Below are positions 1 through 64,000 of a stretch of 64,000 bases of DNA, one piece after another. The position numbers were made by a program, and so were the translations under genes. The notes beneath the pieces are model-generated. The model searched no databases. It was not told where the DNA came from and saw only the letters and a program-made list of their open reading frames with translations. Every line of letters begins with the position of its first letter. The first letter of the stretch is position 1. The stretch spans positions 1 through 64,000 of the forward strand of contig CP070233.1 of the NCBI GenBank assembly GCA_017355425.1. Direction: 5' to 3'. Origin of the DNA: Dolichospermum sp. DET69 (GTDB lineage: Bacteria; Cyanobacteriota; Cyanobacteriia; Cyanobacteriales; Nostocaceae).

Positions 1-1377
1 ATGGAAATTCCCATAGATGGTTTGTGGAATCGTGTATTAGAGCGTTTACAGTTAGAGTTAGCTCCTCCTACCTTTGAAACTTGGATTAAGACAGCTAAAG
101 CACAGCAACTAGAAAACAACTGCTTGGTAATATATGCTCCTAATCCTTTTGCTCGCAATTGGCTTCAGAAGTATTACATTCATACTATTGCTAATGTAGT
201 CCAAGATATTGTGGGTTATCCAATAGAAATTTATATTACTGTAGTTGAAGATGAGGAAGTTTCTTCTTTGGGGAAACAGGAACTGGGGGGAAATTTACCA
301 GCAATAAATCATATTTTGGCAAATGCCACTATAAATAACCAAAAAACTTCAGATTTAAATTCTAAATATGTTTTTTCTCGGTTCGTTGTTGGTGCTAATA
401 ATCGCATGGCTCATGCGGCTTCCTTAGCTGTGGCAGAATATCCAGGGAGGGAATTTAATCCGTTGTTTTTATGTGGTGGTGTGGGTTTGGGGAAAACTCA
501 CTTAATGCAAGCGATTGGTAATTATCGCTGGGAAATCTGTCCTAATTCTAAGATATTTTATGTGTCTACGGAGCAGTTTACCAATGATTTAATTACTGCA
601 ATTCGTCAAGATAGTATGCAAAGTTTCCGAGAACATTATCGGGCTGCTGATATGTTGTTAGTTGATGATATTCAATTTTTGGAGGGGAAAGAATATACTC
701 AAGAAGAATTTTTTCATACTTTTAATACTTTACATGAGGCGGGTAAGCAAGTTGTAATTGCTTCAGATCGTCCTCCTAATCAAATTCCCAGTTTGCAAGA
801 GCGGCTCTGTTCACGGTTTTCTATGGGGCTAATTGCGGATATTCAAACGCCTGATTTAGAAACAAGAATGGCGATTTTGCAGAAAAAAGCTGAGTATGAA
901 AATATTCGCTTACCACGGGAAGTGGTTGAATATATTGCCACTAATTGTACTTCTAATATTCGTGAGTTGGAAGGAGCGTTAATTCGGGCTTTGGCTTATA
1001 TTTCTATTTGGGGTTTACCTATGACTGTGGAAAATCTGGCCCCGATTTTAGGGACTCCTAGCCAGAAAATAGAAACGACTCCAGAGATAATTTTAAAGAT
1101 AGTCGCAGATGCTTTGAATGTTTCTATTGAAGACTTAAAGAGTAATTCCCGTCGTCGAGAAATTAGTTGGGCTAGACAAATAGGAATGTATTTAATGCGA
1201 CAGCTTACAAATTTGAGTTTACCGAAAATAGGTGAGGAGTTTGGTGGTAAAGACCATACAACAGTGATGTATAGTTGTGAGAAAATTACCCAGTTACGAG
1301 AGAGTGATCAGAGTTTAATTCAAACTTTACACCAATTGAGCGATCGCATTCAAATGGCCACTCGTTCGCAAAAATAG
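1..1377 (+). CDS. dnaA: Chromosomal replication initiator protein DnaA
   Basis: Initiates chromosome replication by binding DnaA boxes at the origin and melting DNA in an ATP-dependent way. The 458-residue protein has the family layout: N-terminal interaction domain (about 1-85), a linker, an AAA+ domain with Walker [10 protein letters not shown] near residue 160 and Walker [10 protein letters not shown] near 220, and a C-terminal helix-turn-helix domain carrying the signature [14 protein letters not shown]. Length is typical for the family. The ATG is the first base of the window, so upstream control and the ribosome-binding site cannot be seen. DnaA-box sequences follow directly downstream. 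Identification is secure. Confidence 0.98.
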
Positions 1378-1662
1378 AATTAATTTCCTTGATGTTTTCC
1401 ACAACCAAGAAACTAATTTATGAAATTAAAATCTCTCCTATTCAGTCTAAATTTTAAGATAAATATCATAAATGATTAATTTTTATTTAAGATTGCGGTA
1501 AAAATCCAACTTTTTGCAGAAAATCTGGGGAAAAATTGATTTTATTATTTGTCAGTTTTATGAAGTATTGTTATTTTGTAAAAATTGAGGATAGGTTTTC
1601 CACAGCTTTTCCACAGGCAAACATTTATATTAGTTGTTTTTTTATATCAGGAGCATTGACAA
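1378..1662. other. Candidate replication origin (oriC): DnaA-box cluster next to dnaA
   Basis: Intergenic, very AT-rich. Three exact DnaA boxes TTTTCCACA lie at 1395-1403, 1596-1604 and 1607-1615; the last two are direct repeats 11 bp apart. A near-match in the other orientation, TGGGGAAAA (one mismatch), lies at 1526-1534. The AT-rich stretch 1430-1590 could be the unwinding element. The position beside dnaA and the box cluster are what is seen; that replication starts here is inference. It could instead be the autoregulatory region of neighbouring genes. Confidence 0.6.
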
Positions 1663-2094
1663 ATGGACGAATTTATGAATGCGGCAATTTTGGAAGCTCA
1701 ACAGGGTAGACAAGAAGGGGGAATTCCTATTGGTTCTGTTTTGGTGAAGGATGGTAAAATTGTCGGCAGAGGACACAATAAGCGCGTACAAGATGCTGAT
1801 CCTGTTACTCATGCGGAAATTGATTGCCTCCGTAATGCGGGCAGAATTGGTAATTATAGAGGCACAACACTATACTCAACACTAATGCCGTGCTATTTGT
1901 GTGCTGGTGCTGTAGTCCAGTTTGGCATCAAAAAAGTAATTGCTGGAGAATCAAAAACTTTTCCTGGTGCTAAGGAGTTTATGGTATCTCATGGTGTGGA
2001 AGTCATAGATTTAAATTTAGATGAATGTGAACAATTGATGAGTGATTTTATTGCCACTAACCCGGAACTATGGAATGAAGATATCGGTAAATGA
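1663..2094 (+). CDS. Cytosine deaminase, yeast Fcy1-like nucleoside deaminase family
   Basis: Zinc-dependent deaminase expected to convert cytosine to uracil (pyrimidine salvage). The 143-residue protein has the zinc motifs HAE (His50-Ala-Glu52) and PCYLC (Cys77, Cys80). From memory of the family it resembles yeast cytosine deaminase more than TadA or guanine deaminase: it shares the GGVPIG-like start (GGIPIG), RGHN, TTLYSTLMPC and the C-terminal W-x-EDIG ending. AGGAG at 1649-1653 is a well-placed ribosome-binding site. It stands alone downstream of the origin-like region. tRNA adenosine deaminase is less likely. Substrate assignment is by similarity only. Confidence 0.82.
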   Translation: MDEFMNAAILEAQQGRQEGGIPIGSVLVKDGKIVGRGHNKRVQDADPVTHAEIDCLRNAGRIGNYRGTTLYSTLMPCYLCAGAVVQFGIKKVIAGESKTFPGAKEFMVSHGVEVIDLNLDECEQLMSDFIATNPELWNEDIGK

Positions 2095-2261
2095 AGTTTG
2101 GATGTAATTTGATTAATCTGCTGATCATGAGGACAACTTTTCTGATTTTTGGAGAATAAGAAAAATAAATAATGGCAATTATCTTCTTCAGTTATAGTAA
2201 GTAAGTGAACAAAAAAACAAAGGTGTGTAAAGATACAGCGGTTCTTGATTGAGTGAGTTAC

Positions 2262-2592
2262 ATGAACCCCACCCCCAACCCCCTCCCCGCTCTTCGAGAG
2301 GGGGCTATGATGTACCTCATAACAGCGGGAAGTGCTGTAACATCGCTGTTGAGAAGTTTAGGCATTATGGAAAAAGTGCAAAAGCCAAGGTTTATATATG
2401 TTTTTTCTTCCTAAATATCGCTCATGAGAATGGCAACATCTTAAACTAGATTTTACATACCTTTAAATTTTTCTGTTCACCTACTTACAGCGGTTTGCGC
2501 TCTTATGAGGTACATCTTAGCCCCCTCCCCGCAAGCGGGGAGGGGGTAGGGGGTGGGGTTCATGTACCTCATAACATCGGGAAGTGCTGTAA
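2262..2592. repeat. Dispersed palindromic repeat, two opposed copies
   Basis: This 525-base gap (2095-2619) holds no convincing gene. A block with CCCCACCCCCAACCCCCTCC followed by GCTCTTCGAGAGG and a tail CATAACAGCGGGAAGTGCTGTAA lies at 2262-2341. A second copy is at about 2499-2592, where the C/G-rich part is in the opposite orientation but the CATAACATCGGGAAGTGCTGTAA tail is direct. A third related copy lies at 30762-30830. The G/C tracts can form a long hairpin between the copies. A typical cyanobacterial intergenic repeat; function unknown. Confidence 0.8.
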
Positions 2593-2619
2593 TCTTCATA
2601 AGTTCTTACGAGGATAAAT

Positions 2620-3258
2620 ATGGCACTTTACTTAGATTCAGCTATTACCGCAGAAGCCGAGATCGTTAAAAAATGGGGTTGGGTAAAAGGTATCACCACC
2701 AACCCCACATTATTAGCGCAAGCTAACACCCCAGCAGAAACCACCCTGAAAACATTAGTTTCCTTAACTTCAGGCCCGGTATATTATCAACTCCTCGCTT
2801 CAGAACAAGAGAAAATGATAGCTGAAGGTAGAAAAGCTTTTCAAATAATTGGTTCTCAAACCATCTTGAAAATACCCGCCACACCCCTAGGATTTGAGGT
2901 AGTAGCCATACTATCAGCAGAAATCACCTGTTCCGTTACTGGTATTTATAGCCCCACACAAGCTGCAATTGCCAAGGAAGCGGGGGCAAAAATCGCCATA
3001 GCTTATGTGAATCGTGCTGAACGCTTATTAGGAGACGGTATTGCCTTGGTACGAGATATGGCCATCATTCTCAAGGGCAGTGATGTGGAAATTTTAGCAG
3101 CTAGTATCAAGTCACCAGCGGAAGCAGCCGCGTCTCTTCAAGCCGGTGCGAATCATCTCACCTTACCTTTACCAATGTTGACAGCCATAGCCACCCATGA
3201 ATTTTCTGATCAAACCGTGATTGATTTTGCGACTGGAGGAATTGGTTTAACAATTTAA
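2620..3258 (+). CDS. Small transaldolase / fructose-6-phosphate aldolase family protein
   Basis: Class I aldolase-type TIM barrel acting on dihydroxyacetone-type donors; the family includes FSA and TalC-type transaldolases of sugar-phosphate metabolism. The 212-residue length is that of the short family. The Schiff-base lysine is Lys84 in ILKIPAT, and the N-terminal D-S-A and TTNPT motifs are present. A GAGGA ribosome-binding site precedes the ATG. It is an isolated gene between two repeat-rich gaps. Whether it is a transaldolase or an F6P aldolase cannot be decided from sequence alone; main pentose-phosphate transaldolase is usually a longer protein. Confidence 0.85.
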   Translation: MALYLDSAITAEAEIVKKWGWVKGITTNPTLLAQANTPAETTLKTLVSLTSGPVYYQLLASEQEKMIAEGRKAFQIIGSQTILKIPATPLGFEVVAILSAEITCSVTGIYSPTQAAIAKEAGAKIAIAYVNRAERLLGDGIALVRDMAIILKGSDVEILAASIKSPAEAAASLQAGANHLTLPLPMLTAIATHEFSDQTVIDFATGGIGLTI

Positions 3259-3302
3259 CTTGATAGCCAAAAATCCTAGATAGAGAATACAGTTAGTGAA
3301 TC

Positions 3303-3446
3303 AATGAAGGGTTTCACCCCTCATCCTTAAAACCTTGATTTTGCATGATCAAAGTATGATAAAATCGGTTTTATAGTCGTAAATTAAATGCCTTGAAAAC
3401 CTGTAAGATTAAGTCATATTAGGGATGATGGGTGTGACCCCCTATT
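3303..3446. repeat. Imperfect inverted repeat
   Basis: The arms AGGGTTTCACCCCTCATCC (about 3308-3326) and AGGGATGATGGGTGTGACCC (3421-3440) are imperfect reverse complements about 100 bases apart. The pair looks like a small MITE or a folded transcript. No gene is seen in the 676-base gap 3259-3934; this repeat and the structured-RNA candidate below it are the only recognisable contents. Confidence 0.45.
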
Positions 3447-3559
3447 AATTATTCCCGGAAAATATAGATTAAAAAACTGTTAGATATGAACAAATAAAAA
3501 ATTTTAAAAGAAATGCCAAATTGGCAACCATGATGAAACGAACCAGGATAAATTATATA

Positions 3560-3822
3560 AAGACAAGGGCAAACAAGAGAGCGGTTAAGAGGCTGAATCA
3601 ATTAACTTCACCCTCTTGTAGAGGTTGTCTCAGAATTAAATAGAATTAGTATTTGCTGCATAGGAATACCTGCTAAGTATAGACGTTATCGTTAACCTGC
3701 AAATTACCCCCCTAATTAGCGGTTTTCGTCTGTATTAATAAAATTCCTAATCGCTTCAGCAGCAAATGGTAGAGTGGGAGAGAAAGGCGCTTGGTAATGC
3801 CTCCTCCCACTCTCTTTTTTTT
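3560..3822 (+). ncRNA. Candidate structured small RNA ending in an intrinsic terminator
   Basis: No ORF is present. ATTTGCTGC (3651-3659) pairs perfectly with GCAGCAAAT (3759-3767), enclosing about 100 bases, and ACAAGAG (near 3570) can pair with CTCTTGT (near 3613). A strong terminator follows directly. A long closed internal region with a terminal hairpin is the sort of architecture seen in 6S-type RNAs, but I do not recognise a family signature, so no identity is claimed. It could also be a leader or the 3' end of an unknown transcript. Confidence 0.35.
3771..3822 (+). terminator. Intrinsic (Rho-independent) terminator
   Basis: The 10-bp stem AGAGTGGGAG / CTCCCACTCT (3771-3780 with 3804-3813), with an inner AGGC/GCCT extension, is followed by a run of eight T after TC. 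There is no protein gene on this strand upstream within 500 bases, which supports a non-coding transcript ending here. Confidence 0.75.
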
Positions 3823-3934
3823 GGGTACTAGGAGTCACCGAGTCAGTAGGGGCGTATAGCAATACGCCCGTACTGAACCACCTATCCCTGACGGGACCGG
3901 AGGGATATAGGAGCGTTCGCGGAGCATTAATTCA

Positions 3935-4426
3935 TTAATTTTCTTGGAGAAATATAATGTAATCAACTATTTGTTGTTTACAATTAAACAGGGTAGTATC
4001 ATAATAAGTCAAGCGAAGAGATTTGCCGGAATTTAAAACTATTACAATCCAGTAAAACTGATTCTCTATTTGGATATTTTTCCCAAATCTATTTTTTAAG
4101 TTAAAGGCAGAATTACGGGATTTAATCAGTGCAGTTTCAATTTCATCTAGGGGTAATTCAATCACTCCATGAGAAAATAAATTCCGTTGTTGTAAGGTAA
4201 TGCGACGACGTGAAGAATTAAAACTAATTGTTAATACTTCATGACAATTATCAATATCTAAAACTAAAAGACTAATAAATACACCGATAAATAAACAAAA
4301 ACAAGCTGATGGCCAGTTAGCAAACAAACTGAAGAATATAGCCATAATTGGCGCAACTGAATGATACAGGATGTTTTCTTGGGAATATTCTTCCAGTCTG
4401 TATATTTTTCTGATTTTTGGCAGCAT
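3935..4426 (-). CDS. Hypothetical membrane protein
   Basis: A 163-residue protein I do not recognise. Residues about 24-56 are hydrophobic and form two close membrane segments (APIMAIFFSLFANW and ACFCLFIGVFISLLVL). The C-terminal part is a soluble, beta-rich region of about 100 residues with the pattern LTISFNSSRRRITLQQRN, similar in character to the small PH-like domains that follow two membrane helices in many cyanobacterial proteins. It lies downstream of rubrerythrin on the same strand, but the 70-bp duplication separates them. Function unknown. Confidence 0.6.
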   Translation of the reverse strand: MLPKIRKIYRLEEYSQENILYHSVAPIMAIFFSLFANWPSACFCLFIGVFISLLVLDIDNCHEVLTISFNSSRRRITLQQRNLFSHGVIELPLDEIETALIKSRNSAFNLKNRFGKNIQIENQFYWIVIVLNSGKSLRLTYYDTTLFNCKQQIVDYIIFLQEN

Positions 4427-4482
4427 ATTTGTCCTAACTACAGCAATCCCTCTTCCATGTTTTATACATTATCGTAAGAAGA

Positions 4483-4622
4483 GGGATCATCAGTAGTTAA
4501 ACGGCAACTTTCTCCTCAAGGGGTTTAAAAGTTTTCTTGGTTGCACCGCAAAGGGATCATCAGTAGTTAAGCGGCAACTTTCTCCTCAAGGGGTTTAAAA
4601 GTTTTCTTGGTTGCACCGCAAA
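4483..4622. repeat. 70-bp tandem duplication of the rubrerythrin 3' end
   Basis: Units 4483-4552 and 4553-4622 are identical except for one base (A versus G at the position in TTAAACGG / TTAAGCGG). The unit contains the last codons and stop of the rubrerythrin gene, so the copy nearer 4483 is an untranslated duplicate of its C-terminal coding end. Confidence 0.95.
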
Positions 4623-5280
4623 TCGGACAACTCCAATCGTCAGGAATATCTGCAAAGGCTGTACCTGGGGCAATTCCTGAATCAGGATCACCTGTAACAG
4701 GATCATAAATCATACTGCATTGTCTACAAACCCATTTTTGAGTTTGCGGATCTTCACCCGCAACTCTGGTGACTGCCTCTCCACCATTTAATACTTCTAA
4801 AGCTTCAGTGTAGCGATCTGCGTGATAATTTTCAATGAATTTGAGCAATCCAAACCGATGGGCTGCGGTGCGAAATGTGTTAGCGTGATCACTAGATTCT
4901 TGAGCTTGTTTGAGAAATTCTTCGGCTGCGGGATCATCTCGATCATTGGCAGCAGCAGCAGCAAATTCAGGATACATTGTAGTGTATTCATAGGTTTCAC
5001 CTTCTATCGCTAAAGATAAACAACGAGAGATAATTTCCCGTTTTTGTTCATCAGTTAAAACTGCTGCATCTTTCACTACAAGTTCTGGATGTAATAACTC
5101 AAAATGGGCAAAAGCGTGTTCAGTTTCTTGATCTGCTGTTTCTTTAAAAAGTTTCGCTAAATCGGAAAACCCTAGTTTACGTGCTACCGCTGCAAAAAAT
5201 AGGTATTTGCGATTTGCCATTGATTCCCCACCAAAGGCTGATTCTAGATTTTGTAGTGTACTAAAATTGGACAAATCCAT
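4567..5280 (-). CDS. rbr: Rubrerythrin
   Basis: Non-haem diiron peroxidase that reduces hydrogen peroxide, protecting against oxidative stress; electrons come through a rubredoxin-type centre. The 237-residue protein has an N-terminal ferritin-like four-helix domain with diiron ligands in [10 protein letters not shown] and [13 protein letters not shown], and a C-terminal rubredoxin-like domain with CRQC and CPIC cysteine pairs binding one iron. Both modules are intact. In heterocystous cyanobacteria rubrerythrins are linked to protecting nitrogenase-containing cells (known for the group, not shown here). Its last 56 bases and stop are tandemly duplicated downstream without affecting the reading frame. 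Confidence 0.95.
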
Positions 5281-5347
5281 AATTTGTGAATGCTAATGAG
5301 AGGTTAATATATAATATTAAACCACAGACTTTAAGCTTTGGTTAACA

Positions 5348-6733
5348 ATGATTACTAACGAATTATCAAAATGCGCCGAGATTATTGCCAAACAACGGCA
5401 ATTTTTTCAAACTGGTAAAACTAAGGATGTTACCTTTCGGATTGCCCAACTCAAAATACTAAAACAATTAGTAATTGAGAATAAGGAACTAATTATCCAG
5501 GCATTAAAAGCAGATTTACATAAACCAGAATTTGAAACTTACGCTACAGAAATTGGTGTGACTAAAGAAATTGATTATGCCCTCAAGCATATCAATAATT
5601 GGACAAAACCAAAAAAAGCCGCCGTTCCCTTAAACTTGTTTCCCTATTCGGCAAAGATATATCCAGAACCGTTAGGAGTAGTCTTAATTATTGGCCCTTG
5701 GAATTATCCCTTTCAGTTAATTATCTCACCTTTGGTTGGGGCGATCGCTTCGGGAAATTGTACCATTATTAAACCTTCGGAACTTGCGCCTCATACTTCC
5801 AATTTAATCACAGAACTTATTCATAAATACTTTTCTTCAGAATATATTGCAGTCGTCCCTGGAGCAGTAGAAACTAGTCAACAGCTATTAGCAGAAAAAT
5901 TTGATCACATCTTTTTCACTGGTGGTACAGCCATTGGTAAAATCGTTATGGAAGCTGCTGCAAAACACCTGACTCCAGTTACTTTGGAATTAGGAGGAAA
6001 AAGTCCTTGTATCATTGATACAGATATTAATTTAGAACATACTGCCAAACGCATTACTTGGGGAAAATTTATTAATGCTGGACAAACTTGTATAGCTCCT
6101 GATTATCTTTTGGTAGATCAAAAAATCAAACCAGATTTAGTAAATGCTTTGCAAAAATGTTTAAAAGAATTTTATGGTGAAAATTCAGCTATAAGTCCAG
6201 ATTATGCCAGAATTATTCATCAAAAGCATTTTGACAGATTAACTAATTTTCTCAAATGTGGTGAGGTTATTATTGGTGGAGAAACTAACCCGGAAGAACT
6301 TTATATTGCTCCCACTCTTCTGAAAAATGTTTCTTTAACAGATACTGTTATGCAGGAGGAGATTTTTGGGCCAATTTTACCAATCATTGAATATACAGAT
6401 ATCAATGAAGCTATTACCTTAATTAACTCTAGACCAAAACCCCTGGCTTTATATTTATTTTCCCAAAACAAAAACTTGCAAAAACGCATTTTACAGGAAA
6501 CATCATCTGGGGGAATATGTATTAATGACACCGTAATGCAGGTTGGTGTTTCTTCCTTACCATTTGGGGGTGTGGGTGATAGTGGGATAGGTAGCTATCA
6601 CGGTCAAGCTAGTTTTGACACTTTTTCCCATTATAAAAGTGTTTTGCAAAACTCATTTCCCTGGGATATAAATTGGCGATACGCACCCTATCAGGGTAAA
6701 TTATCGCTTTTGAAAAAAATCCTTGGCATTTAA
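5348..6733 (+). CDS. Aldehyde dehydrogenase, class 3-type
   Basis: NAD(P)-dependent oxidation of aldehydes, probably medium or long-chain, to carboxylic acids. At 461 residues it has the short class 3 length. The catalytic Cys248 lies in NAGQTC and the general base Glu214 in LELGGKSP; GPWNYP and the FTGGTAIGK cofactor loop are present. The C-terminus is hydrophobic-basic (LSLLKKILGI) and may contact membranes, as in fatty aldehyde dehydrogenases. It is divergent from rubrerythrin, with about 67 bases between the starts. In cyanobacteria such enzymes remove fatty aldehydes; the exact substrate is inference. Confidence 0.92.
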   Translation: MITNELSKCAEIIAKQRQFFQTGKTKDVTFRIAQLKILKQLVIENKELIIQALKADLHKPEFETYATEIGVTKEIDYALKHINNWTKPKKAAVPLNLFPYSAKIYPEPLGVVLIIGPWNYPFQLIISPLVGAIASGNCTIIKPSELAPHTSNLITELIHKYFSSEYIAVVPGAVETSQQLLAEKFDHIFFTGGTAIGKIVMEAAAKHLTPVTLELGGKSPCIIDTDINLEHTAKRITWGKFINAGQTCIAPDYLLVDQKIKPDLVNALQKCLKEFYGENSAISPDYARIIHQKHFDRLTNFLKCGEVIIGGETNPEELYIAPTLLKNVSLTDTVMQEEIFGPILPIIEYTDINEAITLINSRPKPLALYLFSQNKNLQKRILQETSSGGICINDTVMQVGVSSLPFGGVGDSGIGSYHGQASFDTFSHYKSVLQNSFPWDINWRYAPYQGKLSLLKKILGI

Positions 6734-6905
6734 GATATTAGGAGTCAGGAGTCAGAATGAATTTTGTACGAATAATGTATGGATAATCGGGCTTAATACC
6801 ACCACCAAATCGTAGATTCGGTGGTATTCAATCAGTCCTGCGTCAGAATCCTCCACTGATTGATTCTGACTCCTGATTCCTGACTCCTGACTCCTGAATT
6901 CTTCT
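6733..6905. repeat. GACTCCT-type short repeats
   Basis: Short repeats of the STRR type: GGAGTCAGGAGTCAGAATG near 6741 and the complementary TCCTGACTCCTGACTCCTG near 6876. Between them is a palindromic segment around CACCACCAAATCGTAGATTCGGTGGT. No gene is seen. Confidence 0.7.
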
Positions 6906-7082
6906 TCAAGATTCTTCTGTTTGTTCTTCCTCAGTCGTCGGATAGACGAAGTTAGAACGACCACTTAAAATGGATTTACCGAGGGAGATAGCTTTTCGCG
7001 CTTCAACAACAGCCTTATGTCTCCAGGTAGCGCGGCGTTTATCTCGTTTAGATTTTGATGTTTTCTTCTTAGGAACAGCCAT
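6906..7082 (-). CDS. rpmF: 50S ribosomal protein L32
   Basis: Large-subunit ribosomal protein. Translation gives 58 residues beginning [20 protein letters not shown] and continuing with the diagnostic [19 protein letters not shown] and GRSNFVYP, ending in an acidic tail. This is the cyanobacterial/plastid L32 form without the zinc-binding cysteines of other L32 proteins. It is too short to stand out among long ORFs but is unmistakable. It is followed on the same strand by repeats only; the next gene upstream on this strand is a hypothetical membrane-anchored protein. Confidence 0.95.
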
Positions 7083-7170
7083 GACAGCGGTATATCGTAA
7101 TTCTTGACAACCTTCCTATTCTAAGCGATCAATTGACATTATGGAACTATCAAAAGAACTGTTATCCAAA

Positions 7171-7617
7171 TTATCGCTGATTAGAGGCTGGCGTTGTAGC
7201 TGCTGCTGGAGTGGTGGTCAACTGTTGGTCAAATAACAGTAAAAAGCGGGCTGTTTTGAAATAAGTTGTCCAACTTTGGGGATCGGGGCGTTCTTTCCAT
7301 TGAGGACGACTGACATCTAATGATAAGATTGGTGCTATCGCTCCCTGATTTTGTGCTGAAATAATGACAGATACTTCTGTTACTAAAATATCTTGGTCAA
7401 AGCTCCGTTGAGTTGTAGCTCTAGCAGCAGCTTCTGCCCTTCTCAGCACTGTTTCATAGTTTTCCTCTGGTAAACGGTCTATCAGTACATCTACTCTGGC
7501 AGTGTAAGCTTGCACAATTTGCGGAGCGATCGCTTCCGTTGTTAACCATAAAGGAACTGCTAGTAATAGCCAAATTCCACTCTGAAAAATCCAGATTTTT
7601 TTGCTAATTTGGCTCAT
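7171..7617 (-). CDS. Hypothetical membrane-anchored protein upstream of rpmF
   Basis: I do not recognise the family. Starting at the ATG at 7617 gives 148 residues that begin MSQISKKIW and then a hydrophobic stretch (IFQSGIWLLLAVPLWL) acting as signal anchor; an in-frame upstream ATG at 7668 would add 17 residues in front of it. The rest is a soluble domain rich in alanine and ending in a Thr/Ala/Pro-rich tail (TTTPAAATTPAS). It is on the same strand as rpmF, 88 bases upstream, so the two may share a transcript. Likely exported or periplasmic-facing; role unknown. Confidence 0.65.
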   Translation of the reverse strand: MSQISKKIWIFQSGIWLLLAVPLWLTTEAIAPQIVQAYTARVDVLIDRLPEENYETVLRRAEAAARATTQRSFDQDILVTEVSVIISAQNQGAIAPILSLDVSRPQWKERPDPQSWTTYFKTARFLLLFDQQLTTTPAAATTPASNQR

Positions 7618-7784
7618 AAATGCCAAGGGGATCACTGAAAATGGTTGTTTTGTATAAATTCTGAACATAAACTTGTAGCTCCTGAGTAATCGATCATGGA
7701 AATCGAGTGCAAGTATTTTACGATTATTTATGTTGTATAAACTACAACTAATTTCAGCAATAAGTGAACGTTAACTAAACTATA

Positions 7785-7910
7785 AGAGAACTCCACAAAA
7801 AAAATAATCCAATCTTCTGGGATGGGCATCCTGCCTGTCCTTGTATTATTAGCAGGCAAGATGCCTGCACCATAAGATAATTTAGGATATTGTTTTATTT
7901 GGAAGTCTCT
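7785..7910. mobile_element. MITE family A, copy 1 (126 bp)
   Basis: Imperfect terminal inverted repeats AGAGAACTCC (left) and GGAAGTCTCT (right) enclose a core with GGATGGGCATCCTGCC and GCAGGCAAGATGCCTGCACC. Two more copies of the same length lie at 10880-11005 and 11083-11209. It has no coding capacity, so movement would need a transposase in trans. It fills most of the 274-base gap before the next gene. Confidence 0.75.
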
Positions 7911-7942
7911 AAAAAATAAGTTAGCTTTGTGGTTAACGCCCC

Positions 7943-9835
7943 ATGCTAACAGCAATTTCAGGCAAACAACAACCGACAAAGAGCGGGATGGTAAATTACT
8001 GGGCGATCGCCATCGGCATTAATCAATATCAATTATTTCAACCTCTCAGTTGCGCTCAAGCCGATGCCGAGGCAATCAGAGACTTTCTATTGTCACAAGC
8101 AGGGTTTTTACCCGAAAAATGCCTGTTAATGACAAACACTTCACCCCCCATAGGAGAACAATCCTCCTATCCAACAAAAGAAAATATTCTCTCGTTGATA
8201 GAAGGATTAGCAGCCACATTTTGGCAGCCAGAAGACTGTTTGTGGTTGTTCTTTAGTGGCTATGGAGTTAACTACAAAGAACAAGATTATTTAATGCCAG
8301 TCGCAGGAAATCCTGATCAAGTTCCCGAAACTGGTATAGAAGTGCGATCGCTCATGCAGAGTCTCCAAGTTACCGGACTCAATATCTTACTCATCTTTGA
8401 TATTAACCGCGCTTTTGGGACTCAAGCAGATGCACCCGTAGGCCAAGAAATCATTGAATTAGCTCAAGAACTGCAAATGGGGGCAATTATTTCTTGTCAA
8501 CCCGAAGAATTTGCCCATGAAAGCACAGAATTAGGTCACGGTTTCTTCACAGCAGCATTATTAGAAGCTTTGGGTTCGGGAAAAGGATACAACTTCTCCG
8601 ATTTAGCCGCTTATCTGAGTTATCTTACCCCTAAACTTTGTCAACACCACTGGCGGCCGGTGCAAAACCCTATCACTGTGATTCCCTCGACCCAGCCAGT
8701 TATTCTCCCCACGTTGACATTAGATGAAAACTCAGCAGCACTAATTTTCCCAGCCGAAAGTTTTGCTGTTAACCGTACCTTACCCCCTCAAGAAAATAGC
8801 GCCTCTAGCAATACAGACAAAGCTTGGTGGAGAGAAAATGCCTCAGTCAAGACTACTTTAAGCCCGATCACAATTGAGAAACATTTAGCACTCCCGACAG
8901 TCTCAGTGTCAGTTGTTGAAAGCAATCACACCTTAGCGACTTCCCCACAATCTCAGTCAAAAGGTAGATTTATTCCCAATCTCACCACAGCCGGCACCTA
9001 TCCTTCAGATCAGTCTGAGCCACCAATTTGGCAGCAATTTATGATTTGGGGCGGCGGTACTATGGTGGTAGTAGGTTTAATTGCCACATTTTTACTCCGT
9101 AATCCCGACAGTTTTCGGTTTAAAAATTTATCAAAAACAGTATCTATTAATAGGACTAGCAAATTTCAATTTCCCCAAATATTTCCTATTCCTCAAAATC
9201 CTAGTAATGCTAAAATTAGTTTAAATACAGACTCTAATAAACGTAATCAAGCGATTTTAGAGCTAAAAAAAATGTCTCTTGTCCCTACTCAACCTAGTCA
9301 TTTAAGTATTGCGATCGCTAAAACTCAGAGAATTCCACCGGACGCACCACTATACGCCAAATCTCAGGAAAATATTCAGGTTTGGTGTCAAATGATTTTA
9401 GAGTTAGCACAGGCACAAGCTAAACAAAGAAAATATGAAACTGCTATAGCAACTACTCAGTTAATTACCAAAAAAGAGCCACTTTATTCTCAAGCTCAAA
9501 CAGCTATTCAAAAATTGCAACTAGAAGCCAAGCAGTATACAAGTAATAAAACTCTCTTAGATGCAGCTAAAGCTTTAATAATTCCTGAACAAGCATCTAC
9601 CTATAATCGCGCTATCGAAGTTGCTAAAAAAATCCCAAAAGGACAACCTGGGTTTGAAATTGCCCAAACATCAATTAATCAATGGAGTGAAAAAATTTTA
9701 AATTTAGCTAAAATCCGTGCCACTCAAGGAGATTTTAGCGCCGCTATCGCCACCGCTACATTAGTCCCAAAAATAACGATTGCTTATGAAGATGCCCAGG
9801 ATGCTATCCAAAAATGGCAACTTCAAAAGAATTAG
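7943..9835 (+). CDS. Caspase-fold (orthocaspase/peptidase C14) protein lacking the catalytic pair
   Basis: The N-terminal ~250 residues are a caspase p20-like domain (IAIGINQY, an aspartate-rich ADAEAIRDFL segment, WLFFSGYG, ILLIFDINRA). In active orthocaspases the last two motifs are SGHG and DxCHS; here His is Tyr107 and the nucleophile Cys is Asn155, so proteolysis by the usual His-Cys pair is not possible. A proline/serine-rich linker, one membrane helix (about 366-386, WGGGTMVVVGLIATFLL) and a C-terminal region of TPR-like alanine/glutamine helices follow. Cyanobacterial pseudo-variants with Tyr in place of His are a known class; they probably act as scaffolds or sensors. Met16 (7988) is an alternative start. 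Confidence 0.85.
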   Translation: MLTAISGKQQPTKSGMVNYWAIAIGINQYQLFQPLSCAQADAEAIRDFLLSQAGFLPEKCLLMTNTSPPIGEQSSYPTKENILSLIEGLAATFWQPEDCLWLFFSGYGVNYKEQDYLMPVAGNPDQVPETGIEVRSLMQSLQVTGLNILLIFDINRAFGTQADAPVGQEIIELAQELQMGAIISCQPEEFAHESTELGHGFFTAALLEALGSGKGYNFSDLAAYLSYLTPKLCQHHWRPVQNPITVIPSTQPVILPTLTLDENSAALIFPAESFAVNRTLPPQENSASSNTDKAWWRENASVKTTLSPITIEKHLALPTVSVSVVESNHTLATSPQSQSKGRFIPNLTTAGTYPSDQSEPPIWQQFMIWGGGTMVVVGLIATFLLRNPDSFRFKNLSKTVSINRTSKFQFPQIFPIPQNPSNAKISLNTDSNKRNQAILELKKMSLVPTQPSHLSIAIAKTQRIPPDAPLYAKSQENIQVWCQMILELAQAQAKQRKYETAIATTQLITKKEPLYSQAQTAIQKLQLEAKQYTSNKTLLDAAKALIIPEQASTYNRAIEVAKKIPKGQPGFEIAQTSINQWSEKILNLAKIRATQGDFSAAIATATLVPKITIAYEDAQDAIQKWQLQKN

Positions 9836-9918
9836 TCAGTAGGGGCGCAGGGCCTGCGCCCAGTTATTCGCCCAGTTATTAATCAGTTGTAAAATTTTTC
9901 ACTCTTATCTATTACCCA

Positions 9919-10296
9919 TTAGCAATACTGGGAAATATCTTCGCCACAGGTATCAGCCAGATAACACATCGCTCTAAATCGCAAACCTACTACTTCTTCG
10001 TATAAAGGATTAAGTTTACACATTGGGGGAATGTGAAATAGTGTTTTACCAAAAACTTTGACATCACGCTCAAATGGACACTGAGCCGGAATGTATTTAC
10101 ACAGGCGATGAGCTAATTGGCGATCGCTTACTTGGATGTTATCTAGCCAATTTCGGAAAGGGCGCAAAAAATTCCAAAAAGGCTTGATTGCCACATAGTG
10201 CAGCGGAGTAATATCAGCTTCACTAGCTTCCACTTGATGTAAACAAATCCAACTTGTTAAGAAAATATTTTTCTTGATATTTTTAGATACTTTCAC
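9919..10296 (-). CDS. Mo-dependent nitrogenase family (Mo-nitro_C domain) protein
   Basis: A 125-residue protein whose second half (HRLCKYIPAQCPFER, FHIPPMCKLNPLYEEVVGLRF, YLADTCGED) matches the small cyanobacterial family named after a Mo-nitrogenase C-terminal domain; I identify it by these cysteine-containing motifs. The biochemical role is not established; it is not a nitrogenase subunit. The start is GTG at 10296 preceded by AGAGGAA, a good ribosome-binding site. No nif genes are nearby. Supports, but does not prove, a diazotrophic background. Confidence 0.85.
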   Translation of the reverse strand: MKVSKNIKKNIFLTSWICLHQVEASEADITPLHYVAIKPFWNFLRPFRNWLDNIQVSDRQLAHRLCKYIPAQCPFERDVKVFGKTLFHIPPMCKLNPLYEEVVGLRFRAMCYLADTCGEDISQYC

Positions 10297-10654
10297 GGTA
10301 ATTCCTCTTCTTTTATGAGGGTATTCACCTTATTGATGAATATATAATATGACAAGAACCTGAACAAAAAAACAGTATGATTACGGGAATTATGTAAAAG
10401 TTGTAATTAACTGCTTCCTATGATTGAATCTATATGTTAATACGTCACTCAGATCCCAATTTCCCAAAAAACAATACTTGATTTATTCAATCTCACTACT
10501 AACGTAACACAGTTAAAATTGTAGTGAGGACATCTGCCTTTAGACATGATTTCTCTTAACTGCAACAAAACTTATTATAGCAATAATTACCAATAATTGA
10601 GATTAATAAAAATATTCGCAAATAGCTAAATCTAGACCGTGATTTTGACTAAAC
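10297..10654. other. Gene-free stretch
   Basis: AT-rich 358-base interval carrying the upstream region of the Mo-nitro_C gene (minus strand). I see no tRNA, long inverted repeat or convincing ORF. It includes the decayed upstream end of the permease fragment that follows. Confidence 0.4.
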
Positions 10655-10864
10655 TTGCCATTTATAGTGCTTTTATCTTTAACCTATCCAGGTTTAGTCC
10701 TCTCGGCTGGCTTTCTCAATGACACCATAACCCTAATATTTACACCCCTTACCTTAAGTCTAACTCTATCTTTAGGCTTAAATCCCATTGCCTACTTATT
10801 GTCCGTAGCAGGTGCGACTAACATTGGTTCTGTAGTCATACATAGATCTCTAGTAAAAGAGTAG
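10655..10864 (+). pseudogene. Fragment of an ArsB/NhaD-type (CitMHS superfamily) ion transporter
   Basis: The 69-residue reading frame contains FLNDTITLIFTPLTLSL and GLNPIAYLLSVAGATNIGS, matching the conserved core 'NDT...LTPL...NP.PYLLA...AANIGS' of arsenite/Na+/H+ antiporter permeases of the ion-transporter superfamily. Intact members exceed 400 residues with about ten helices; here only two or three helices remain, there is no start at the proper N-terminus and the frame stops right after the motif. It is flanked on its right by MITE copies. Non-functional remnant. Confidence 0.72.
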
Positions 10865-10879
10865 TCAAACCTTATTCTT

Positions 10880-11005
10880 AGAGACTTCCACACAAAAAAT
10901 ATCCCAAATTCTTTTGTGGTGCAGGCATCTTGCCTGCTAATAATATCATGAGGGGCCAGATGCTCATCCCACAAGATTGGATAATCTTTTTTTATGGAGT
11001 CCTCT
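10880..11005. mobile_element. MITE family A, copy 2 (126 bp)
   Basis: Ends AGAGACTTCC (10880) and GGAGTCCTCT (11005) with the core GTGGTGCAGGCATCTTGCCTGC and GGGGCCAGATGCTCATCCC. Same length as copy 1 but core in the opposite orientation. Directly after it (from 11007) another AGAGACTTCC motif begins, followed by a hairpin of AAAACGCAAAG / CTTTGCGTTTT, suggesting a nested or chimeric third insertion between copies 2 and 3. Confidence 0.75.
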
Positions 11006-11082
11006 TAGAGACTTCCAAACAAAAACGCAAAGAAGCTAAAAAACAACTTTGCGTTTTTGTGCCTTTGCGTGAGCTAATCTTT

Positions 11083-11209
11083 AGAGAACTACACAAAAAA
11101 GATTATCCAATGTTGTAGGATGGGCATCTGGTTCCCTCCTGATATTATTAGCGGGCAAGATGCCCGCACCACAAGAAATTTTGGGATATTTTTTTAATTG
11201 GAAGTCTCT
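11083..11209. mobile_element. MITE family A, copy 3, ending on the rnj stop codon
   Basis: Ends AGAGAACTAC (11083) and GGAAGTCTCT (11209), core GTAGGATGGGCATCTGG and GCGGGCAAGATGCCCGCACC. Its last base coincides with the terminal base of the rnj stop codon, so any insertion happened exactly at the end of that gene and now provides its 3' untranslated region. Confidence 0.75.
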
Positions 11210-12975
11210 TAAGAAGCTACAGCAGTAGAACGAGTGCGTCGTCTTCTCCCATCAGAAACCTTCACAGCAGGTTCTTCAGGGATTTGCATTAACAGAGTCA
11301 AAGCAGGTTGACATTGCAACTCTCTCCGCATTGAACGCGCCAACTCCCGCTCTAAAGTTTCCTGCAATCCACCCCAATCTGTATCTGCTGGCTGTCCTTC
11401 GAGGGGAGAAAACTCAGTCCAACGAACGCCGAGAATTTCTTCAATGCGTTGTTGTACCCATTTTTGCAAGAGCGATCGCTCGATACTTGTCACCACACCT
11501 TGCATATGAAGTTCTGGTTTAGCCATTAACTTACCACTCCAATCAATAGCAGCAGCAATAGTTACAGTTCCTTCAGAAGCCATGCGTTGGCGTTCTTCTA
11601 ATACCTTAGAACTAACCATGCCAGAACTAGAAGTATCCACCAATTCAATTCCAGATGCCACTTTCCCAGCCACGCGGATAGAAGTTTCTGTCAACTCTAT
11701 GACATCCCCATTTTGGATAATGATCATATTTTCCGCTGGGATGCCCATACTTTGAGCAGTTTCCGAATGTTTGACTAACATCCGATGTTCACCGTGAAAT
11801 GGCACAAAGAACTTAGGACGAGTTAAGGCAATCATCAGCTTTTGATCTTCCTGACAGCCATGTCCAGAAACGTGAATCCCTTTATCTCGTCCATAGACCA
11901 CTTTTGCCCCTTGAATCATCAATTTATCAATGGTATTAACCACTGCAATTGTGTTACCAGGAATGGGGTTAGCGGAGAATAGAACCGTATCTCCTTTGCG
12001 AATTTTGATATGGGGGTGTTCTTTGTTGGCAATTCTTGTCATTGCTGCCATTCTTTCACCCTGAGAGCCAGTGGTTAAAATCAACACTCTCTCATCTGGC
12101 ATTCCCCGAACAGTATGCAACGGTTGGAAAAGGCTATCTTCACACTTGATATAGCCTAAATTTCGGGCATGGGCGATTAAATTCAACATGGAACGCCCTA
12201 CAATCGTCACAACACGATTATGTTTTCTTGCTAGTTGCAAAATCATGTTAATGCGATGGACGCTGGAAGAAAAGGTTGTGACAAATAAGCGTCCAGTAGC
12301 GTGAGAAAATTCTCGGTCAAGGTTGGGAAAAACAGACCGTTCGGAAGGTGTAAATCCTGGCAATTCTGCGTTAGTGGAATCACTCAATAAGCAAAGTACG
12401 CCTTTTTCGCCATGTTCTGCTAAACGTTGCAAGTCAAACTTTTCACCATCCACGGGAGTATGATCAATTTTAAAATCTCCGGTGTGGATAACTACGCCTA
12501 GTGGTGTATGAATAGCAACAGTGAAACTATCAGCAATAGAGTGGGTATTGCGGATATATTCGGCAAAGAAATGTTTACCAATTCTCACCATATCACGGGG
12601 GAGAACTGTTCTTAATTCTGTGCGATCTCTTACTCCTGCTTCTTCCAATTTACCCTCTAGCATCGCCATTGCTAGTCTTGGTCCATGAATCACCGGAATA
12701 TCAAATTGCTTCAAGTGAAAAGCAATCCCACCAATATGATCTTCGTGACCATGAGTGACGATCATGCCTTTGATTTTGTGCTTATTTTCCCGCAGATAAG
12801 TCGTATCAGGTAATACAATATTTACCCCGTGCATTGCTTCTGTAGGAAAGGCTAATCCTGCATCTAAGAGGATAATTTCGTCCTCATACTCGAAAACACA
12901 AGTATTTTTACCTATTTCGTGTAAGCCGCCTAAAGGGATAATTTTGAGAGCGGAATTAGCTTCGTTTTTAACCAT
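11209..12975 (-). CDS. rnj: Ribonuclease J
   Basis: Metallo-beta-lactamase/beta-CASP ribonuclease with 5'-3' exonuclease and endonuclease activity in mRNA turnover and rRNA maturation. The 588 residues contain the zinc motif THGHEDHIGG (His75-x-His77-x-Asp79-His80), further metal ligands, the beta-CASP motif FHGEHRM, the C-terminal SGHG, and a C-terminal domain ending in a basic RRRRTRS tail. AGGAGAAC gives a strong ribosome-binding site before the ATG. It follows dapA and asd on the same strand, a grouping I recall as common in cyanobacteria. Confidence 0.95.
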   Translation of the reverse strand: MVKNEANSALKIIPLGGLHEIGKNTCVFEYEDEIILLDAGLAFPTEAMHGVNIVLPDTTYLRENKHKIKGMIVTHGHEDHIGGIAFHLKQFDIPVIHGPRLAMAMLEGKLEEAGVRDRTELRTVLPRDMVRIGKHFFAEYIRNTHSIADSFTVAIHTPLGVVIHTGDFKIDHTPVDGEKFDLQRLAEHGEKGVLCLLSDSTNAELPGFTPSERSVFPNLDREFSHATGRLFVTTFSSSVHRINMILQLARKHNRVVTIVGRSMLNLIAHARNLGYIKCEDSLFQPLHTVRGMPDERVLILTTGSQGERMAAMTRIANKEHPHIKIRKGDTVLFSANPIPGNTIAVVNTIDKLMIQGAKVVYGRDKGIHVSGHGCQEDQKLMIALTRPKFFVPFHGEHRMLVKHSETAQSMGIPAENMIIIQNGDVIELTETSIRVAGKVASGIELVDTSSSGMVSSKVLEERQRMASEGTVTIAAAIDWSGKLMAKPELHMQGVVTSIERSLLQKWVQQRIEEILGVRWTEFSPLEGQPADTDWGGLQETLERELARSMRRELQCQPALTLLMQIPEEPAVKVSDGRRRRTRSTAVAS

Positions 12976-13194
12976 GTTCTCCTGGAGATTGTTGTGAATC
13001 AGTTGATAGTTTGGTTTCTTGTATCAAAGAAATGACCAAATTTATATTTAAATTCAGCTTCTATAAAGTCCTATTTAATTTCGTTTACATCAAACTGAAT
13101 GATTTTTATATTGTTCAGTTGTAGCACAAGTGTTAAGATAATAGGCTAATAACAATTTGTACACATTATTTATAAATCACTCACCTATTGTTGC

Positions 13195-14079
13195 TTAGAT
13201 TAAATTCAGCTTTTGCATGACCGACTCTAACTTTTTAGATACATCTGTATCAGCTTCACATAGGGGTAGACGAAGTGAACCTACTTCCCAACCTTGCAGT
13301 TTTAGTGCTTCTTTTACAAGAATAGGATTTGTAGTTAAAAATAAAGCTTTAAACAATGGGAACAGTTGTAGATGAATCTCGGTAGCAATTTGAGTTTTCC
13401 CCATTTTCCATGCTTGAATCATTGATTGGATTTGATTACCCACTAAATGAGAAGCTACACTGACTATACCTTGAGAGCCTATCGCTAACATGGGCAGGGT
13501 TAAAGAATCATCTCCAGCGTAAATTTGAAATTCTTTTGGTGTCAAGCGCCGGATTTCACTCACTTGATCTAAGTTACCACTGGCTTCTTTAATAGCAACA
13601 ATGTTCTCAATTTCTGCCAACTTTACAACTGTTTCTGCACTGAGGTTTTGACCTGTCCGTCCAGGAACGTTATACAACATCATGGGCAGGTCGGGACAGG
13701 ATTGTGCTATTGCCTGAAAATGTTGATATAATCCAGCTTGGGGTGGTTTGTTGTAATAGGGAACTACTTGTAAAGAACCATGCACTCCTATTTTAGCCGC
13801 TTTTTGAGTGGCTGCGATCGCTTCTTGGGTGTTATTGGAACCACATCCAGCAATTACTTTAGCTTTACCTGATACAGTTTGCAATACCTCAATAAATAAT
13901 TGGTATTCTTCATCCCAAGTTAGGGTTGGGGATTCCCCTGTTGTTCCACATACCACCAATGTATCTGTACCGTTGTTAACTAGATAATCTGCTAGTTTGG
14001 CAACTACATCATAATTAATACTACCGTCTGTTTTAAACGGTGTAATCATAGCGGTTACAATTATTCCAAAATCTCCCAC
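13195..14079 (-). CDS. dapA: 4-hydroxy-tetrahydrodipicolinate synthase
   Basis: Condenses pyruvate with aspartate semialdehyde, the first committed step to diaminopimelate and lysine. The 294-residue TIM barrel has GTTGESPTL, the YNVPGRTG substrate motif and Schiff-base lysine in VAIKEASG. The start is GTG (14077-14079). It lies downstream of asd, which makes its substrate, with the two genes separated by a 210-base heptamer-repeat array. The pair is probably a functional unit though the repeats may affect read-through. Confidence 0.96.
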
Positions 14080-14100
14080 ACTCTTTTCTCTCCTAATTTG

Positions 14101-14225
14101 TTAGTTGACAGTTGACTGTTGACGGTTGACTGTTGACTGTTGGCTGTTGACGGTTGACGGTTGACTGTTGACTGTTGACTGTTGACGGTTGACTGTTGAC
14201 GGTTGACTGTTGACTGTTGTTTGTT
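14101..14225. repeat. Heptanucleotide STRR array (TTGACTG / TTGACGG)
   Basis: About seventeen consecutive 7-bp units of TTGACTG and TTGACGG, with one TTGGCTG variant, in the asd-dapA gap. It is followed by (T)GACCAATGACTAATGACC-type units and a palindrome GGGCGCAGGCCCTGCGCCC at 14272-14290 next to the asd stop. Short tandemly repeated repetitive sequences of this length are typical of heterocystous cyanobacteria. Confidence 0.95.
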
Positions 14226-14290
14226 TTTGATTATCCAATGACCAATGACTAATGACCAGTAACCAATGAATGGGCGCAGGCCCTGCGCCC

Positions 14291-15307
14291 CTACTGACCA
14301 ATGACTAATAATTCGGCAATTTGTACAGCATTTAAGGCTGCACCTTTACGGATTTGGTCGCCGCATAGCCATAATTCTAAACCGCAATCATGGGAAATAT
14401 CCTGGCGAATTCTTCCCACTAAAACTTCATCTTTACCACTAGCATCTATGGGCATGGGAAAATAATTTGCTTGCCAATCTTCCACTAATTTCACACCAGG
14501 TGATTTTCTGATAATTTCTCTAGCTTCGTCTGGATCAAAAGGTGTTTCAAACTCTAGATTAATGGCTTCAGAATGGGCGCGGAGTACGGGAACCCGTACA
14601 CAAGTTGCGGTAATTCTGATTTCTTGACTACCAAAAATTTTGCGGGTTTCGTTAACCATTTTCATTTCTTCCTCACAATATCCCCAAGCTGTTAAAGGAG
14701 AATTATGGGTAAATAAATTAAATGCCAATGGATAAGGTAAGACTTCCGCTACTGGTTGCTTTCCTTGTAGTATAGCTTCACTTTGGATTTTCACTTCCTC
14801 CATTGCTTTGGCACCGGCACCACTAGCAGATTGATAGGTAGCAGCTACGATCCTTTTCACTGGTTTGACTTGATGTAATGGCCACACTGCCAAAGACATG
14901 AGAATCGTTGTACAATTGGGATTGGCAATAATTCCTTTGTGAGTAAATGCGGCTTGGGGATTTACCTCTGGGACTACCAAAGGGACATCCGGATTCATGC
15001 GGAAAGCACTGGAATTATCAATTACCACTGCTCCCTTTTGCACAGCTATCCCCGCCCAAGTTTTGGATATGCTACCCCCAGCACTAGCTAAGACTATATC
15101 TATATTTTCCCAACTGCGATCGCTCACCGCCTCAACCGGGATATCCTCTCCTTTGAATCTTAATATTTTTCCCGCACTGCGTTCTGATGCCAACAATTTT
15201 AATTCCGCTAGGGGGAAATTTCGGCTTTCTAGTAATTCTAGCAACTCAGTACCTACAGCACCAGTTGCTCCCAAAATAGCTACACGATAGGACTTAGACA
15301 AACTCAC
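14291..15307 (-). CDS. asd: Aspartate-semialdehyde dehydrogenase
   Basis: NADPH-dependent reduction of aspartyl phosphate to aspartate semialdehyde for lysine, threonine and methionine synthesis. N-terminal Rossmann motif GATGAVGTELLELL, catalytic cysteine in NPNCTT, and the substrate motifs SASGAGA and RVPVLRAHSE are present. The GTG at 15307 sits only a base from the GGAGG ribosome-binding site; the in-frame TTG at 15301, giving MSKSYRVAILGATG, is spaced much better (7 bases) and is probably the true start. Divergent from tig across a 606-base gap. Confidence 0.96.
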   Translation of the reverse strand: MSLSKSYRVAILGATGAVGTELLELLESRNFPLAELKLLASERSAGKILRFKGEDIPVEAVSDRSWENIDIVLASAGGSISKTWAGIAVQKGAVVIDNSSAFRMNPDVPLVVPEVNPQAAFTHKGIIANPNCTTILMSLAVWPLHQVKPVKRIVAATYQSASGAGAKAMEEVKIQSEAILQGKQPVAEVLPYPLAFNLFTHNSPLTAWGYCEEEMKMVNETRKIFGSQEIRITATCVRVPVLRAHSEAINLEFETPFDPDEAREIIRKSPGVKLVEDWQANYFPMPIDASGKDEVLVGRIRQDISHDCGLELWLCGDQIRKGAALNAVQIAELLVIGQ

Positions 15308-15913
15308 TCCTCCTTTAAGAGGTAATTAGCACTTTTTATTTTCAGGACAACTTAAAAAATCAATTGTTTGTGTTGTTCCGCTCAACAGTAGATTTTAAAT
15401 AGTAAAATTTACATATTTTTGTGATTATATCTCAATTTTTGATGGCTATTGGGGAATTTGAAATTTTATTGTTTATATTACAGTTAAAATTAAGTGATAT
15501 CCTAGTTTTGCAGTCGTGGTAAGTTATAGTAATAAGGTTATAATACCACACTATCGTATAATATTCTATTATACAGCAAACTGCAAAAAAAAAGAAACCG
15601 AAGAGCGATAAACATTTAGGTATTTCCGAGAAGCCCTGCCTGTAAAGTTATGTTACCGAAACTAGGGCTGCTATGTTGAAAGAATATCATAAAGTGTTCA
15701 GTCCTTTACTTTTTGCAGTATACTGGATCTCTGCTAAAGGATATTCAAACGCATTTATGTCTGAATAACATTTATTCAAAAGATGATCGCGTCTTGAAGA
15801 TAGAGCCTAAGCTGAAATCGGGATAAATAATCCCATAGCCCGTAGAAGTAAATGTCTAGACTTGTCTAGTATTTATATAGCACATTAAAATACCAGAAAA
15901 ATAGAAATAAAGC
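15308..15913. promoter_or_regulatory. Long divergent upstream region of asd and tig
   Basis: 606 bases with no gene. AT-rich throughout; one hairpin AAGCCCTGCC...AGGGCTGC (about 15631-15672) and several smaller inverted repeats precede tig. It must hold promoters for both genes; tig appears to have a long 5' leader or a distant promoter. I do not see a recognisable riboswitch. Confidence 0.45.
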
Positions 15914-17323
15914 ATGAAAGTTACCCAGGAAAAACTTCCCGCCAGTCAAGTTGGTTTGGAAATAGAAATCACACCAGAAATTACCCAACAAAAATACGAG
16001 CAAGTCATTAGAAATTTAAGTAAGACTGTAAATATTCCTGGGTTTCGCAAAGGCAAAGTCCCCCGGCAAGTATTAATCCAACGTATCGGCGACACTCGTG
16101 TCAAAGCCACCGCCCTGGAAGAAATCATTCAAGAAGGCATTGAGCAAGCAATTAAACAAGAAGCCATTACCGCCATTGGTCAGCCTCAATTACGCTCTTC
16201 TTTTGATGATTTGATTATCAATTATAAACCAGGACAACCCCTGATTTTTGCTGCTGCTGTGGATGTAATTCCAGAAATCCAGTTGAACCAATACACTGGT
16301 TTAGAAGCCAAAGCGGAAGAAATCAAATATGATCCTACCCAAGTAGATACCGTTATTGAAGCACAAAGAGAAAAGTTAGCTACGTTAGTTCCTGTGGAAG
16401 GACGCGCTGCTCAAATCGGTGATATGGCAGTGATTGATTTTAAGGGTGTAATTGCCAAGAGTGAAGGTGATGATCCTGACACCGAACCAAAACCAATTCC
16501 CGGTGGCGAAGGAACTGATTTTCAAGTTGAGCTACAAGAAGATAAGTTTATTCCCGGTTTTGTATTGGGTATCGTGGGCATGAACCCTGGAGAAACCAAG
16601 GAAGTATCGGCTCAGTTCCCAGATCCTTACGGCAACGAAGAATTATCTGGTAAACTTGCTTTGTTTACCATCACACTCAAAGAAATTAAAGCCAAAGAAC
16701 TACCAGAATTGGATGACGATTTTGCCCAAGAAGTTAGTGACTTTGAGACATTAGATCAGTTGCGAGCATCCTTAGAAGAACGGTATCAAAAAGAAGCCGC
16801 AGATAAAACCAAAACCAATCAGCAAGAAGCTTTAGCAACAGAATTGCTGAATCATGTCGAAATAGACTTACCGACAACATTTATTGACCAAGAGATTGAT
16901 GCCATGCTGTCACAGACCGCCATGAAGTTGTCTGAACAGGGGATAGATGTCAAAAAGCTATTTACCCAAGAAATTATTCCTCAATTACGGGATAGATCCA
17001 AGCCTGAAGCGATAGAGCGTCTCAAACGTTCTCTATCCTTACAAGAAATTGGCAAGCGCGAATCTATTGAAGTGGCAGCCGAAGCAGTGCAAGCTAGAGT
17101 CGCAGAATTGATGGCGGAGTATAGTGATCAAGACTTGGATGAAGCTAGACTGCGTGGAGTTGTCAAAGAAGAACTTTTAACTCAAAAGATTTTTGATTGG
17201 TTACTAGAACGTTCATCTGTGGAACTAGTAGCGGCAGGTTCTTTAACTCCTACAGAAGTACCTGATTCAGAAGCAGAAAGCATTGAAGTAGTTCCGCAAG
17301 AAGAAACCAGTAATCCTGAGTAA
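15914..17323 (+). CDS. tig: Trigger factor (ribosome-associated chaperone, peptidyl-prolyl isomerase)
   Basis: Binds nascent chains at the ribosomal exit tunnel. The 469 residues carry the N-terminal ribosome-binding signature GFRKGKVPRQV (about 42-52), a central FKBP-type isomerase domain (about 165-250), a helical C-terminal chaperone domain and an acidic, Glu/Pro/Thr-rich tail (about 445-469) that is longer than in E. coli. Located upstream of clpP and clpX in the same direction, the classic bacterial arrangement. Its stop codon is the first unit of a heptamer array. Confidence 0.96.
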   Translation: MKVTQEKLPASQVGLEIEITPEITQQKYEQVIRNLSKTVNIPGFRKGKVPRQVLIQRIGDTRVKATALEEIIQEGIEQAIKQEAITAIGQPQLRSSFDDLIINYKPGQPLIFAAAVDVIPEIQLNQYTGLEAKAEEIKYDPTQVDTVIEAQREKLATLVPVEGRAAQIGDMAVIDFKGVIAKSEGDDPDTEPKPIPGGEGTDFQVELQEDKFIPGFVLGIVGMNPGETKEVSAQFPDPYGNEELSGKLALFTITLKEIKAKELPELDDDFAQEVSDFETLDQLRASLEERYQKEAADKTKTNQQEALATELLNHVEIDLPTTFIDQEIDAMLSQTAMKLSEQGIDVKKLFTQEIIPQLRDRSKPEAIERLKRSLSLQEIGKRESIEVAAEAVQARVAELMAEYSDQDLDEARLRGVVKEELLTQKIFDWLLERSSVELVAAGSLTPTEVPDSEAESIEVVPQEETSNPE

Positions 17324-17513
17324 TGGGTAATGGGTAATGGGTAATGGGTAATGGGTAATGGGTAATGGGTAATGGGTAATGGGTAATGGGTAATGGGTAA
17401 TGGGTAATGGGTAAAAGTTATTTTACTCCTACCATCCCTACCTCCTAACAACTGACAACTGACAACTGACAACTGACAACTGACCACTGACCACTGACCA
17501 CTGACAATTCTGC
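17321..17513. repeat. Heptanucleotide STRR arrays between tig and clpP
   Basis: Thirteen or so units of TAATGGG run from the tig stop codon to about 17413. After a 30-base spacer, arrays of ACAACTG and ACCACTG units follow (about 17447-17505). All have 7-bp periodicity. Confidence 0.95.
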
Positions 17514-17566
17514 CATAATGGTTAACAGTTCACAATTTCATTCCATTTATTGTTAAATATTCTAGT

Positions 17567-18244
17567 ATGCTTGTATCGCAGTCGGGGAATTACCCAATCA
17601 ACAGCTTGAGTCCTATCGGTACTAGAGGCAATTTAAGTACCTCTAGTAATATTGTGCCAATGGTAGTAGAACAATCTGGAATGGGAGAAAGGGCATTTGA
17701 TATCTACTCCCGTCTACTCCGTGAGCGGATTATTTTTTTAGGAACGCCCATAGATGATGTTGTAGCTAATTCCATTGTTGCCCAATTACTTTTCCTCGAT
17801 TCTGAAGACGCGGAAAAGGACATTCAATTGTACATTAATTCTCCTGGTGGCTCTGTCTACGCAGGTATGGCAATCTATGATACAATTCAACAAATACGTC
17901 CTGATGTTGTAACTATCTGTTTTGGACTAGCCGCGAGCATGGGGGCTTTTTTATTAACATCTGGAACTGCTGGAAAGCGGATGTCTTTACCTGACTCCCG
18001 GATTATGATTCACCAACCCCTAGGTGGCGCTCAAGGACAGGCCATTGACATTGAAATTCAAGCGCGAGAAATTCTTTATATTAAGGGTGAATTAAATCAA
18101 TTAATGGCCAAGCATACTGGTCAACCCTTAGAAAAAATCGAAGCTGATACGGAGCGCGACTTTTTCATGTCAGCAGAAGAGGCGAAGAATTATGGTTTGA
18201 TCGATCAGGTCATTTCTAGACAAAATCTTCCCACAGCAGGGTAA
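17567..18244 (+). CDS. clpP: ATP-dependent Clp protease proteolytic subunit
   Basis: Serine peptidase forming the ClpXP barrel. The catalytic triad is visible: Ser124 in GLAASMGA, His149 in MIHQP, Asp194 in ADTERD. At 225 residues the N-terminal extension is longer than the core; the ATG at 17567 follows the repeat array without a strong ribosome-binding site, and a downstream start is possible. It lies 30 bases upstream of clpX and is surely cotranscribed with it. Confidence 0.96.
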
Positions 18245-18274
18245 AAAGTCATCATTCTGAAATAAGAGGCTGAT

Positions 18275-19618
18275 ATGTCTAAGTACGACTCCCATTTAAA
18301 ATGTTCATTTTGTGGCAAGTCCCAAGAGCAAGTACGTAAATTAATCGCAGGGCCGGGAGTCTACATCTGCGACGAATGCGTTGACTTGTGTAATGAAATC
18401 CTCGATGAGGAATTGCTGGATACCAATACAGCCGCAGCATCACCACCGGCGCAAAAATCAGAAACTACTGAAAAGCGGCGGACAAATTCGTCTAGTCTCT
18501 CGTTTAATCAAATCCCTAAACCGAGAGAGATTAAAAATTATTTAGACGAACACGTGATTGGCCAAGATGAGGCCAAAAAGGTGTTATCTGTGGCTGTTTA
18601 CAATCATTACAAACGACTGGCGATTCTTCAGTCTAAAGGCAGTGCCAAAGCTGAGGCAGATGATGCTATAGAACTACAAAAGTCTAATATTTTACTTATT
18701 GGACCGACTGGTTGCGGTAAAACGCTATTGGCACAAACTCTCGCCAAAATTCTGGATGTTCCCTTTGCTGTGGCTGATGCTACAACCCTAACGGAAGCTG
18801 GGTATGTAGGGGAAGATGTGGAAAATATCTTGTTGCGACTGTTGCAAGTGGCAGATTTAGATGTGGAAGAGGCTCAACGAGGCATTATCTACATTGATGA
18901 AATTGATAAAATCGCCCGCAAGAGTGAAAATCCCTCCATTACCAGAGATGTCTCTGGGGAAGGGGTACAACAAGCTTTACTGAAAATGTTAGAGGGAACT
19001 ATTGCTAATGTGCCTCCCCAGGGCGGACGTAAGCACCCATACCAAGATTGTATCCAAATTGACACAAGCAATATTTTGTTTGTCTGTGGTGGTGCTTTCG
19101 TAGGTTTGGAAAAGGTTGTAGACCAGAGAGTTGGCAAAAAGTCAATCGGTTTTGTGCAACCAGGAGATGTTCAAACTAAGGAAAAACGCGCTGCTGATAC
19201 ATTACGTCATCTGCAACCGGATGATTTGGTGAAATTTGGCATGATTCCTGAGTTTATTGGGCGGATTCCCATGGTGGCTGTGGTAGATCCTCTGGATGAG
19301 GAGGCACTGATGGCAATTTTGACTGAACCACGCAGTGCTTTGGTGAAGCAATACCAAAAACTACTAAACATGGATAATGTTCAGTTAGATTTTAAACCAG
19401 ATGCGTTGCGAGCGATCGCTCAAGAAGCCTATCGGCGCAAAACTGGGGCGCGGGCTTTACGCGGTATTGTGGAAGAGTTAATGCTGGATGTGATGTATGA
19501 GTTACCTTCTCGTAAGGATGTGACTCGCTGTACTATCACTAAGGAAATGGTGGAAAAACGTTCTACTGCTGAACTAATAGTACATCCTTCTTCTTTACCT
19601 AAACCAGAGTCGGCCTAA
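18275..19618 (+). CDS. clpX: ATP-dependent Clp protease ATP-binding subunit ClpX
   Basis: AAA+ unfoldase that feeds substrates to ClpP. The 447 residues begin with the C4 zinc-binding domain (CSFC ... CDEC), followed by Walker A GPTGCGKT, Walker [10 protein letters not shown], the sensor motifs and the IGF-type loop (KKSIGF) that docks to ClpP. AGAGG precedes the ATG. Last gene of the tig-clpP-clpX block; a large heptamer array follows immediately. Confidence 0.98.
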
Positions 19619-19619
19619 T

Positions 19620-19853
19620 AGTCAGTGGTCAGTGGTCAGTGGTCAGTGGTCAGTAGTCAGTTATTATGGAACTATTGATTATTGACTCTTGACTCTTGAC
19701 TCTTGATTATTAACTCTTGACAACTAACAACTAACAACTGACAACTAACAACTAACAACTAACAACTGACAACTGACAACTGACAACTGACAACTGACAA
19801 CTAACAACTAACAACTAACAACTAACAACTAACAACTGACAACTGACAACTGA
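19620..19853. repeat. Composite heptanucleotide STRR array
   Basis: GTCAGTG units (19620-19655), then TTGACTC units (about 19680-19710), then about 20 units of ACAACTA/ACAACTG running to 19855. The last unit is immediately followed by the ATG of the next gene, so the array serves as its 5' untranslated region and there is no visible ribosome-binding site. Confidence 0.95.
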
Positions 19854-19856
19854 CAA

Positions 19857-20681
19857 ATGAGTTATATAAATGTTCGGGGTGTTGATCATTATTACGAGTG
19901 GATAAAAAAACCATCAGATGTTATTAAACCGGTGATGGTTTTTTTGCATGGTTGGGCTGGTTCGGCTAGATATTGGCAAAGTACGGCCGAGGCTTTATTA
20001 GATAATTTTGATTGCTTATTATATGATTTACGGGGTTTTGGCCGTTCTCAATGTCAGCCTCATTTAAGTTATGAATTAACAGAATATGTGGAAGATTTGG
20101 CGGTTTTATTAAATGAGTTAAATCTTGATCGTGTTTATGTTAATGCCCATTCTATGGGTGCTTCTATTGCTACTTTGTTTTTTAATCGTTATCCCGAAAG
20201 AGTGGAAAAGGGGATTTTAACTTGTAGCGGAATTTTTGAATATGATGAAAAGGCTTTTTCGGCTTTTCATAAATTTGGCGGTTATGTAGTTAAATTCCGT
20301 CCCCAGTGGTTAAGTAAAATCCCGTTAGCTGATAAAATGTTTATGGCTAGATTTCTCCATAGTCCGATTCCTAAAGCGGAAAGTCAGGCTTTTTTAGAAG
20401 ATTTTGTTAATGCTGATTATGAAGCGGCTTTAGGGACTATTTATACTTCTGTGAGTAAGGAACAAGCGGAAACAATGCCGGGAGAATTTGCGAAATTAAC
20501 TATCCCAACTTTGCTAATTGCTGGGGAATATGACATTATTATTCCGGCTGAATTGGGGAAAACAGCGGCGGCTTTAAGTGATAAGGTGGAATTAAATATT
20601 ATTCCGAATACGGCGCATTTTCCCATGTTGGAAGACTCAGAAACTTATTTAACGATAGTTAAAGAGTTTTTGAATAATTGA
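19857..20681 (+). CDS. Alpha/beta-hydrolase fold protein
   Basis: A 274-residue single-domain hydrolase. It has the oxyanion motif HGWAGS near residue 31, a nucleophile elbow AHSMGAS (serine near 100), the acid in GEYDIIIP and His in TAHFPMLE, so the triad is complete. Substrate unknown; ester or lactone hydrolysis is typical. The gene's start codon directly follows an STRR array, so translation initiation is either leaderless-like or relies on a promoter within the repeats. Confidence 0.88.
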   Translation: MSYINVRGVDHYYEWIKKPSDVIKPVMVFLHGWAGSARYWQSTAEALLDNFDCLLYDLRGFGRSQCQPHLSYELTEYVEDLAVLLNELNLDRVYVNAHSMGASIATLFFNRYPERVEKGILTCSGIFEYDEKAFSAFHKFGGYVVKFRPQWLSKIPLADKMFMARFLHSPIPKAESQAFLEDFVNADYEAALGTIYTSVSKEQAETMPGEFAKLTIPTLLIAGEYDIIIPAELGKTAAALSDKVELNIIPNTAHFPMLEDSETYLTIVKEFLNN

Positions 20682-20689
20682 TAAATATA

Positions 20690-20790
20690 AGATGGGGGGA
20701 CCAGATGCCCACCCCACAAGATAATATTAATCAAGATAATATTAATATATTGATTGTGGAGTGGGCTTCTAGCCTGCTCAGAGTTAACAA
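20690..20790. repeat. Degenerate relative of MITE family A core
   Basis: Contains GGGGGGACCAGATGCCCACCCC and GTGGAGTGGGCTTCTAGCC around a palindromic ATATTAAT centre. The core resembles family A (GCCAGATGCTCATCCC) but the AGAGACTTCC ends are not clear. Confidence 0.45.
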
Positions 20791-20848
20791 TACTATTTCT
20801 GCTCATCTACTTAATGTGTTATTTTAGAGGTAAATAGGGGGTAAATAG

Positions 20849-21295
20849 ATGAAAGTTACTACTAATTTACAGCAACTCTATGAAACTGATGACTATTTAT
20901 GGTTATTAAAAACTATTGATTTATTGAAACAAGGTCGTTTTGATGAGGTGGATTTAGAGAATTTAATTGAGGAGTTGGAAGATTTGGGAAATGAAAAGAA
21001 AAATGCAGTTAAAAGTTTATTAGAACAAGTAATTAGACATCTTTTATTAGTCCAGTTTTGGACAAAGGAATCTGAAATAAATTATTATCATTGGCAATCA
21101 GAAATTTTAGGTTTTCGTCATCAACTTGAGGATAGATTAACAACTAATTTACGTAATTATCTAGCTGAAGAGATGGGAATTATTTATAATAGGGCTTTAA
21201 AACAAGTTAAATTAAAAACTAAGTTTCAGGTTGATTTTCCTGAAATATGTCCTTATTCTCTGGAACAATTGTTAGATAAGGATTATTTAGGTTAA
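20849..21295 (+). CDS. DUF29 family protein, copy 1
   Basis: 148 residues matching the DUF29 pattern: LYETDDYLWLLKTIDLLKQGR, a conserved ENLIEELEDLG, a helix with RHLLLVQFW, and the ending CPYSLEQLLDKDYLG. The family is helical, abundant in cyanobacteria and of unknown function. A 45-base leader (ACTTAATGTGTTATTTTAGA and on to the ATG) is shared with copies at 21504 and 27059. The first third of the coding sequence is nearly identical among copies while the rest diverges. Confidence 0.9.
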   Translation: MKVTTNLQQLYETDDYLWLLKTIDLLKQGRFDEVDLENLIEELEDLGNEKKNAVKSLLEQVIRHLLLVQFWTKESEINYYHWQSEILGFRHQLEDRLTTNLRNYLAEEMGIIYNRALKQVKLKTKFQVDFPEICPYSLEQLLDKDYLG

Positions 21296-21503
21296 ATTCA
21301 ATTATAAAGCAATACGGTTCAGTTAAGAAGAAAGGTAGGTTGGGTAGAGCGGCAGCGAAACCCAACAAAGTCCTGATAATGTTGGATTTCGTTCCATTGC
21401 CCCGCGTTCACGCAGTGTCCCCCAGGGATACGTTCACATTCCACAACCCAACCTACATCATCTACTTAATGTGTTATTTTAGAGGTAAATAGGGGGTAAA
21501 TCG

Positions 21504-21950
21504 ATGAAAGTTACTACTAATTTACAGCAACTCTATGAAACTGATGACTATTTATGGTTATTAAAAACTATTGAATTATTGAAACAAGGTCGTTTTGGTG
21601 AGGTGGATTTAGAGAATTTAATTGAGGAGTTGGAAGATTTGGGAAATGAAAAGAAAAATGCTGTAGAAAGTCTATTACAGCAAATTATTAGACATTTATT
21701 ACTGTATCAGTATTGGACTATTGAAGTTGAGAGAAATTCTGGTCATTGGCAAGCTGAAATTTATAGTTTTCGAGATCAACTTAATGCTAAACTAACCACA
21801 AATTTACGCAATCATTTAGTTGAACAAAGATTAAAAATTTACCAAAGGGCATTAGGATATGTGCAAAGAAAAACTCAGTTTCAGGTTGATTTTCCGGAAA
21901 TATGTCCTTATTCGCTTGAACAACTGTTAGATATTGATTATTTAGGTTAA
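21504..21950 (+). CDS. DUF29 family protein, copy 2
   Basis: 148 residues, a close paralogue of the preceding gene: identical for most of the first 50 residues and the last 15, divergent in the middle (VERNSGHWQAEIYSFRDQL). It keeps the same 45-base leader up to the ATG. The two genes are 208 bases apart, with a TGGGTT...AACCCA-type inverted repeat (about 21338-21450) between them. A recent tandem duplication followed by divergence fits. Function unknown. Confidence 0.9.
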   Translation: MKVTTNLQQLYETDDYLWLLKTIELLKQGRFGEVDLENLIEELEDLGNEKKNAVESLLQQIIRHLLLYQYWTIEVERNSGHWQAEIYSFRDQLNAKLTTNLRNHLVEQRLKIYQRALGYVQRKTQFQVDFPEICPYSLEQLLDIDYLG

Positions 21951-21961
21951 ATTGCAGGTAA

Positions 21962-22022
21962 GATCCCCGATTTCTGATATTAATGTATAATTTGTTTATA
22001 AGATTAAAAAGAAGTCGGAAAT
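21962..22022. repeat. Palindromic repeat family GATCCCCGACTTCTT, copy 1
   Basis: Arms AGATCCCCGATTTCT (21962) and AGAAGTCGGAAATCT (about 22009-22023) surround an AT-rich centre. Other members: 25090-25157, 36789-36818 and 51999-52031. Either terminators or tiny MITEs; the last member has a 16-bp perfect stem. Confidence 0.7.
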
Positions 22023-22031
22023 CTGTTAGGA

Positions 22032-24495
22032 GTGCATTTTATGAAATTTAATCGCAGTCAAGTTAAAAAATATCTGCAATCCTCTGATTTTACATCGCTT
22101 TTTATTGAGGAGTTGGGTTGGGATTATGCTGATAGTTCTCCCATATATTTAACTGTAAATGAGGAAAATTATACTATAGAAGCTGCTGCCCAAAAACGCG
22201 GCATGATGGTTTATCATTGTGTGTCTGATTATGGGATTTTACCAAATTCTCAAATTAGAAAAAAAATTGATACTGAAGTTACTAGCTATAGTCAAGAACA
22301 TTTAATTATTTATACTGATAAAAATCAAGATAAACAAGTTTGGCAATGGGTAAAACGTCAGGAAGGAAATAAAACTAAAAGCCAGGAAACTACTTTTAAT
22401 ATTACTCAATCTGGTGAATTATTAACTCAAAAGTTGGAATCTTTATTTATTGATTTTGCTGAGGAAGAAAATTTAACTTTAAGTGATGTTACTCAACGCA
22501 CTCAAAAGGCTTTTGATATTGAAAAGGTAACTAAAAAGTTTTTTGAAGATTTCCAGTTAGAACATCGGAAATTTGTTACCTTTATCAAGGGAATAGATAA
22601 TATAAAAGATGCTAATTGGTATGCTTCGGTAATGTTGAATCGGTTGATGTTTATCTATTTTCTCCAGAAAAAGGGGTTTTTAGATGATGGTAATATTAAT
22701 TATTTACAAGATAAGTTGAAGGTTAGTAAAACTAAAAGTGAAGATTTATATTATCAAGAGTTTTTACAGACTTTATTTTTTGATGGTTTTGGGAAAAGTG
22801 AGAAGTTTCGGAAATTGTCAACTCCCACTTTAATTGGTAAGATTAAATATATTAATGGTGGTTTATTTTTACCCCATTATATTGAAGAAAAATATCAGGG
22901 GAGAATTACCATTAGTGATGCTGGTTTTGAGGATATTTTTCAGTTGTTTTCTGGTTACACTTGGCATTTAGATGATACTCCCAGTGGTAAAGATGATGAA
23001 ATTAATCCTGATGTTTTAGGGTATATTTTTGAGAAGTATATTAACCAAAAAGAGTTTGGGGCTTATTATACTAAACCAGAAATTACTAATTATCTCTGTG
23101 AAAGAACTATTAATAAGTTTATTGGTGAGAAATTGAACCCCCCCCAACCCCCCCTTATTAAGGGGGGGAGTGAAGAGGAAGAAGAACATTATCTCTGTGA
23201 AAGAACTATTAATAAGTTTATTAGTGAGAAATTGAACCCCCCCCAACCCCCCCTTATTAAGGGGGGGAGTGAAGAGGAAGAAGAACAAAAAGCCCCCCTT
23301 TTTAAGGGGGGTTGGGGGGATCAAAATCTCAATAATCAATTATGTCAGCAATTATTAGATGATATTTTACCTCAGCTTTCAATTTTAGATCCTGCTTGTG
23401 GTAGTGGGGCTTTTTTGGTGGCTGCTTTACAACATTTAATTAAGATTTATACGGCTATTTTTGATTTTATTCAAGTTTCTGGAGATGAGTTAAATCAAGG
23501 GAGATTAAGGAAGATTAAAAAGGATCATCCTTCGTTGGATTATTATATCAAAAAACGGGTAATTACTGACAATCTCTATGGTGTGGATATCATGGAGGAA
23601 GCGGTAGAAATTGCTAAGTTACGCTTGTTTTTAAGTTTGGTTGCTTCTGCGAAAACTGTTGACGATTTAGAACCTTTACCTAATGTTGATTTTAACATTA
23701 TGGCAGGTAATTCTTTAATTGGTTTAATTCGGGTAAATGAGGAAAGTTTTGATACTGTGGGAAATGTTAGACAAGGTAATATTTTACAGTCTTTGAAATC
23801 TCAGGATTATCAAGCTATTTTAAATGAAAAAAATCAAAGTATTCAAAAATACAAGGAACACGCTTTTATTGTCGGAGAAGTTGAAGGAACGGAACAAGAA
23901 GATCGTTTAGAGAGTTTGAGACATCATATTCATGATGTTTATCGGGAATCTCTGGTTAAGTTAAATCAATTGTTATTAGATGAGTTTGGGAATTTGAAGA
24001 TTAAATATGAGGAGGTACAGTTAAAGGGGAAAGCTACTAAGCGGGTTTTAAATAGTTCCCAGATTAACAGAAAAAGATCCATATTTTAGCGAAATAGTAG
24101 AACGTGCAGCCAAACTAATCTGTACAACACCAGAATATGATGAGTTAGCGAGAGAGGTTGGTTTAGGAAGTCATGAAAATGGAGTTACGGAAGAGATAGC
24201 AAGAGGGAAAATCCGTGCAGAATTAGATGGAATAGTTGCCCATTTGTATGGGTTAACAGAAGCGGAATTTAGTCATATATTGAGTACATTTCCTATTGTT
24301 GCGGAAACGGTGAAAGTATCGGCTTTAAAGGCTTATAGAGCGATCGCTAATTTATTTACTCGCAGTATTTTAGAAGATCAATATCAAGTTATCTCTAAAA
24401 AAATTACAGAGCAATTTGATGCTAAATGGTTAGAAACTCTGGAAACAGAAGATGATTTGCTGGAAGCTGCTGTTGAACTAACTAAACATGAATAA
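22032..24495 (+). pseudogene. Eco57I-like type IIG/DISARM-style DNA methyltransferase with internal deletion
   Basis: The first frame (22032-24089) gives 685 residues: an N-terminal region, then the SAM-binding motif LDPACGSGAFL (near residue 453) and YGVDIMEEAVEIAKLRL. The catalytic NPPY motif and target-recognition region that should follow are absent. At about 24064 homology jumps, in a +1 frame, to a family C-terminus (LTEKDPYFSE ... VAHLYGLTEAEFSHILSTFP) ending at 24495. So several hundred codons are missing and the frame is broken. A 33-residue direct duplication built on a palindromic repeat lies upstream. Intact homologues are modification or restriction enzymes of phage defence. Confidence 0.85.
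23091..23320. repeat. Palindromic repeat inserted in-frame in the methyltransferase and tandemly duplicated
   Basis: A 99-bp unit starting TATCTCTGTGAAAGAAC is repeated at 23091 and 23190. Each unit contains a C7/G7 palindrome CCCCCCCTTATTAAGGGGGG, read as NPPQPPLIKGG, followed by GSEEEEE. A third half-palindrome (CCCCCCTTTTTAAGGGGGG, read as APLFKGGW) follows at about 23292. The duplication keeps the frame (33 codons). Confidence 0.95.
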
Positions 24496-24516
24496 TAGCT
24501 TACGTCTAGAAGAAAA

Positions 24517-24717
24517 AAGCCAGAAAGAAAGCCAGAAAGAAAGCCAGGGAATAAATTCCCTGTCTAATAGCTAAAGTCGGTTAAAACCGACTGGATGTTT
24601 TGGTTTTTTCTATTTAGAGAATAATATGTGATCTTTGATTAAATTAATTTAAAGGAGTGCGTTTTAACGCACTTTAGCTATGAGCCAGGAAATTTATTTC
24701 CTGGTGGTTATAAAATA
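24517..24717. repeat. Long imperfect inverted repeat (MITE-like)
   Basis: Left arm from AGCCAGGGAATAAATTCCCTG through TAGCTAAAGTCGGTTAAAACCGACT and right arm AGTGCGTTTTAACGCACTTTAGCTA through GCCAGGAAATTTATTTCCTGG are reverse complements over about 55 bases. Each arm also contains its own small palindromes. It lies in a 275-base gap without genes. Confidence 0.85.
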
Positions 24718-24770
24718 CACTTAAATGAATTAGAAAATAACCATCATCATCAAATAGCGTCATAATAGAA

Positions 24771-25073
24771 ATGATCACAACTATCATGATGTACAAGTTT
24801 GAAAATCTCAACCGTCAAGAGGTAGAATCTATGTTAGGAATCACACTCAAACAAACACGAGTTTATCAAGAAATTAAAGAAGAAGGAAGAGAAGAAGCAA
24901 CTTTTAATTTAGTCATGCGACAATTGACTAAGCGGTTTGGTGAAATATCGCCGAAAATACGCGGTTCTGTTGCTGGTTTATCCTTACATATTTTAGAAGA
25001 GTTGAGTGAAGCATTATTAGATTTTAATAATGTGGATGATTTACTTGCTTGGTTAGCAAAAGTTGCAGATTAA
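24771..25073 (+). pseudogene. C-terminal remnant of an Rpn/PD-(D/E)XK nuclease with DUF4351
   Basis: 100 residues corresponding to the end of the family of recombination-promoting nuclease/transposase-like proteins: REVESMLGITLKQTRVYQEI, EGREEAT, and the DUF4351 domain (NLVMRQLTKRFGEIS ... LLDFNNVDDLLAWL). Full-length members have about 200 further N-terminal residues with the nuclease active site, absent here. It may still be expressed as a small protein but cannot be a nuclease. Confidence 0.7.
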
Positions 25074-25086
25074 GATTTGATGATAA

Positions 25087-25158
25087 TTAAAGATCCCCGA
25101 CTTCTATTATCAATTTATCATTTATTCACACAGTTAAAAAAGAAGTCGGGGATCTAAC
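25087..25158. repeat. Palindromic repeat family GATCCCCGACTTCTT, copy 2
   Basis: AGATCCCCGACTTCT at 25089 and AGAAGTCGGGGATCT at 25143-25157, with a 38-base AT-rich spacer. Sits between the nuclease remnant and the VapBC-like pair. Confidence 0.8.
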
Positions 25159-25199
25159 AATGTGTTATAATATCAAAATTAGCAACAGGAGTAAAAACC

Positions 25200-25487
25200 A
25201 TGACTGTTAAACAATTGATTCAAGCAGAAATTGACAATATACCTGAAGAAGCACTTGAACAGGTTTATCAATTACTTAAAGAATTGAATAAAAGCACAAA
25301 AAAAGGGATGTTGTCATTAAATGACACATCAAAAACCACATTACAAAAATCAGAAAAAAATGGATCTAATTTTTATCCTTATCATGATTTAGATTATCTT
25401 GCGGGAACATGGGGAGAAGAAGATGAAACAGAATTTTTAGCGAATACTAAACAATTTAATGAAGTTGACAATAACTTATGGAAATAA
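25200..25487 (+). CDS. VapB-type antitoxin
   Basis: 95 residues. N-terminal dimerisation-like helix MTVKQLIQAEIDNIPEEALEQ and a C-terminal toxin-neutralising tail with HDLDYLAGTWGEEDETEFL and LWK, a pattern common in antitoxins paired with PIN toxins. It overlaps the toxin gene by 10 bases, the classic translationally coupled arrangement. Expected to bind its own promoter and neutralise the partner. A candidate ribosome-binding site (AGGAG) lies just before the ATG. Confidence 0.82.
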   Translation: MTVKQLIQAEIDNIPEEALEQVYQLLKELNKSTKKGMLSLNDTSKTTLQKSEKNGSNFYPYHDLDYLAGTWGEEDETEFLANTKQFNEVDNNLWK

Positions 25488-25897
25488 AATCAATTCTACT
25501 AGACACTAATGCTTATACAGCCTTTAAACGTAATCAAAATGAAGCAATATCAATTATTCAAACTGTAGATATTATTGCTATGAATACAGTTATTATTGGA
25601 GAGTTATTAGGAGGTTTTGCTGTAGGAAATAAACAAGAAATTAATTGTTATGAATTGCAACAATTTCTTGACGGTACTAGAGTTAAAATATTAACTATAG
25701 ATCCAAAAACCTCAGAATATTATGCGATGATTTATTGTGAATTAAGGAAAAAAGGAAAACCTATACCTACTAATGATATTTGGATAGCAGCTACAGCAAT
25801 TCAACATGATTTAATTTTATTTACTTATGATAGTGATTTTCAGCATATTCAAGAACTGAAATCAGGAAATCGTTTAGCAGATTTTATTGATAAATAA
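25478..25897 (+). CDS. VapC-type PIN-domain toxin
   Basis: 139-residue PIN-domain ribonuclease. Acidic active-site residues are visible: Asp9 in LLDTNAYTAF, Glu42 in IIGELLGGF, Asp99 in PTNDIWIAATAI, and Asp in TYDSDFQHI. Type II toxins of this family cleave specific RNAs, often tRNA. It overlaps the antitoxin upstream. The only apparently intact protein pair in the decayed island of 20.8-27.5 kb. Confidence 0.9.
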   Translation: MEIKSILLDTNAYTAFKRNQNEAISIIQTVDIIAMNTVIIGELLGGFAVGNKQEINCYELQQFLDGTRVKILTIDPKTSEYYAMIYCELRKKGKPIPTNDIWIAATAIQHDLILFTYDSDFQHIQELKSGNRLADFIDK

Positions 25898-26099
25898 AAA
25901 TCTTTTTTATATTAATTGTAGTAATAAAATATGATCAAGATTTTGATGAATTATGAACACAAATATCATTAATTTATTTATCATTTTCATAAATAATGAA
26001 TCTTTGCTAAAATTCAGATATCTATTCCATTCCATCCTGAAAATCCTTAAATCCTGGATATCCTGATTCTGACAATTAATTAATATAATATAAAAAACT
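25898..26099. repeat. Direct-repeat relic CCTGGATATCCTGATTCTGACA
   Basis: The segment around 26030-26075 (ATCCTGAAAATCCTTAAATC then CCTGGATATCCTGATTCTGAC) recurs at 44055-44092 and, in reverse complement, at 43930-43960 and 44332-44365. A dispersed repeat; no gene seen in this gap. Confidence 0.7.
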
Positions 26100-26696
26100 A
26101 TGCCCCGGATTTTTGATAATATTAATGATCAACTATTACCTATTCTTAAACAAAGTCTACAAGCTGCAAATAGGGCTGATTTTTGTGTCGGTTATTTTAA
26201 CTTGCGAGGATGGAAATTAATTCAAGAGGAAATTGAACAATTTAGCGGAGGAGAAAATAATTGTTGTCGGTTATTAATTGGAATGCAAAAATTACCAAAA
26301 GATGAACTTCATGAAATGTTAGGTTTAGGAATATCTCATAAACCTATAGATACAAATAAATCTTTTCAACTGCAAAAACGCATAGTTCAAGAATTTCGAC
26401 AGCAGTTAATGATCGGAAAACCCAATAATGCTGATGAATTGGGTTTAAAAAGACTGAAATCACAATTACAATCTCAAAAAGTAGTTGTTAAACTCTATTT
26501 GCGTCATCCTCTCCATGCTAAACTTTATTTAATTCCTCAAAATCACCCCAATTTACCGACAATCGGCTTTTTAGGAAGTAGTAATTTAACCTTTTCAGGA
26601 TTATCAGATAATAATTCCTTGTGTGTGATTCATCCTGAAGATATCCAACAGGAAGCGCAAATTATTTGTTCATTAGGATTATTTTCTGGGGAATAG
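26100..26696 (+). pseudogene. Truncated PLD-domain N-terminus of a SNF2/DEAD helicase-type defence protein
   Basis: 198 residues. The PLD (HKD-like) catalytic element is present as HAKLYLI with GFLGSSNLTFSGLSDNN, the typical N-terminal nuclease-like module of large helicases that accompany Eco57I-like methyltransferases. Such proteins are about 900-1100 residues; here the reading frame departs from homology right after the PLD domain and stops, followed by repeats and a MITE. Not assigned to a named system. Probably a broken partner of the methyltransferase pseudogene 2 kb upstream. Confidence 0.7.
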
Positions 26697-26714
26697 GAAA
26701 ATTAAACTTATTTT

Positions 26715-26775
26715 CAACCCACGAAGGTGGGTTTTGCCTGTGTAGATGCGGTTTCTAACCGCCGATTTAATATTA
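26715..26775. repeat. Dispersed repeat (CCTGTGTAGATGCGGTTTCTAA)
   Basis: Contains CCCACGAAGGTGGG hairpin followed by TTTTGCCTGTGTAGATGCGG and TTTCTAACCGCCGATTTAAT. The same block occurs at 51430-51535 behind the split protease gene. With the MITE that follows it fills the 362-base gap 26697-27058. Confidence 0.8.
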
Positions 26776-26780
26776 CTTAT

Positions 26781-27016
26781 GGCTTGCTGAAAGAAAGCAA
26801 AAGTATTACTAGATAAGGCTTTACAGGTTTTTTTAACCAAAAAAGTGCAAGATTATTGACAATAAATGTTTAAAATCCTTGCATTTTTACTAAAAATCAC
26901 TGAGTAAATTTTAGAACTCATTGGCGAACCCTTCTCTTCCTTCTTCCTGACTCCTGACTCCTAGCCCTAACGGAAAGACTTTTATGGCTAAAGCCACGCT
27001 ACGCTATCAGCAAGCC
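26781..27016. mobile_element. MITE family B, copy 1 (about 236 bp)
   Basis: Ends GGCTTGCTGA and TCAGCAAGCC are perfect inverted repeats of 10 bp. The interior has GTGCAAGATTATTGACAATA and AAATCCTTGCATTTTTAC, shared with the copy at 35701-35982, and CTTCCTGACTCCTGACTCC units. No coding capacity. It sits just before the third DUF29 gene. Confidence 0.75.
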
Positions 27017-27058
27017 CTACTTAATGTGTTATTTTAGAGGTAAATAGGGAGTAAATAG

Positions 27059-27508
27059 ATGAAAGTTACTACTAATTTACAGCAACTTTATGAGACTGAT
27101 AACTATTTCTGGTTATTAGAAACTATTGATTTATTAAAACAAGGTCGTTTAGATGAGTTGGATTTAGAGAATTTAATTGAGGAGTTGGAATCATTGGCAA
27201 AAAGAGATCAACATAAAGTTAAAAGTTTATTAGAACAAGTCATTAGACATCTTTTATTGTTACAATATTGGGCTAATGAATATGATAGAAATAAAAATCA
27301 TTGGCGTTCTGAAATTAGAAGTTTTCGAGTCCAGTTAAAAGATAGATTGACATCTAACTTGTATAATTATTTGCTTTCTATTTTTGCAACCATTTATGAG
27401 GATGCTTTGGGGTATGTACAGGAAAAAACAGGTTTTACTGTGAATTTTCCCACAGAATGCCCTTATTCTCTGGAAGAAGTTTTAGATATTAATTATTTAC
27501 CTAATTGA
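27059..27508 (+). CDS. DUF29 family protein, copy 3
   Basis: 149 residues with the DUF29 pattern (LDLENLIEELESLAKRDQ, RHLLLLQYW, CPYSLEEVLDINYL). It has the same 45-base leader and almost the same first 20 codons as the copies at 20849 and 21504 but is the most divergent of the three. It lies 5 kb away, behind the decayed defence genes. Function unknown; related proteins are common near mobile and toxin-antitoxin genes. Confidence 0.9.
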   Translation: MKVTTNLQQLYETDNYFWLLETIDLLKQGRLDELDLENLIEELESLAKRDQHKVKSLLEQVIRHLLLLQYWANEYDRNKNHWRSEIRSFRVQLKDRLTSNLYNYLLSIFATIYEDALGYVQEKTGFTVNFPTECPYSLEEVLDINYLPN

Positions 27509-27663
27509 GTTAGAGAAATAATTACAAAATAATCAAAAGGGTAATATCAAGACTGCACAAAATCCTAAAATCAATTAATTGACACATCTGCGTTCATCCG
27601 CGTTCAATTATCTTTAAAATATTATGCAGCTTCATATTAATTTGCTGTCAAAACCGACAAAAT

Positions 27664-28650
27664 TTAAATTAACCCTAGTTCGCGTTTGAGTAAATTAATT
27701 GATTGAGTACCGATATAGTTTTCACAGCGAACGAGTTTAGGTGGACGAATTAGGTCTTCTAAGACTGTTTGCATAGCTGCTTGTGCTGTAAAATAGCTGA
27801 CTTGATCAGTACAAAAGATGATTTCTGCGCGTTTGACAATGGCGTTTAGTTTGTAAGCATCCTTGGGTTGAGCAGTCATTACCAATAATTCATCCCCCCG
27901 TAAACCATGAAGAATGACTTCTGTAGCTCGAAGAATACCAGAACTGAGGCTAACTATCCCTATACAACTAGATTTAGCCAAGTTTTTAACTACAGTCATT
28001 TCTTTGGCATAGTCGTGAATATCCAGGGGAATGACACGGACAGCTTTGGGTGCAGCGATCGCTTCCACTTCTCCGATAAAATAACGACTGGTAACTAATG
28101 TGGCCGAGGTAGTTTGATCTAGTACCCCGATAAGTTCTTCCATTGCTACTAGCTGAACTGGGATTTGCAGGGATTCTTCCAATTCATCAATCATTAATTC
28201 CCCAGCCCCAATATCTTGAGATGGTGTTACTACTAACACTCTGGCACTACAACGCAAACGCCAGTCAACTTCTGCTAAAAATAGTTCCCGGGCTTGATTC
28301 AGGGAACAGCCTTCACTTAATAATTCATCTAGTGCCTGTTGCACTACTTTATAGGCTTCAGGATGCTGTTTAAGCATGGGAGATTGGGATTTACTTTCTC
28401 CCTCATGTCCTTGGGCGCGGACATAGATTCCTGAACCTGCTAGACTTTCAACAAATCCCTCTTCTTCCAATTGGCGGTAAACTTTGCTGATGGTATTGCG
28501 ATGTAATCCCGTTTGCATTGCTAAAGCCCTGGTACTAGGCAGTTTATATGCAGGTGAATACTGTCCAGAAGCGATCGCAAATCGGATTTGATTAAACAGT
28601 TGATTAGATGCAGGAATTTCAGTATCTGGCTGAATACGGAATTGAATCAT
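27664..28650 (-). CDS. plmA: GntR-family regulator PlmA
   Basis: Cyanobacterial transcription factor known for plasmid maintenance in Anabaena and for binding the PII-PipX nitrogen-signalling complex. Starting at the ATG at 28650 (MIQFRIQPDTEIPASNQLFNQ) gives 328 residues, the length I recall for Anabaena PlmA; an upstream in-frame ATG at 28680 is less likely. Residues 1-75 are the winged helix-turn-helix (YKLPSTRALAMQTGLHRNTISK), the rest the C-terminal ligand or dimerisation domain typical of PlmA, without an aminotransferase domain. Single-gene unit with a repeat-containing upstream region. Confidence 0.88.
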   Translation of the reverse strand: MIQFRIQPDTEIPASNQLFNQIRFAIASGQYSPAYKLPSTRALAMQTGLHRNTISKVYRQLEEEGFVESLAGSGIYVRAQGHEGESKSQSPMLKQHPEAYKVVQQALDELLSEGCSLNQARELFLAEVDWRLRCSARVLVVTPSQDIGAGELMIDELEESLQIPVQLVAMEELIGVLDQTTSATLVTSRYFIGEVEAIAAPKAVRVIPLDIHDYAKEMTVVKNLAKSSCIGIVSLSSGILRATEVILHGLRGDELLVMTAQPKDAYKLNAIVKRAEIIFCTDQVSYFTAQAAMQTVLEDLIRPPKLVRCENYIGTQSINLLKRELGLI

Positions 28651-28970
28651 TACCAATTCTGCTCCACAAGACTTATACAAGTGGTCATAATTTACCTCTT
28701 AAATATATGATTAATGGGTTAGTTTACTTTGAAAAATATTACCACAGAAGAATACAGCGGTCAGGAATTAGGAGTCAGAATGAAGGAGAGTCCCACAGAT
28801 GGATAAATCGTAGTGCAAAACTCCATTAGTAATTGCTAATAGATACAAGTATTATTAACCCTGGCCTATTCTCTTACTAGTAGAGTCCGGCGTAAGTTAA
28901 TGAACCATTCCAAATTTGTGAAAATCTCATGCTGTATTCATTCTAAATTCTAAATTCTAAATTCTTAATT

Positions 28971-29711
28971 ATGACAGAGCCAGCAATCCAGACTACAACA
29001 ATTCAAATTCCCGAAGATAATCGGCAAATTGCCGCTTATTTGGCTAAACCAACAGCACCCGGTTCTTATCCAGGAATTGTCGTTTTACAGGAGATTTTTG
29101 GCGTTAATGTGCATATTCGAGATGTCACAGAACGGATTGCTAAACTGGGATATGTAGCAATCGCTCCAGCACTGTTTCAGCGTCAAGCCCCTGGATTTGA
29201 AACTGGTTACACTCCCAAAGATGTGGAAATAGGCAGAGAATACGCAGCAGCAACCACAGCATCAGAACTGTTGAGGGATGTTCAAGCAGCTATTAACTAC
29301 CTGAAAACTTTACCCGAAGTCAAACCAGATGACTTTGGCTGCATTGGCTTTTGTTTTGGTGGTCACGTCGCTTATTTAGCTGCCACTCTCTCTGATATTA
29401 AAGCCACTGCGTCTTTTTACGGTGCGGGAATTACTAGCCGCACTCCCGGAGGTGGAAACCCGACTATTACGCGGACATCAGAGATTAAAGGCACTATCTA
29501 CACCTTTTTTGGTCAGAAAGATGCGAGTATTCCTCCAGAACAGGTAGACGAAATTGCCGCCGAATTTACAAAATATCACATTTCTCATCGTCTGTTTCGC
29601 TACGATGGATGTGATCATGGATTTTTTTGTGACCGTCGTGCCAGTTATAATTCTAAAGCTGCGGCAGATGCTTGGGAACAAGTCCAAGAACTTTTTAGCC
29701 AACTGGGCTAA
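28971..29711 (+). CDS. Dienelactone hydrolase family protein
   Basis: 246-residue alpha/beta hydrolase. The nucleophile is Cys128 in GFCFGGH, with the acid in GQKDASIP and His in CDHGFFCDRR, the arrangement of dienelactone hydrolases. Cyanobacterial relatives are of unknown substrate. The ATG lies behind TCTAAATTC short repeats. It is 40 bases upstream of the S1 protein gene, in the same direction, so they may be cotranscribed. Confidence 0.93.
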   Translation: MTEPAIQTTTIQIPEDNRQIAAYLAKPTAPGSYPGIVVLQEIFGVNVHIRDVTERIAKLGYVAIAPALFQRQAPGFETGYTPKDVEIGREYAAATTASELLRDVQAAINYLKTLPEVKPDDFGCIGFCFGGHVAYLAATLSDIKATASFYGAGITSRTPGGGNPTITRTSEIKGTIYTFFGQKDASIPPEQVDEIAAEFTKYHISHRLFRYDGCDHGFFCDRRASYNSKAAADAWEQVQELFSQLG

Positions 29712-29751
29712 CAACTGACCACTAACAACTAACAATTTATCTTCAAAAGTC

Positions 29752-30654
29752 ATGAATTCCGAATCTCAACTTTCTCAAACAGCCAATGCATCTTTTTCAA
29801 TGGACGATTTTGCCAAAGCACTGGAAAAACACGATTACCAATTCCAAAAGGGTCAAGTTGTTCGTGGCAAAGTGTTCCAAATTGACCATGATGGTGCTTA
29901 TGTTGATATTGGTGGTAAATCATCTGCATTTCTTCCCCAAGATGAGGCTTCTTTGAGAACAGGAACTGATTTGTCGGAACTGTTACCGATGAATGAGGAA
30001 CTAGAGTTTTTGATTATTCGGGATCAAGATGCTGAAGGTCAAGTTACTATTTCTCGCAAGCAATTGGAAGTTAAACAAATTTGGGAAAAACTGTTAGAAA
30101 TACAGGAGAAGTCCCAAACTGTACAAGTGCGAGTAACAGGTGTGAATAAAGGTGGTGTCACTGTTGATCTTCTGGGTTTACGGGGGTTTATTCCGCGATC
30201 GCACCTATCCGAACGTGATAACCTAGAAGCACTCAAAGGTCAAAATCTCACCGTTGGCTTTTTAGAAATTAATCGTGATAACAATAAACTCGTTCTTTCT
30301 CAGCGTTTAGCCGCTCGTTCTAGTAACTTCAGTTTATTAGAAATCGGTCAATTGATAGAAGGAAAAATCACAGGTATCAAACCTTTTGGTGTATTTGTAG
30401 ATTTTAATGGTGTCAGCGCTTTACTACACATTAAACAAGTTAGCCAAAAATTCATTGACTCTTTAGAAAAAATCTTTCAAATCGGTCAACCAATTAAAGC
30501 TGTAATTATTGATTTAGATGAAGGTAAAGGTCGAGTTGCTATTTCGACCAGAGTCTTAGAAAACTTCCCCGGTGAAGTTGTGGAAAACTTTGCAGAAGTC
30601 ATGGATTCAGCCGAAGATCGTGCTAATCGTGCAGCTAATAAAACTGCTGAATAG
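29752..30654 (+). CDS. S1 RNA-binding domain protein, ribosomal protein S1-like
   Basis: 300 residues with three S1 OB-fold repeats: about 35-105 (GQVVRGKVFQIDHDGAYVDIGG), 118-188 (VQVRVTGVNKGGVTVDLLG) and 203-275 (GQLIEGKITGIKPFGVFVDF). Cyanobacteria have a short S1 paralogue (Rps1b type) besides the main one; this fits it. Binds single-stranded mRNA during translation initiation. The acidic C-terminal tail (about 275-300) lacks a fourth repeat. Confidence 0.88.
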   Translation: MNSESQLSQTANASFSMDDFAKALEKHDYQFQKGQVVRGKVFQIDHDGAYVDIGGKSSAFLPQDEASLRTGTDLSELLPMNEELEFLIIRDQDAEGQVTISRKQLEVKQIWEKLLEIQEKSQTVQVRVTGVNKGGVTVDLLGLRGFIPRSHLSERDNLEALKGQNLTVGFLEINRDNNKLVLSQRLAARSSNFSLLEIGQLIEGKITGIKPFGVFVDFNGVSALLHIKQVSQKFIDSLEKIFQIGQPIKAVIIDLDEGKGRVAISTRVLENFPGEVVENFAEVMDSAEDRANRAANKTAE

Positions 30655-30845
30655 GTAATAGGTAATTGGTAATTGGTAATTGGTAATTGGTGGTGCGGGC
30701 ATCTTGCCCGCTATAATAATATTGAATTAATATAGTGGTTCTTGGTTGAGTGAAATACAAGAACCCCACCCCCAACCCCCTCCCCGCTCTTCGAGAGGGG
30801 GCTATGATTTATCTCATTCAAGTGCATATTGCTATATCAAACCAA
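30655..30845. repeat. Composite of dispersed repeats before the oxidoreductase gene
   Basis: TAATTGG units (30657-30690), the GGTGGTGCGGGCATCTTGCCCGC palindrome related to MITE family A cores (30688-30712), and the ACCCCACCCCCAACCCCC block with GCTCTTCGAGAGG (30763-30806), the same block as at 2267-2305. Confidence 0.85.
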
Positions 30846-30880
30846 CACACTAAAAATCAAAATTATCTCCTCATAGATAG

Positions 30881-33157
30881 ATGACTATGGATAATTTACC
30901 TGAAAATAACTCTAACTCCAAAGCAGGGGGCGGTTTACCTGTAATTCAATACTGGGTAGAAAAAACTCTGTCACCACAAGGTTTAAAATTATGGCAAACT
31001 CTCAATCATAAAAGTGCCTGTTTATCCTGTGCTTGGGGTACAGGGGGACAAAAAGGCGGGTTTGTTAATGAAGCCGGAGAATATTTACAACGTTGTGCTA
31101 AGAGTGTAGAAGCGATCGCGGCAGAATTGCAACCAGGAATTAAACAAGATTTTTTTCAGAAATATAGTATTAGTGAATTACAACAACTGACTTCTCAAGA
31201 ATGCGATAAATTAGGCAGATTAACTTATCCTCTCATTCTTAGATCAGGTTCATCCCATTACCAACACATTAGCTGGGAAGAAGTTTATCAAATTGCTGAA
31301 AAAGCGTTTAGTTTAGCCCCAGAAAGAATTGCTAGTTATAGTTCTGGACGTTCATCAAATGAAGCCGCTTATTTATTACAATTACTCATGCGATCGCTTG
31401 GTAGTAATAATCTAGCAGATTGTTCAGATTTATGTCACGCCCCCTCAACCATAGGCTTAAAAAAAGTTTTCGGTTCGGGGACATCAATGGTAAGTTTAGA
31501 GGATTTAAAACATACTGATTGTATCGTTTTAATTGGTTCTAATGCACCCGCAAATCATCCGCGCTTAATGAACGAATTAATCCAATTGCGGTCAAGAGGC
31601 GGTAAAATAATTATTATTAACCCCCAAATTGAAATAGGTTTAGTTAAATTTGCCTCTCCTGCATTTCCCATCAAATCATTACTTACAGGAGGTTCAGATA
31701 TATCTTCCCTATATTTACAACCGATTCCTGGTAGTGATGTTGCGTTATTTGTGGGTTTGCAAAAATCCCTCATTGAACAAAATTTAATTAAAATAGAATA
31801 TCTCAAATCATATACACAAAATTGGCAACAAATTTTAGATTATGCTAATAATACACCCTGGGATAATATCACTAATACCTGCGGATTATCTCCAGAAGAA
31901 ATCACAGCCACAGCTTATCTAATTGGTAAATCAGAAAATGTAGTATTTGCTTGGGCTATGGGAATAACTCAACAAAAAAACGGCGTAGAAAATGTTTTTA
32001 GTATTGCAAATACAGCCTTAATTACAGGTAATGCTGGCAAAATTGGTGCGGGAACAATGCCCATTCGTGGACATTCCAACGTGCAAGGATTTGGTTCAAT
32101 GGGTGTAACTGTAAACTTGCGAGAAGAAATCAAACAAGCACTATCCAAACTGTTAGGAAAACCCTTAAATGAAACACCTGGTTATCATACCCGTGATTTA
32201 ATTACAGCAGCAGAATTAGGAAAGATAAATACACTATTTTGTTTAGGGGGAAATTTGTATGCAGCCAACCCAGATTTACAACAAGCCAAACAAGCATTAT
32301 CGCAAATAGAAACTATTTTTTATGTAGCGACAAAACCGAATTTAGGACATTTTCACGGACTAGGAAAACAGCAAACTTTAATATTACCTGTATTCAATCG
32401 GTTTGAAAATCCCCATAAAACCACAACAGAATCAGGTAATAACTTTGTCAGGTTAAATGATGAAGGTAAAAGTCATTTACAACCAGATAATTCTGATTTG
32501 ATTTCGGAAGTAAAATTAATTACAGAAATTGCTCATCGTTTACATGATGAAAATCCGATTAATTGGCGTAAATTGCAAGATACAGTTTATGTAAGAGAAT
32601 TAATTGCTAAAACCATTCCTGGTTATGAAAAAATAGGCACAATTGATCAAAATCAAGAAGAATTTACTATTAAAGGACGAATTTTCAAAGAACCTAAATT
32701 TCCTACATTTGATGGTAAAGCGCAGATGTTTGTCACACCTTTACCGCAATTAGTTTTACCGAATAAATCAGCTTTTGATGTTGCAGAAAATCAGCCAGGA
32801 ATTGTAGTAATATTGGGAACAGGACGCAGTTATGGACAACATAATACGGTAGTTTATCGCAATGAAGATAAATATCGCAATATGCCCCATCGGCATTGTA
32901 TATTAATGAATAGTTTGGATATTAAAAAAGCAGGATTTAAGGAACATCAACGAGTTACAGTTAAAGGAAATGCAGGGGAATTAGAGAATATAGAAATTAT
33001 TTGTGGTGAAATTCGTGAAGGAGTAGCTTTTATGTTTTATCCTGAAACTAACGTTTTATTTAAAGCAGAAATTGATCCAAAAAGCGGTACTCCTGCTTAT
33101 AAAAGAGTTCCGGTTTTCGTGTATGAGAAAATAATTTCAGGAGTTCCCTTTTCTTAA
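30881..33157 (+). CDS. FdhF/YdeP-type molybdopterin oxidoreductase
   Basis: 758-residue member of the molybdopterin oxidoreductase superfamily. The N-terminus has CLSCAWGTGG rather than the four-Cys iron-sulfur motif of true formate dehydrogenases, which is characteristic of the YdeP branch. A probable Mo ligand Cys lies in DCSDLCHAPST, the cofactor region in PIRGHSNVQG, and the C-terminal molybdopterin-dinucleotide domain in GTGRSYGQHNTVVYRN. Substrate unknown; E. coli YdeP is linked to acid tolerance. Monocistronic by position; ATG at 30887 is an alternative start. Confidence 0.88.
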   Translation: MTMDNLPENNSNSKAGGGLPVIQYWVEKTLSPQGLKLWQTLNHKSACLSCAWGTGGQKGGFVNEAGEYLQRCAKSVEAIAAELQPGIKQDFFQKYSISELQQLTSQECDKLGRLTYPLILRSGSSHYQHISWEEVYQIAEKAFSLAPERIASYSSGRSSNEAAYLLQLLMRSLGSNNLADCSDLCHAPSTIGLKKVFGSGTSMVSLEDLKHTDCIVLIGSNAPANHPRLMNELIQLRSRGGKIIIINPQIEIGLVKFASPAFPIKSLLTGGSDISSLYLQPIPGSDVALFVGLQKSLIEQNLIKIEYLKSYTQNWQQILDYANNTPWDNITNTCGLSPEEITATAYLIGKSENVVFAWAMGITQQKNGVENVFSIANTALITGNAGKIGAGTMPIRGHSNVQGFGSMGVTVNLREEIKQALSKLLGKPLNETPGYHTRDLITAAELGKINTLFCLGGNLYAANPDLQQAKQALSQIETIFYVATKPNLGHFHGLGKQQTLILPVFNRFENPHKTTTESGNNFVRLNDEGKSHLQPDNSDLISEVKLITEIAHRLHDENPINWRKLQDTVYVRELIAKTIPGYEKIGTIDQNQEEFTIKGRIFKEPKFPTFDGKAQMFVTPLPQLVLPNKSAFDVAENQPGIVVILGTGRSYGQHNTVVYRNEDKYRNMPHRHCILMNSLDIKKAGFKEHQRVTVKGNAGELENIEIICGEIREGVAFMFYPETNVLFKAEIDPKSGTPAYKRVPVFVYEKIISGVPFS

Positions 33158-33393
33158 CGTCTTCTACTACTTCCTTCCCAGTATAAGATTACCTATCTTC
33201 TTCCTTCTTCCTTCGTGTTCTATTCCTATGGCTCCTGCGTCGCCACGCAAGCTATCGGAACGCTCCGCGAACGCTCCTATATCCCTCCGGGACGCTTCGC
33301 GAACGTGGTTCATTTAATCCAAATTATTCTAGTGGGAAAACAGTTAAGTTATCCAACTGGCTCAAATCATTGATGTTTAGTAGCTTATCAAAA
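33158..33393. repeat. Repeat-containing gap
   Basis: Contains CTTCTTCC-type low-complexity sequence and the dispersed GGAACGCTCCGCGAACGCTCC / GGGACGCTTCGCGAACG block (33250-33306); the same block is seen in reverse complement at 3885-3925. No gene. Confidence 0.7.
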
Positions 33394-33465
33394 AGCCCGT
33401 GACGAGGATTGAACTCGTGACCTCACCCTTACCAAGGGTGTGCTCTACCACTGAGCCACACGGGC
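33394..33465 (-). tRNA. trnT: tRNA-Thr(GGU)
   Basis: The minus strand folds into a cloverleaf: acceptor GCCCGTG/CACGGGC, D-arm GCTCAGTGGTAGAGC, anticodon stem CACCC-TTGGTAA-GGGTG with anticodon GGT, T-arm ACGAGTTCAATCCTCGT. No CCA is encoded. It lies 81 bases downstream of tRNA-Tyr on the same strand; cotranscription is likely. Confidence 0.97.
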
Positions 33466-33546
33466 GAAAATAGAACAGTGATTAAGATTTATAACGCTGT
33501 GGTCTTTTCAGTACACAGCAATTATAATTCCTAAAATCGTGGAAGG

Positions 33547-33629
33547 TGGGCCGAGCTGGATTTGAACCAGCGTAGGCGTAAACCAACGGATTTACAGTCC
33601 GTCTCCATTAACCACTCGGACATCGACCC
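33547..33629 (-). tRNA. trnY: tRNA-Tyr(GUA)
   Basis: The minus strand folds with acceptor GGGTCGA/TCGGCCC (one G-T pair), anticodon stem ACGGA-CTGTAAA-TCCGT with anticodon GTA, T-arm GCTGGTTCAAATCCAGC, and the long variable arm expected for bacterial tyrosine tRNA. Discriminator A is followed by CC but not a full CCA. Confidence 0.97.
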
Positions 33630-33743
33630 GTTCTGTCCCACGCTTATCTATAATAGCAGTAGTCTCTAGGTTTGTCAATTGCAAAAAGAAAAGAAATTCT
33701 TAAAAGTCTGTATTCCTTGCATCAAGCCAGTTTCCGAGATTTA

Positions 33744-35561
33744 TTATATGAGTTCTCCCGTTTGTTGCAGAGAATGTAAGCGGTGGTAAATACCACTCTG
33801 ACTTAAAAGTTCAGCATGACTACCAACTTCGGCAATTTTCCCTTTGTCGAGAACCACGATTTTATCAGCATCCCGCACGGTGCTGAGACGGTGAGCGATA
33901 ATAATTGTGGTGCGAGTCCCCTGAATTGAGCGCATAGCTAATTGAATAGAACGCTCAGACTCGTAATCTAGACTAGAGGTAGCTTCGTCAAAAATCAGCA
34001 CATCTGGTTCTACTAACAACGCCCTCGCAATTCCTAACCGCTGTCTTTGTCCCCCCGATAACCTCACCCCACGTTCCCCCACAACGGTGTAATAACCGTG
34101 GGGTAGGTGTTCAACTACTTCATCAACTTTGGCGATTCTACAGGCTTCCTGCACCTGTTCAAAGGTTGCATTTGGTCTACCGTATTTGAGGTTATCTAAA
34201 ATAGTTCCATTGAAAAGGTCTACTTCTTGGTGAACAATCGCTAATCTGCGCCTATACTTACCTACATCTAAGGTACAAATATCTTCACCATCAATTAAAA
34301 TTTTTCCTGTTTGTGGTTCAAAATAGCGCAATAGCAACTTGATTAAAGTAGACTTACCAGAACCAGATTTTCCGACGAAAGCAATTGTTTGATATGGCTC
34401 AATTAACAAGTTGATATTTTGCAAAACTTGACGATTGCTATCATATCCAAAACTTATCTGCGAAAATTCCACTTTCCCAGTAAATTTATATGGTGAGTCT
34501 GTCAGATTTACCTCTGCTAAAAGTCCATCTGTATCTCTTCCTGATGGCGTTTGCAAAAATTCATGAAATTGCATCATTGCTGAATATCTACGAGTAAAAA
34601 ATTCTGCTAACTTACTGATAGGTTCTAACTCTGCATAAGCCATACTTGAAAGAGTTAAGGTCATCACAAAATGACCCAGAGAAATTTTTCCATTGATAGT
34701 AGCAGCTAGAGTCAAACCGAGAATCATAAACACACAAAACTGAATTCCAGTTTTTTGGAAAGCAGCTAGACTTGTATAACCTTGATGCAGACGATACACA
34801 ACTACTGTCAATTCTCGATGTAAACGTTGCTTTTGTCGTTCTAGTTCTTGATTTTCCGTTGCATAAGCTTTAACAGTTTTGATGTTAGTAATAATTTCTG
34901 AAGTGCGGCTTTCTGTGTTCTCCATATACTTATTCAGACGATTTTCACATAAAATTAACCGCTGTAATTTTTTCAAACTAACGCTCAAAATAAGTATGCA
35001 AGAAATCAGAAATATAACTGCAATTCTCCATTCAATAAAGGCAATAAATACAAATATTCCCACCACACGCAAAAGTTTAGGAATCAATTGTCCAGCAATT
35101 TCCGGATAAACCCAAGTGTGGTTAGCAAGACCTCTACTTACTCTTCCCGCAATCCTTCCAGGGTTATTTTCATCATAAAATTCCAGTGGTAAGGTGAGAA
35201 TTTTAGCTATGGCTGCTTGACTTTGATTTCGACGCGCTTTTAAGGCTATACCCCAGTGAAACCAACCCGTTAACCAAGGCTGTGTAGGTACTTTTACAAC
35301 TGTAACTATAAATATTAAACTAAGCAATACAGCCAAAGATAGAGTTTGATTAACTGGGTAATTAGTAATGTTTGATAAACTAACTATTACTCTTTCTACT
35401 GGTTTATCCAATGGTTGATTAGATAAAACATTTAAAATCTGTCCAATCGCATAGGGGACAACTAAATCAATAATATCGTAAATACCAGATAGAGTAATAC
35501 TGAAAATACTCAAATTCCAGTAAGGACGAAAATAGTCGAGAATATTTCTAACTTTAACCAT
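33744..35561 (-). CDS. ABC exporter (permease-ATPase fusion)
   Basis: 605-residue half-transporter: an N-terminal transmembrane domain with about six helices (residues 1-320) and a C-terminal nucleotide-binding domain with Walker A GKSGSGKST, signature LSGGQRQRLG, Walker B VLIFDEATSSLD and the switch HRLSTVRDAD. It functions as a dimer exporting lipids, peptides or polysaccharide precursors. The length and type recall HepA/MsbA-like exporters of heterocyst envelope formation, but I cannot assign it to one. Single gene, followed by two tRNA genes on the same strand. Confidence 0.94.
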   Translation of the reverse strand: MVKVRNILDYFRPYWNLSIFSITLSGIYDIIDLVVPYAIGQILNVLSNQPLDKPVERVIVSLSNITNYPVNQTLSLAVLLSLIFIVTVVKVPTQPWLTGWFHWGIALKARRNQSQAAIAKILTLPLEFYDENNPGRIAGRVSRGLANHTWVYPEIAGQLIPKLLRVVGIFVFIAFIEWRIAVIFLISCILILSVSLKKLQRLILCENRLNKYMENTESRTSEIITNIKTVKAYATENQELERQKQRLHRELTVVVYRLHQGYTSLAAFQKTGIQFCVFMILGLTLAATINGKISLGHFVMTLTLSSMAYAELEPISKLAEFFTRRYSAMMQFHEFLQTPSGRDTDGLLAEVNLTDSPYKFTGKVEFSQISFGYDSNRQVLQNINLLIEPYQTIAFVGKSGSGKSTLIKLLLRYFEPQTGKILIDGEDICTLDVGKYRRRLAIVHQEVDLFNGTILDNLKYGRPNATFEQVQEACRIAKVDEVVEHLPHGYYTVVGERGVRLSGGQRQRLGIARALLVEPDVLIFDEATSSLDYESERSIQLAMRSIQGTRTTIIIAHRLSTVRDADKIVVLDKGKIAEVGSHAELLSQSGIYHRLHSLQQTGELI

Positions 35562-35700
35562 GATGTAGACTATCCCAATGCACGAAAATTAGCCGGGAAT
35601 ACTTATACTACATATATACTAAATATGAATTATAAAAAGCTCACCCCCTTTGGGGATTTAAAAATAAAAAATAAGAATCTGATTTTTAATTGGAGTGTAA

Positions 35701-35982
35701 TTAGGGTTTGCATAAAAGAAAGCAAAAAGGTTGATAGATAAAGGTTTGCAGGGTTTTATAACCAAACAAGTGCAAGATTATTGACAATAGATGTTTAAAA
35801 CCCTTGCATTTTCACCAAAAATAATTGCGTAAATTTGAGGACTAATTGTCCAACCTTCTCTTCCTTCTTTCTTATTCTTCCTTCTTCTTCCTTCTTCTTC
35901 CTCCTTCTTCCTCTTTATTCCTCCTGACTCGGTGACTCGGTGACTCCTAGTCCTTACGAAAAGACTTATTCAGCAAACCCTA
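35701..35982. mobile_element. MITE family B, copy 2 (about 282 bp)
   Basis: Terminal inverted repeats TTAGGGTTTGC (35701) and GCAAACCCTAA (ending 35982) are perfect over 11 bp. The interior shares GTGCAAGATTATTGACAATA and ACCCTTGCATTTTCACC with copy 1 at 26781. It carries extra CTTCTTCC and TGACTCGG units. It fills the 426-base gap 35562-35987 and ends six bases from the stop of the next gene. Confidence 0.8.
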
Positions 35983-35987
35983 ATTAG

Positions 35988-36764
35988 TTATAATGATGGG
36001 ACAAATTCTAGCCGATACCGATATAATGCCACTGGTCGAGAACCTGCGGTAAAATAATCAGGATCTTGGGGAGAAAGGTAGACAGCGGTTACTTGATCTG
36101 CGGTAATGGTTGGAGAGGATGTAGAAAGTTTTTGATAAGCGGTGGTTGATTCTACAGAGTTGAAATAGGGACGAGAACCACCTTTAAATAATTGTTGAAA
36201 AACTTCTGTAGTCATGAATTGATCATCTGCTGTTGTTTCTGTAGCGCGAGCGGTGACAATGGAAATTAATTGCCGTTCACCACGTAAAAATGTAATTTGA
36301 CGGTTGGGAGATTTAGGATCTACTTTGGATGATAATACAGCTTCATCTCCTAAATAAGCTTTGGTTAAATTTAAGCTATTAAATTCTCTGTCAGCTACTA
36401 ATATTGATGCTTGATTTTGGAAATTACTAAGAATTTTTAAACCAGAATTAATTGGTTTAACTTTCACAAATTTAACTAAAAAACTAATTGGCTGATTTAA
36501 TTGACTGCGATTACCTTCAAAACCTGGTGTCACTATATCCGGTGCTAAGGGTGCGGCTAAATCTACTAATGTACTGGTAACTTTCCATTTACCAGCTATC
36601 CATTCAGGGTAAACTAAATCTCCCTCTGCTGGTCTGACTGATGTTAATTTTTCCCATTGGGGGAATTTGGCTAAATGTTCTGCTAATTCTCCTGCTGTTG
36701 CTTCATTATTTCCTAAGAATAAACACAGCATTAAGCACAAACTGATAATTATTTTAATTAACAT
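35988..36764 (-). CDS. Predicted exported protein, DUF6816-like
   Basis: 258 residues with a clear N-terminal signal peptide (IIISLCLMLCLFLGNNEATA, cleavage near residue 24). The mature part is soluble, with LVYPEWIAGKWKVTSTLVDL near 50-70 and YRYRLEFVP at the end. I recall similar proteins in cyanobacteria and plastids (possibly thylakoid lumen) with no established function. 58 bases upstream on the same strand is the ChuX-like gene, so they may form an operon. Confidence 0.75.
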   Translation of the reverse strand: MLIKIIISLCLMLCLFLGNNEATAGELAEHLAKFPQWEKLTSVRPAEGDLVYPEWIAGKWKVTSTLVDLAAPLAPDIVTPGFEGNRSQLNQPISFLVKFVKVKPINSGLKILSNFQNQASILVADREFNSLNLTKAYLGDEAVLSSKVDPKSPNRQITFLRGERQLISIVTARATETTADDQFMTTEVFQQLFKGGSRPYFNSVESTTAYQKLSTSSPTITADQVTAVYLSPQDPDYFTAGSRPVALYRYRLEFVPSL

Positions 36765-36788
36765 ATCTTAAGATAAGGATAAATAAGA

Positions 36789-36818
36789 TTCCCGACTTCT
36801 TAAAGAAATCGGGGATCT
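36789..36818. repeat. Palindromic repeat family GATCCCCGACTTCTT, copy 3
   Basis: AGATTCCCGACTTCTT followed by AAAGAAATCGGGGATCT, 30 bases with a very short loop, between the ChuX-like and exported-protein genes. As RNA it would be a strong hairpin in the intergenic part of their transcript. Confidence 0.75.
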
Positions 36819-36822
36819 GGAA

Positions 36823-37230
36823 TTACAAAGTTTCTAAGGCTAAAGGTTGCCAAATTTCCCCATACTTTTCTTTTAAAACCTGCCAAGCTTCTACTTGTCC
36901 TGGTTCGTATTCTCCGGGTTTACCCCATTGTAAAAATAGGCTTAATGCAGGTTCTGATTTTTCATCTAAAAACCGAATTGCATAAGTTGTAAAATTCCCT
37001 CTTTTTGCTTCACCCGTTTCAAATTTGACTTGGGTGATTTTGTCCATATTCAAATGAAATTCAAAGCCTTCTGTGTGCATATTCGCATATTTACCTTTGG
37101 GTAATTCGGCGTAAAATAGCTTTTCTATTTTTCCTCTGGCTTCTAAAACGGCAGCGCTGCTGGTGACAATTAAGCGCAAGGTTCCCAAGGTTTCACAAGC
37201 TTCTAAAAATTCTTTCAATGTTGTTGTCAT
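36823..37230 (-). CDS. ChuX/HutX-like heme utilisation family protein
   Basis: 135 residues. The fold signature is recognisable from MHTEGFEFHLNMDKITQVKFE and YAIRFLDEKSEPALSLFLQW, typical of the small ChuX/HutX group in cyanobacteria. Relatives bind haem or take part in haem degradation; the metal or haem ligands are not certain here. It heads a likely two-gene unit with the downstream exported protein. Start ATG at 37230. Confidence 0.75.
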   Translation of the reverse strand: MTTTLKEFLEACETLGTLRLIVTSSAAVLEARGKIEKLFYAELPKGKYANMHTEGFEFHLNMDKITQVKFETGEAKRGNFTTYAIRFLDEKSEPALSLFLQWGKPGEYEPGQVEAWQVLKEKYGEIWQPLALETL

Positions 37231-37305
37231 AGTTGTTTATTTTTCAGCGCCTAGGGTTTAATTTCTGATTTATAGCGTTTTTTGTGTAATATGATCAAGA
37301 GCAAA

Positions 37306-37470
37306 AGGGCGCGGAATTAAGAGGGCGCGGAATTAAGAGGGCGCGGAATTAAGAGGGCGCGGAATTAAGAGGGCGCGGAATTAAGAGGGCGCGGAATTAA
37401 GAGGGCGCGGAATTAAGAGGGCGCGGAATTAAGAGGGCGCGGAATTAAGAGGGCGCGGAATTAAGAGGGC
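37306..37470. repeat. 16-bp tandem repeat, about 10 copies
   Basis: Ten near-perfect units of AGGGCGCGGAATTAAG, followed by the palindrome GGGCGCAGGCCCTGCGCCCC that touches the phoH stop codon. The unit appears to be built from half of that palindrome plus GGAATTAA. A minisatellite; number of copies is likely variable between strains. Confidence 0.97.
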
Positions 37471-37485
37471 GCAGGCCCTGCGCCC

Positions 37486-38439
37486 CTACGTTTCGTATTT
37501 TTCATAAGCAGCAACAATGCGTTGTACTAAAGGATGACGCACTACATCTTTTTGCGAAAATTCGCAAACAGCAATTCCTTCTACATTTCTGAGAATCTGT
37601 AAAGCTACATCTAAACCCGATTTTTGATAGGGTGGTAAATCGGTTTGGGTAACGTCACCCGTAATCACCATGCGGGAGTTAAAACCCAACCGGGTTAAAA
37701 CCATTTTCATTTGCGCTGGTGTGGTATTCTGAGCTTCATCAACAATGATAAAGGCATTACTTAATGTCCTTCCTCGCATATAAGCTAGGGGTGCGACTTC
37801 GATGATTTCCCGTTCCATTAAGTTGGGGACTTTTTCGGGGTCTATAAATTCATTTATGGCATCATAAAGAGGACGTAAATAGGGATTGACTTTTTGCTGT
37901 AAGTCCCCTGGTAAAAAGCCGAGTTTTTCCCCTGCTTCCACTGCGGGACGGGTTAAAATCAGCTTCTCAAATTGATTACTGAGTAAGGCTTGAACAGCAA
38001 CGACTACAGCCAGATAGGTTTTCCCTGTTCCCGCAGGCCCAATACCAAAGGTTAAATCACGTCTCCGCAGTGCGTCTATATATTGGCGTTGGTGAAAGGT
38101 TTTGGCACGAACTTCTAAACCCCGACGAGTTTTAGCGAGGATATCCCGCTGTAAGTCCTGTAATTGGTCTTCTGTATTGGTGTCTAGGGCTTGACGGGCT
38201 GTGAGAATATCAGCACTAGAAATATTATTACCTTTACTCCACAAATTTTCTAGCGATCGCACTAATCTTTTTGCTAATTCTACTTGTTTAGCTGTTCCCG
38301 AAATTAATAATTCTTGTCCGCGCAGGACTAAGTTAGCTCCTGTTTGTTGCGATAGAAACTTGATATTTGCCTCTCCATATCCCGCTAATGCGATCGCACT
38401 GGACATACTAGGCAGTTGAATTATGCAATCATCTGCCAT
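37486..38439 (-). CDS. PhoH-like ATPase
   Basis: 317 residues. N-terminal KH-like part (residues 1-70), then the PhoH domain with Walker A GPAGTGKT, Walker B AFIIVDEAQN and the motif ITGDVTQTDLP. Members are ATPases, often linked to RNA metabolism and ribosome maturation (YbeZ type). It is the third gene of rpsP-KH-phoH on this strand, which supports a translation or RNA role. The stop lies directly next to a tandem-repeat array. Confidence 0.93.
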   Translation of the reverse strand: MADDCIIQLPSMSSAIALAGYGEANIKFLSQQTGANLVLRGQELLISGTAKQVELAKRLVRSLENLWSKGNNISSADILTARQALDTNTEDQLQDLQRDILAKTRRGLEVRAKTFHQRQYIDALRRRDLTFGIGPAGTGKTYLAVVVAVQALLSNQFEKLILTRPAVEAGEKLGFLPGDLQQKVNPYLRPLYDAINEFIDPEKVPNLMEREIIEVAPLAYMRGRTLSNAFIIVDEAQNTTPAQMKMVLTRLGFNSRMVITGDVTQTDLPPYQKSGLDVALQILRNVEGIAVCEFSQKDVVRHPLVQRIVAAYEKYET

Positions 38440-38805
38440 ATTATTGCTGAGTTGGGTGAAATGTGGATTTTAACAAAATTAATATTTTCCTATTAAATGT
38501 AGAATGAAAATTCTATAATTTTCTGTTAATTAAGGCTTATTAAATAAAACTCAAACACTTTATCAGGTTCTATACTATTCTTCCTTTCTGCCTTTCTTCT
38601 TTCTTCCTCCTGACTCGGTGACTCGGTGACTCGGTGACTCCTCCCAATATTGGGAAATAGGCTGACAACATTTGTTAATTCTTGGCTGGTAAATCCGCAA
38701 TAAACACAGAATTATTCGCCAAGATTTGACAATGCTGTTGTCCCCTGTCTCCATCTTTCCCAGAATTTAATCTGTTATCAACCATTTAAACTGACTAGTT
38801 GTAAT
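38440..38805. other. Gap between phoH and the KH-domain gene
   Basis: 366 bases. AT-rich half next to phoH, then CTTTCTTC low-complexity and TGACTCGG units (38608-38640). No gene, RNA or strong terminator recognised. Confidence 0.5.
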
Positions 38806-39231
38806 CTAGCGTAAACGTGGTTTAACAACAGGTTTGGGAATATTGTTCTCTCTTTCTTTCGACTTGGGTGGTAGTATCCGCTCTTCTTGTTCTTCATCAA
38901 AAGACGTACTATCCCGACTTTGGGAACTGGTTCCATAGATATCCAGGTATACTGATTGCCCAGCTAGTTCTGCTGCGGTGGCAATTACAGTGCGAATTGC
39001 CTGGATATTCCGTCCCCCTCGACCAAACACTTTTTCTTTATCTGTGCTGTTAAAAGCAATGCGAATCCAAATCCGGTTAAGGATTTGAGATACTTCACAA
39101 TCAACGCTTAAAGATTCTGGAGATTCTAAAAACGGTTGGACAAGAAACTGTACCAGCCCCACATAATTGGGACTGGTTGCTAGGGATTTAAGCTCAAAAC
39201 TATGATGCGGCTGTTGCACTGACCTGTTCAA
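38806..39231 (-). CDS. KH-domain RNA-binding protein (KhpA-like)
   Basis: The KH core spans about residues 26-105 ([21 protein letters not shown], then [18 protein letters not shown] with the GxxG loop in GRGGRN). The C-terminal tail is Glu/Lys/Pro-rich and disordered. The longest frame begins with TTG at 39231 and overlaps rpsP by 32 bases; GTG at 39219 is an alternative start with less overlap. Binds RNA; in other bacteria the small KH protein works with a partner in regulating translation and cell division. Coupled to rpsP. Confidence 0.88.
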
Positions 39232-39460
39232 AAACGTTAGCTTTTACGAGGATACTACGAACTGTATCGGTAGGTTGAGCGCCTTGTTGTAGTCGCTTAA
39301 CGATACCAGGAATGTCTAATTTTACTTCATCAGTTCTGGGGTTATAAAATCCTAGTTCTTCTAGGGGGCGGCCGTCACGACGAGCCAGACTGCTAATAGC
39401 AACAATCCGGTAACTTGCTTCGCGCTTTTTGCCAAATCTTTTTAAACGCAATTTGATCAT
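39200..39460 (-). CDS. rpsP: 30S ribosomal protein S16
   Basis: 86 residues with the S16 hallmarks: [37 protein letters not shown] and a C-terminal [18 protein letters not shown]. Small-subunit assembly protein. It heads rpsP-KH-phoH on the minus strand. From memory, ffh normally lies directly upstream of rpsP in cyanobacteria; here ffh is 12.6 kb upstream, separated by the cyanobactin island. Confidence 0.98.
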
Positions 39461-39734
39461 GTTGAGAAATGTTTCTCCTGTTCCTAGTGAGTGAGTTTGT
39501 AACTGATTGATAAGGAAGTGATGGGGATATTATACCCGCCTTCACAACTTCCAACACTGAAATGCTAATTTTAGCACTTTCTAGCCGTGAATGGCTATTA
39601 GTTTAGTTGTCAGTTGTCAGTTGTCAGTTGTCAGTTGTCGGTTGTCGGTAAGAAAGATATTCTTTTTGCCCCCTACTCCCGTGGTTTCGGGATAAAACAG
39701 TTGTAGTAACTCAACCTTTCCTCCATTACAAGAT

Positions 39735-40104
39735 TACTCGGTAAGCGTAAAGCTCAGTCACAAAGCGTGCTGAGATATAAGCGACACGGGCGAAAATATT
39801 TCGCCTAACTCGTTGACTAGTAACAGTAGGTGTGATATACTCTTAAAGGTTCCATAATTGAAGTATAACTAAACAACGTAAAAACTTAACTAATTTGGTT
39901 GAGTGCGTAGTCATACCTAACAGTATTGCAGTTTAGGAAAGCTAAATTTGGTGAAAAATGAAATACAAAAATCGAGTACGGTAGGGCATACCGGAATTAA
40001 CGCTTTAGGAGAATCGACCTCTGTTTTTGTTGGAGTAATCCAGCAATTGTAAGTTGGCTCATTGATTAAAGAATCTCAGTGTCTTTAGACGGTGAGAGTG
40101 TCAA
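39735..40104 (+). mobile_element. IS200/IS605-family remnant with tnpB C-terminus and right end
   Basis: Left-end signature CGGTAAGCGTAAAGCTCAG with a hairpin to GCTGAGAT (39739-39778) and right-end hairpin GAATCTCAGTGTCTTTAGACGGTGAGAGTG (about 40070-40099). Between them lies a fragment of a tnpB gene: the frame KSSTVGHTGINALGESTSV ending in TAA at 40050 is the usual C-terminus of cyanobacterial TnpB. The rest of tnpB and any tnpA are gone, so this is a non-autonomous derivative that still holds the ends and the region from which an omega-RNA is normally made. Confidence 0.7.
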
Positions 40105-40185
40105 CTGCACTAATTCATTATAAACAAGTTTGATAAATTATTGATTAGCGCATAGACTACTAGTTTGTCAAGATAAAAATGATGG

Positions 40186-40321
40186 ACTGTAGTGTGAGCG
40201 TCTCGCTCACGCGGGCAAGATGCCCGCACTACCAAAAACAAAAACCCGTCAAAATAAATTTGACAGCTCACGCGGGCAAGATGCCCGCACTACCAAAAAC
40301 CCGTCAAAATAAATTTAACAT
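40186..40321. repeat. Tandem pair of GCGGGCAAGATGCCCGCAC palindromes
   Basis: CTCACGCGGGCAAGATGCCCGCACTACC followed by AAACCCGTCAAAATAAATTT occurs twice in tandem (40207-40263 and 40266-40320). The palindrome is related to MITE family A cores. It lies just beyond the stop of the macrocyclase gene, on its 3' side, and may act as a terminator. Confidence 0.85.
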
Positions 40322-40333
40322 ACTACTACGTGC

Positions 40334-42466
40334 TTATTTCCGCACAGACCAAGAGCGAACTTGACCTAAAGTTACAGGAATTCTGTCACTAACATCAATG
40401 GTAAACAAAAACACCTTTTTAGCCCTGCTGCCATTTTCTGGGTCAAAAAACTTTAATTTCACATCCCAACAATCACTATTAATCCGACAAAAAGGACTTT
40501 TTTCCACTTCAATACTATCAAGCTGCATCCCTGTAGAAATAGCTTGAGAAAAACTAGAAGCAGCTTGAAAAGCATTAGTTACAGAAAAATTCAACGCTCG
40601 ATCTTTTGCCAATTGTCCTAAATTTTGCAAATCATAGTATACTCGATTTAAGAAACTACTCAAAGCCTTTCGCATGGCTATTTCTTGGGCTGGTGCAGTT
40701 TCTCCCGTAATTACAGTTTGCAAAGCCGCATCTACCAAACTATTGACTTTCCAGCCATACATTCCCCTAGTATTCGTAAGACTAATTACAGGCACAACTT
40801 GACCAGAAAATAACTCCACTGTTCTATCTGTTAACCTTGCAGGTATACTTACCCGTTCCACAAAATCATCACTGTTTTCTGGTTGAATTTGTCCCTCTAA
40901 CATTAAAATCAGGATTTCATAGATATCTGCGGCAAAACCGCTTACAGGTTCTAAAGCATAAATAGGAGTTAATTCTTGGTTGAGAGTCCAAATTAAAGGT
41001 TTAGCTTCCGTAGGATTTACTGACAAGTAATCAACCATTTGTCGGCTATCATAGGGATTAGCAGGGATAATTGCCCCGTCCATATTCACTGCTGGCATTA
41101 ACTGTTTAAAGGTGTCCCTTCTGGCTTCATTACCAAAATCATAACCAATAGTTCCTAAAGCATATACCAATTTAGAAGCTGCACTAGGGGTAATAGAATC
41201 AGTTGAGGAATTAATTCCCTGGCTAATAACTAAAGTTTCTCGTTCCCAGTCTCCGGCTGGGAATGCCGTCTCCAAGGCTCTGCCTGACGGTATAGTGAGA
41301 GGCAGAGCCTCTAATGTAGCATTCCCAGGTAGAACCTGGGAACGAGAGATTCCTACTCCTCTCTCCTCGTAGGAGAGGGGTTGGGGGTGAGGTTCTTGCA
41401 CTCCCTGGTAGGAGAGGGGTTGGGGGTGAGGTTCTAACCTTTCTCCCGTCAATAATTGAAACGCACCGGGAATATTCAACTTACCTAATAAACAGCGTTC
41501 TGGTTCTTCCACCTCTTCCGGGTTACAGGGAATAGCACTATTTAAAATTGCTTGACGCACTGCTTCAGCGTTGGGTTGTTCTCCTCGTTGCAATTGCAGA
41601 CTCATTAATAAGGCAGAAATACCTGTGACAATGGGTGCAGCGCAACTTGTCCCTTTTTCTCTGATAGGTTCTTCTGTTCCCGGTTGGGCGCCTAAAATGT
41701 TTTCACCGTTGGCCATTACCCCTTTATTTTGATATTCTCCGCCATAATTACTAAATTTAAACGGTTGGCCATCATCTCGCATTGCACCCACTGTAATCAC
41801 ACCAGGAAGAATAGAGGGAATACACCAACATTCACCTTTATCATTACCACCTGGGGCAACAATTAACATATTGTTATCTTGGCATTGTTTCACAGCACGG
41901 GCAAATAAATCTGGTGCTACTCCGGTTTGGGTGGGGTGACAAGCAGCAATATGAATCAGATTTGCTCCCCATTTCAAAGCCGTATTAATAGCATGAGTAA
42001 GGTTGACGGGGGAAATAAAATCATCACCAGCGAAGGAAATAGGAATATTTAATGCTGTACATAAAGGGGCAATACCAGGGGCAGGTGTGCCGTGTTGCCC
42101 TAAAATTGTGCTAGAAATGTGAGTAGCATGACCGGATAATTCAATGCGTTGTCTAATAGCTGGAGGGAAAGGTGCAAAAAATGCCTCCCGTTCTTTTTTT
42201 GCCTCTTCTTTATCGTGGTCGGGGTCGTCTTTTTTGTCTTTTTGTTGTTTGTTAAAATCTAAATATAAATTGAGATAATAATAGTATTCTTCGTTAAGTT
42301 CAATATCTTCTGCCCAATAGGGTTTAAATTGACTAAATTTTGCCCCTTGAAAACAACTGCGTTCTAAGTCGGCTGCACCATCAAGGATAGCAATTTTAAT
42401 GCGGGGGTCGCCTTTTGTGCGTGTCCAAATTTGGGAGATTCCGGGGATGTCGGTAAGGTTAGGCAT
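40334..42466 (-). CDS. Cyanobactin macrocyclase-type subtilisin-like protease, PatG/AcyG-like
   Basis: 710 residues. The N-terminal S8 domain has the triad Asp29 (ILDGAAD), His113 (SGHATH) and Ser274 (KGTSCAAP). A 60-residue charged insertion (about 50-108) sits between Asp and His, where PatG macrocyclases carry the capping helices that PatA lacks. The C-terminal domain (from 433, LVYALGTIGYDFG ... SPFCRINSDCWDVKLKFFD) is shared by PatA and PatG. No oxidase domain is present. Expected role: remove the follower and close the peptide ring. The linker (345-410) is made of in-frame dispersed repeats. Protein kinase or plain exported protease is less likely given the precursors nearby. Confidence 0.88.
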   Translation of the reverse strand: MPNLTDIPGISQIWTRTKGDPRIKIAILDGAADLERSCFQGAKFSQFKPYWAEDIELNEEYYYYLNLYLDFNKQQKDKKDDPDHDKEEAKKEREAFFAPFPPAIRQRIELSGHATHISSTILGQHGTPAPGIAPLCTALNIPISFAGDDFISPVNLTHAINTALKWGANLIHIAACHPTQTGVAPDLFARAVKQCQDNNMLIVAPGGNDKGECWCIPSILPGVITVGAMRDDGQPFKFSNYGGEYQNKGVMANGENILGAQPGTEEPIREKGTSCAAPIVTGISALLMSLQLQRGEQPNAEAVRQAILNSAIPCNPEEVEEPERCLLGKLNIPGAFQLLTGERLEPHPQPLSYQGVQEPHPQPLSYEERGVGISRSQVLPGNATLEALPLTIPSGRALETAFPAGDWERETLVISQGINSSTDSITPSAASKLVYALGTIGYDFGNEARRDTFKQLMPAVNMDGAIIPANPYDSRQMVDYLSVNPTEAKPLIWTLNQELTPIYALEPVSGFAADIYEILILMLEGQIQPENSDDFVERVSIPARLTDRTVELFSGQVVPVISLTNTRGMYGWKVNSLVDAALQTVITGETAPAQEIAMRKALSSFLNRVYYDLQNLGQLAKDRALNFSVTNAFQAASSFSQAISTGMQLDSIEVEKSPFCRINSDCWDVKLKFFDPENGSRAKKVFLFTIDVSDRIPVTLGQVRSWSVRK
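41240..41437. repeat. Dispersed repeats translated inside the macrocyclase linker
   Basis: Two repeat types are read in frame on the minus strand: EPHPQPLSY (twice, around 41345-41437, from GGAGAGGGGTTGGGGGTGAG) and SQVLPGNATLEALPLTIPSG with AFPAGDWERE (41240-41345), which contains the paired CGTTCCCAGTCTCCGGCTGG and CCAGGTAGAACCTGGGAACG arms. These are usually intergenic in cyanobacteria. Confidence 0.88.
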
Positions 42467-42535
42467 AGGTTTTGATTGTGTTATTGTAATTGATGTTATA
42501 ATTGTGGGTGAAAAGTCTAATTTTTTATAAAGTTA

Positions 42536-42952
42536 ATGCCAGCTAAAGATGTTTTTCATGATGCTGTTAGGATAGGGTTAGAAAAAGAAGGTTGGGTAAT
42601 TACAGATGATCCTTTAAGGATAGAAGTTGGTGATGTGGAAATGTATATTGATCTCGGTGCGGAACAAGTTTTAGCTGCTGAAAGAGAAGGAGAAAAAATA
42701 GCGGTGGAAATTAAGAGTTTTATTGGTACATCTAATATTTCTCAATTTCATCAAGCCATTGGACAATTTTTTAATTATCATTTGGCATTAGAAGAACAAC
42801 AACCAGAACGAGTTTTATATTTAGCTGTTCCTTCAGGAATTTATTACTCTTTCTTTCAATTGCAGTTTATTAAAACAGTTGTTCAGCGTTCCCAACTTAA
42901 AATCATGATTTATGATCCAGTTCAGGAGGTAATTGTAGCATGGAAAAACTAG
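42536..42952 (+). CDS. xisH: XisH family protein (fdxN element excision controlling factor)
   Basis: 138 residues beginning MPAKDVFHDAVRIGLEKEGW, with VEIKSFIGTSNISQFHQAIGQFFNY, the family hallmark. XisH resembles PD-(D/E)XK endonucleases (EIK motif). In Anabaena, XisH and XisI control excision of the fdxN element in heterocysts, but most homologues sit away from any such element, as here. Overlaps xisI by 13 bases, so the two are translated together. Why it lies inside a RiPP island is unclear; XisH/XisI pairs behave like accessory or addiction-like genes. Confidence 0.94.
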   Translation: MPAKDVFHDAVRIGLEKEGWVITDDPLRIEVGDVEMYIDLGAEQVLAAEREGEKIAVEIKSFIGTSNISQFHQAIGQFFNYHLALEEQQPERVLYLAVPSGIYYSFFQLQFIKTVVQRSQLKIMIYDPVQEVIVAWKN

Positions 42953-43275
42953 AACAATATCGCAATTATGTCAAACAAGTGATCACAGAATATGCTCAAT
43001 TAGGTTCAGCTAAAGATGAAATTGAACAACAATTGATTTTTGATACTTTTAGTGATCATTATCAATTAATGTATGTGGGTTGGAAAAATAGAAAACGGCA
43101 GCATGGTTGTGTTTTGCATTTAGATATTAAAGATCAGAAAATTTGGATACAACATGATGGAACTGAAATTGGTATAGCAGATGAGTTAGTTAAATTAGGA
43201 GTGCCAAAATCAGATATTGTTTTAGCATTTCATGAACCTTTAGTGAGACAATATACAGATTTTGCTGTTGGTTGA
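42940..43275 (+). CDS. xisI: XisI family protein (fdxN element excision controlling factor)
   Basis: 111 residues with the family pattern MEKLEQYRNYVKQVITEY, YQLMYVGW, RQHGCVLHLDIKDQKIWIQHDGTE and LAFHEPLVRQYTDFAVG. Always the partner of XisH; the 13-base overlap couples translation. The pair is complete here. No xisF or fdxN element ends are visible. Confidence 0.95.
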   Translation: MEKLEQYRNYVKQVITEYAQLGSAKDEIEQQLIFDTFSDHYQLMYVGWKNRKRQHGCVLHLDIKDQKIWIQHDGTEIGIADELVKLGVPKSDIVLAFHEPLVRQYTDFAVG

Positions 43276-43317
43276 TTTTCACATAAATTTTACATATTTT
43301 TTGGAAATATTTACATT

Positions 43318-43923
43318 ATGTCATACAGTGATTTTACTCTCAAAAAAGTTAAGCAAACCTTTGGCATAAATACCGTTGAAAATAAAAAGTTTCTGCCAGA
43401 AATCCAACCAATTGCTGCTAGTGCAACCCTGACTGATTTTTTAGCAGAAAGTTTGCCATTAGCTATAGCGACGGGAAGTGAAAAAGCTCGTTCTGAATTA
43501 ATCATTAGTCCGGTTTTACTAGAAGTACGTAAGATTTTAGAAAGAAAAATTAGTCTATTCTCTGGTGCGGATTTTACTGTAGATTCGGCTTTAGGATTGA
43601 ATGGAGTTTGTGATTTTGTTCTCAGTCTTTCAGCAGAACAGTTAGAAGTTGAAGCACCAGCAGTTATGATTGTGGAAGCTAAAAAATCAGACTTAAATCC
43701 GGGTATTGGCCAGTGTATTGCGGAAATGATTGCTGCTCAAAAATTTAATGAAATTAATAATCAATCTATTCCTACAATTTATGGTAGTGTGACTAATGGT
43801 ACTGTTTGGCGATTTCTACAATTAACCGAACAAACTGTAACAATTGATTTTACAGATTATTCACTTCCTCCTGTTGATGTCATTTTAGGAATTTTAGTTT
43901 GGATGGTAACTTCTCGTAATTAA
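43318..43923 (+). CDS. Predicted PD-(D/E)XK nuclease-like protein
   Basis: 201 residues, family not recognised by name, but common in cyanobacteria. Candidate catalytic residues are Glu60 (SELIISPVLLEVRK), Asp99 (GVCDFVLS) and Glu120-x-Lys122 (IVEAKKSD), in the order and spacing of PD-(D/E)XK restriction-like folds; QCIAEMIAAQKFNE follows as the usual helix. It is 42 bases after xisI in the same direction and may be in the same transcript. Activity is unproven. Confidence 0.7.
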   Translation: MSYSDFTLKKVKQTFGINTVENKKFLPEIQPIAASATLTDFLAESLPLAIATGSEKARSELIISPVLLEVRKILERKISLFSGADFTVDSALGLNGVCDFVLSLSAEQLEVEAPAVMIVEAKKSDLNPGIGQCIAEMIAAQKFNEINNQSIPTIYGSVTNGTVWRFLQLTEQTVTIDFTDYSLPPVDVILGILVWMVTSRN

Positions 43924-43928
43924 ATAAT

Positions 43929-44444
43929 TGTCTGAATCAGGATGTCCAGGATTTAAGGATTTACAGGATGTTACCCAACATTTCGGTGATTTTGTGATTT
44001 AATTTTGTTGGGTTGCGCTGTCGCTTAACCCAACCTACATCTACTGTATTCATCCTGTTCATCCTTTAATCCTGGATATCCTGATTCTGACACTTTTTGG
44101 CGTATGGTTTCAGATAGAGAACTCATGGTGATAAAGGAGTTTTTATTCCCCGTTTAACAGCTTCGGCTAAACCTTCAGATTTTCTTAATTGTCCCATTTG
44201 ATAAAGGGATATTAAAATTAATAATTCATAACGTTCGACAGAAGCAGCTAAACTTTCGGGTAAGTTAATAGTTATGGGAATTGTCATAAAAATAAAATTC
44301 TTTATTACAATTACAGTTTAGATGATGAAATTGTCTGAATCAGGATATCCAGGATATCCAGGATTTACAGGATGTTACCCAACATTTCGGTGATTTCGTG
44401 ATTTAATTTTGTTGGGTTGCGCTGTCGCTTAACCCAACCTACAT
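43929..44444. repeat. 115-bp direct repeats flanking a small ORF
   Basis: Copies at 43929-44043 and 44331-44444 run from TTGTCTGAATCAGGATRTCC through ACAGGATGTTACCCAACATT to GTTGGGTTGCGCTGTCGC and AACCCAACCTACAT. The 54-residue ORF on the minus strand (44123-44287) lies between them. The region 44288-44761 contains otherwise only the second copy and sequence next to the precursor repeats. Confidence 0.93.
44123..44287 (-). CDS. Small antitoxin-like protein
   Basis: 54 residues: MTIPITINLPESLAASVERY followed by ELLILISLYQMGQLRKSEGL and AEAVKRGIK. The beta-strand then helix layout (short ribbon followed by alpha helix) is that of ribbon-helix-helix or UPF0175-like antitoxins. There is no toxin gene next to it. 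It lies between two 115-bp direct repeats. I cannot name the family with certainty; expression is not shown. Confidence 0.5.
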   Translation of the reverse strand: MTIPITINLPESLAASVERYELLILISLYQMGQLRKSEGLAEAVKRGIKTPLSP

Positions 44445-44761
44445 CTTTTTTACGACTGGGAAACAGCTTAGAAGAATGTGCCAAAAAGTATAAAGGCTTC
44501 TGCCAAAAGTATAAACCCAAGGAGAAGAACCCAAGCCAATGCCACTGGGGTAGTAAGCTGTTGGCTGGGGTTCATCTCACAAATCAGGGTTCAACCACTA
44601 ACCCTAAAAAATCCAAGTCCGGTTTTCCACCTCCCCCGTGCCAGTGATAAACCCCCGAACTGACAGAGGTTGTCCGTCAATTCATCGAGGCAAACCGTGC
44701 GCCAAGGGATGTAGAAATAGACTTTTGATATTTTTTGAGGTGAGTGGTAGAATGGGGTGAC

Positions 44762-44917
44762 TTACTCCGCGTCGTCGCCCGCAAAAGGATTTTCATTTAC
44801 ATATCCCTTATATATATAATATAGGGCTGTAACCTGACCGCTTTGATCCTTAGCGGTGGAGGTAGTTTCGCGTTCTACGGGAGCAACTTGTTGGGGGCGG
44901 ATGTTCTTCTTAGTCAT
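44762..44917 (-). CDS. Cyanobactin precursor peptide 1
   Basis: 51 residues: leader MTKKNIRPQQVAPVERET and onward to SGQVTA, then the variable segment LYYIYKGYVNENP, then FAGDDAE. The leader and follower match anacyclamide-type AcyE precursors. In cyanobactin biosynthesis PatA-type protease frees the core N-terminus and PatG-type protease removes the follower and cyclises. The core ends in Pro, as macrocyclases of this family prefer. It is the longest of the four cores (12-13 residues). There is no Cys, Ser or Thr in the core, so heterocycles are not expected. The AAAAGGAAAA ribosome-binding site lies upstream. Confidence 0.9.
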   Translation of the reverse strand: MTKKNIRPQQVAPVERETTSTAKDQSGQVTALYYIYKGYVNENPFAGDDAE

Positions 44918-45286
44918 GGTGTGTTTTCCTTTTTGTTTGTTCGTTTAACTTCTTCCTTGTGAAGAAGACTGGTTTGGTGAAGGCGTTAAATTGGTGTTGA
45001 AGGGTAATTTAACGAGTTGTCAATCACCAGAAGCTTTATATAAAACCTCTCTCCAAACCTCTCTCCTACAAGGAGAGAGGCTTTAAACTCTTTAAATTCT
45101 CAAGTTTTTTTCCTGTTCCCTCTCCTCTTAGGAGAGGGTTAGGGAGAGGTATCTTATCCCCCGTGCCAGTGATAAACCCCCGAACTGACAGAGGTTGTCC
45201 GTCAATTCATCGAGGCAAACCGTGCGCCAAGGGATGTAGAAATAGACTTTTGATATTTTTTGAGGTGAGTGGTAGAATGGGGTGAC

Positions 45287-45427
45287 TTACTCCGCGTCGT
45301 CGCCCGCAAAAGGAAGGTACCTCCTATTGATTTGGGCTGTAACCTGACCGCTTTGATCCTTGGCAGTAGAGATGGTTTCGCGTTCTACGGGAGCAACTTG
45401 TTGGGGGCGGATGTTCTTCTTAGTCAT
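45287..45427 (-). CDS. Cyanobactin precursor peptide 2
   Basis: 46 residues. Leader identical to copy 1 except Thr19 is Ile (RETIS). The variable segment after SGQVTA is QINRRYLP, a basic core of seven or eight residues, followed by FAGDDAE. The exact N-terminal cut (before or after Gln32) is uncertain. Same ribosome-binding site and 3' block as the other copies. Confidence 0.9.
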   Translation of the reverse strand: MTKKNIRPQQVAPVERETISTAKDQSGQVTAQINRRYLPFAGDDAE

Positions 45428-45796
45428 GGTGTGTTTTCCTTTTTGTTTGTTCGTTTAACTTCTTCCTGATGAAGAAGACTGGTTTGGTGAAGGCGTTAAA
45501 TTGGTGTTGAAGGGTAATTTAACGAGTTGTCATTCACCAGAAGCTTTATATAAAACCTCTCTCCAAACCTCTCTCCTACAAGGAGAGAGGCTTTAAACTC
45601 TTTAAATTCTCAAGTTTTTTTCCTGTTCCCTCTCCTCTTAGGAGAGGGTTAGGGAGAGGTATCTTATCCTTCGTGCCAGTGATAAACCCCCGAACTGACA
45701 GAGGTTGTCCGTCAATTCATCGAGGCAAACCGTGCGCCAAGGGATGTAGAAATAGACTTTTGATATTTTTTGAGGTGAGTGGTAGAATGGGGTGAC

Positions 45797-45940
45797 TTAC
45801 TCCGCGTCGTCGCCTGCAAAAGGATTTGGGAACCCAGGATAATATAGGGCTGTAACCTGACCGCTTTGATCGTTAGCAGTAGAGATGGTTTCGCGTTCTA
45901 CGGGAGCAACTTGTTGGGGGCGGATGTTCTTCTTAGTCAT
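45797..45940 (-). CDS. Cyanobactin precursor peptide 3
   Basis: 47 residues. The leader differs from copy 2 by Lys23 to Asn (TANDQ). The variable segment is LYYPGFPNP (eight or nine residues, aromatic and proline-rich), followed by FAGDDAE. The start ATG at 45940 is preceded by the same AAAAGGAAAACACACC leader. Confidence 0.9.
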   Translation of the reverse strand: MTKKNIRPQQVAPVERETISTANDQSGQVTALYYPGFPNPFAGDDAE

Positions 45941-46346
45941 GGTGTGTTTTCCTTTTTGTTTGTTCGTTTAACTTCTTCCTTGTGAAGAAGACTGGTTTGG
46001 TGAAGGCGTTAAATTGGTGTTGAAGGGTAATTTAACGAGTTGTCATTCACCAGAAGCTTTATATAAAACCTCTCTCCAAACCTCTCTCCTACAAGGAGAG
46101 AGGCTTTAAACTCTTTAAATTCTCAAGTTTTTTTCCTGTTCCCTCTCCTCTTACAAGTTTTTTTCCTGTTCCCTCTCCTCTTAGGAGAGGGTTAGGGAGA
46201 GGTATCTTAATTCACCTCCCCCGTGCCAGTGATAAACCCCCGAACTGACAAGGGTTGTCCGTCAATTCATCGAGGCAAACCGTGCGCCAAGGGATGTAGA
46301 AATAGACTTTTGACCTTTTTTGAGGTGAGTGGTAGAATGGGGTGAC

Positions 46347-46487
46347 TTACTCCGCGTCGTCGCCTGCAAAAGGAAGCCAGGGCCACGCTATAAGGGCTGT
46401 AACCTGACCGCTTTGATCCTTAGCTGTAGAGATGGTTTCGCGTTCAACGGGAGCAACTTGTTGGGGGCGGATGTTTTTCTTAGTCAT
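46347..46487 (-). CDS. Cyanobactin precursor peptide 4
   Basis: 46 residues; leader as in copy 2. The variable segment is LIAWPWLP (seven or eight residues, two Trp), followed by FAGDDAE. It is the outermost copy, nearest the divergent protease gene. A few synonymous changes in the leader (AAA for AAG, GTT for GTA) show that copies have begun to drift while the protein leader stayed constant. Tryptophans are prenylation targets in other cyanobactins, but no prenyltransferase gene is in this window. Confidence 0.9.
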   Translation of the reverse strand: MTKKNIRPQQVAPVERETISTAKDQSGQVTALIAWPWLPFAGDDAE

Positions 46488-47193
46488 GGTGTGTTTTCCT
46501 TTTTGTTTGTTCGTTTAACTTCTTCCTTATGAAGAAGACTGGTTTGGTGAAGGCGTTAAATTGGTGTTGAAGGGTAATTTAACGAGTTGTGATTCACCAG
46601 AAGCTTTATATAAAACCTGTCTCCTTGTAGGAGAGAGGCTTTAAACTCTTTAAATTCTCAAGTTTTTTTCCTGTTCCCTCTCCTCTTAGGAGAGGGTTAG
46701 GGAGAGGTAGAGTTTTAGTATTAACTAATGTGAATTTTTCAGAATAATCAATGCAACTCCCTACCATGAGATGATAAAAAGTGCAATTACTAATCAGTAG
46801 GCTAAGTGAAGCTACCCTGATTCTGATAGTACAGCCAATTATGATTCAACGCAAGACCTTATTAATAAAAATTACTTATAGTAAATCAGGTTGTTAACAC
46901 TCCTATTTGCTTGATATTTCCGTGAAGCGGAAATCACTATCTCCTCCCGTCAAGTATTTGTAAATACTGATTTTCATCCACAGCACAGGAGAAAATAAAC
47001 ACTTACCAAAACCGTTTTTTTTTTTGACATAAGAAAAAATTATATCAATTAAAATATGTAAATTGAGTTGACATTTCAGCCGAATGGTATGAGAATTACT
47101 TTTGTGTTCTAGAAGCACAATCGTAATAAAAATGTCATAAAATAGATATTTATGGCGCAAAATAGATGTTTAAGCAGATAATTAACAAATTAA
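46488..47193. promoter_or_regulatory. Divergent region between precursor genes and the split protease gene
   Basis: 706 bases. The first 220 are the upstream part of precursor module 4. The rest is AT-rich, with a hairpin TTTCCGTGAAGCGGAAA (46917-46933) and a T11 tract near 47017. It should hold promoters for both directions. The 85-residue minus-strand ORF at 46903-47160 has no coding features and is rejected. Confidence 0.5.
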
Positions 47194-48354
47194 ATGCCAA
47201 AATCCTCAATTGAAACGGAAATCCAGAAATTATGGAACTTGACACAGGGTGATTCACAAATATGTGTAGCTATACTCGACGGATTGGTTGATCAATCTCA
47301 TGATTGCTTAAATGCAGCAAATTTAACAAGATTGCCAACACTTATTCAGGGAGAAGCGACAGCTAATGGATCTATGTCTGGACATGGAACTCATGTAGCA
47401 AGCATCATATTTGGTCAACATAATTCCTCAGAATTACGGGGAATTGCTCCCCAATGTCGAGGGTTAATCGTCCCTATTTTTGGTGACAATAATAAGAAAC
47501 TTTCTCAACTAGACCTATCTCGTGCCATAGAACAAGCCGTCAATGCTGGAGCGGATATTATCAATGTCAGCGCTGGACAACTCACTGATAATGGTGAAGC
47601 AGAAGGCTGGTTAGATAGGGCTGTGCAACTATGCAAAGATCACAATGTTTTAATTGTGGCTGCTGCTGGTAATGATGGTTGCGAATGTTTGCACGTTCCT
47701 GCATCTTTACCCACCGTATTAGCAGTAGGGGCAATGAATGACCAAGGTAAACCCATAGACTTTAGTAACTGGGGGGAAAAATATCAAAACCAAGGCATTC
47801 TTGCACCGGGAGAAAACATTTTAGGGGCAAAACCGGGGGGAGGGACACAAAAACTCAGTGGTACTAGCTTTGCTACTCCTATTGTTTCCGGTGTCGCTGC
47901 TTTACTCCTAAGTCTGCAAGTTCAACGTGGTGAAAAACCCGACCCCGCTAAGGTGAGAGCGGTTTTATTAGAAACTGCTATACCTTGCACAGATAAGGAT
48001 ACAGACGATATTAGTCGCTGTTTATTAGGTAAATTAAATATTTCTGGTGCATTGCAATATTTTACAGGAGGAACAATGTCCGAAGAATTAGATACAGTAG
48101 AAACCGTTGACAGTATTGAAGCTGCTGGTTGCGGTTGTGCAGAGATTACAAATAGTGCTGAACCAGAACCCAACCCGGAAGAATTTATACCCCCTGAATT
48201 TTTCCCAGTAGTTCCTGCTGTGACAACTTCCGCACCTTTAACAAATTCATCCAATTCTCAATTTACTACCATGTCAAATCGTACATCTAATTACATTACT
48301 GCTAGTCAAGCACCCAGCGATCTCGCCACACTCTCTAATCTCAAAATAACGTAG
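47194..48354 (+). pseudogene. PatA/AcyA-like cyanobactin protease, N-terminal part (interrupted gene)
   Basis: 386 residues ending prematurely. S8 domain with triad Asp29 (AILDGLVD), His64 (SGHGTHV) and Ser225 (SGTSFATP), without the capping insertion, so it is of the N-terminal (PatA) protease type that cuts the leader from the core. After a linker (EAAGCGCAE, then Glu/Pro- and Ser/Thr-rich) the frame runs into an IS607-family element at about 48351 and stops at TAG (48352-48354). The protease domain itself is complete, so a truncated but active enzyme is possible. Confidence 0.88.
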
Positions 48355-48385
48355 TATACTGGGGTTAATCGTATTTAACCGAAAG

Positions 48386-48994
48386 ATGAAATACCTAACC
48401 CCAGAACAAGTTTATAAACAGTTCGGCTATCACCCTAAGACGACGGCAGAATGGGCTGACTTAGGGAAAATAGAATGTATCCGTTCCCCTGGTGGACATC
48501 GAAGATATCCAGAATCAGCGTTTATAAAAACAGTCTCAACGGATAAAGAGCGGGTTCTTTACGCCCGTGTCAGCACAAAAACCCAGTTGTTAGACCTTGA
48601 CACACAAATAGAATTTTTAGGTAAAACCTACCCAGGATGTCGAGTCGTCAAGGATGTGGCTAGTGGCATGAATTGGAAGCGGAAAAACTTTCTTAAATTA
48701 ATGACTCAAGTTGCCCAGAATCAAATCTCTGAAATTGTCGTAGGGCATAAAGACAGATTATGCAGATTTGGATTTGAGTTCGTTGAGTGGTTTTGCAACC
48801 TTCACAGCTGCAAAATTGTTGTGGTAAACAATGCCAAGTTATCACCACACGAAGAGTTAATGCAGGACTTTATGGCTATCATGCACTGCTTTTCCTCCAA
48901 ACTTTACTTCCTTCGGGCTTACAAGAAAAAAATAGCCGAAGAGCAAAATATTCATGAAACAAATAGTAGTCAATACGAGTCAATGGGTGTATAG
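48386..48994 (+). CDS. tnpA: IS607-family serine recombinase TnpA
   Basis: 202 residues. N-terminal MerR-like helix-turn-helix (LTPEQVYKQFGYHPKTTAEW, then IRSPGGHRRYPES) followed by the small serine-recombinase domain with nucleophile Ser63 in YARVSTKTQ and the motifs GHKDRLCRFGFEF. This N-terminal DNA-binding order is diagnostic of IS607. Intact, so the element could be mobile. The start lies 35 bases from the left end of the element. Confidence 0.95.
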   Translation: MKYLTPEQVYKQFGYHPKTTAEWADLGKIECIRSPGGHRRYPESAFIKTVSTDKERVLYARVSTKTQLLDLDTQIEFLGKTYPGCRVVKDVASGMNWKRKNFLKLMTQVAQNQISEIVVGHKDRLCRFGFEFVEWFCNLHSCKIVVVNNAKLSPHEELMQDFMAIMHCFSSKLYFLRAYKKKIAEEQNIHETNSSQYESMGV

Positions 48995-49021
48995 TAGTAA
49001 AAGACGTAGTAAGCCAAACTC

Positions 49022-50503
49022 ATGAAACTCAAGGTAAAGAATCAGTTAACCGTTACGAGAATCGCTATTTTAGGAACTGAAAAACTAAATAACTGGAAAT
49101 CTAACGAGCTTGATTTGATCGCTTTGAGCTTGGGTAAACTACGCTCTGACCTGTGGAACGAGTTCGGGTCGTTGAAAGCCTGGGGTGTTTCTAAATTTGA
49201 GATTGACAAACAGCTACGCACCTTAAAAGACAAATATCAATTACCTGCTAAGTTATGGGAAGCGACTCTCTATGACGTAATTGATGATATTCATTTAGTT
49301 CAGGCTGCTTGTGTTGAGAAGGTGATAAAATCTTTGGGGCAATCGTTCCAGTCTTTTCAGGCTAAAAAAGGAGTTTTACAACTTACCTTAGAAAGTCGGG
49401 AATGGTTGGAACATCCCAAACTTTGCACCTTAGTTAGAAAGTTTTGGTATCGAGGACACACGAAAGTTTGTAACCAAATTATTGTAAAGGCTTATGATAC
49501 TAAAACAGATGATAAAGGTGTGGTGTGGTTGCGTTTTGGAGGTTTAACTCCATGTAAAACTCTCAAACTACCAACGACTTTACCAACAGAAATCAAGTGT
49601 CAGATAAGGCTAATTAAGCGTAATAGTAGATGGCAAATACATTACACAACTGACATCCAAAAAGCTGAAAAAAAGACCGAGGGTAAAATAATTGGATGTG
49701 ATAGAGGTTACACCGAAGTTTATGCCACATCTTCTAACGATGGCGCTAGATTTTTAGGTAATGACTTTGGTAAAATCCAAACTCAAGAAACCGATTACAG
49801 AACAGCGAAACAAGTTAAACGTAATAAAATCAAGTCAGTTTTTAACAAGTCTACAGCTAAAGGAAATGGTGCTAAGGCTGATAGAATTAAACGGAATAAT
49901 CTTGGTAGAATCAAGTGGGACAATCGGGAAACATCCTTTAAAGGTAGGATTCAAACAATAGTTTTTACAGCTACGCATGACTTGATGACAGATGCGATCA
50001 AGGTAGCTTTTGAAGATTTGACGGAGCAAATAAAAGGCAAAAAGCCCATGAGAAAGCGCATGAAGAGAAATGTTTCTTCATGGTGCAAGGGGATAGTTGC
50101 GGATGCCCTCAAACAAGTTTCAACCCGTGTAGGTTGCACGGTTGTTAGTGTTAATTGTGCGTATACGTCACAACTTGACTCCAGATTTAGTACCTTAACG
50201 GGGACTAGAAATGGTGACAAGTTTACCGGACATGATGGGGTCGTGATGCACTCAGATACTAACGCTGCTGATAACGTTCTAGTAAGAATGGGTGACGTTG
50301 AAATCACTCGTTACATGAAACATTCAAACGTAAAAGTAATATTACTAGAACGAACTCAGAAGTTTCGGGAATCCCTAATAGTGGAGACTGAAGCGAAACC
50401 GGGCAAGGATAAGCCCCAGACTCTAGAACCTAAAAGCAAACTTGCGAACAAGGTCAATCAGAGAGCGAACTATAAGCAATTGACGTTGTTTGACCTTGGT
50501 TAA
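49022..50503 (+). CDS. tnpB: TnpB-family RNA-guided nuclease of IS607 type
   Basis: 493 residues. The RuvC-like residues are present: Asp227 (IIGCDRGYTEVY), Glu331 (VAFEDL) and Asp412 (HSDTNAADNVL). The CxxC zinc-finger between them is missing: in the expected place (SQLDSRFSTLTGTRNGDKF) only Cys379 is near. Known TnpB proteins use an omega-RNA transcribed from the gene end and right flank to cut DNA next to a target motif, favouring retention of the element. The stop is 4 bases from the right end, so the scaffold RNA must overlap the coding end. A basic C-terminal tail follows the catalytic domain. Confidence 0.92.
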   Translation: MKLKVKNQLTVTRIAILGTEKLNNWKSNELDLIALSLGKLRSDLWNEFGSLKAWGVSKFEIDKQLRTLKDKYQLPAKLWEATLYDVIDDIHLVQAACVEKVIKSLGQSFQSFQAKKGVLQLTLESREWLEHPKLCTLVRKFWYRGHTKVCNQIIVKAYDTKTDDKGVVWLRFGGLTPCKTLKLPTTLPTEIKCQIRLIKRNSRWQIHYTTDIQKAEKKTEGKIIGCDRGYTEVYATSSNDGARFLGNDFGKIQTQETDYRTAKQVKRNKIKSVFNKSTAKGNGAKADRIKRNNLGRIKWDNRETSFKGRIQTIVFTATHDLMTDAIKVAFEDLTEQIKGKKPMRKRMKRNVSSWCKGIVADALKQVSTRVGCTVVSVNCAYTSQLDSRFSTLTGTRNGDKFTGHDGVVMHSDTNAADNVLVRMGDVEITRYMKHSNVKVILLERTQKFRESLIVETEAKPGKDKPQTLEPKSKLANKVNQRANYKQLTLFDLG

Positions 50504-50507
50504 CTAC

Positions 50508-51366
50508 GTTATTTGTGTATCCCGAAGTTAACTTAGTGTATGCTTTAGGTACACTGGGTTACGATTTTGGTTCAGAAGCCAGAAGAGACTCTTTTAAACA
50601 ATTAATGCCGGGAGTACAAATAGACGGAACAGCGATTCCCGCTAACCCTTATGATGCGCGGCAGATGGTAGATTATTTAGGAGATAATCTTTCTGAGGCT
50701 AAGTCCTTAATTTGGACATTGAATTTAGAATTAACTCCTGTCTATGCAATTGAACCAGGTGGGGCTTTTGCGAGAGATGTTTATGGGATTTTACAAGAAT
50801 TATTATCGGGACAAATTCAAGCAGAAGACAGCGAGAATTATGTAGAGAGAGTCAGTATTCCCGGTATTTTATCGGGACGCAGTGTAAAACTATTTTCTGG
50901 TCAAGTTGTTCCTGTAATTGAAGTTCCCAACATTCGGGGAATGTATGGTTGGAAGGTTAACACCTTAGTTCAAGCTGCTATTCAGACAGTGCAAGCACAA
51001 GCTTCAGAAGCCCAAGAAGAGTCTATTCGTCGGACTTTGGGTAGTTTCCTCAGCCGCATTTATTATGATTTACGCAACTTGGGGACAACTTCCCAAGATA
51101 GGGCGTTGAATTTTGCCTCTACGAATGCTTTTCAAGCGGCTTCTACCTTTGCGGAAGCTGTGGCTACAGGTATGGAGTTGGATAGTATTACAGTGGAGAA
51201 AAGTCCTTTCTGTCGTTTAGATAGCGATTGTTGGGATGTAAAATTGAAGTTCTTTGACCCTGAAAATAGTCGTCGGGCGAAGAAGCTATTCCGGTTTACA
51301 ATTGATGTGAGTGATATTATTCCTGTTACTTTGGGCGAAGTCCGTTCTTGGTCTACTCCTTATTAA
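50508..51366 (+). pseudogene. PatA/AcyA-like protease, C-terminal part (interrupted gene)
   Basis: The separated C-terminal domain shared by PatA and PatG: VYALGTLGYDFGSEARRD at the start, DARQMVDYLG, VSIPGILSGRSVKLFSGQVV, RGMYGWKVN and SPFCRLDSDCWDVKLKFFD at the end. It has no start of its own except GTG at 50515. In frame with the N-terminal part once the IS607 element is removed. About 70 percent of positions resemble the domain in the macrocyclase by eye. Confidence 0.9.
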
Positions 51367-51424
51367 TATCTCACCTGGCGAATATAATTTACAGCCCCAA
51401 CAGCCCCGGCGAATAGAATTCGCG

Positions 51425-51535
51425 GCTACACAAACAAAGTCCACCTTCGTGGACTAAAAAACTAACTGTTTCAAACCTACGTAGGTAGGTTTCGCCTGTG
51501 TAGACGCGGTTTCTAACCGCCGATTTAATGTTAAT
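51425..51535. repeat. Dispersed repeat (CGCCTGTGTAGACGCGGTTTCT)
   Basis: GTCCACCTTCGTGGACT hairpin, CTACGTAGGTAGGTTTCGCC and GTGTAGACGCGGTTTCTAACC, GCCGATTTAATGTTA. Same block as 26715-26775. It separates the protease gene from the acyB-like gene. Confidence 0.85.
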
Positions 51536-51586
51536 TACTAATGTTGGTTGACATACGTCAACCCAACCTACAATCTAAAATTGATT

Positions 51587-51790
51587 ATGAGATTACCCAA
51601 ACTTTCCCCACCAGTAAAAAGACCGGATATTATTTATCCTCATCGTTCTGTTGATGTAATTCACGGTAGAGTCGAAGATTTAGTGAGCATTCGTATGGAT
51701 TTATTACATGGTGCTAATTATAATGACCCCGCTGCATTTCAAAATCGTAGTTATCAGCAAATTAAATCTTCTTGTAGTTGCATGATTTAG
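51587..51790 (+). CDS. PatB/AcyB-like small cyanobactin protein
   Basis: 67 residues from the ATG at 51587: MRLPKLSPPVKRPDIIYPHR, then SVDVIHGRVEDLVSI, a GANYNDPAAF segment and a Cys-rich end SSCSCMI. Cyanobactin loci contain two short conserved genes (PatB and PatC); size, order after the protease gene and direction fit this one as PatB/AcyB type. Biochemical role unknown even in studied systems. Assigned by context and general resemblance; no certainty about the family name. Confidence 0.68.
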   Translation: MRLPKLSPPVKRPDIIYPHRSVDVIHGRVEDLVSIRMDLLHGANYNDPAAFQNRSYQQIKSSCSCMI

Positions 51791-51804
51791 GAGTTATCAA
51801 TATT

Positions 51805-51993
51805 ATGAGTAAACAAAAGAAAACCCCCGCAAATTCTAGCGAACTAGAACCTAAACCACCAGCAGAAATTGAACGTAAATTATTATCTACTGGTTTGGAA
51901 GATTATGGTTTTTGGTCACAAGAAATGGCTAAACAAAAAGCCCAACAAACTGAACCTGATAAACCTTTTCGTCGTGGTCGGATTTGGTGTTAA
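51805..51993 (+). CDS. PatC/TenC-like small cyanobactin protein
   Basis: 62 residues from ATG at 51805: MSKQKKTPANSSELEPKPPA, then EIERKLLSTGLEDYGFWSQE, MAKQKAQQ and a basic end KPFRRGRIWC. AGGAGT (51788-51793) is a good ribosome-binding site. It starts 14 bases after the AcyB-like stop and so is in the same operon. Likely soluble, partly disordered, with a single C-terminal Cys. Function unknown. Confidence 0.68.
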   Translation: MSKQKKTPANSSELEPKPPAEIERKLLSTGLEDYGFWSQEMAKQKAQQTEPDKPFRRGRIWC

Positions 51994-51998
51994 TTTTC

Positions 51999-52031
51999 AG
52001 ATCCCCGACTTCTTTAAGAAGTCGGGGATCT
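51999..52031 (+). terminator. Terminator-like perfect palindrome after the small cyanobactin genes
   Basis: Stem AGATCCCCGACTTCTT with a 1-base centre and AAGAAGTCGGGGATCT (16 bp perfect), followed by AGTTTTTTAAA on the plus strand, five bases after the preceding stop codon. Also a member of the dispersed GATCCCCGACTTCTT family. It lies between the convergent ends of this operon and ffh. Confidence 0.8.
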
Positions 52032-52042
52032 AGTTTTTTAAA

Positions 52043-53491
52043 CTAAAGAGTCCCAAAACCTTTTTTCTTTTTCTCCTTCTTTTTCTTCGCTGGTGGTGCG
52101 CCACCGGGATAACCGCGCCAGCCTGCTGCGGGACGATTACCACCCGCTGCTAAGGGATTACCACCGCCAAACATTCCTCCCATACCGGGAATGCCACCCT
52201 GTCCCATTTGCTGCATGAGCGATCGCATTTTTTGGAAATCCGCTACCAGTTTGCTTACATCCCCTTCTCTATAACCAGAACCAGAGGCTATTCTTCTTCT
52301 GCGACTGGGAGAACTCGATAATAAATCTGGATCACGGCGTTCTTTGCCTGTCATGGAATTAATCATGGCTTCACAGCGTTTTAGCTGGGTTTCTCCCTGC
52401 TTCAACTGGTCATCAGAAAGCTTATTCATGCCCGGAATCATCTTCATGATTCCCCCCAAAGAACCCATGTTTTTCAATAACCGCATTTGCTTGAGAAAGT
52501 CAGTAAAATCAAATTTCGCTGACAGGATTTTCTCCTGCATTTTCTCCGCATCTTCCAAATTTATTTCTTCTTGGGCTTTTTCTACTAAGGTGAGAACATC
52601 CCCCATGCCCAAAATCCGCGAAGCCATGCGGTCAGGATAAAACGGTTGTAGTGCTTCGACTTTTTCCCCCACACCCACAAATTTAATTGGCGCTCCGGAA
52701 ATTTGCCGGACTGACAACGCCGCACCACCCCGGCTATCGCCATCCATTTTAGTCAGGATTGCCCCAGTAATCCCAATTTGATCATGGAAGGTGCGAGTTA
52801 GATTTGCTGCCTCTTGACCCGTCATTGCGTCAACAACTAACAGGGTTTCATCGGGCTGGACTATTTCCTTGATGCGGGCTAATTCCGCCATCATATCTTC
52901 GTCTATTTGTAAGCGTCCGGCAGTATCAATAATTACTGTATTTATGCCTTCGGCTCTGGCACGTTCCACACCTTGACGGGCGATTTCTACGGGGTCAGCT
53001 TCAATTCCCAATTCAAAGACGGGGACATCAATTTGCTTACCCAGGGTAAGTAACTGGTCAATAGCTGCGGGACGGTAAATATCTGTAGCCACTAGCAAAC
53101 AACTACGGTCTTGTTTGCGTAAATGCAAAGCTAATTTAGCGGTGGCTGTGGTTTTCCCTGTCCCTTGCAAACCAGCCATTAAGATCACGGTGGTCTTACC
53201 TACATTTTCTGCAAGGGGAACATTTTCTTCCCCCATGATTTGCACTAATTCATCATGAACAATTTTGATGAACTGTTGGTCAGGACGCACACCGGCGATA
53301 ACTTCGGCTCCCTGGGCTTTGGTTTCGACTTCGCTAATAAAATCTTTGACTACCTGGAGGTTAACATCTGCCTCCAACAAAGCCCGACGCACTTCCCGCA
53401 AAGCGTCTTGAATGTTGGATTGGGAGATTTTATCCTGTCCTCGGATTTTTTTCCAGGCGGATTCTAAGCGGTCAGATAGTGCATCAAACAT
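52043..53491 (-). CDS. ffh: Signal recognition particle protein Ffh
   Basis: GTPase of the signal recognition particle, which binds signal sequences and 4.5S RNA and targets membrane proteins. 482 residues: N domain (1-~85), G domain with GLQGTGKTT, DTAGR and TKMDGD, and the C-terminal Met-rich M domain (from ~325; MKMIPGMNKL ... MQQMGQGGIPGMGG). The C-terminal tail is Gly/Met/Lys-rich and ends in KKKKEKKKKGFG. In several cyanobacteria it directly precedes rpsP; here the cyanobactin island separates them. Confidence 0.98.
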   Translation of the reverse strand: MFDALSDRLESAWKKIRGQDKISQSNIQDALREVRRALLEADVNLQVVKDFISEVETKAQGAEVIAGVRPDQQFIKIVHDELVQIMGEENVPLAENVGKTTVILMAGLQGTGKTTATAKLALHLRKQDRSCLLVATDIYRPAAIDQLLTLGKQIDVPVFELGIEADPVEIARQGVERARAEGINTVIIDTAGRLQIDEDMMAELARIKEIVQPDETLLVVDAMTGQEAANLTRTFHDQIGITGAILTKMDGDSRGGAALSVRQISGAPIKFVGVGEKVEALQPFYPDRMASRILGMGDVLTLVEKAQEEINLEDAEKMQEKILSAKFDFTDFLKQMRLLKNMGSLGGIMKMIPGMNKLSDDQLKQGETQLKRCEAMINSMTGKERRDPDLLSSSPSRRRRIASGSGYREGDVSKLVADFQKMRSLMQQMGQGGIPGMGGMFGGGNPLAAGGNRPAAGWRGYPGGAPPAKKKKEKKKKGFGTL

Positions 53492-53986
53492 AATTCATTT
53501 ACAACGTAGTTAGTCTGTTAAGGATTTTTGGTCGAGTTTTTCAAGATCTTTATTTACCAGCTTATCTGACTCTAGCGATCGATTGATGTGGTGAACCGTA
53601 ATTTTAGATGTGTTGCTGTGAGTATAGTAATCGTCTATGCTTTAATTGCTAGAAAAAAATCGCATTTTATCAATAAAGGTAGTTGACTCGGGCTTCAAAA
53701 TTTGCTATACTCAATCTTGATAAGGAAGAACTATCTTAAAATATTTAAAGTATTTATATATAAACCAGTGAAGACAATCTGATACAGGTTGTCACTTATA
53801 TTTATTTCCGATGCACCGTACTACCTATAACCTGATGTTCATTATACTGAATATTCCCCGGTATGTGGATAGCGATTAATTTGAATGCGATCGCTTTACA
53901 ATTAAAACAGATTGAGTAGAAAAATAAAGTTAGTTTATTCTGTGATGAGTTGGAAATTGAGTCACCGTTTTAGGAGAATAAAACTT
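53492..53986. other. Gene-free stretch upstream of ffh
   Basis: 495 bases, AT-rich, holding the divergent promoter region of ffh and of the toxin-antitoxin pair. HIP1 GCGATCG occurs at about 53576 and 53888. No RNA gene or repeat recognised. Confidence 0.4.
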
Positions 53987-54211
53987 ATGCAAGTTGTGAT
54001 CGATCTACCTGATGAATTAGGAAAAAAACTTTTAGGGTTTCCTAATATGCAGATGTTTGTCCAAGAAGCGGTTAAAAAAATGTTGTTGGAGGAGCAAAGA
54101 AAACAAGCAAGTTTAGAAATAAAGTCGCTGATGTCATCTGTTCCAGCTTCGGTAAGTTTGGTAGATGAGTTAATAGCTGATAGAAGAATCGAAGCAAATA
54201 AAGAATTATAG
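53987..54211 (+). CDS. Putative VapB-type antitoxin
   Basis: 74 residues from ATG at 53987: MQVVIDLPDELGKKLLGFPN, MQMFVQEAVKKMLLEEQRKQ, then a C-terminal tail LVDELIADRRIEANKEL. The layout (short beta-strand, helix-turn-helix, tail) is that of a ribbon-helix-helix antitoxin. TAGGAG at 53971 is a proper ribosome-binding site, so the longer upstream frame starting at 53912 is not used. 8 bases separate it from the toxin. Confidence 0.78.
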   Translation: MQVVIDLPDELGKKLLGFPNMQMFVQEAVKKMLLEEQRKQASLEIKSLMSSVPASVSLVDELIADRRIEANKEL

Positions 54212-54219
54212 GATAGCGA

Positions 54220-54597
54220 ATGATAGTATTAGATGCTTCTGCACTATTAGCGTATTTGAATAAAGAAAAAGGAGGTTTATTAGTTGAAGAAATTTTGCCC
54301 AATGCAATAATCTCAACAGTGAACTGGTGTGAGGTTGTGCAAAAATTACGGTCAAAATCTATTTTATATCAAGAGATTTATATCCGTTTGGAGATTATTG
54401 GGCTTGGGTTTATTCCCTTTAATAAGGAATATGCCGAGAAAGCTGGGGAATTATGGCAAATTACTTCACCTTTTGGACTATCATTAGGAGATAGAGCTTG
54501 TTTAGCTACTGGTTTAGTTGAAAAAATGCCTGTAATGACTGCGGACAAAATATGGCAAGAATTATCTTTACCCATCGAAATTAAATGTATTCGCTAA
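54220..54597 (+). CDS. VapC-type PIN-domain toxin
   Basis: 125 residues. Asp5 in VLDASALLAYLN, Glu38 in NWCEVVQKL, Asp91 in SLGDRACLATGL and Asp109 in MTADKIW form the PIN active site. Type II RNase toxin paired with the preceding antitoxin. It ends convergently with the DUF4143 ATPase gene 30 bases away. Confidence 0.9.
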   Translation: MIVLDASALLAYLNKEKGGLLVEEILPNAIISTVNWCEVVQKLRSKSILYQEIYIRLEIIGLGFIPFNKEYAEKAGELWQITSPFGLSLGDRACLATGLVEKMPVMTADKIWQELSLPIEIKCIR

Positions 54598-54626
54598 CTT
54601 TTTTAAAATTTATAATTCGTGAAACA

Positions 54627-56093
54627 CTATGTCCTATTCTGTATCCGGTGCTGCTGAACTTTTTCATCTATGTGGCGCAATATATTGGCACTAAGCGCGT
54701 AAGCATACAAACTTGCTGGCTCAAATTTAAACTGAACTCCTTTATACATAAAATTTTCATCCGCAATAGTTCGACTTGTAATTTTAATGGGCTGAATTAT
54801 GCTTTTATTTTTCTTGATAAATTCTATGCAATTATCAAGCTCAGAGTGAGACTTATAGGGTCTGTCACTCCACTTAACTTCAACTAGCCATGAGGGTAAC
54901 TGGTCTACGAGATTCAAGTGGACAATATCAATTTCTCCCGAATTCCAGCGTGCATAATAAAGTTCAGTAGTCATACTGTGTTGCCACTGACTAAAAATAG
55001 CAGTTTCAGTCATTGCACCCATTGCCTCAGAATCTGCCTGAAGTTGTCCAAATAATGCGGCTCGCATGGACGGATTAGTTAAATAAACCTTAAAGTACAA
55101 AGCCCTCTTAAATCTCTTAGCATTTTGGTCAATTCTCTCAACACGCCGAATTAAAAACGCGGCTTCAAGGTATTCTAGATAACGCTTAATAGTATTCTTA
55201 GCTACGCCAGAAGATTGAGACAATCCCTCTAAATTAACTTCATTACCGGAATTGTATGCCAAGGTAGTAAAAAGCCTGTTCAATTCTTGAATATCATTAA
55301 TACCATAAAGACTTGGCAAATCACGCAATAGCACTTTGTCAATAATATCACTTTTAATATACTGTCCAGGATCTTGGCGGATAGTTTCTGAAAAAACCGC
55401 TTCTGGGTATCCACCAAAATTCAGGTAGTTAACAAACTCTTCATTGAGTGCCTCAATATTGGAGGCAGAATATTTATAGGTATCAAAAGGTTCTTTAGGT
55501 GATGTAGCCGTTATCAGTTCATTTTCTCGACCAATAAACATCAAGTATTCAGCAAAAGTTAATGGTGGCAGAATATAATCACTGAATCTACCAGCACCAG
55601 ATTCTATACTCTTTAATCGTAGTGCAGCAGCAGAGCCAGTAGCAATAAAACGGTAATCGGCAAAGGAGTCAACTAGAGATTTCAGGTGTACTTCCCAATT
55701 ACGAAAGTATTGAATCTCGTCGAAAAATACAAATAGCTGGGAATCGCGTTTATGATTGAATAGCTCTTGAAAGTAACTAAGTATTTTTTCTAGTGGAAGT
55801 CCGGTATAAATGGGGGTTTCAAGGGAGAGATATAAGATCCTCTTTTCATCAATACCAGAGTTCAATAGTTCGCGGACACTGTGATAGACCATAACAGTCT
55901 TACCGACGCGCCTGGGTCCCATCAAGACAATCGCTCGACGAACACTCACATCCAAAATTTTCTGATAAAAAGGCTCAAAATATTTTCGTCGAGGGGTATT
56001 CTCATAAGCAATTTTCCCCTTTTCACCTTGCTCCCACCAAGGGTTATCAAATTCAAGGCGCGATAAGATATCCTTTTTCGCAATTTCCAGCAT
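54627..56093 (-). CDS. AAA ATPase with DUF4143 domain
   Basis: 488 residues. N-terminal AAA_14 ATPase (Walker A MGPRRVGKTV near residue 60, Walker B QLFVFFDEIQYF near 120) and C-terminal DUF4143 domain (from ~215) with a PD-(D/E)XK-like end (DIVHLN ... SWLVEVKWSDR). Widespread, of unknown function, often strain-variable. It lies between two toxin-antitoxin modules. Complete and with a regular start at ATG 56093. Confidence 0.92.
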   Translation of the reverse strand: MLEIAKKDILSRLEFDNPWWEQGEKGKIAYENTPRRKYFEPFYQKILDVSVRRAIVLMGPRRVGKTVMVYHSVRELLNSGIDEKRILYLSLETPIYTGLPLEKILSYFQELFNHKRDSQLFVFFDEIQYFRNWEVHLKSLVDSFADYRFIATGSAAALRLKSIESGAGRFSDYILPPLTFAEYLMFIGRENELITATSPKEPFDTYKYSASNIEALNEEFVNYLNFGGYPEAVFSETIRQDPGQYIKSDIIDKVLLRDLPSLYGINDIQELNRLFTTLAYNSGNEVNLEGLSQSSGVAKNTIKRYLEYLEAAFLIRRVERIDQNAKRFKRALYFKVYLTNPSMRAALFGQLQADSEAMGAMTETAIFSQWQHSMTTELYYARWNSGEIDIVHLNLVDQLPSWLVEVKWSDRPYKSHSELDNCIEFIKKNKSIIQPIKITSRTIADENFMYKGVQFKFEPASLYAYALSANILRHIDEKVQQHRIQNRT

Positions 56094-56187
56094 GGAGATA
56101 TAAGATTAGTCGGTTGACCTTAGTTTAGCCGAAAAATAATATTAAGGTCAATTGATTAATCTTAGTTCTCTAGTTTTTATATGAACA

Positions 56188-56505
56188 GCCGGTAAGCGTA
56201 AAACTCAGCGGCTTTAGCCCTGAGATGTCAGTAACCCAGCCCTAAAGGGACTGAGCTTGCAAGAGAAATCAAACAAGCTGTACTGGACCACCTAGAAATA
56301 GGTAGCCGTTATTTGAGTCACGACACCCACCGAATGCGTTCGCGCCAGCGTGCCGTCAGGCATAGCTAGTTCCCTGCTCTGTCATTTGCAATTAAACAGT
56401 TTTAAGGTCACTGAAACAGTGTTGCAAGTATAACAAGCTCTTATAACGCAGTCGTTGCTAACATCACCCCAGAAATGGGAGTTGGTTTTTCAGGTTTCCA
56501 ATCAA
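56188..56505 (+). mobile_element. IS200/IS605 left-end remnant
   Basis: CGGTAAGCGTAAAACTCAGCG with a hairpin CTCAGCGGCTTTAGCCCTGAG (56201-56221) and ATGTCAG, the same left-end signature as at 39739. It is followed by CCCAGCCCTAAAGGGACTGAG and a sequence up to about 56380 resembling the leader before tnpB. No tnpB is left. Confidence 0.6.
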
Positions 56506-56525
56506 AAAACCTGACTAAAATTTAA

Positions 56526-56690
56526 GATGCTTTGGAAGCTGTTATAGAAATGTATGAAGATTTAGGTAAACAACTTCCTCATAACCTACAATCTGTAGAC
56601 CAAAATTCACCAGCTTTGATAGAAACAATTATATCCGTCAGATGAACTATAGAGAAGTTACTAAAAAATTATCTAGGCTGGGATGTGTCA
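56526..56690 (+). pseudogene. HicB-HicA toxin-antitoxin remnant
   Basis: The frame DALEAVIEMYEDLGKQLPHN ... ALIETIISVR ends at TGA 56645 and resembles the C-terminus of a HicB antitoxin. The overlapping ATG (56642, ATGA) starts MNYREVTKKLSRLGC, the usual HicA N-terminus, but homology stops after 15 codons. Both genes are truncated, so the module is dead. With two IS605-like and palindromic pieces it fills the 738-base gap 56094-56831. Confidence 0.68.
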
Positions 56691-56831
56691 TGTACAACAG
56701 CTTAATCTGTTTGAATAAAGTACGATAGCGAAGCGCAACCTAGAAATCACATATCTTATAGCTTAGGTTATCGTACTTTAGGTATTGAATGCTATAATTA
56801 AACAAATGTAATTTATTTTTCCTATCAAAAT

Positions 56832-57050
56832 ATGGAAACAATTGCAATTCAAGTTGATACTGAAGTTGCCAAAGCTTATCAAAAAGCAGAACCGCAAAAA
56901 CAGCAAAAAATTCAGAGTATTGTTAACGATTTTCTCAAATCAATTATTCAAGATAAATCCCTAGATGATATTATTCAAGAAATGCAAGAACAAGCTCAAG
57001 ATAGAGGATTAACTCAAGAAATTTTAGATGAGATTCTTCAGAATGGATAA
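56832..57050 (+). CDS. Antitoxin of PIN module 3
   Basis: 72 residues: METIAIQVDTEVAKAYQKAE, followed by PQKQQKIQSIVNDFLKSII and the tail QAQDRGLTQEILDEIL. The same pattern (...QxxxRGLTxEILExI) occurs in the minus-strand antitoxin at 58157, so the two modules are paralogues. Ribbon-helix-helix-like DNA-binding antitoxin by context. The stop overlaps the toxin start by 8 bases. Confidence 0.8.
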   Translation: METIAIQVDTEVAKAYQKAEPQKQQKIQSIVNDFLKSIIQDKSLDDIIQEMQEQAQDRGLTQEILDEILQNG

Positions 57051-57462
57051 AATGCGGTTTGTTATTGATACAAACATTTTAGTTAGTGCCATTTTGATTA
57101 AATCATCTGTTCCAGATGTAGCATTCAAAAAAGCCAAAAGCTTAGGAATAATTTTATTTTCAGATGCGATTTTTCAAGAATTGCAAGAAATTCTCAATCG
57201 CTCAAAATTTGATAAATATATTTCTATGAGTATTCGTACTCAATTCTTAGCTAAATTCAAACTTGAATCAGAAGAAATTGAAATAGTCCAGATTATCAAA
57301 GAGTGTAGAGATCCAAAAGATGACAAATTTCTTGAAGTTGCTATTAATGGTAATGCAACTCATATTATTACAGGAGACAAAGATTTATTAGAACTTCATC
57401 CCTTTCGAGGAGTTGATATTATTACCGCCACGCAATTTTTAGGAAGTTTTTCAGATTTATAA
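57043..57462 (+). CDS. PIN-domain toxin of module 3
   Basis: 139 residues from ATG at 57043 (MDKMRFVIDTNILVSAIL); an in-frame ATG at 57028 lies inside the antitoxin and is less likely. PIN active-site residues: Asp in VIDTNILVS, Glu in IFQELQEIL, Asp in RDPKDDKF and Asp in TGDKDLL. It belongs to the 'putative toxin component, PIN family' group. Translationally coupled to its antitoxin. Confidence 0.9.
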   Translation: MDKMRFVIDTNILVSAILIKSSVPDVAFKKAKSLGIILFSDAIFQELQEILNRSKFDKYISMSIRTQFLAKFKLESEEIEIVQIIKECRDPKDDKFLEVAINGNATHIITGDKDLLELHPFRGVDIITATQFLGSFSDL

Positions 57463-57574
57463 TAAAATACGATGGTGAAGGTTCATAATTAGGTGTTACC
57501 AACAAACCAGAAGCTATTATTAAGATATAATTGTTTTTGATCATCTCCCTACTGGAAAACTTGAACTTCAACCC

Positions 57575-57736
57575 ATGAAAATAAAAGTCATTATTCACAA
57601 AGAAGAAGCAGGTTATTGGGCAGAAGTTCCTGCTATTCCTGGTTGTGCTACCCAGGGAGATACTTTTAAAGAATTACTACAAAATATATATGAAGCCGTT
57701 GAAGGTTGCCTACTCGTTGATGTTGTTCCCACCTAA
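57575..57736 (+). CDS. Short HicB-like antitoxin, probably truncated
   Basis: 53 residues: [53 protein letters not shown]. This matches the N-terminal half of HicB antitoxins (the partially degraded RNase H-like fold). The usual C-terminal DNA-binding part is missing. No HicA gene directly upstream is complete. Could be a functional solo antitoxin or a relic. Confidence 0.6.
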
Positions 57737-57750
57737 CCCACCCTACATAA

Positions 57751-58167
57751 TTACAGAAATAGATTTAAAAATTCATCTATTGTAATTATTTGTACGCTTT
57801 CAAATAACTTTAAAACAAGTAAATCCTGATCGCCAGTAATAATATAATCTGCTTTTCCATTCAACGCTAAAGCCAATATTTTATCATCTTTTGGATCACG
57901 ACAAATATTAATAATTTCTCCGACTTCTACAAATTCAACTGTTTTGAGAAAGTTACTCAGAAAAAATCGTCGTTCTATGGTCGTAACATATTTATCAAAT
58001 TTAGGTCGAAATAAAACTTCTTCTATTTCCAATAAAACAGAAGATGACATTAAAATCTTTCCTATGTCTTGTGCTTTATCTAAAGCTTGACGCGCTTTGC
58101 TTGTTTTGGAAAGAACGGCACTCACGAGAATATTTGTATCTAAAACTAAATATTGTTTACGGTTCAT
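57751..58167 (-). CDS. PIN-domain toxin of module 4
   Basis: 138 residues, a paralogue of the toxin at 57043 (VLDTNILVSAVLSKTSK, RFFLSNFLKTVEFVE, CRDPKDDKILALALNGKADY, TGDQDLLVL). The PIN residues Asp, Glu, Asp, Asp are conserved. It overlaps its antitoxin by 11 bases. The two modules converge with the short HicB-like gene between them. Confidence 0.9.
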   Translation of the reverse strand: MNRKQYLVLDTNILVSAVLSKTSKARQALDKAQDIGKILMSSSVLLEIEEVLFRPKFDKYVTTIERRFFLSNFLKTVEFVEVGEIINICRDPKDDKILALALNGKADYIITGDQDLLVLKLFESVQIITIDEFLNLFL

Positions 58168-58381
58168 TAATTATTGCTTCTAAAATTTCTGGTGTTAAGC
58201 CTCTAGCAGTTGCTCTATCGCTAATTTCGTCCATAATTTTCCTTAAAAAATCAATGTCATTTTCTTTTTCTTTTTTAAGTAAAAGGCTAACAATTTGCTG
58301 AATCTGTTCACGTTCTTCTAAGGAAGCAAATTGATAAGCTTCAGCAATTTCGGGGGTAACTTCAAAAGTGATGGTCTGCAT
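58157..58381 (-). CDS. Antitoxin of PIN module 4
   Basis: 74 residues: MQTITFEVTPEIAEAYQFAS, followed by LEEREQIQQIVSLLLKKEKE and ISDRATARGLTPEILEAIIN. Paralogue of the antitoxin at 56832. Upstream of and overlapping the toxin. Expected autorepressor. Confidence 0.82.
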   Translation of the reverse strand: MQTITFEVTPEIAEAYQFASLEEREQIQQIVSLLLKKEKENDIDFLRKIMDEISDRATARGLTPEILEAIINEP

Positions 58382-58435
58382 AGTTATGCAATTTTAAAAT
58401 GTTATGGGACAGTTTGATTATATCAAAATGTCTGG

Positions 58436-58657
58436 CTAAGTGCTATACCGTTTTTTAACGTCTTCCCAACTAGAACCATTTGTAGGATTTTTTTCGTAAT
58501 TTTCTAACCGTCGCTCTAATTCTTGTTGTTGTGCTGAACTCAAGGGAAGTTCTTCTTGCTGTTCTAAGATGCTGTCCCATAAATCTTCAGCAAGTTGGAT
58601 ACGTTCTGCAATGCTGAGTTCAGAAATATCAAATTTCAAGAGGGGATGGAGACTCAT
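58436..58657 (-). CDS. Addiction module antitoxin (PF09720-like), orphan
   Basis: 73 residues with the family pattern ISELSIAERIQLAEDLWDSI, ELPLSSAQQQELERRLENYE and the ending GSSWEDVKKRYS. Such proteins are usually followed by a RelE/ParE toxin; none is found next to it here, so it is an orphan. It may protect against an incoming toxin or be left after loss of its partner. Confidence 0.85.
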   Translation of the reverse strand: MSLHPLLKFDISELSIAERIQLAEDLWDSILEQQEELPLSSAQQQELERRLENYEKNPTNGSSWEDVKKRYST

Positions 58658-58817
58658 GAGTAGAGAGTGAGGTGTGAGATTTTATCTATTTTATAACATT
58701 GGGGGGTTTGAAAGTTGTGGGAAAATTTCTGGATATCAGTGAGGGATATACTAAAAATGGTATATTGATGTATAATCACATCTTGCGTAAATCCTATTCT
58801 AAAAAAATAAGCATAAT

Positions 58818-59873
58818 ATGAGAAAAACTGTTTTTTTTAACATTGGATGGATGAAACATTATCAAGGTATTACTACTGAAGATGATATTGAGGGTGGAGG
58901 AGAGTTTATTAATGACAATAAATATGGACATGAAATTTTTAATTTTCAGGCTTTTAATGATTATATGTATGGTTACGTTCAGCCTGGTGGAACTGGTAAC
59001 TATTTAGAGAGAAAAATAAACATTGATAGATTAGATACAGCAAAACAAAATTTAGTTCATGATGTTATATGTGTTTGGGTAGCATCAAATCCAGATAAAA
59101 ATGGTACTTGGGTTATAGGTTGGTATGAAAATTCAACTGTTTATCGGAATTATCAGCAAGCACCACCTAATTCTAATAGAATTTTTAAAGATACCCATTT
59201 AGGTTATCGGGTTACAGCAAAAGTAAAAGATTGTGTATGTTTACCTATTGAGAAAAGAAATTTACAAGTTCCAAGATCGCAACAAATAAAGGGTGGTATA
59301 GGACAATCAAATATTTGGTATGCTGATAGTGAAGAAAAAGATATTATAGAGTTTCGCCAAAAAGTAGAGAATTTTATCCAAGAGTATCGAAATTCAGATA
59401 GCATAAAACTAATAAATATTCGGCAAGAACTTGATCAAGATTTTTTCAATACAAATATTATCAATTTAGAAGATGCAAGAAAACGAGTTTTAAGATCAAT
59501 AGTTTGTCGTCAAGGACAATCTCAATTCCGTCAGAAACTTCTCACAGCATACAAAGGTAGATGTGCTATTTCTGGTTCTGATGTAGAACCTGCTTTAGAA
59601 GCAGCACACATTATTCCCTATCTTGGATTACATAGTAATATTACTTCTAATGGATTATTGCTTAGAGCAGATATTCATACTTTATTTGATCTCAATCTCA
59701 TTACTATTCATCCAGAGACTATGAAAGTTTTAGTTGCACCTAAATTAATGAAAACGCAATGTCGGGCATTTTATCAAAAAACAATTACACTTCCTGAGAA
59801 TGAAGCCGATAGACCTGATAAAAAGGCAATAGAAAAACATTATACAGAGTGCGATCACCTGTGGCAGTTCTGA
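58818..59873 (+). CDS. HNH endonuclease with unfamiliar N-terminal domain
   Basis: 351 residues. The C-terminal HNH nuclease (about 235-330) has CAISGSDVEPALEAAHIIPY, then SNGLLLRADIHTLFDLNLI, the usual His-Asn-His set. The N-terminal 150 residues (VFFNIGWMKHYQGI, WVIGWYENSTVYRNYQQ) look like a beta-rich sensing domain that I cannot name; in related restriction enzymes such a domain recognises modified bases. This makes it a candidate modification-dependent restriction enzyme, by inference. It stands alone between toxin-antitoxin modules. Confidence 0.8.
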   Translation: MRKTVFFNIGWMKHYQGITTEDDIEGGGEFINDNKYGHEIFNFQAFNDYMYGYVQPGGTGNYLERKINIDRLDTAKQNLVHDVICVWVASNPDKNGTWVIGWYENSTVYRNYQQAPPNSNRIFKDTHLGYRVTAKVKDCVCLPIEKRNLQVPRSQQIKGGIGQSNIWYADSEEKDIIEFRQKVENFIQEYRNSDSIKLINIRQELDQDFFNTNIINLEDARKRVLRSIVCRQGQSQFRQKLLTAYKGRCAISGSDVEPALEAAHIIPYLGLHSNITSNGLLLRADIHTLFDLNLITIHPETMKVLVAPKLMKTQCRAFYQKTITLPENEADRPDKKAIEKHYTECDHLWQF

Positions 59874-59907
59874 AAGCGATCTCTATCCTTAATACTGTTT
59901 TTTAAAA

Positions 59908-60345
59908 TTACAAACCTCTTTGTACAATCTCTCGAATTTCTCTAACAAACTCAGCAGGAGTTTGGATAATTAATCCACTCTCAATACCAACTTCCGCAGT
60001 AAAATCTTTAGTATTCAAGCTTAATAAACGATCAACTTTTGCCAACACAGCAGCAGCTAAAATAGGCGCGTCTTTAGCTTCAATAATCCTAACCCAACGA
60101 TTACTTTCTTCTAGAGTTGGATCAGGTTCAATTTCTGGATTAATAGCTGCTATTAACTGCGAGAAAATTGGTAAAGCATCAGGTAATTTTTTCCTGATAT
60201 TTCGTTCACACTCTAATAAAACTTGCTCTGATATCACTAACTGAAACAAACCAATTTCCGCCATTGTTAACACAGCGCGACTAGCTCCTGTACGAGAAGC
60301 AGCACCAGCAATGAGAATGCTAGAATCAGCAAAAACCTTACGCAT
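59908..60345 (-). CDS. PIN-domain toxin of module 5
   Basis: 145 residues from ATG at 60345 (MRKVFADSSILIAGAASRTG). PIN acidic residues: Asp in FADSSIL, Glu in LLECERNI, Asp in AKDAPILAAAVL and Asp in NTKDFTAEV. The longer frame starting at 60405 runs back into the antitoxin gene and is not used. Overlaps the antitoxin by 8 bases. Confidence 0.88.
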   Translation of the reverse strand: MRKVFADSSILIAGAASRTGASRAVLTMAEIGLFQLVISEQVLLECERNIRKKLPDALPIFSQLIAAINPEIEPDPTLEESNRWVRIIEAKDAPILAAAVLAKVDRLLSLNTKDFTAEVGIESGLIIQTPAEFVREIREIVQRGL

Positions 60346-60637
60346 TGTGATCTTTCTCTTGCCAAATTGCTGCCCTTTCTGCTGCCAAACCCTGGAGTAA
60401 ATCACCTAGTTCTAAACCTGCATCTTCCATCATTGCTGTAATTTTGTCGGCAATTTGTGGAACTTGCGGCTGTTTTGGAGTAAGTAAAACAACATTACCA
60501 ATTTGCAATAATGTCAACGTATCACCTGTAACTAAGCTAAAATGCACCTTTAAATCTTCTGGAATAGTAATTTTTCCCTCATTTTCTATGCGAATAGGGA
60601 AAGCTTTAATTTCCATATTTTCTGATATATAAGTCAT
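60338..60637 (-). CDS. AbrB/MazE-type antitoxin of module 5
   Basis: 99 residues. The SpoVT/AbrB-like swapped-hairpin domain is in residues 8-55 (FPIRIENEGKITIPEDLKVH, GDTLTLLQIGNVVLLTPKQP); the remainder is a helical toxin-binding tail. ATG at 60616 (MEIKAFPIRI) is an alternative start that removes 7 residues. Expected to repress its own operon. Confidence 0.85.
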   Translation of the reverse strand: MTYISENMEIKAFPIRIENEGKITIPEDLKVHFSLVTGDTLTLLQIGNVVLLTPKQPQVPQIADKITAMMEDAGLELGDLLQGLAAERAAIWQEKDHNA

Positions 60638-60929
60638 ACTTAGTCGTTTATATGGGTTTTTGTAGGGACATTTTCACCAAACATCCCTAAATCTATTGTA
60701 AATGTTGCTGTACCGGAGCGCCTTGTAATCGCTAAAAATTCGATATCATTAAAACCGAAAATAAAACCAAAGTTTCGTAACTTAGGAGATATTGACTAAA
60801 ACCTTATTTTCTTCTTTGCGTCTTTGCTCCTTAGCGACTTTGCGCGAAACAATATTTAATATTCTAGGTAAATATGAATAATTTGATTAATGCTGGGTGA
60901 GATAACCCACCCTGCAAAGTATTTAATCC
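60638..60929. other. Gap between TA module and sulfatase
   Basis: 292 bases without a gene. It contains the frequent low-complexity CTTCTTTGCGTCTTTGC element and GGGTGAGATAACCCACCCTG (60896-60915), a small hairpin that may terminate the sulfatase transcript. Confidence 0.5.
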
Positions 60930-63284
60930 TTACTGTCGCGCCATAATAGTCCGCATTTCAGCTTCCCGATCTTGAATCAAATCGCCACTGACATCAACCA
61001 TCACACTATAAATCTTCCCCGTAAACTTAAAAGGCGGCTCATAATCCGGTGTTACAGGCGCACCAGGGGCAATTCCACAGGTGACACCACTAGTCAAACC
61101 TAATGCTAAAGGAGTAGTTACAGGCACATCAATCTGCCCGACCAATCTCTCATCAATATACAATTGGGCGCGTCCTGGTGATCCTTTCCCCTTGGCTAAA
61201 TCTGGTTGACCCGTGACCTTAAACTCAAAGCGCAACTGGTGACGACCTGCCGGCACAGATGACCCAGATTCAACATGATAGAGCGATCGCCCCACATAAT
61301 TATGAACCCAGTGCAGTTTACCACTTTGGACATAGAAAGAATAGCCACTATCATTACCCCCATGAGCCAGTAATATCCCTTCAGCACCACCTGGGGGAAT
61401 CTCCACATCAGCCGTAATACTGTGGGGACGATTTAACACCCTCACCGCACTACCGGCTGGAATCGCTTGAGTATCAGGATAGTAAACATAGCGGCTACGA
61501 TTGACAGCAATTTGCGGGCGTTCTTCCGCGAATCGTTGCACGCCACGTCCATCCACAGGCAACACATTATACTTGCCAGCCTCAATATACCAAGTGGCAA
61601 TCATCTCAATTAACTTAGGACGATTATCAGCCGCAATATTGTGATTTTCCGCAAAATCTGAAGCGACGTGATACAGTTCCCAATGATGAGTATCCAAATC
61701 TGTCAGAGTTTCCGCCGAAATCGCCTCACCAAAAAATTGCCCCGCTTCTGTAAATGAGGGACCCGGCCAAGGACAAACCGCCCGCCAACCATCATAGTAA
61801 AGAGAACGATGTCCCATCATCTCAAAATACTGAGTCAGATGCTTAGTAGGTGCGGTACTATGATTAAAAGTATGGGCAAAACTGACACCTTCAATGGCAG
61901 ATTGAGTCACACCCTTAATCGTTGTGGGTGGTTCAATTTCCAGTAATTCCAGCACCGTCGGCATAAGGTCAATAGCATGAGCATACTGAGTCCGAATTTC
62001 GCCTCTTGCTTCAATACCTTGACTCCAATGCACAATTAAAGGATCGCTGATTCCCCCTCGATAGGTTTCCCGTTTCCACCGCCGGAAAGGCGTATTCCCT
62101 GCCCAAGTCCAGCCCCAAGCATAATGGTTAAAGGTTTCTGCACTGCCTAATTTATCCAAGGCTTTGAGATTTTCCTCTAGGGATTCTGGCACATTGTTAA
62201 AAAACAGGTTCTCATTCACTGAACCAGTTGGTCCCCCTTCCGAACTTGCGCCATTGTCCGAGATCACCATAATGACAGTATTCTCGAATTCACCGATAGA
62301 TTTAAGGAAATCGAGTAAACGACCGATATGGTAGTCAGTATGGGTTAAAAAACCAGCATATACTTCCATCATCCGAGCATAAAGCCGTTTTTCGGCCGCA
62401 GGGAGAGTATCCCAGTGCGGGACATCGGGATCATGACGAGAAAGTTCGGCATCTGCGGGAACAATCCCCATTTCTTGCTGACGGGCAAAAACCTTTTTTC
62501 TGTAAGCTTCCCAACCATCATCAAATTGTCCAGCATAGGCATCAGCCCATTCTTTGGGGACATGATGGGGGGCGTGCATTGCCCCTGGACAGAAATACAT
62601 GAAAAAGGGTTTATCTGGGGCAATCTGCTTGGCATCAGCGATAAAGCTAATAGCCTTGTCTGCTAAATCTTCGGTTAAATGGTAGCCTTCTGCGGGGGTC
62701 TTTTCTGGCTTAACGGTGTGGTTGTCATAAACCAAATCTGGATAATATTGGTGAGTTTCTCCGCCTAGAAAGCCATAAAAACGCTCAAAACCGCGACCGA
62801 GAGGCCAGCGATCATAGGGTCCTGCGGCTGAAAGTTGGTCTGAGGGGGTTAAATGCCATTTTCCTAATGAGTATGTGTTATAACCCTTCTGGAGTAATAT
62901 CTCTGAGAGAAATCCATTTTCAAAGGGAATATTCCCATTACCACCGGGATAACCCGTAGACCCTTCTGTAATGCAGGACATGGCGTTAGAATGGTGATTG
63001 CGCCCAGTCAGCAGACAAGAACGGGTGGGAGAACACAGTGCCGTTGTGTGTAGATTATTGTAGCGCAATCCATTGGCGGCTAGTGTGTCTAGGTTGGGGG
63101 TTTTGATGGGACTTCCGTAACTTCCAAATTGTCCAAAACCTGTATCATCGAAAACGATAAATAGGACGTTTGGTGTATTTTCTTTTGCCCGCAATGGTTC
63201 TGGCCAAGCTGGACTGGATTTATCAACTGTCCGGCCGATGACTCCGGGGAAGGTGGTTCCGAGTTTGTATTCATGCAGAGACAT
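60930..63284 (-). CDS. Type I (formylglycine) arylsulfatase
   Basis: 784 residues from ATG at 63284 (MSLHEYKLGTTFPG), which has AAGAGGTC nine bases upstream; the longer frame from 63320 is not supported. Active-site Cys in the C-x-P-x-R motif LCSPTRSCLLTGRN is oxidised to formylglycine by a separate enzyme not seen here. Metal ligands: FDDTGFGQFG, ISDNGASSEGG; LGKWHL is also typical. The C-terminal ~170 residues form a LamG-like beta-sandwich (from RVLNRPHSITADVEI). No signal peptide, so probably cytoplasmic. Releases sulfate from sulfate esters. Confidence 0.93.
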   Translation of the reverse strand: MSLHEYKLGTTFPGVIGRTVDKSSPAWPEPLRAKENTPNVLFIVFDDTGFGQFGSYGSPIKTPNLDTLAANGLRYNNLHTTALCSPTRSCLLTGRNHHSNAMSCITEGSTGYPGGNGNIPFENGFLSEILLQKGYNTYSLGKWHLTPSDQLSAAGPYDRWPLGRGFERFYGFLGGETHQYYPDLVYDNHTVKPEKTPAEGYHLTEDLADKAISFIADAKQIAPDKPFFMYFCPGAMHAPHHVPKEWADAYAGQFDDGWEAYRKKVFARQQEMGIVPADAELSRHDPDVPHWDTLPAAEKRLYARMMEVYAGFLTHTDYHIGRLLDFLKSIGEFENTVIMVISDNGASSEGGPTGSVNENLFFNNVPESLEENLKALDKLGSAETFNHYAWGWTWAGNTPFRRWKRETYRGGISDPLIVHWSQGIEARGEIRTQYAHAIDLMPTVLELLEIEPPTTIKGVTQSAIEGVSFAHTFNHSTAPTKHLTQYFEMMGHRSLYYDGWRAVCPWPGPSFTEAGQFFGEAISAETLTDLDTHHWELYHVASDFAENHNIAADNRPKLIEMIATWYIEAGKYNVLPVDGRGVQRFAEERPQIAVNRSRYVYYPDTQAIPAGSAVRVLNRPHSITADVEIPPGGAEGILLAHGGNDSGYSFYVQSGKLHWVHNYVGRSLYHVESGSSVPAGRHQLRFEFKVTGQPDLAKGKGSPGRAQLYIDERLVGQIDVPVTTPLALGLTSGVTCGIAPGAPVTPDYEPPFKFTGKIYSVMVDVSGDLIQDREAEMRTIMARQ

Positions 63285-63532
63285 AAATCTGACCTCTTGA
63301 GAATATTTAATTTTTAACAAAAAGCTCGAAATTCTATATCCTCTTTAGGAGGGGGTAATTTATAAATTTATGGACTGAATTACCATACCGAGAAAACTAA
63401 TTAAGGGACTTCCAGTAAATAAATTATCCCATCCCAATAAATAAATATAATGAACAAACGAACCACAGAGGCACAGAGAACACAGAGAGAGAAGAAATAG
63501 AGAGGGTTTTTGGCAAAAAGGGCTATTTAGTT

Positions 63533-63793
63533 ATGAAAAACATCACTCAATTAACTCAGCTAGAATTTGTTTTACTAAAATTAGTTGACAAAGGAAAAGG
63601 TCAATGGAGTTGGTATGAATTAGCAAATGCACTTTCCCGTCAAGATGTTCCCAGAGAACCTGATATGATGGAAGTTTTAAAAAATCTTGCCCATCGGGGG
63701 TTAGTCAACCGTTATGTAGAAAAAGATTCACCACGCGATCGCTGGGAATTAACGTTAGAAGGAATTGTCGTTTTAGAGGCTATGAACCTGTAA
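63533..63793 (+). CDS. Small winged-helix-like hypothetical protein
   Basis: 86 residues: TQLEFVLLKLVDKGKGQWSW, YELANALSRQDVPREPDMM, EVLKNLAHRGLVNRYVEKD, then DRWELTLEGIVVLEAMNL. The helix-helix-helix-wing pattern (L-x-x-L-x-x-RGLV ... WxLT-x-EG) suggests a winged-helix DNA-binding fold. The gene is convergent with the response regulator and may not be linked to it. Family not recognised. Confidence 0.7.
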   Translation: MKNITQLTQLEFVLLKLVDKGKGQWSWYELANALSRQDVPREPDMMEVLKNLAHRGLVNRYVEKDSPRDRWELTLEGIVVLEAMNL

Positions 63794-64000
63794 TCATTTG
63801 TACTCCTGAAGAACACTTTGCAAAAGTTCTGGTGATTTGAGACGATATCCTAGACCGTGCATAGTTTCAATAAAATCTTCTGGTGCGCCAACTGCTTTGA
63901 GTTTTTGACGGACACTTCTGAGATGAACTTTAATAGTATGTTCGTCGGGAGATGTTTCGCTTGTCCACAGATTTTCAATAATCACGCTGCGACTGATAAC
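63794..64000 (-). CDS. OmpR/PhoB-type response regulator, C-terminal part (cut by window end)
   Basis: The reading frame enters from the window edge as VISRSVIIENLWTSE, followed by EHTIKVHLRSVRQKLKAVGA and GLGYRLK, the DNA-binding winged-helix domain of OmpR-type regulators. The receiver domain lies outside. The stop is at 63794. The target genes and partner kinase are unknown. Confidence 0.88.
   Translation of the reverse strand, partial: VISRSVIIENLWTSETSPDEHTIKVHLRSVRQKLKAVGAPEDFIETMHGLGYRLKSPELLQSVLQEYK

Follow-up and report, generated by a model that had tools for sequence, protein, structure and literature searches.

Four tandem precursor genes, a transposon-split leader protease gene and a promoter-like antisense site in the anacyclamide-type cyanobactin cluster of Dolichospermum sp. 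DET69

In Dolichospermum sp. DET69, four short neighbouring genes encode cyanobactin precursors that have nearly the same leader and follower and different cores, which raises the question of how such cores come to differ between almost constant flanks, and whether the cluster can still turn them into peptides. We analysed these genes within a window of 64,000 nucleotides (the whole stretch of DNA considered here), starting from a preliminary description of the array, and compared them with relatives. Taking the evidence together, we consider it probable that the locus is an anacyclamide-type cluster for four plain macrocycles, with cores swapped as units and with an A gene that was split, probably recently, by an IS607-TnpB element and whose protease piece may retain some leader cleavage.

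The cluster and its four precursor genes

The locus is an anacyclamide-type cyanobactin cluster in a genome of the Anabaena/Dolichospermum type. The preliminary description had placed the array at 44636..46710; the precursors do lie there (44762-46487), and the whole cluster is wider, at 40334-51993. All four precursor ORFs are on the minus strand, start with ATG and score well above the 35-bit cut-off of TIGR04446, the anacyclamide/piricyclamide precursor model (76.4-83.7 bits, E 8e-24 to 2e-21), which confirms the four tandem genes: acyE1-like (46347..46487, 46 aa, 79.8 bits), acyE2-like (45797..45940, 47 aa, 76.4 bits), acyE3-like (45287..45427, 46 aa, 81.2 bits) and acyE4-like (44762..44917, 51 aa, 83.7 bits). 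A TIGR04446 search of the 6.04 Mb DET69 genome found no precursor besides these. The predicted cores are LIAWPWLP, LYYPGFPNP, QINRRYLP and LYYIYKGYVNENP for E1 to E4, with 8, 9, 8 and 13 residues, and Pro closes each of them, as had been noted; the putative boundary between leader and core is placed from conservation only.

The follower FAGDDAE is common to all four precursors, with 1 of its 24 bases variable. The leader, which had likewise been called shared, is so except for I19T in E4 and K23N in E2, and its DNA varies at 8 of 93 bases, spread over 8 codons, 2 of which change the amino acid. The modules repeat with a period of 510-550 nt and are 97-100% identical to each other, in line with the near-identical flanks described before, save for the upstream part of E1, where ungapped identity falls to 78%. 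One intermodule region has a strong predicted fold (z -6.0). An intermodule palindrome, CCTCTCCCTAACCCTCTCC...GGAGAGGG, was considered as an array-specific element and ruled out, since it has 11 copies genome-wide (at most 2 mismatches), 4 of them in the array, and is a dispersed repeat.

Upward from 40334, the order of the genes is acyG-like (minus strand), xisH and an xisI-like ORF (plus strand), a 201-aa ORF, and the four precursors (minus strand). The ORF beside xisH has no NCBIfam match, and we take it to be xisI-like from its position. To the right of the precursors, all on the plus strand, follow the first part of acyA, the IS607 tnpA and tnpB genes, the second part of acyA, acyB (51548..51790; TIGR04220, 135 bits) and acyC (51778..51993; TIGR04447, 71.7 bits). 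The cluster forms an island flanked by rpsP (39200-39460) and ffh (52043-53491). Both genes also border the cluster or its remains in the same-genus genomes G009 and G002, and G007, G010 and G015 fit this placement, although the view there is limited to a single neighbour or divided over two contigs.

The TIGR04446 matches, the FAGDD-type follower and the core-final Pro of the precursors, together with the models for A/G, B and C, bear out the anacyclamide-type identity assigned earlier. Two features of the class are different here: the one-gene PatA-type leader protease is represented by two ORFs, which between them contain both domains (413 and 543 bits), and a LynF/TruF/PatF prenyltransferase, which is usual though not universal, was not found. 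No heterocyclase or oxidase domain was present among the main ORFs scanned between rpsP and ffh.

The acyG-like macrocyclase (40334..42466, minus strand, 710 aa) is composed of an S8 domain, a linker and PatG_D/PatG_C, with S8 and PatG domains only. It reaches 886 bits with TIGR03895 (cut-off 421.05), and its best PDB matches are the PatG DUF (4uvq) and the PatG macrocyclase (4h6x/4aks). Its triad is Asp29-His113-Ser274, with an Asp-His gap of 84 residues, compared with 35 in AcyA; this gap is presumably the seat of the macrocyclase-specific insertion. The score, the structural matches and the long gap agree with the PatG-type macrocyclase that had been predicted. The linkers of AcyG vary in length among relatives, partly through repeats, and the linker tolerates inserts: in G009, where the open frame of AcyG spans 1028 aa, the linker contains a protein kinase domain (Pfam E 3e-28).

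In the proposed pathway, a cut near residue 31 would first free each precursor of its leader, and AcyG would then cut off FAGDDAE at Pro and close the ring. The products would be four plain N-to-C macrocycles, with predicted [M+H]+ values of 977.56, 1049.51, 1041.60 and 1617.79. The absence of a prenyltransferase is a point that the preliminary description had missed. A family search gave no LynF/TruF/PatF gene in the DET69 genome, and no prenyltransferase remnant was detected in the window with the F proteins of four relatives as queries; the same F search over 60 genomes, including that of DET69, gave 8 positives, 6 of them over the cut-off. Among the five same-genus genomes with precursors, F is full in G007 and G010, a fragment in G009, and not present in G000 and G005. 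Since no prenyltransferase was found, the products should be unprenylated.

TIGR04446 matches, fragments included, are present in 52 of the 388 genomes of the order, with at least two matches in 30 and at least four in 14. In the same genus, 5 of 16 genomes contain precursors (G000, G005, G007, G009 and G010), and the four others than G000 have one or two. Hypervariable cores in constant flanks are already known from the available parts of three publications (PMC4663559, PMC3428304, PMC6162287). An array of four hypervariable precursors thus follows a pattern that is already established, because pirE1-4 of Microcystis and pag of Planktothrix have been described and 30 of the 52 match-bearing genomes have at least two matches; the new leads are the transposon-split acyA and the recurrent antisense site treated below.

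The DET69 cluster resembles the acy clusters of Anabaena/Dolichospermum in its leader and follower, AcyG without oxidase, AcyA, AcyB, AcyC, bidirectional layout and lack of a heterocyclase. It differs from them in having four precursors, whereas a review, in its available part, gives a single precursor for each acy cluster (PMC4663559), in the IS607-split acyA, and in that acyF was not found. Its cores, which the preliminary description had not recognised, also have no match in the main texts of the literature searched. As far as the accessible portions of the reports describe them, the Microcystis pir clusters likewise have two to four precursors with a common leader and follower and hypervariable cores, but they include PirF, and part of their products is prenylated or geranylated (PMC3428304). 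The Planktothrix pag (prenylagaramide) cluster, in another genus, has several precursors (seven) with different cores and no heterocyclase domain, but makes prenylated products (PMC4663559). The sph (sphaerocyclamide) cluster is anacyclamide-like, and its published PCR primers match, by eye, the conserved precursor flanks of DET69 with at most one mismatch each; in contrast to DET69, one precursor, SphF and a prenylated product are reported for it (PMC6162287).

Variation of the cores

The preliminary description held that the cores differ completely, which is not the case for E2 (LYYPGFPNP) and E4 (LYYIYKGYVNENP), whose core DNA has a common start, CTATATTAT, and a common end, AATCCT. With the first and last codons removed, these two cores are still more alike than shuffles (p 0.004), and the other five core pairs within the window have p values of 0.051 or above. 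The end codons were left out of this test since shared end codons bias the comparison. Among ten same-genus precursors (a contig end truncates the second one of G007, which was therefore excluded), and again without end codons, similarity above that of shuffles at the 0.05 level is seen for 5 of 45 core pairs, where 2.25 are expected, and the strongest pair is E2/E4.

The relatives also show where a module changes. E3 and the precursor G010a are identical over the leader (93/93 bases), the follower (24/24), the nearest upstream bases (100/100) and the downstream ones (41/41), so that 0 of 258 bases differ, and yet their cores, QINRRYLP and RSWRDPSEDTFAP, are unrelated. Over wider flanks the identity is 97.8% (190 nt upstream) and 98.5% (130 nt downstream). 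A second pair, G009b and G010b, is identical over 130 downstream nt, 97.8% identical in the leader and 83.6% upstream, and the upstream part of G009b is 98.4% like that of its own neighbour G009a; this mosaic pattern places a breakpoint inside the module. The relatives support core-only replacement, in which the cores would change as units, with recombination among strains, and the leader, the follower and the flanks are presumably held near constant.

The same data bear on a simpler origin of the four cores, by ordinary duplication, point mutation and diversifying selection with no cassette exchange. The similarity of E2 and E4 at both core ends (p 0.004) is what such a history could leave behind. 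It is difficult to reconcile, however, with flanks that differ by a few percent while the cores run from 8 to 13 residues, with an unrelated core beside 258 unchanged bases in another strain, with the mosaic modules of G009 and G010, and with the small number of similar core pairs, so that we consider an origin by point mutation unlikely. Core mutation in the style of diversity-generating retroelements was set aside, the cores being unequal in length. What the preliminary description had proposed, duplication followed by changes that fall mainly within the core, is upheld by the module, relative and core-pair comparisons, and exchange of whole cores remains our preferred account.

The leader protease gene and its IS607 element

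That description had tacitly assumed that both proteases are available, but acyA is cut by an IS607-family element (48328..50521, plus strand). The first acyA piece (47194..48354, plus strand; 378 native and 8 element-coded residues) is of S8 type and covers positions 1-327 of TIGR03895, where its 413.1 bits, taken alone, fall slightly below the cut-off of 421.05; its best PDB match is 4h6w, an N-terminal cyanobactin protease (E 4e-146), and it keeps Asp29-His64-Ser225. The second, C-terminal (DUF) piece (50515..51366, plus strand) covers positions 330-606 with 543 bits and best matches the PatG DUF (4uvq). The insertion point is in the linker joining the S8 and DUF domains of AcyA. It was placed by separate alignment of each flank to relatives, where the CC at 48326-48327 and that at 50522-50523 correspond to a single CC (7251-7252) in the uninterrupted gene of G005/L063; acyA is also uninterrupted in G009 and G010.

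Insertion of IS607 elements leaves no long target duplication and follows a CC/GG dinucleotide rule. The element in acyA has CC as the only sequence common to both junctions, and encodes a serine-resolvase transposase, TnpA (48386..48994, plus strand; NF033518, 167.6 bits, cut-off 110), and a TnpB-like protein (49022..50503, plus strand) that scores 89.9 bits with guided_TnpB, under the cut-off of 100. The insert length, 2196 bp, is a multiple of three. The first acyA piece stops 27 nt into the element, and the second has a GTG start inside its right end, 11 nt past the tnpB stop codon, so that a translational restart is possible, though unproven. The element is found at five genomic places, three at 100% identity, one at 99% and one at 94%, and the insertion is probably recent because two other copies are identical to the one in acyA. 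An IStron, whose group I intron would remove the IS607 element from the message and so restore it, was rejected, as 44300-51400 gave no Rfam match at E up to 1 or at gathering level.

Such an insertion could mean that the cluster is silent: AcyA would be inactivated, the leaders would stay on, and the repertoire would be a relic heading for loss. Besides the split itself and the lack of a detectable F, the two identical element copies argue in this direction, as a probably recent insertion makes the open reading frames no proof of function. In addition, A is only a remnant in G002 and G015, and in five of the 16 same-genus genomes (G002, G003, G008, G011 and G015) the A/G-type genes are all truncated, or a single full gene is accompanied by a remnant, so that the DET69 cluster may also be decaying. 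A parallel is Microcystis NIES843, where the accessible part of the report gives an IS-interrupted pirA and an undetected product; its insertions are of another kind and position than that of DET69, and its pirG is frameshifted too (PMC3428304). Against silence, the cut in acyA separates two domains for whose homologues there are separate solved structures, the protease piece retains Asp, His and Ser, and the frames of the four precursors and of G are open over their full length. The protease domains of PatA and PatG are moreover reported to be active in isolation, in a publication whose available part states as a puzzle that the C-terminal DUF, which these domains do not need for their activity, is conserved across cyanobactin pathways (PMC4259220). 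We regard silence as a serious possibility, but not as the one to be preferred. Weighing the linker insertion and the activity of the isolated PatA and PatG domains against the pirA case with its pirG frameshift, we lean slightly towards a free AcyA protease domain that retains some leader cleavage.

A promoter-like antisense site after the stop codons

An antisense site after every precursor stop codon is a further point that the preliminary description had missed. A promoter scan gave 9 sites, compared with a shuffle mean of 4.1, and four of these occupy equivalent plus-strand positions, at the 3' ends of E1 (46310..46338; TTGACC-N17-TAGAAT, with TG before the -10), E2 (45760..45788; TTGATA-N17-TAGAAT), E3 (45250..45278) and E4 (44725..44753). 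Each consists of a -35-like hexamer, a 17-nt spacer whose last three bases are TG plus a free base, and the hexamer TAGAAT; all four end 8 nt from the stop codon. The features of the extended -10 class (-35, spacing of 16-18, TGn, -10 and a fixed place) are thus present in 4 of 4 cases in the window.

The site was found in 20 of 28 distinct precursors (score at least 9/12, TG, distance 8). As a 29-base pattern with at most 2 mismatches, it has 47 occurrences in 20 of 388 genomes and none in reversed-pattern controls, and 17 of these 20 genomes also have TIGR04446 matches. All four hits in G000 are those of E1-E4, the pattern site of G224 coincides with an unlisted ORF containing PFAGDDAE, and no precursor ORF was found at the pattern sites of G133 and G260. 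Where DNA was in view, 30 of 37 distinct sites follow the stop of a precursor-type ORF at a distance of exactly 8 nt, and the remaining 7 do not; the gap varies in sequence, but rarely in length. For 12 chosen precursors (56 cross-family pairs), the element is 84% identical, compared with 55% for third codon positions where the amino acid is shared and 41% for the gap, values that hold for element-bearing precursors only, since 9 of the 12 were picked for carrying the element.

A broader sample comprised 46 of 137 TIGR04446 matches (26 with loci and 20 chosen from distant genomes), reduced to 45 by omission of L055, which is too short. The best antisense site is at distance 8 in 26 of these 45 (21 unique, 5 with ties); in four more it is found at 7 only. 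Patellamide-type precursors (TIGR03678; L134, at a contig edge, left out) have the site in 5 of 29 cases, with unrelated spacers, or 5 of 28 once L125, which duplicates L124, is removed. Under a common criterion (score at least 10/13, where TG counts one, and distance 6-10), the site is present in 24/45 TIGR04446 precursors (9/27 nonredundant) and 5/28 TIGR03678 precursors (5/27 nonredundant), and in 0/206 ends of other ORFs of at least 150 aa (13/4120 shuffles). The corresponding Fisher p values are 1e-9 and 1.5e-5, for sequences that are related and limits that were set after the motif had been seen. The criterion score is not reached in 21/45 TIGR04446 and 23/28 TIGR03678 flanks. Sites of this form are found in anacyclamide/piricyclamide-type precursors and in part of the patellamide-type ones, across several families of cyanobacteria.

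We tentatively suggest that precursor genes often have a built-in antisense promoter at their own stop codon, from which an RNA complementary to the whole gene would arise, a core-specific regulator for each tandem core, combined in DET69 with a transposon-made two-piece leader protease. The E1 site could also serve acyA, towards which it points from about 850 nt away; as the promoter of that gene it would give a long leader that overlaps E1. In the literature on cyanobactins and antisense, the available part of PMC3610870, which describes a Nodularia CCY9414 cluster without a precursor gene, reports no such promoter.

The conserved block after the stop could instead be a signal of the sense strand, acting in the 3'UTR in stability, processing or protein binding, with an incidental likeness to a promoter, and we see the chances of this as even. 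Conservation in many TIGR04446 precursors extends to the spacer (TTTTTGAGGTGAGTG) and to the sequence beyond the -35, several relatives have lost the A that is key to the -10 (TTGAAT, TCGAAT, TCTAAT, TCTGAT), and a near-invariant hairpin lies further downstream in the aligned ADA, Nostoc and Nodularia modules. Covariation gave no support for this hairpin, with a double change in 1 of 23 pairs and an unfavourable covariation term of +0.88. A sense-strand signal accounts less readily for the free base of TGN, which takes all four values, for the -35, TG and -10 kept with unrelated spacers in the patellamide-type precursors L139, L140 and L142, and for the complete lack of the pattern at the 206 control ORF ends.

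The DET69 cluster adds four predicted macrocycles to a known family, and its split acyA is a natural experiment on why the C-terminal domain is conserved. Transcription from the antisense site, should it occur, would make it a regulatory device common to cyanobactin precursors, which could explain how strains with many precursors control the choice of core.

Conserved block downstream of the precursors and other features of the window

Each of the four precursor genes is followed by a 130-nt block (window 44632-44761, 45157-45286, 45667-45796 and 46217-46346) containing a near-invariant hairpin (GAATTGAC...GTCAGTTC), which was also found downstream of Nostoc and Nodularia precursors. Direct repeats of 87 nt (99%) and 27 nt (96%), at 43926-44446, lie on either side of ~300 nt, within which a 54-aa ORF (44123-44287) has no match in Pfam or NCBIfam. 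A HEARO RNA (RF02033, 91.8 bits) is located at 56227-56467 on the plus strand, adjoined by an AAA_14/DUF4143 ORF (54627-56093).

Reduced clusters in two Dolichospermum genomes

G002 (L071) and G015 (L070), both genomes of this genus without matches to the precursor model TIGR04446, share the same ffh-side locus. What survives of acyA there is a C-terminal remnant, next to a full-length acyG and a retained prenyltransferase gene, which is 5'-truncated in G002.

Kinase-containing macrocyclase and island edge in G009

Dolichospermum sp. LEGE 00240 (G009) encodes an AcyG-like macrocyclase of 1028 aa (L065:14837-17923), present also in locus L012. In the G009 protein, the S8 and PatG domains are joined by a linker that houses a protein kinase domain (PF00069 in Pfam, E 3e-28), and the reading frame is uninterrupted over its full length. 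Past acyG, the ffh 3' end (residues 387-482) is duplicated (L065:17942-18229), and a C-terminal acyG fragment lies close to rpsP; together, these two features suggest a rearrangement at the edge of the island.
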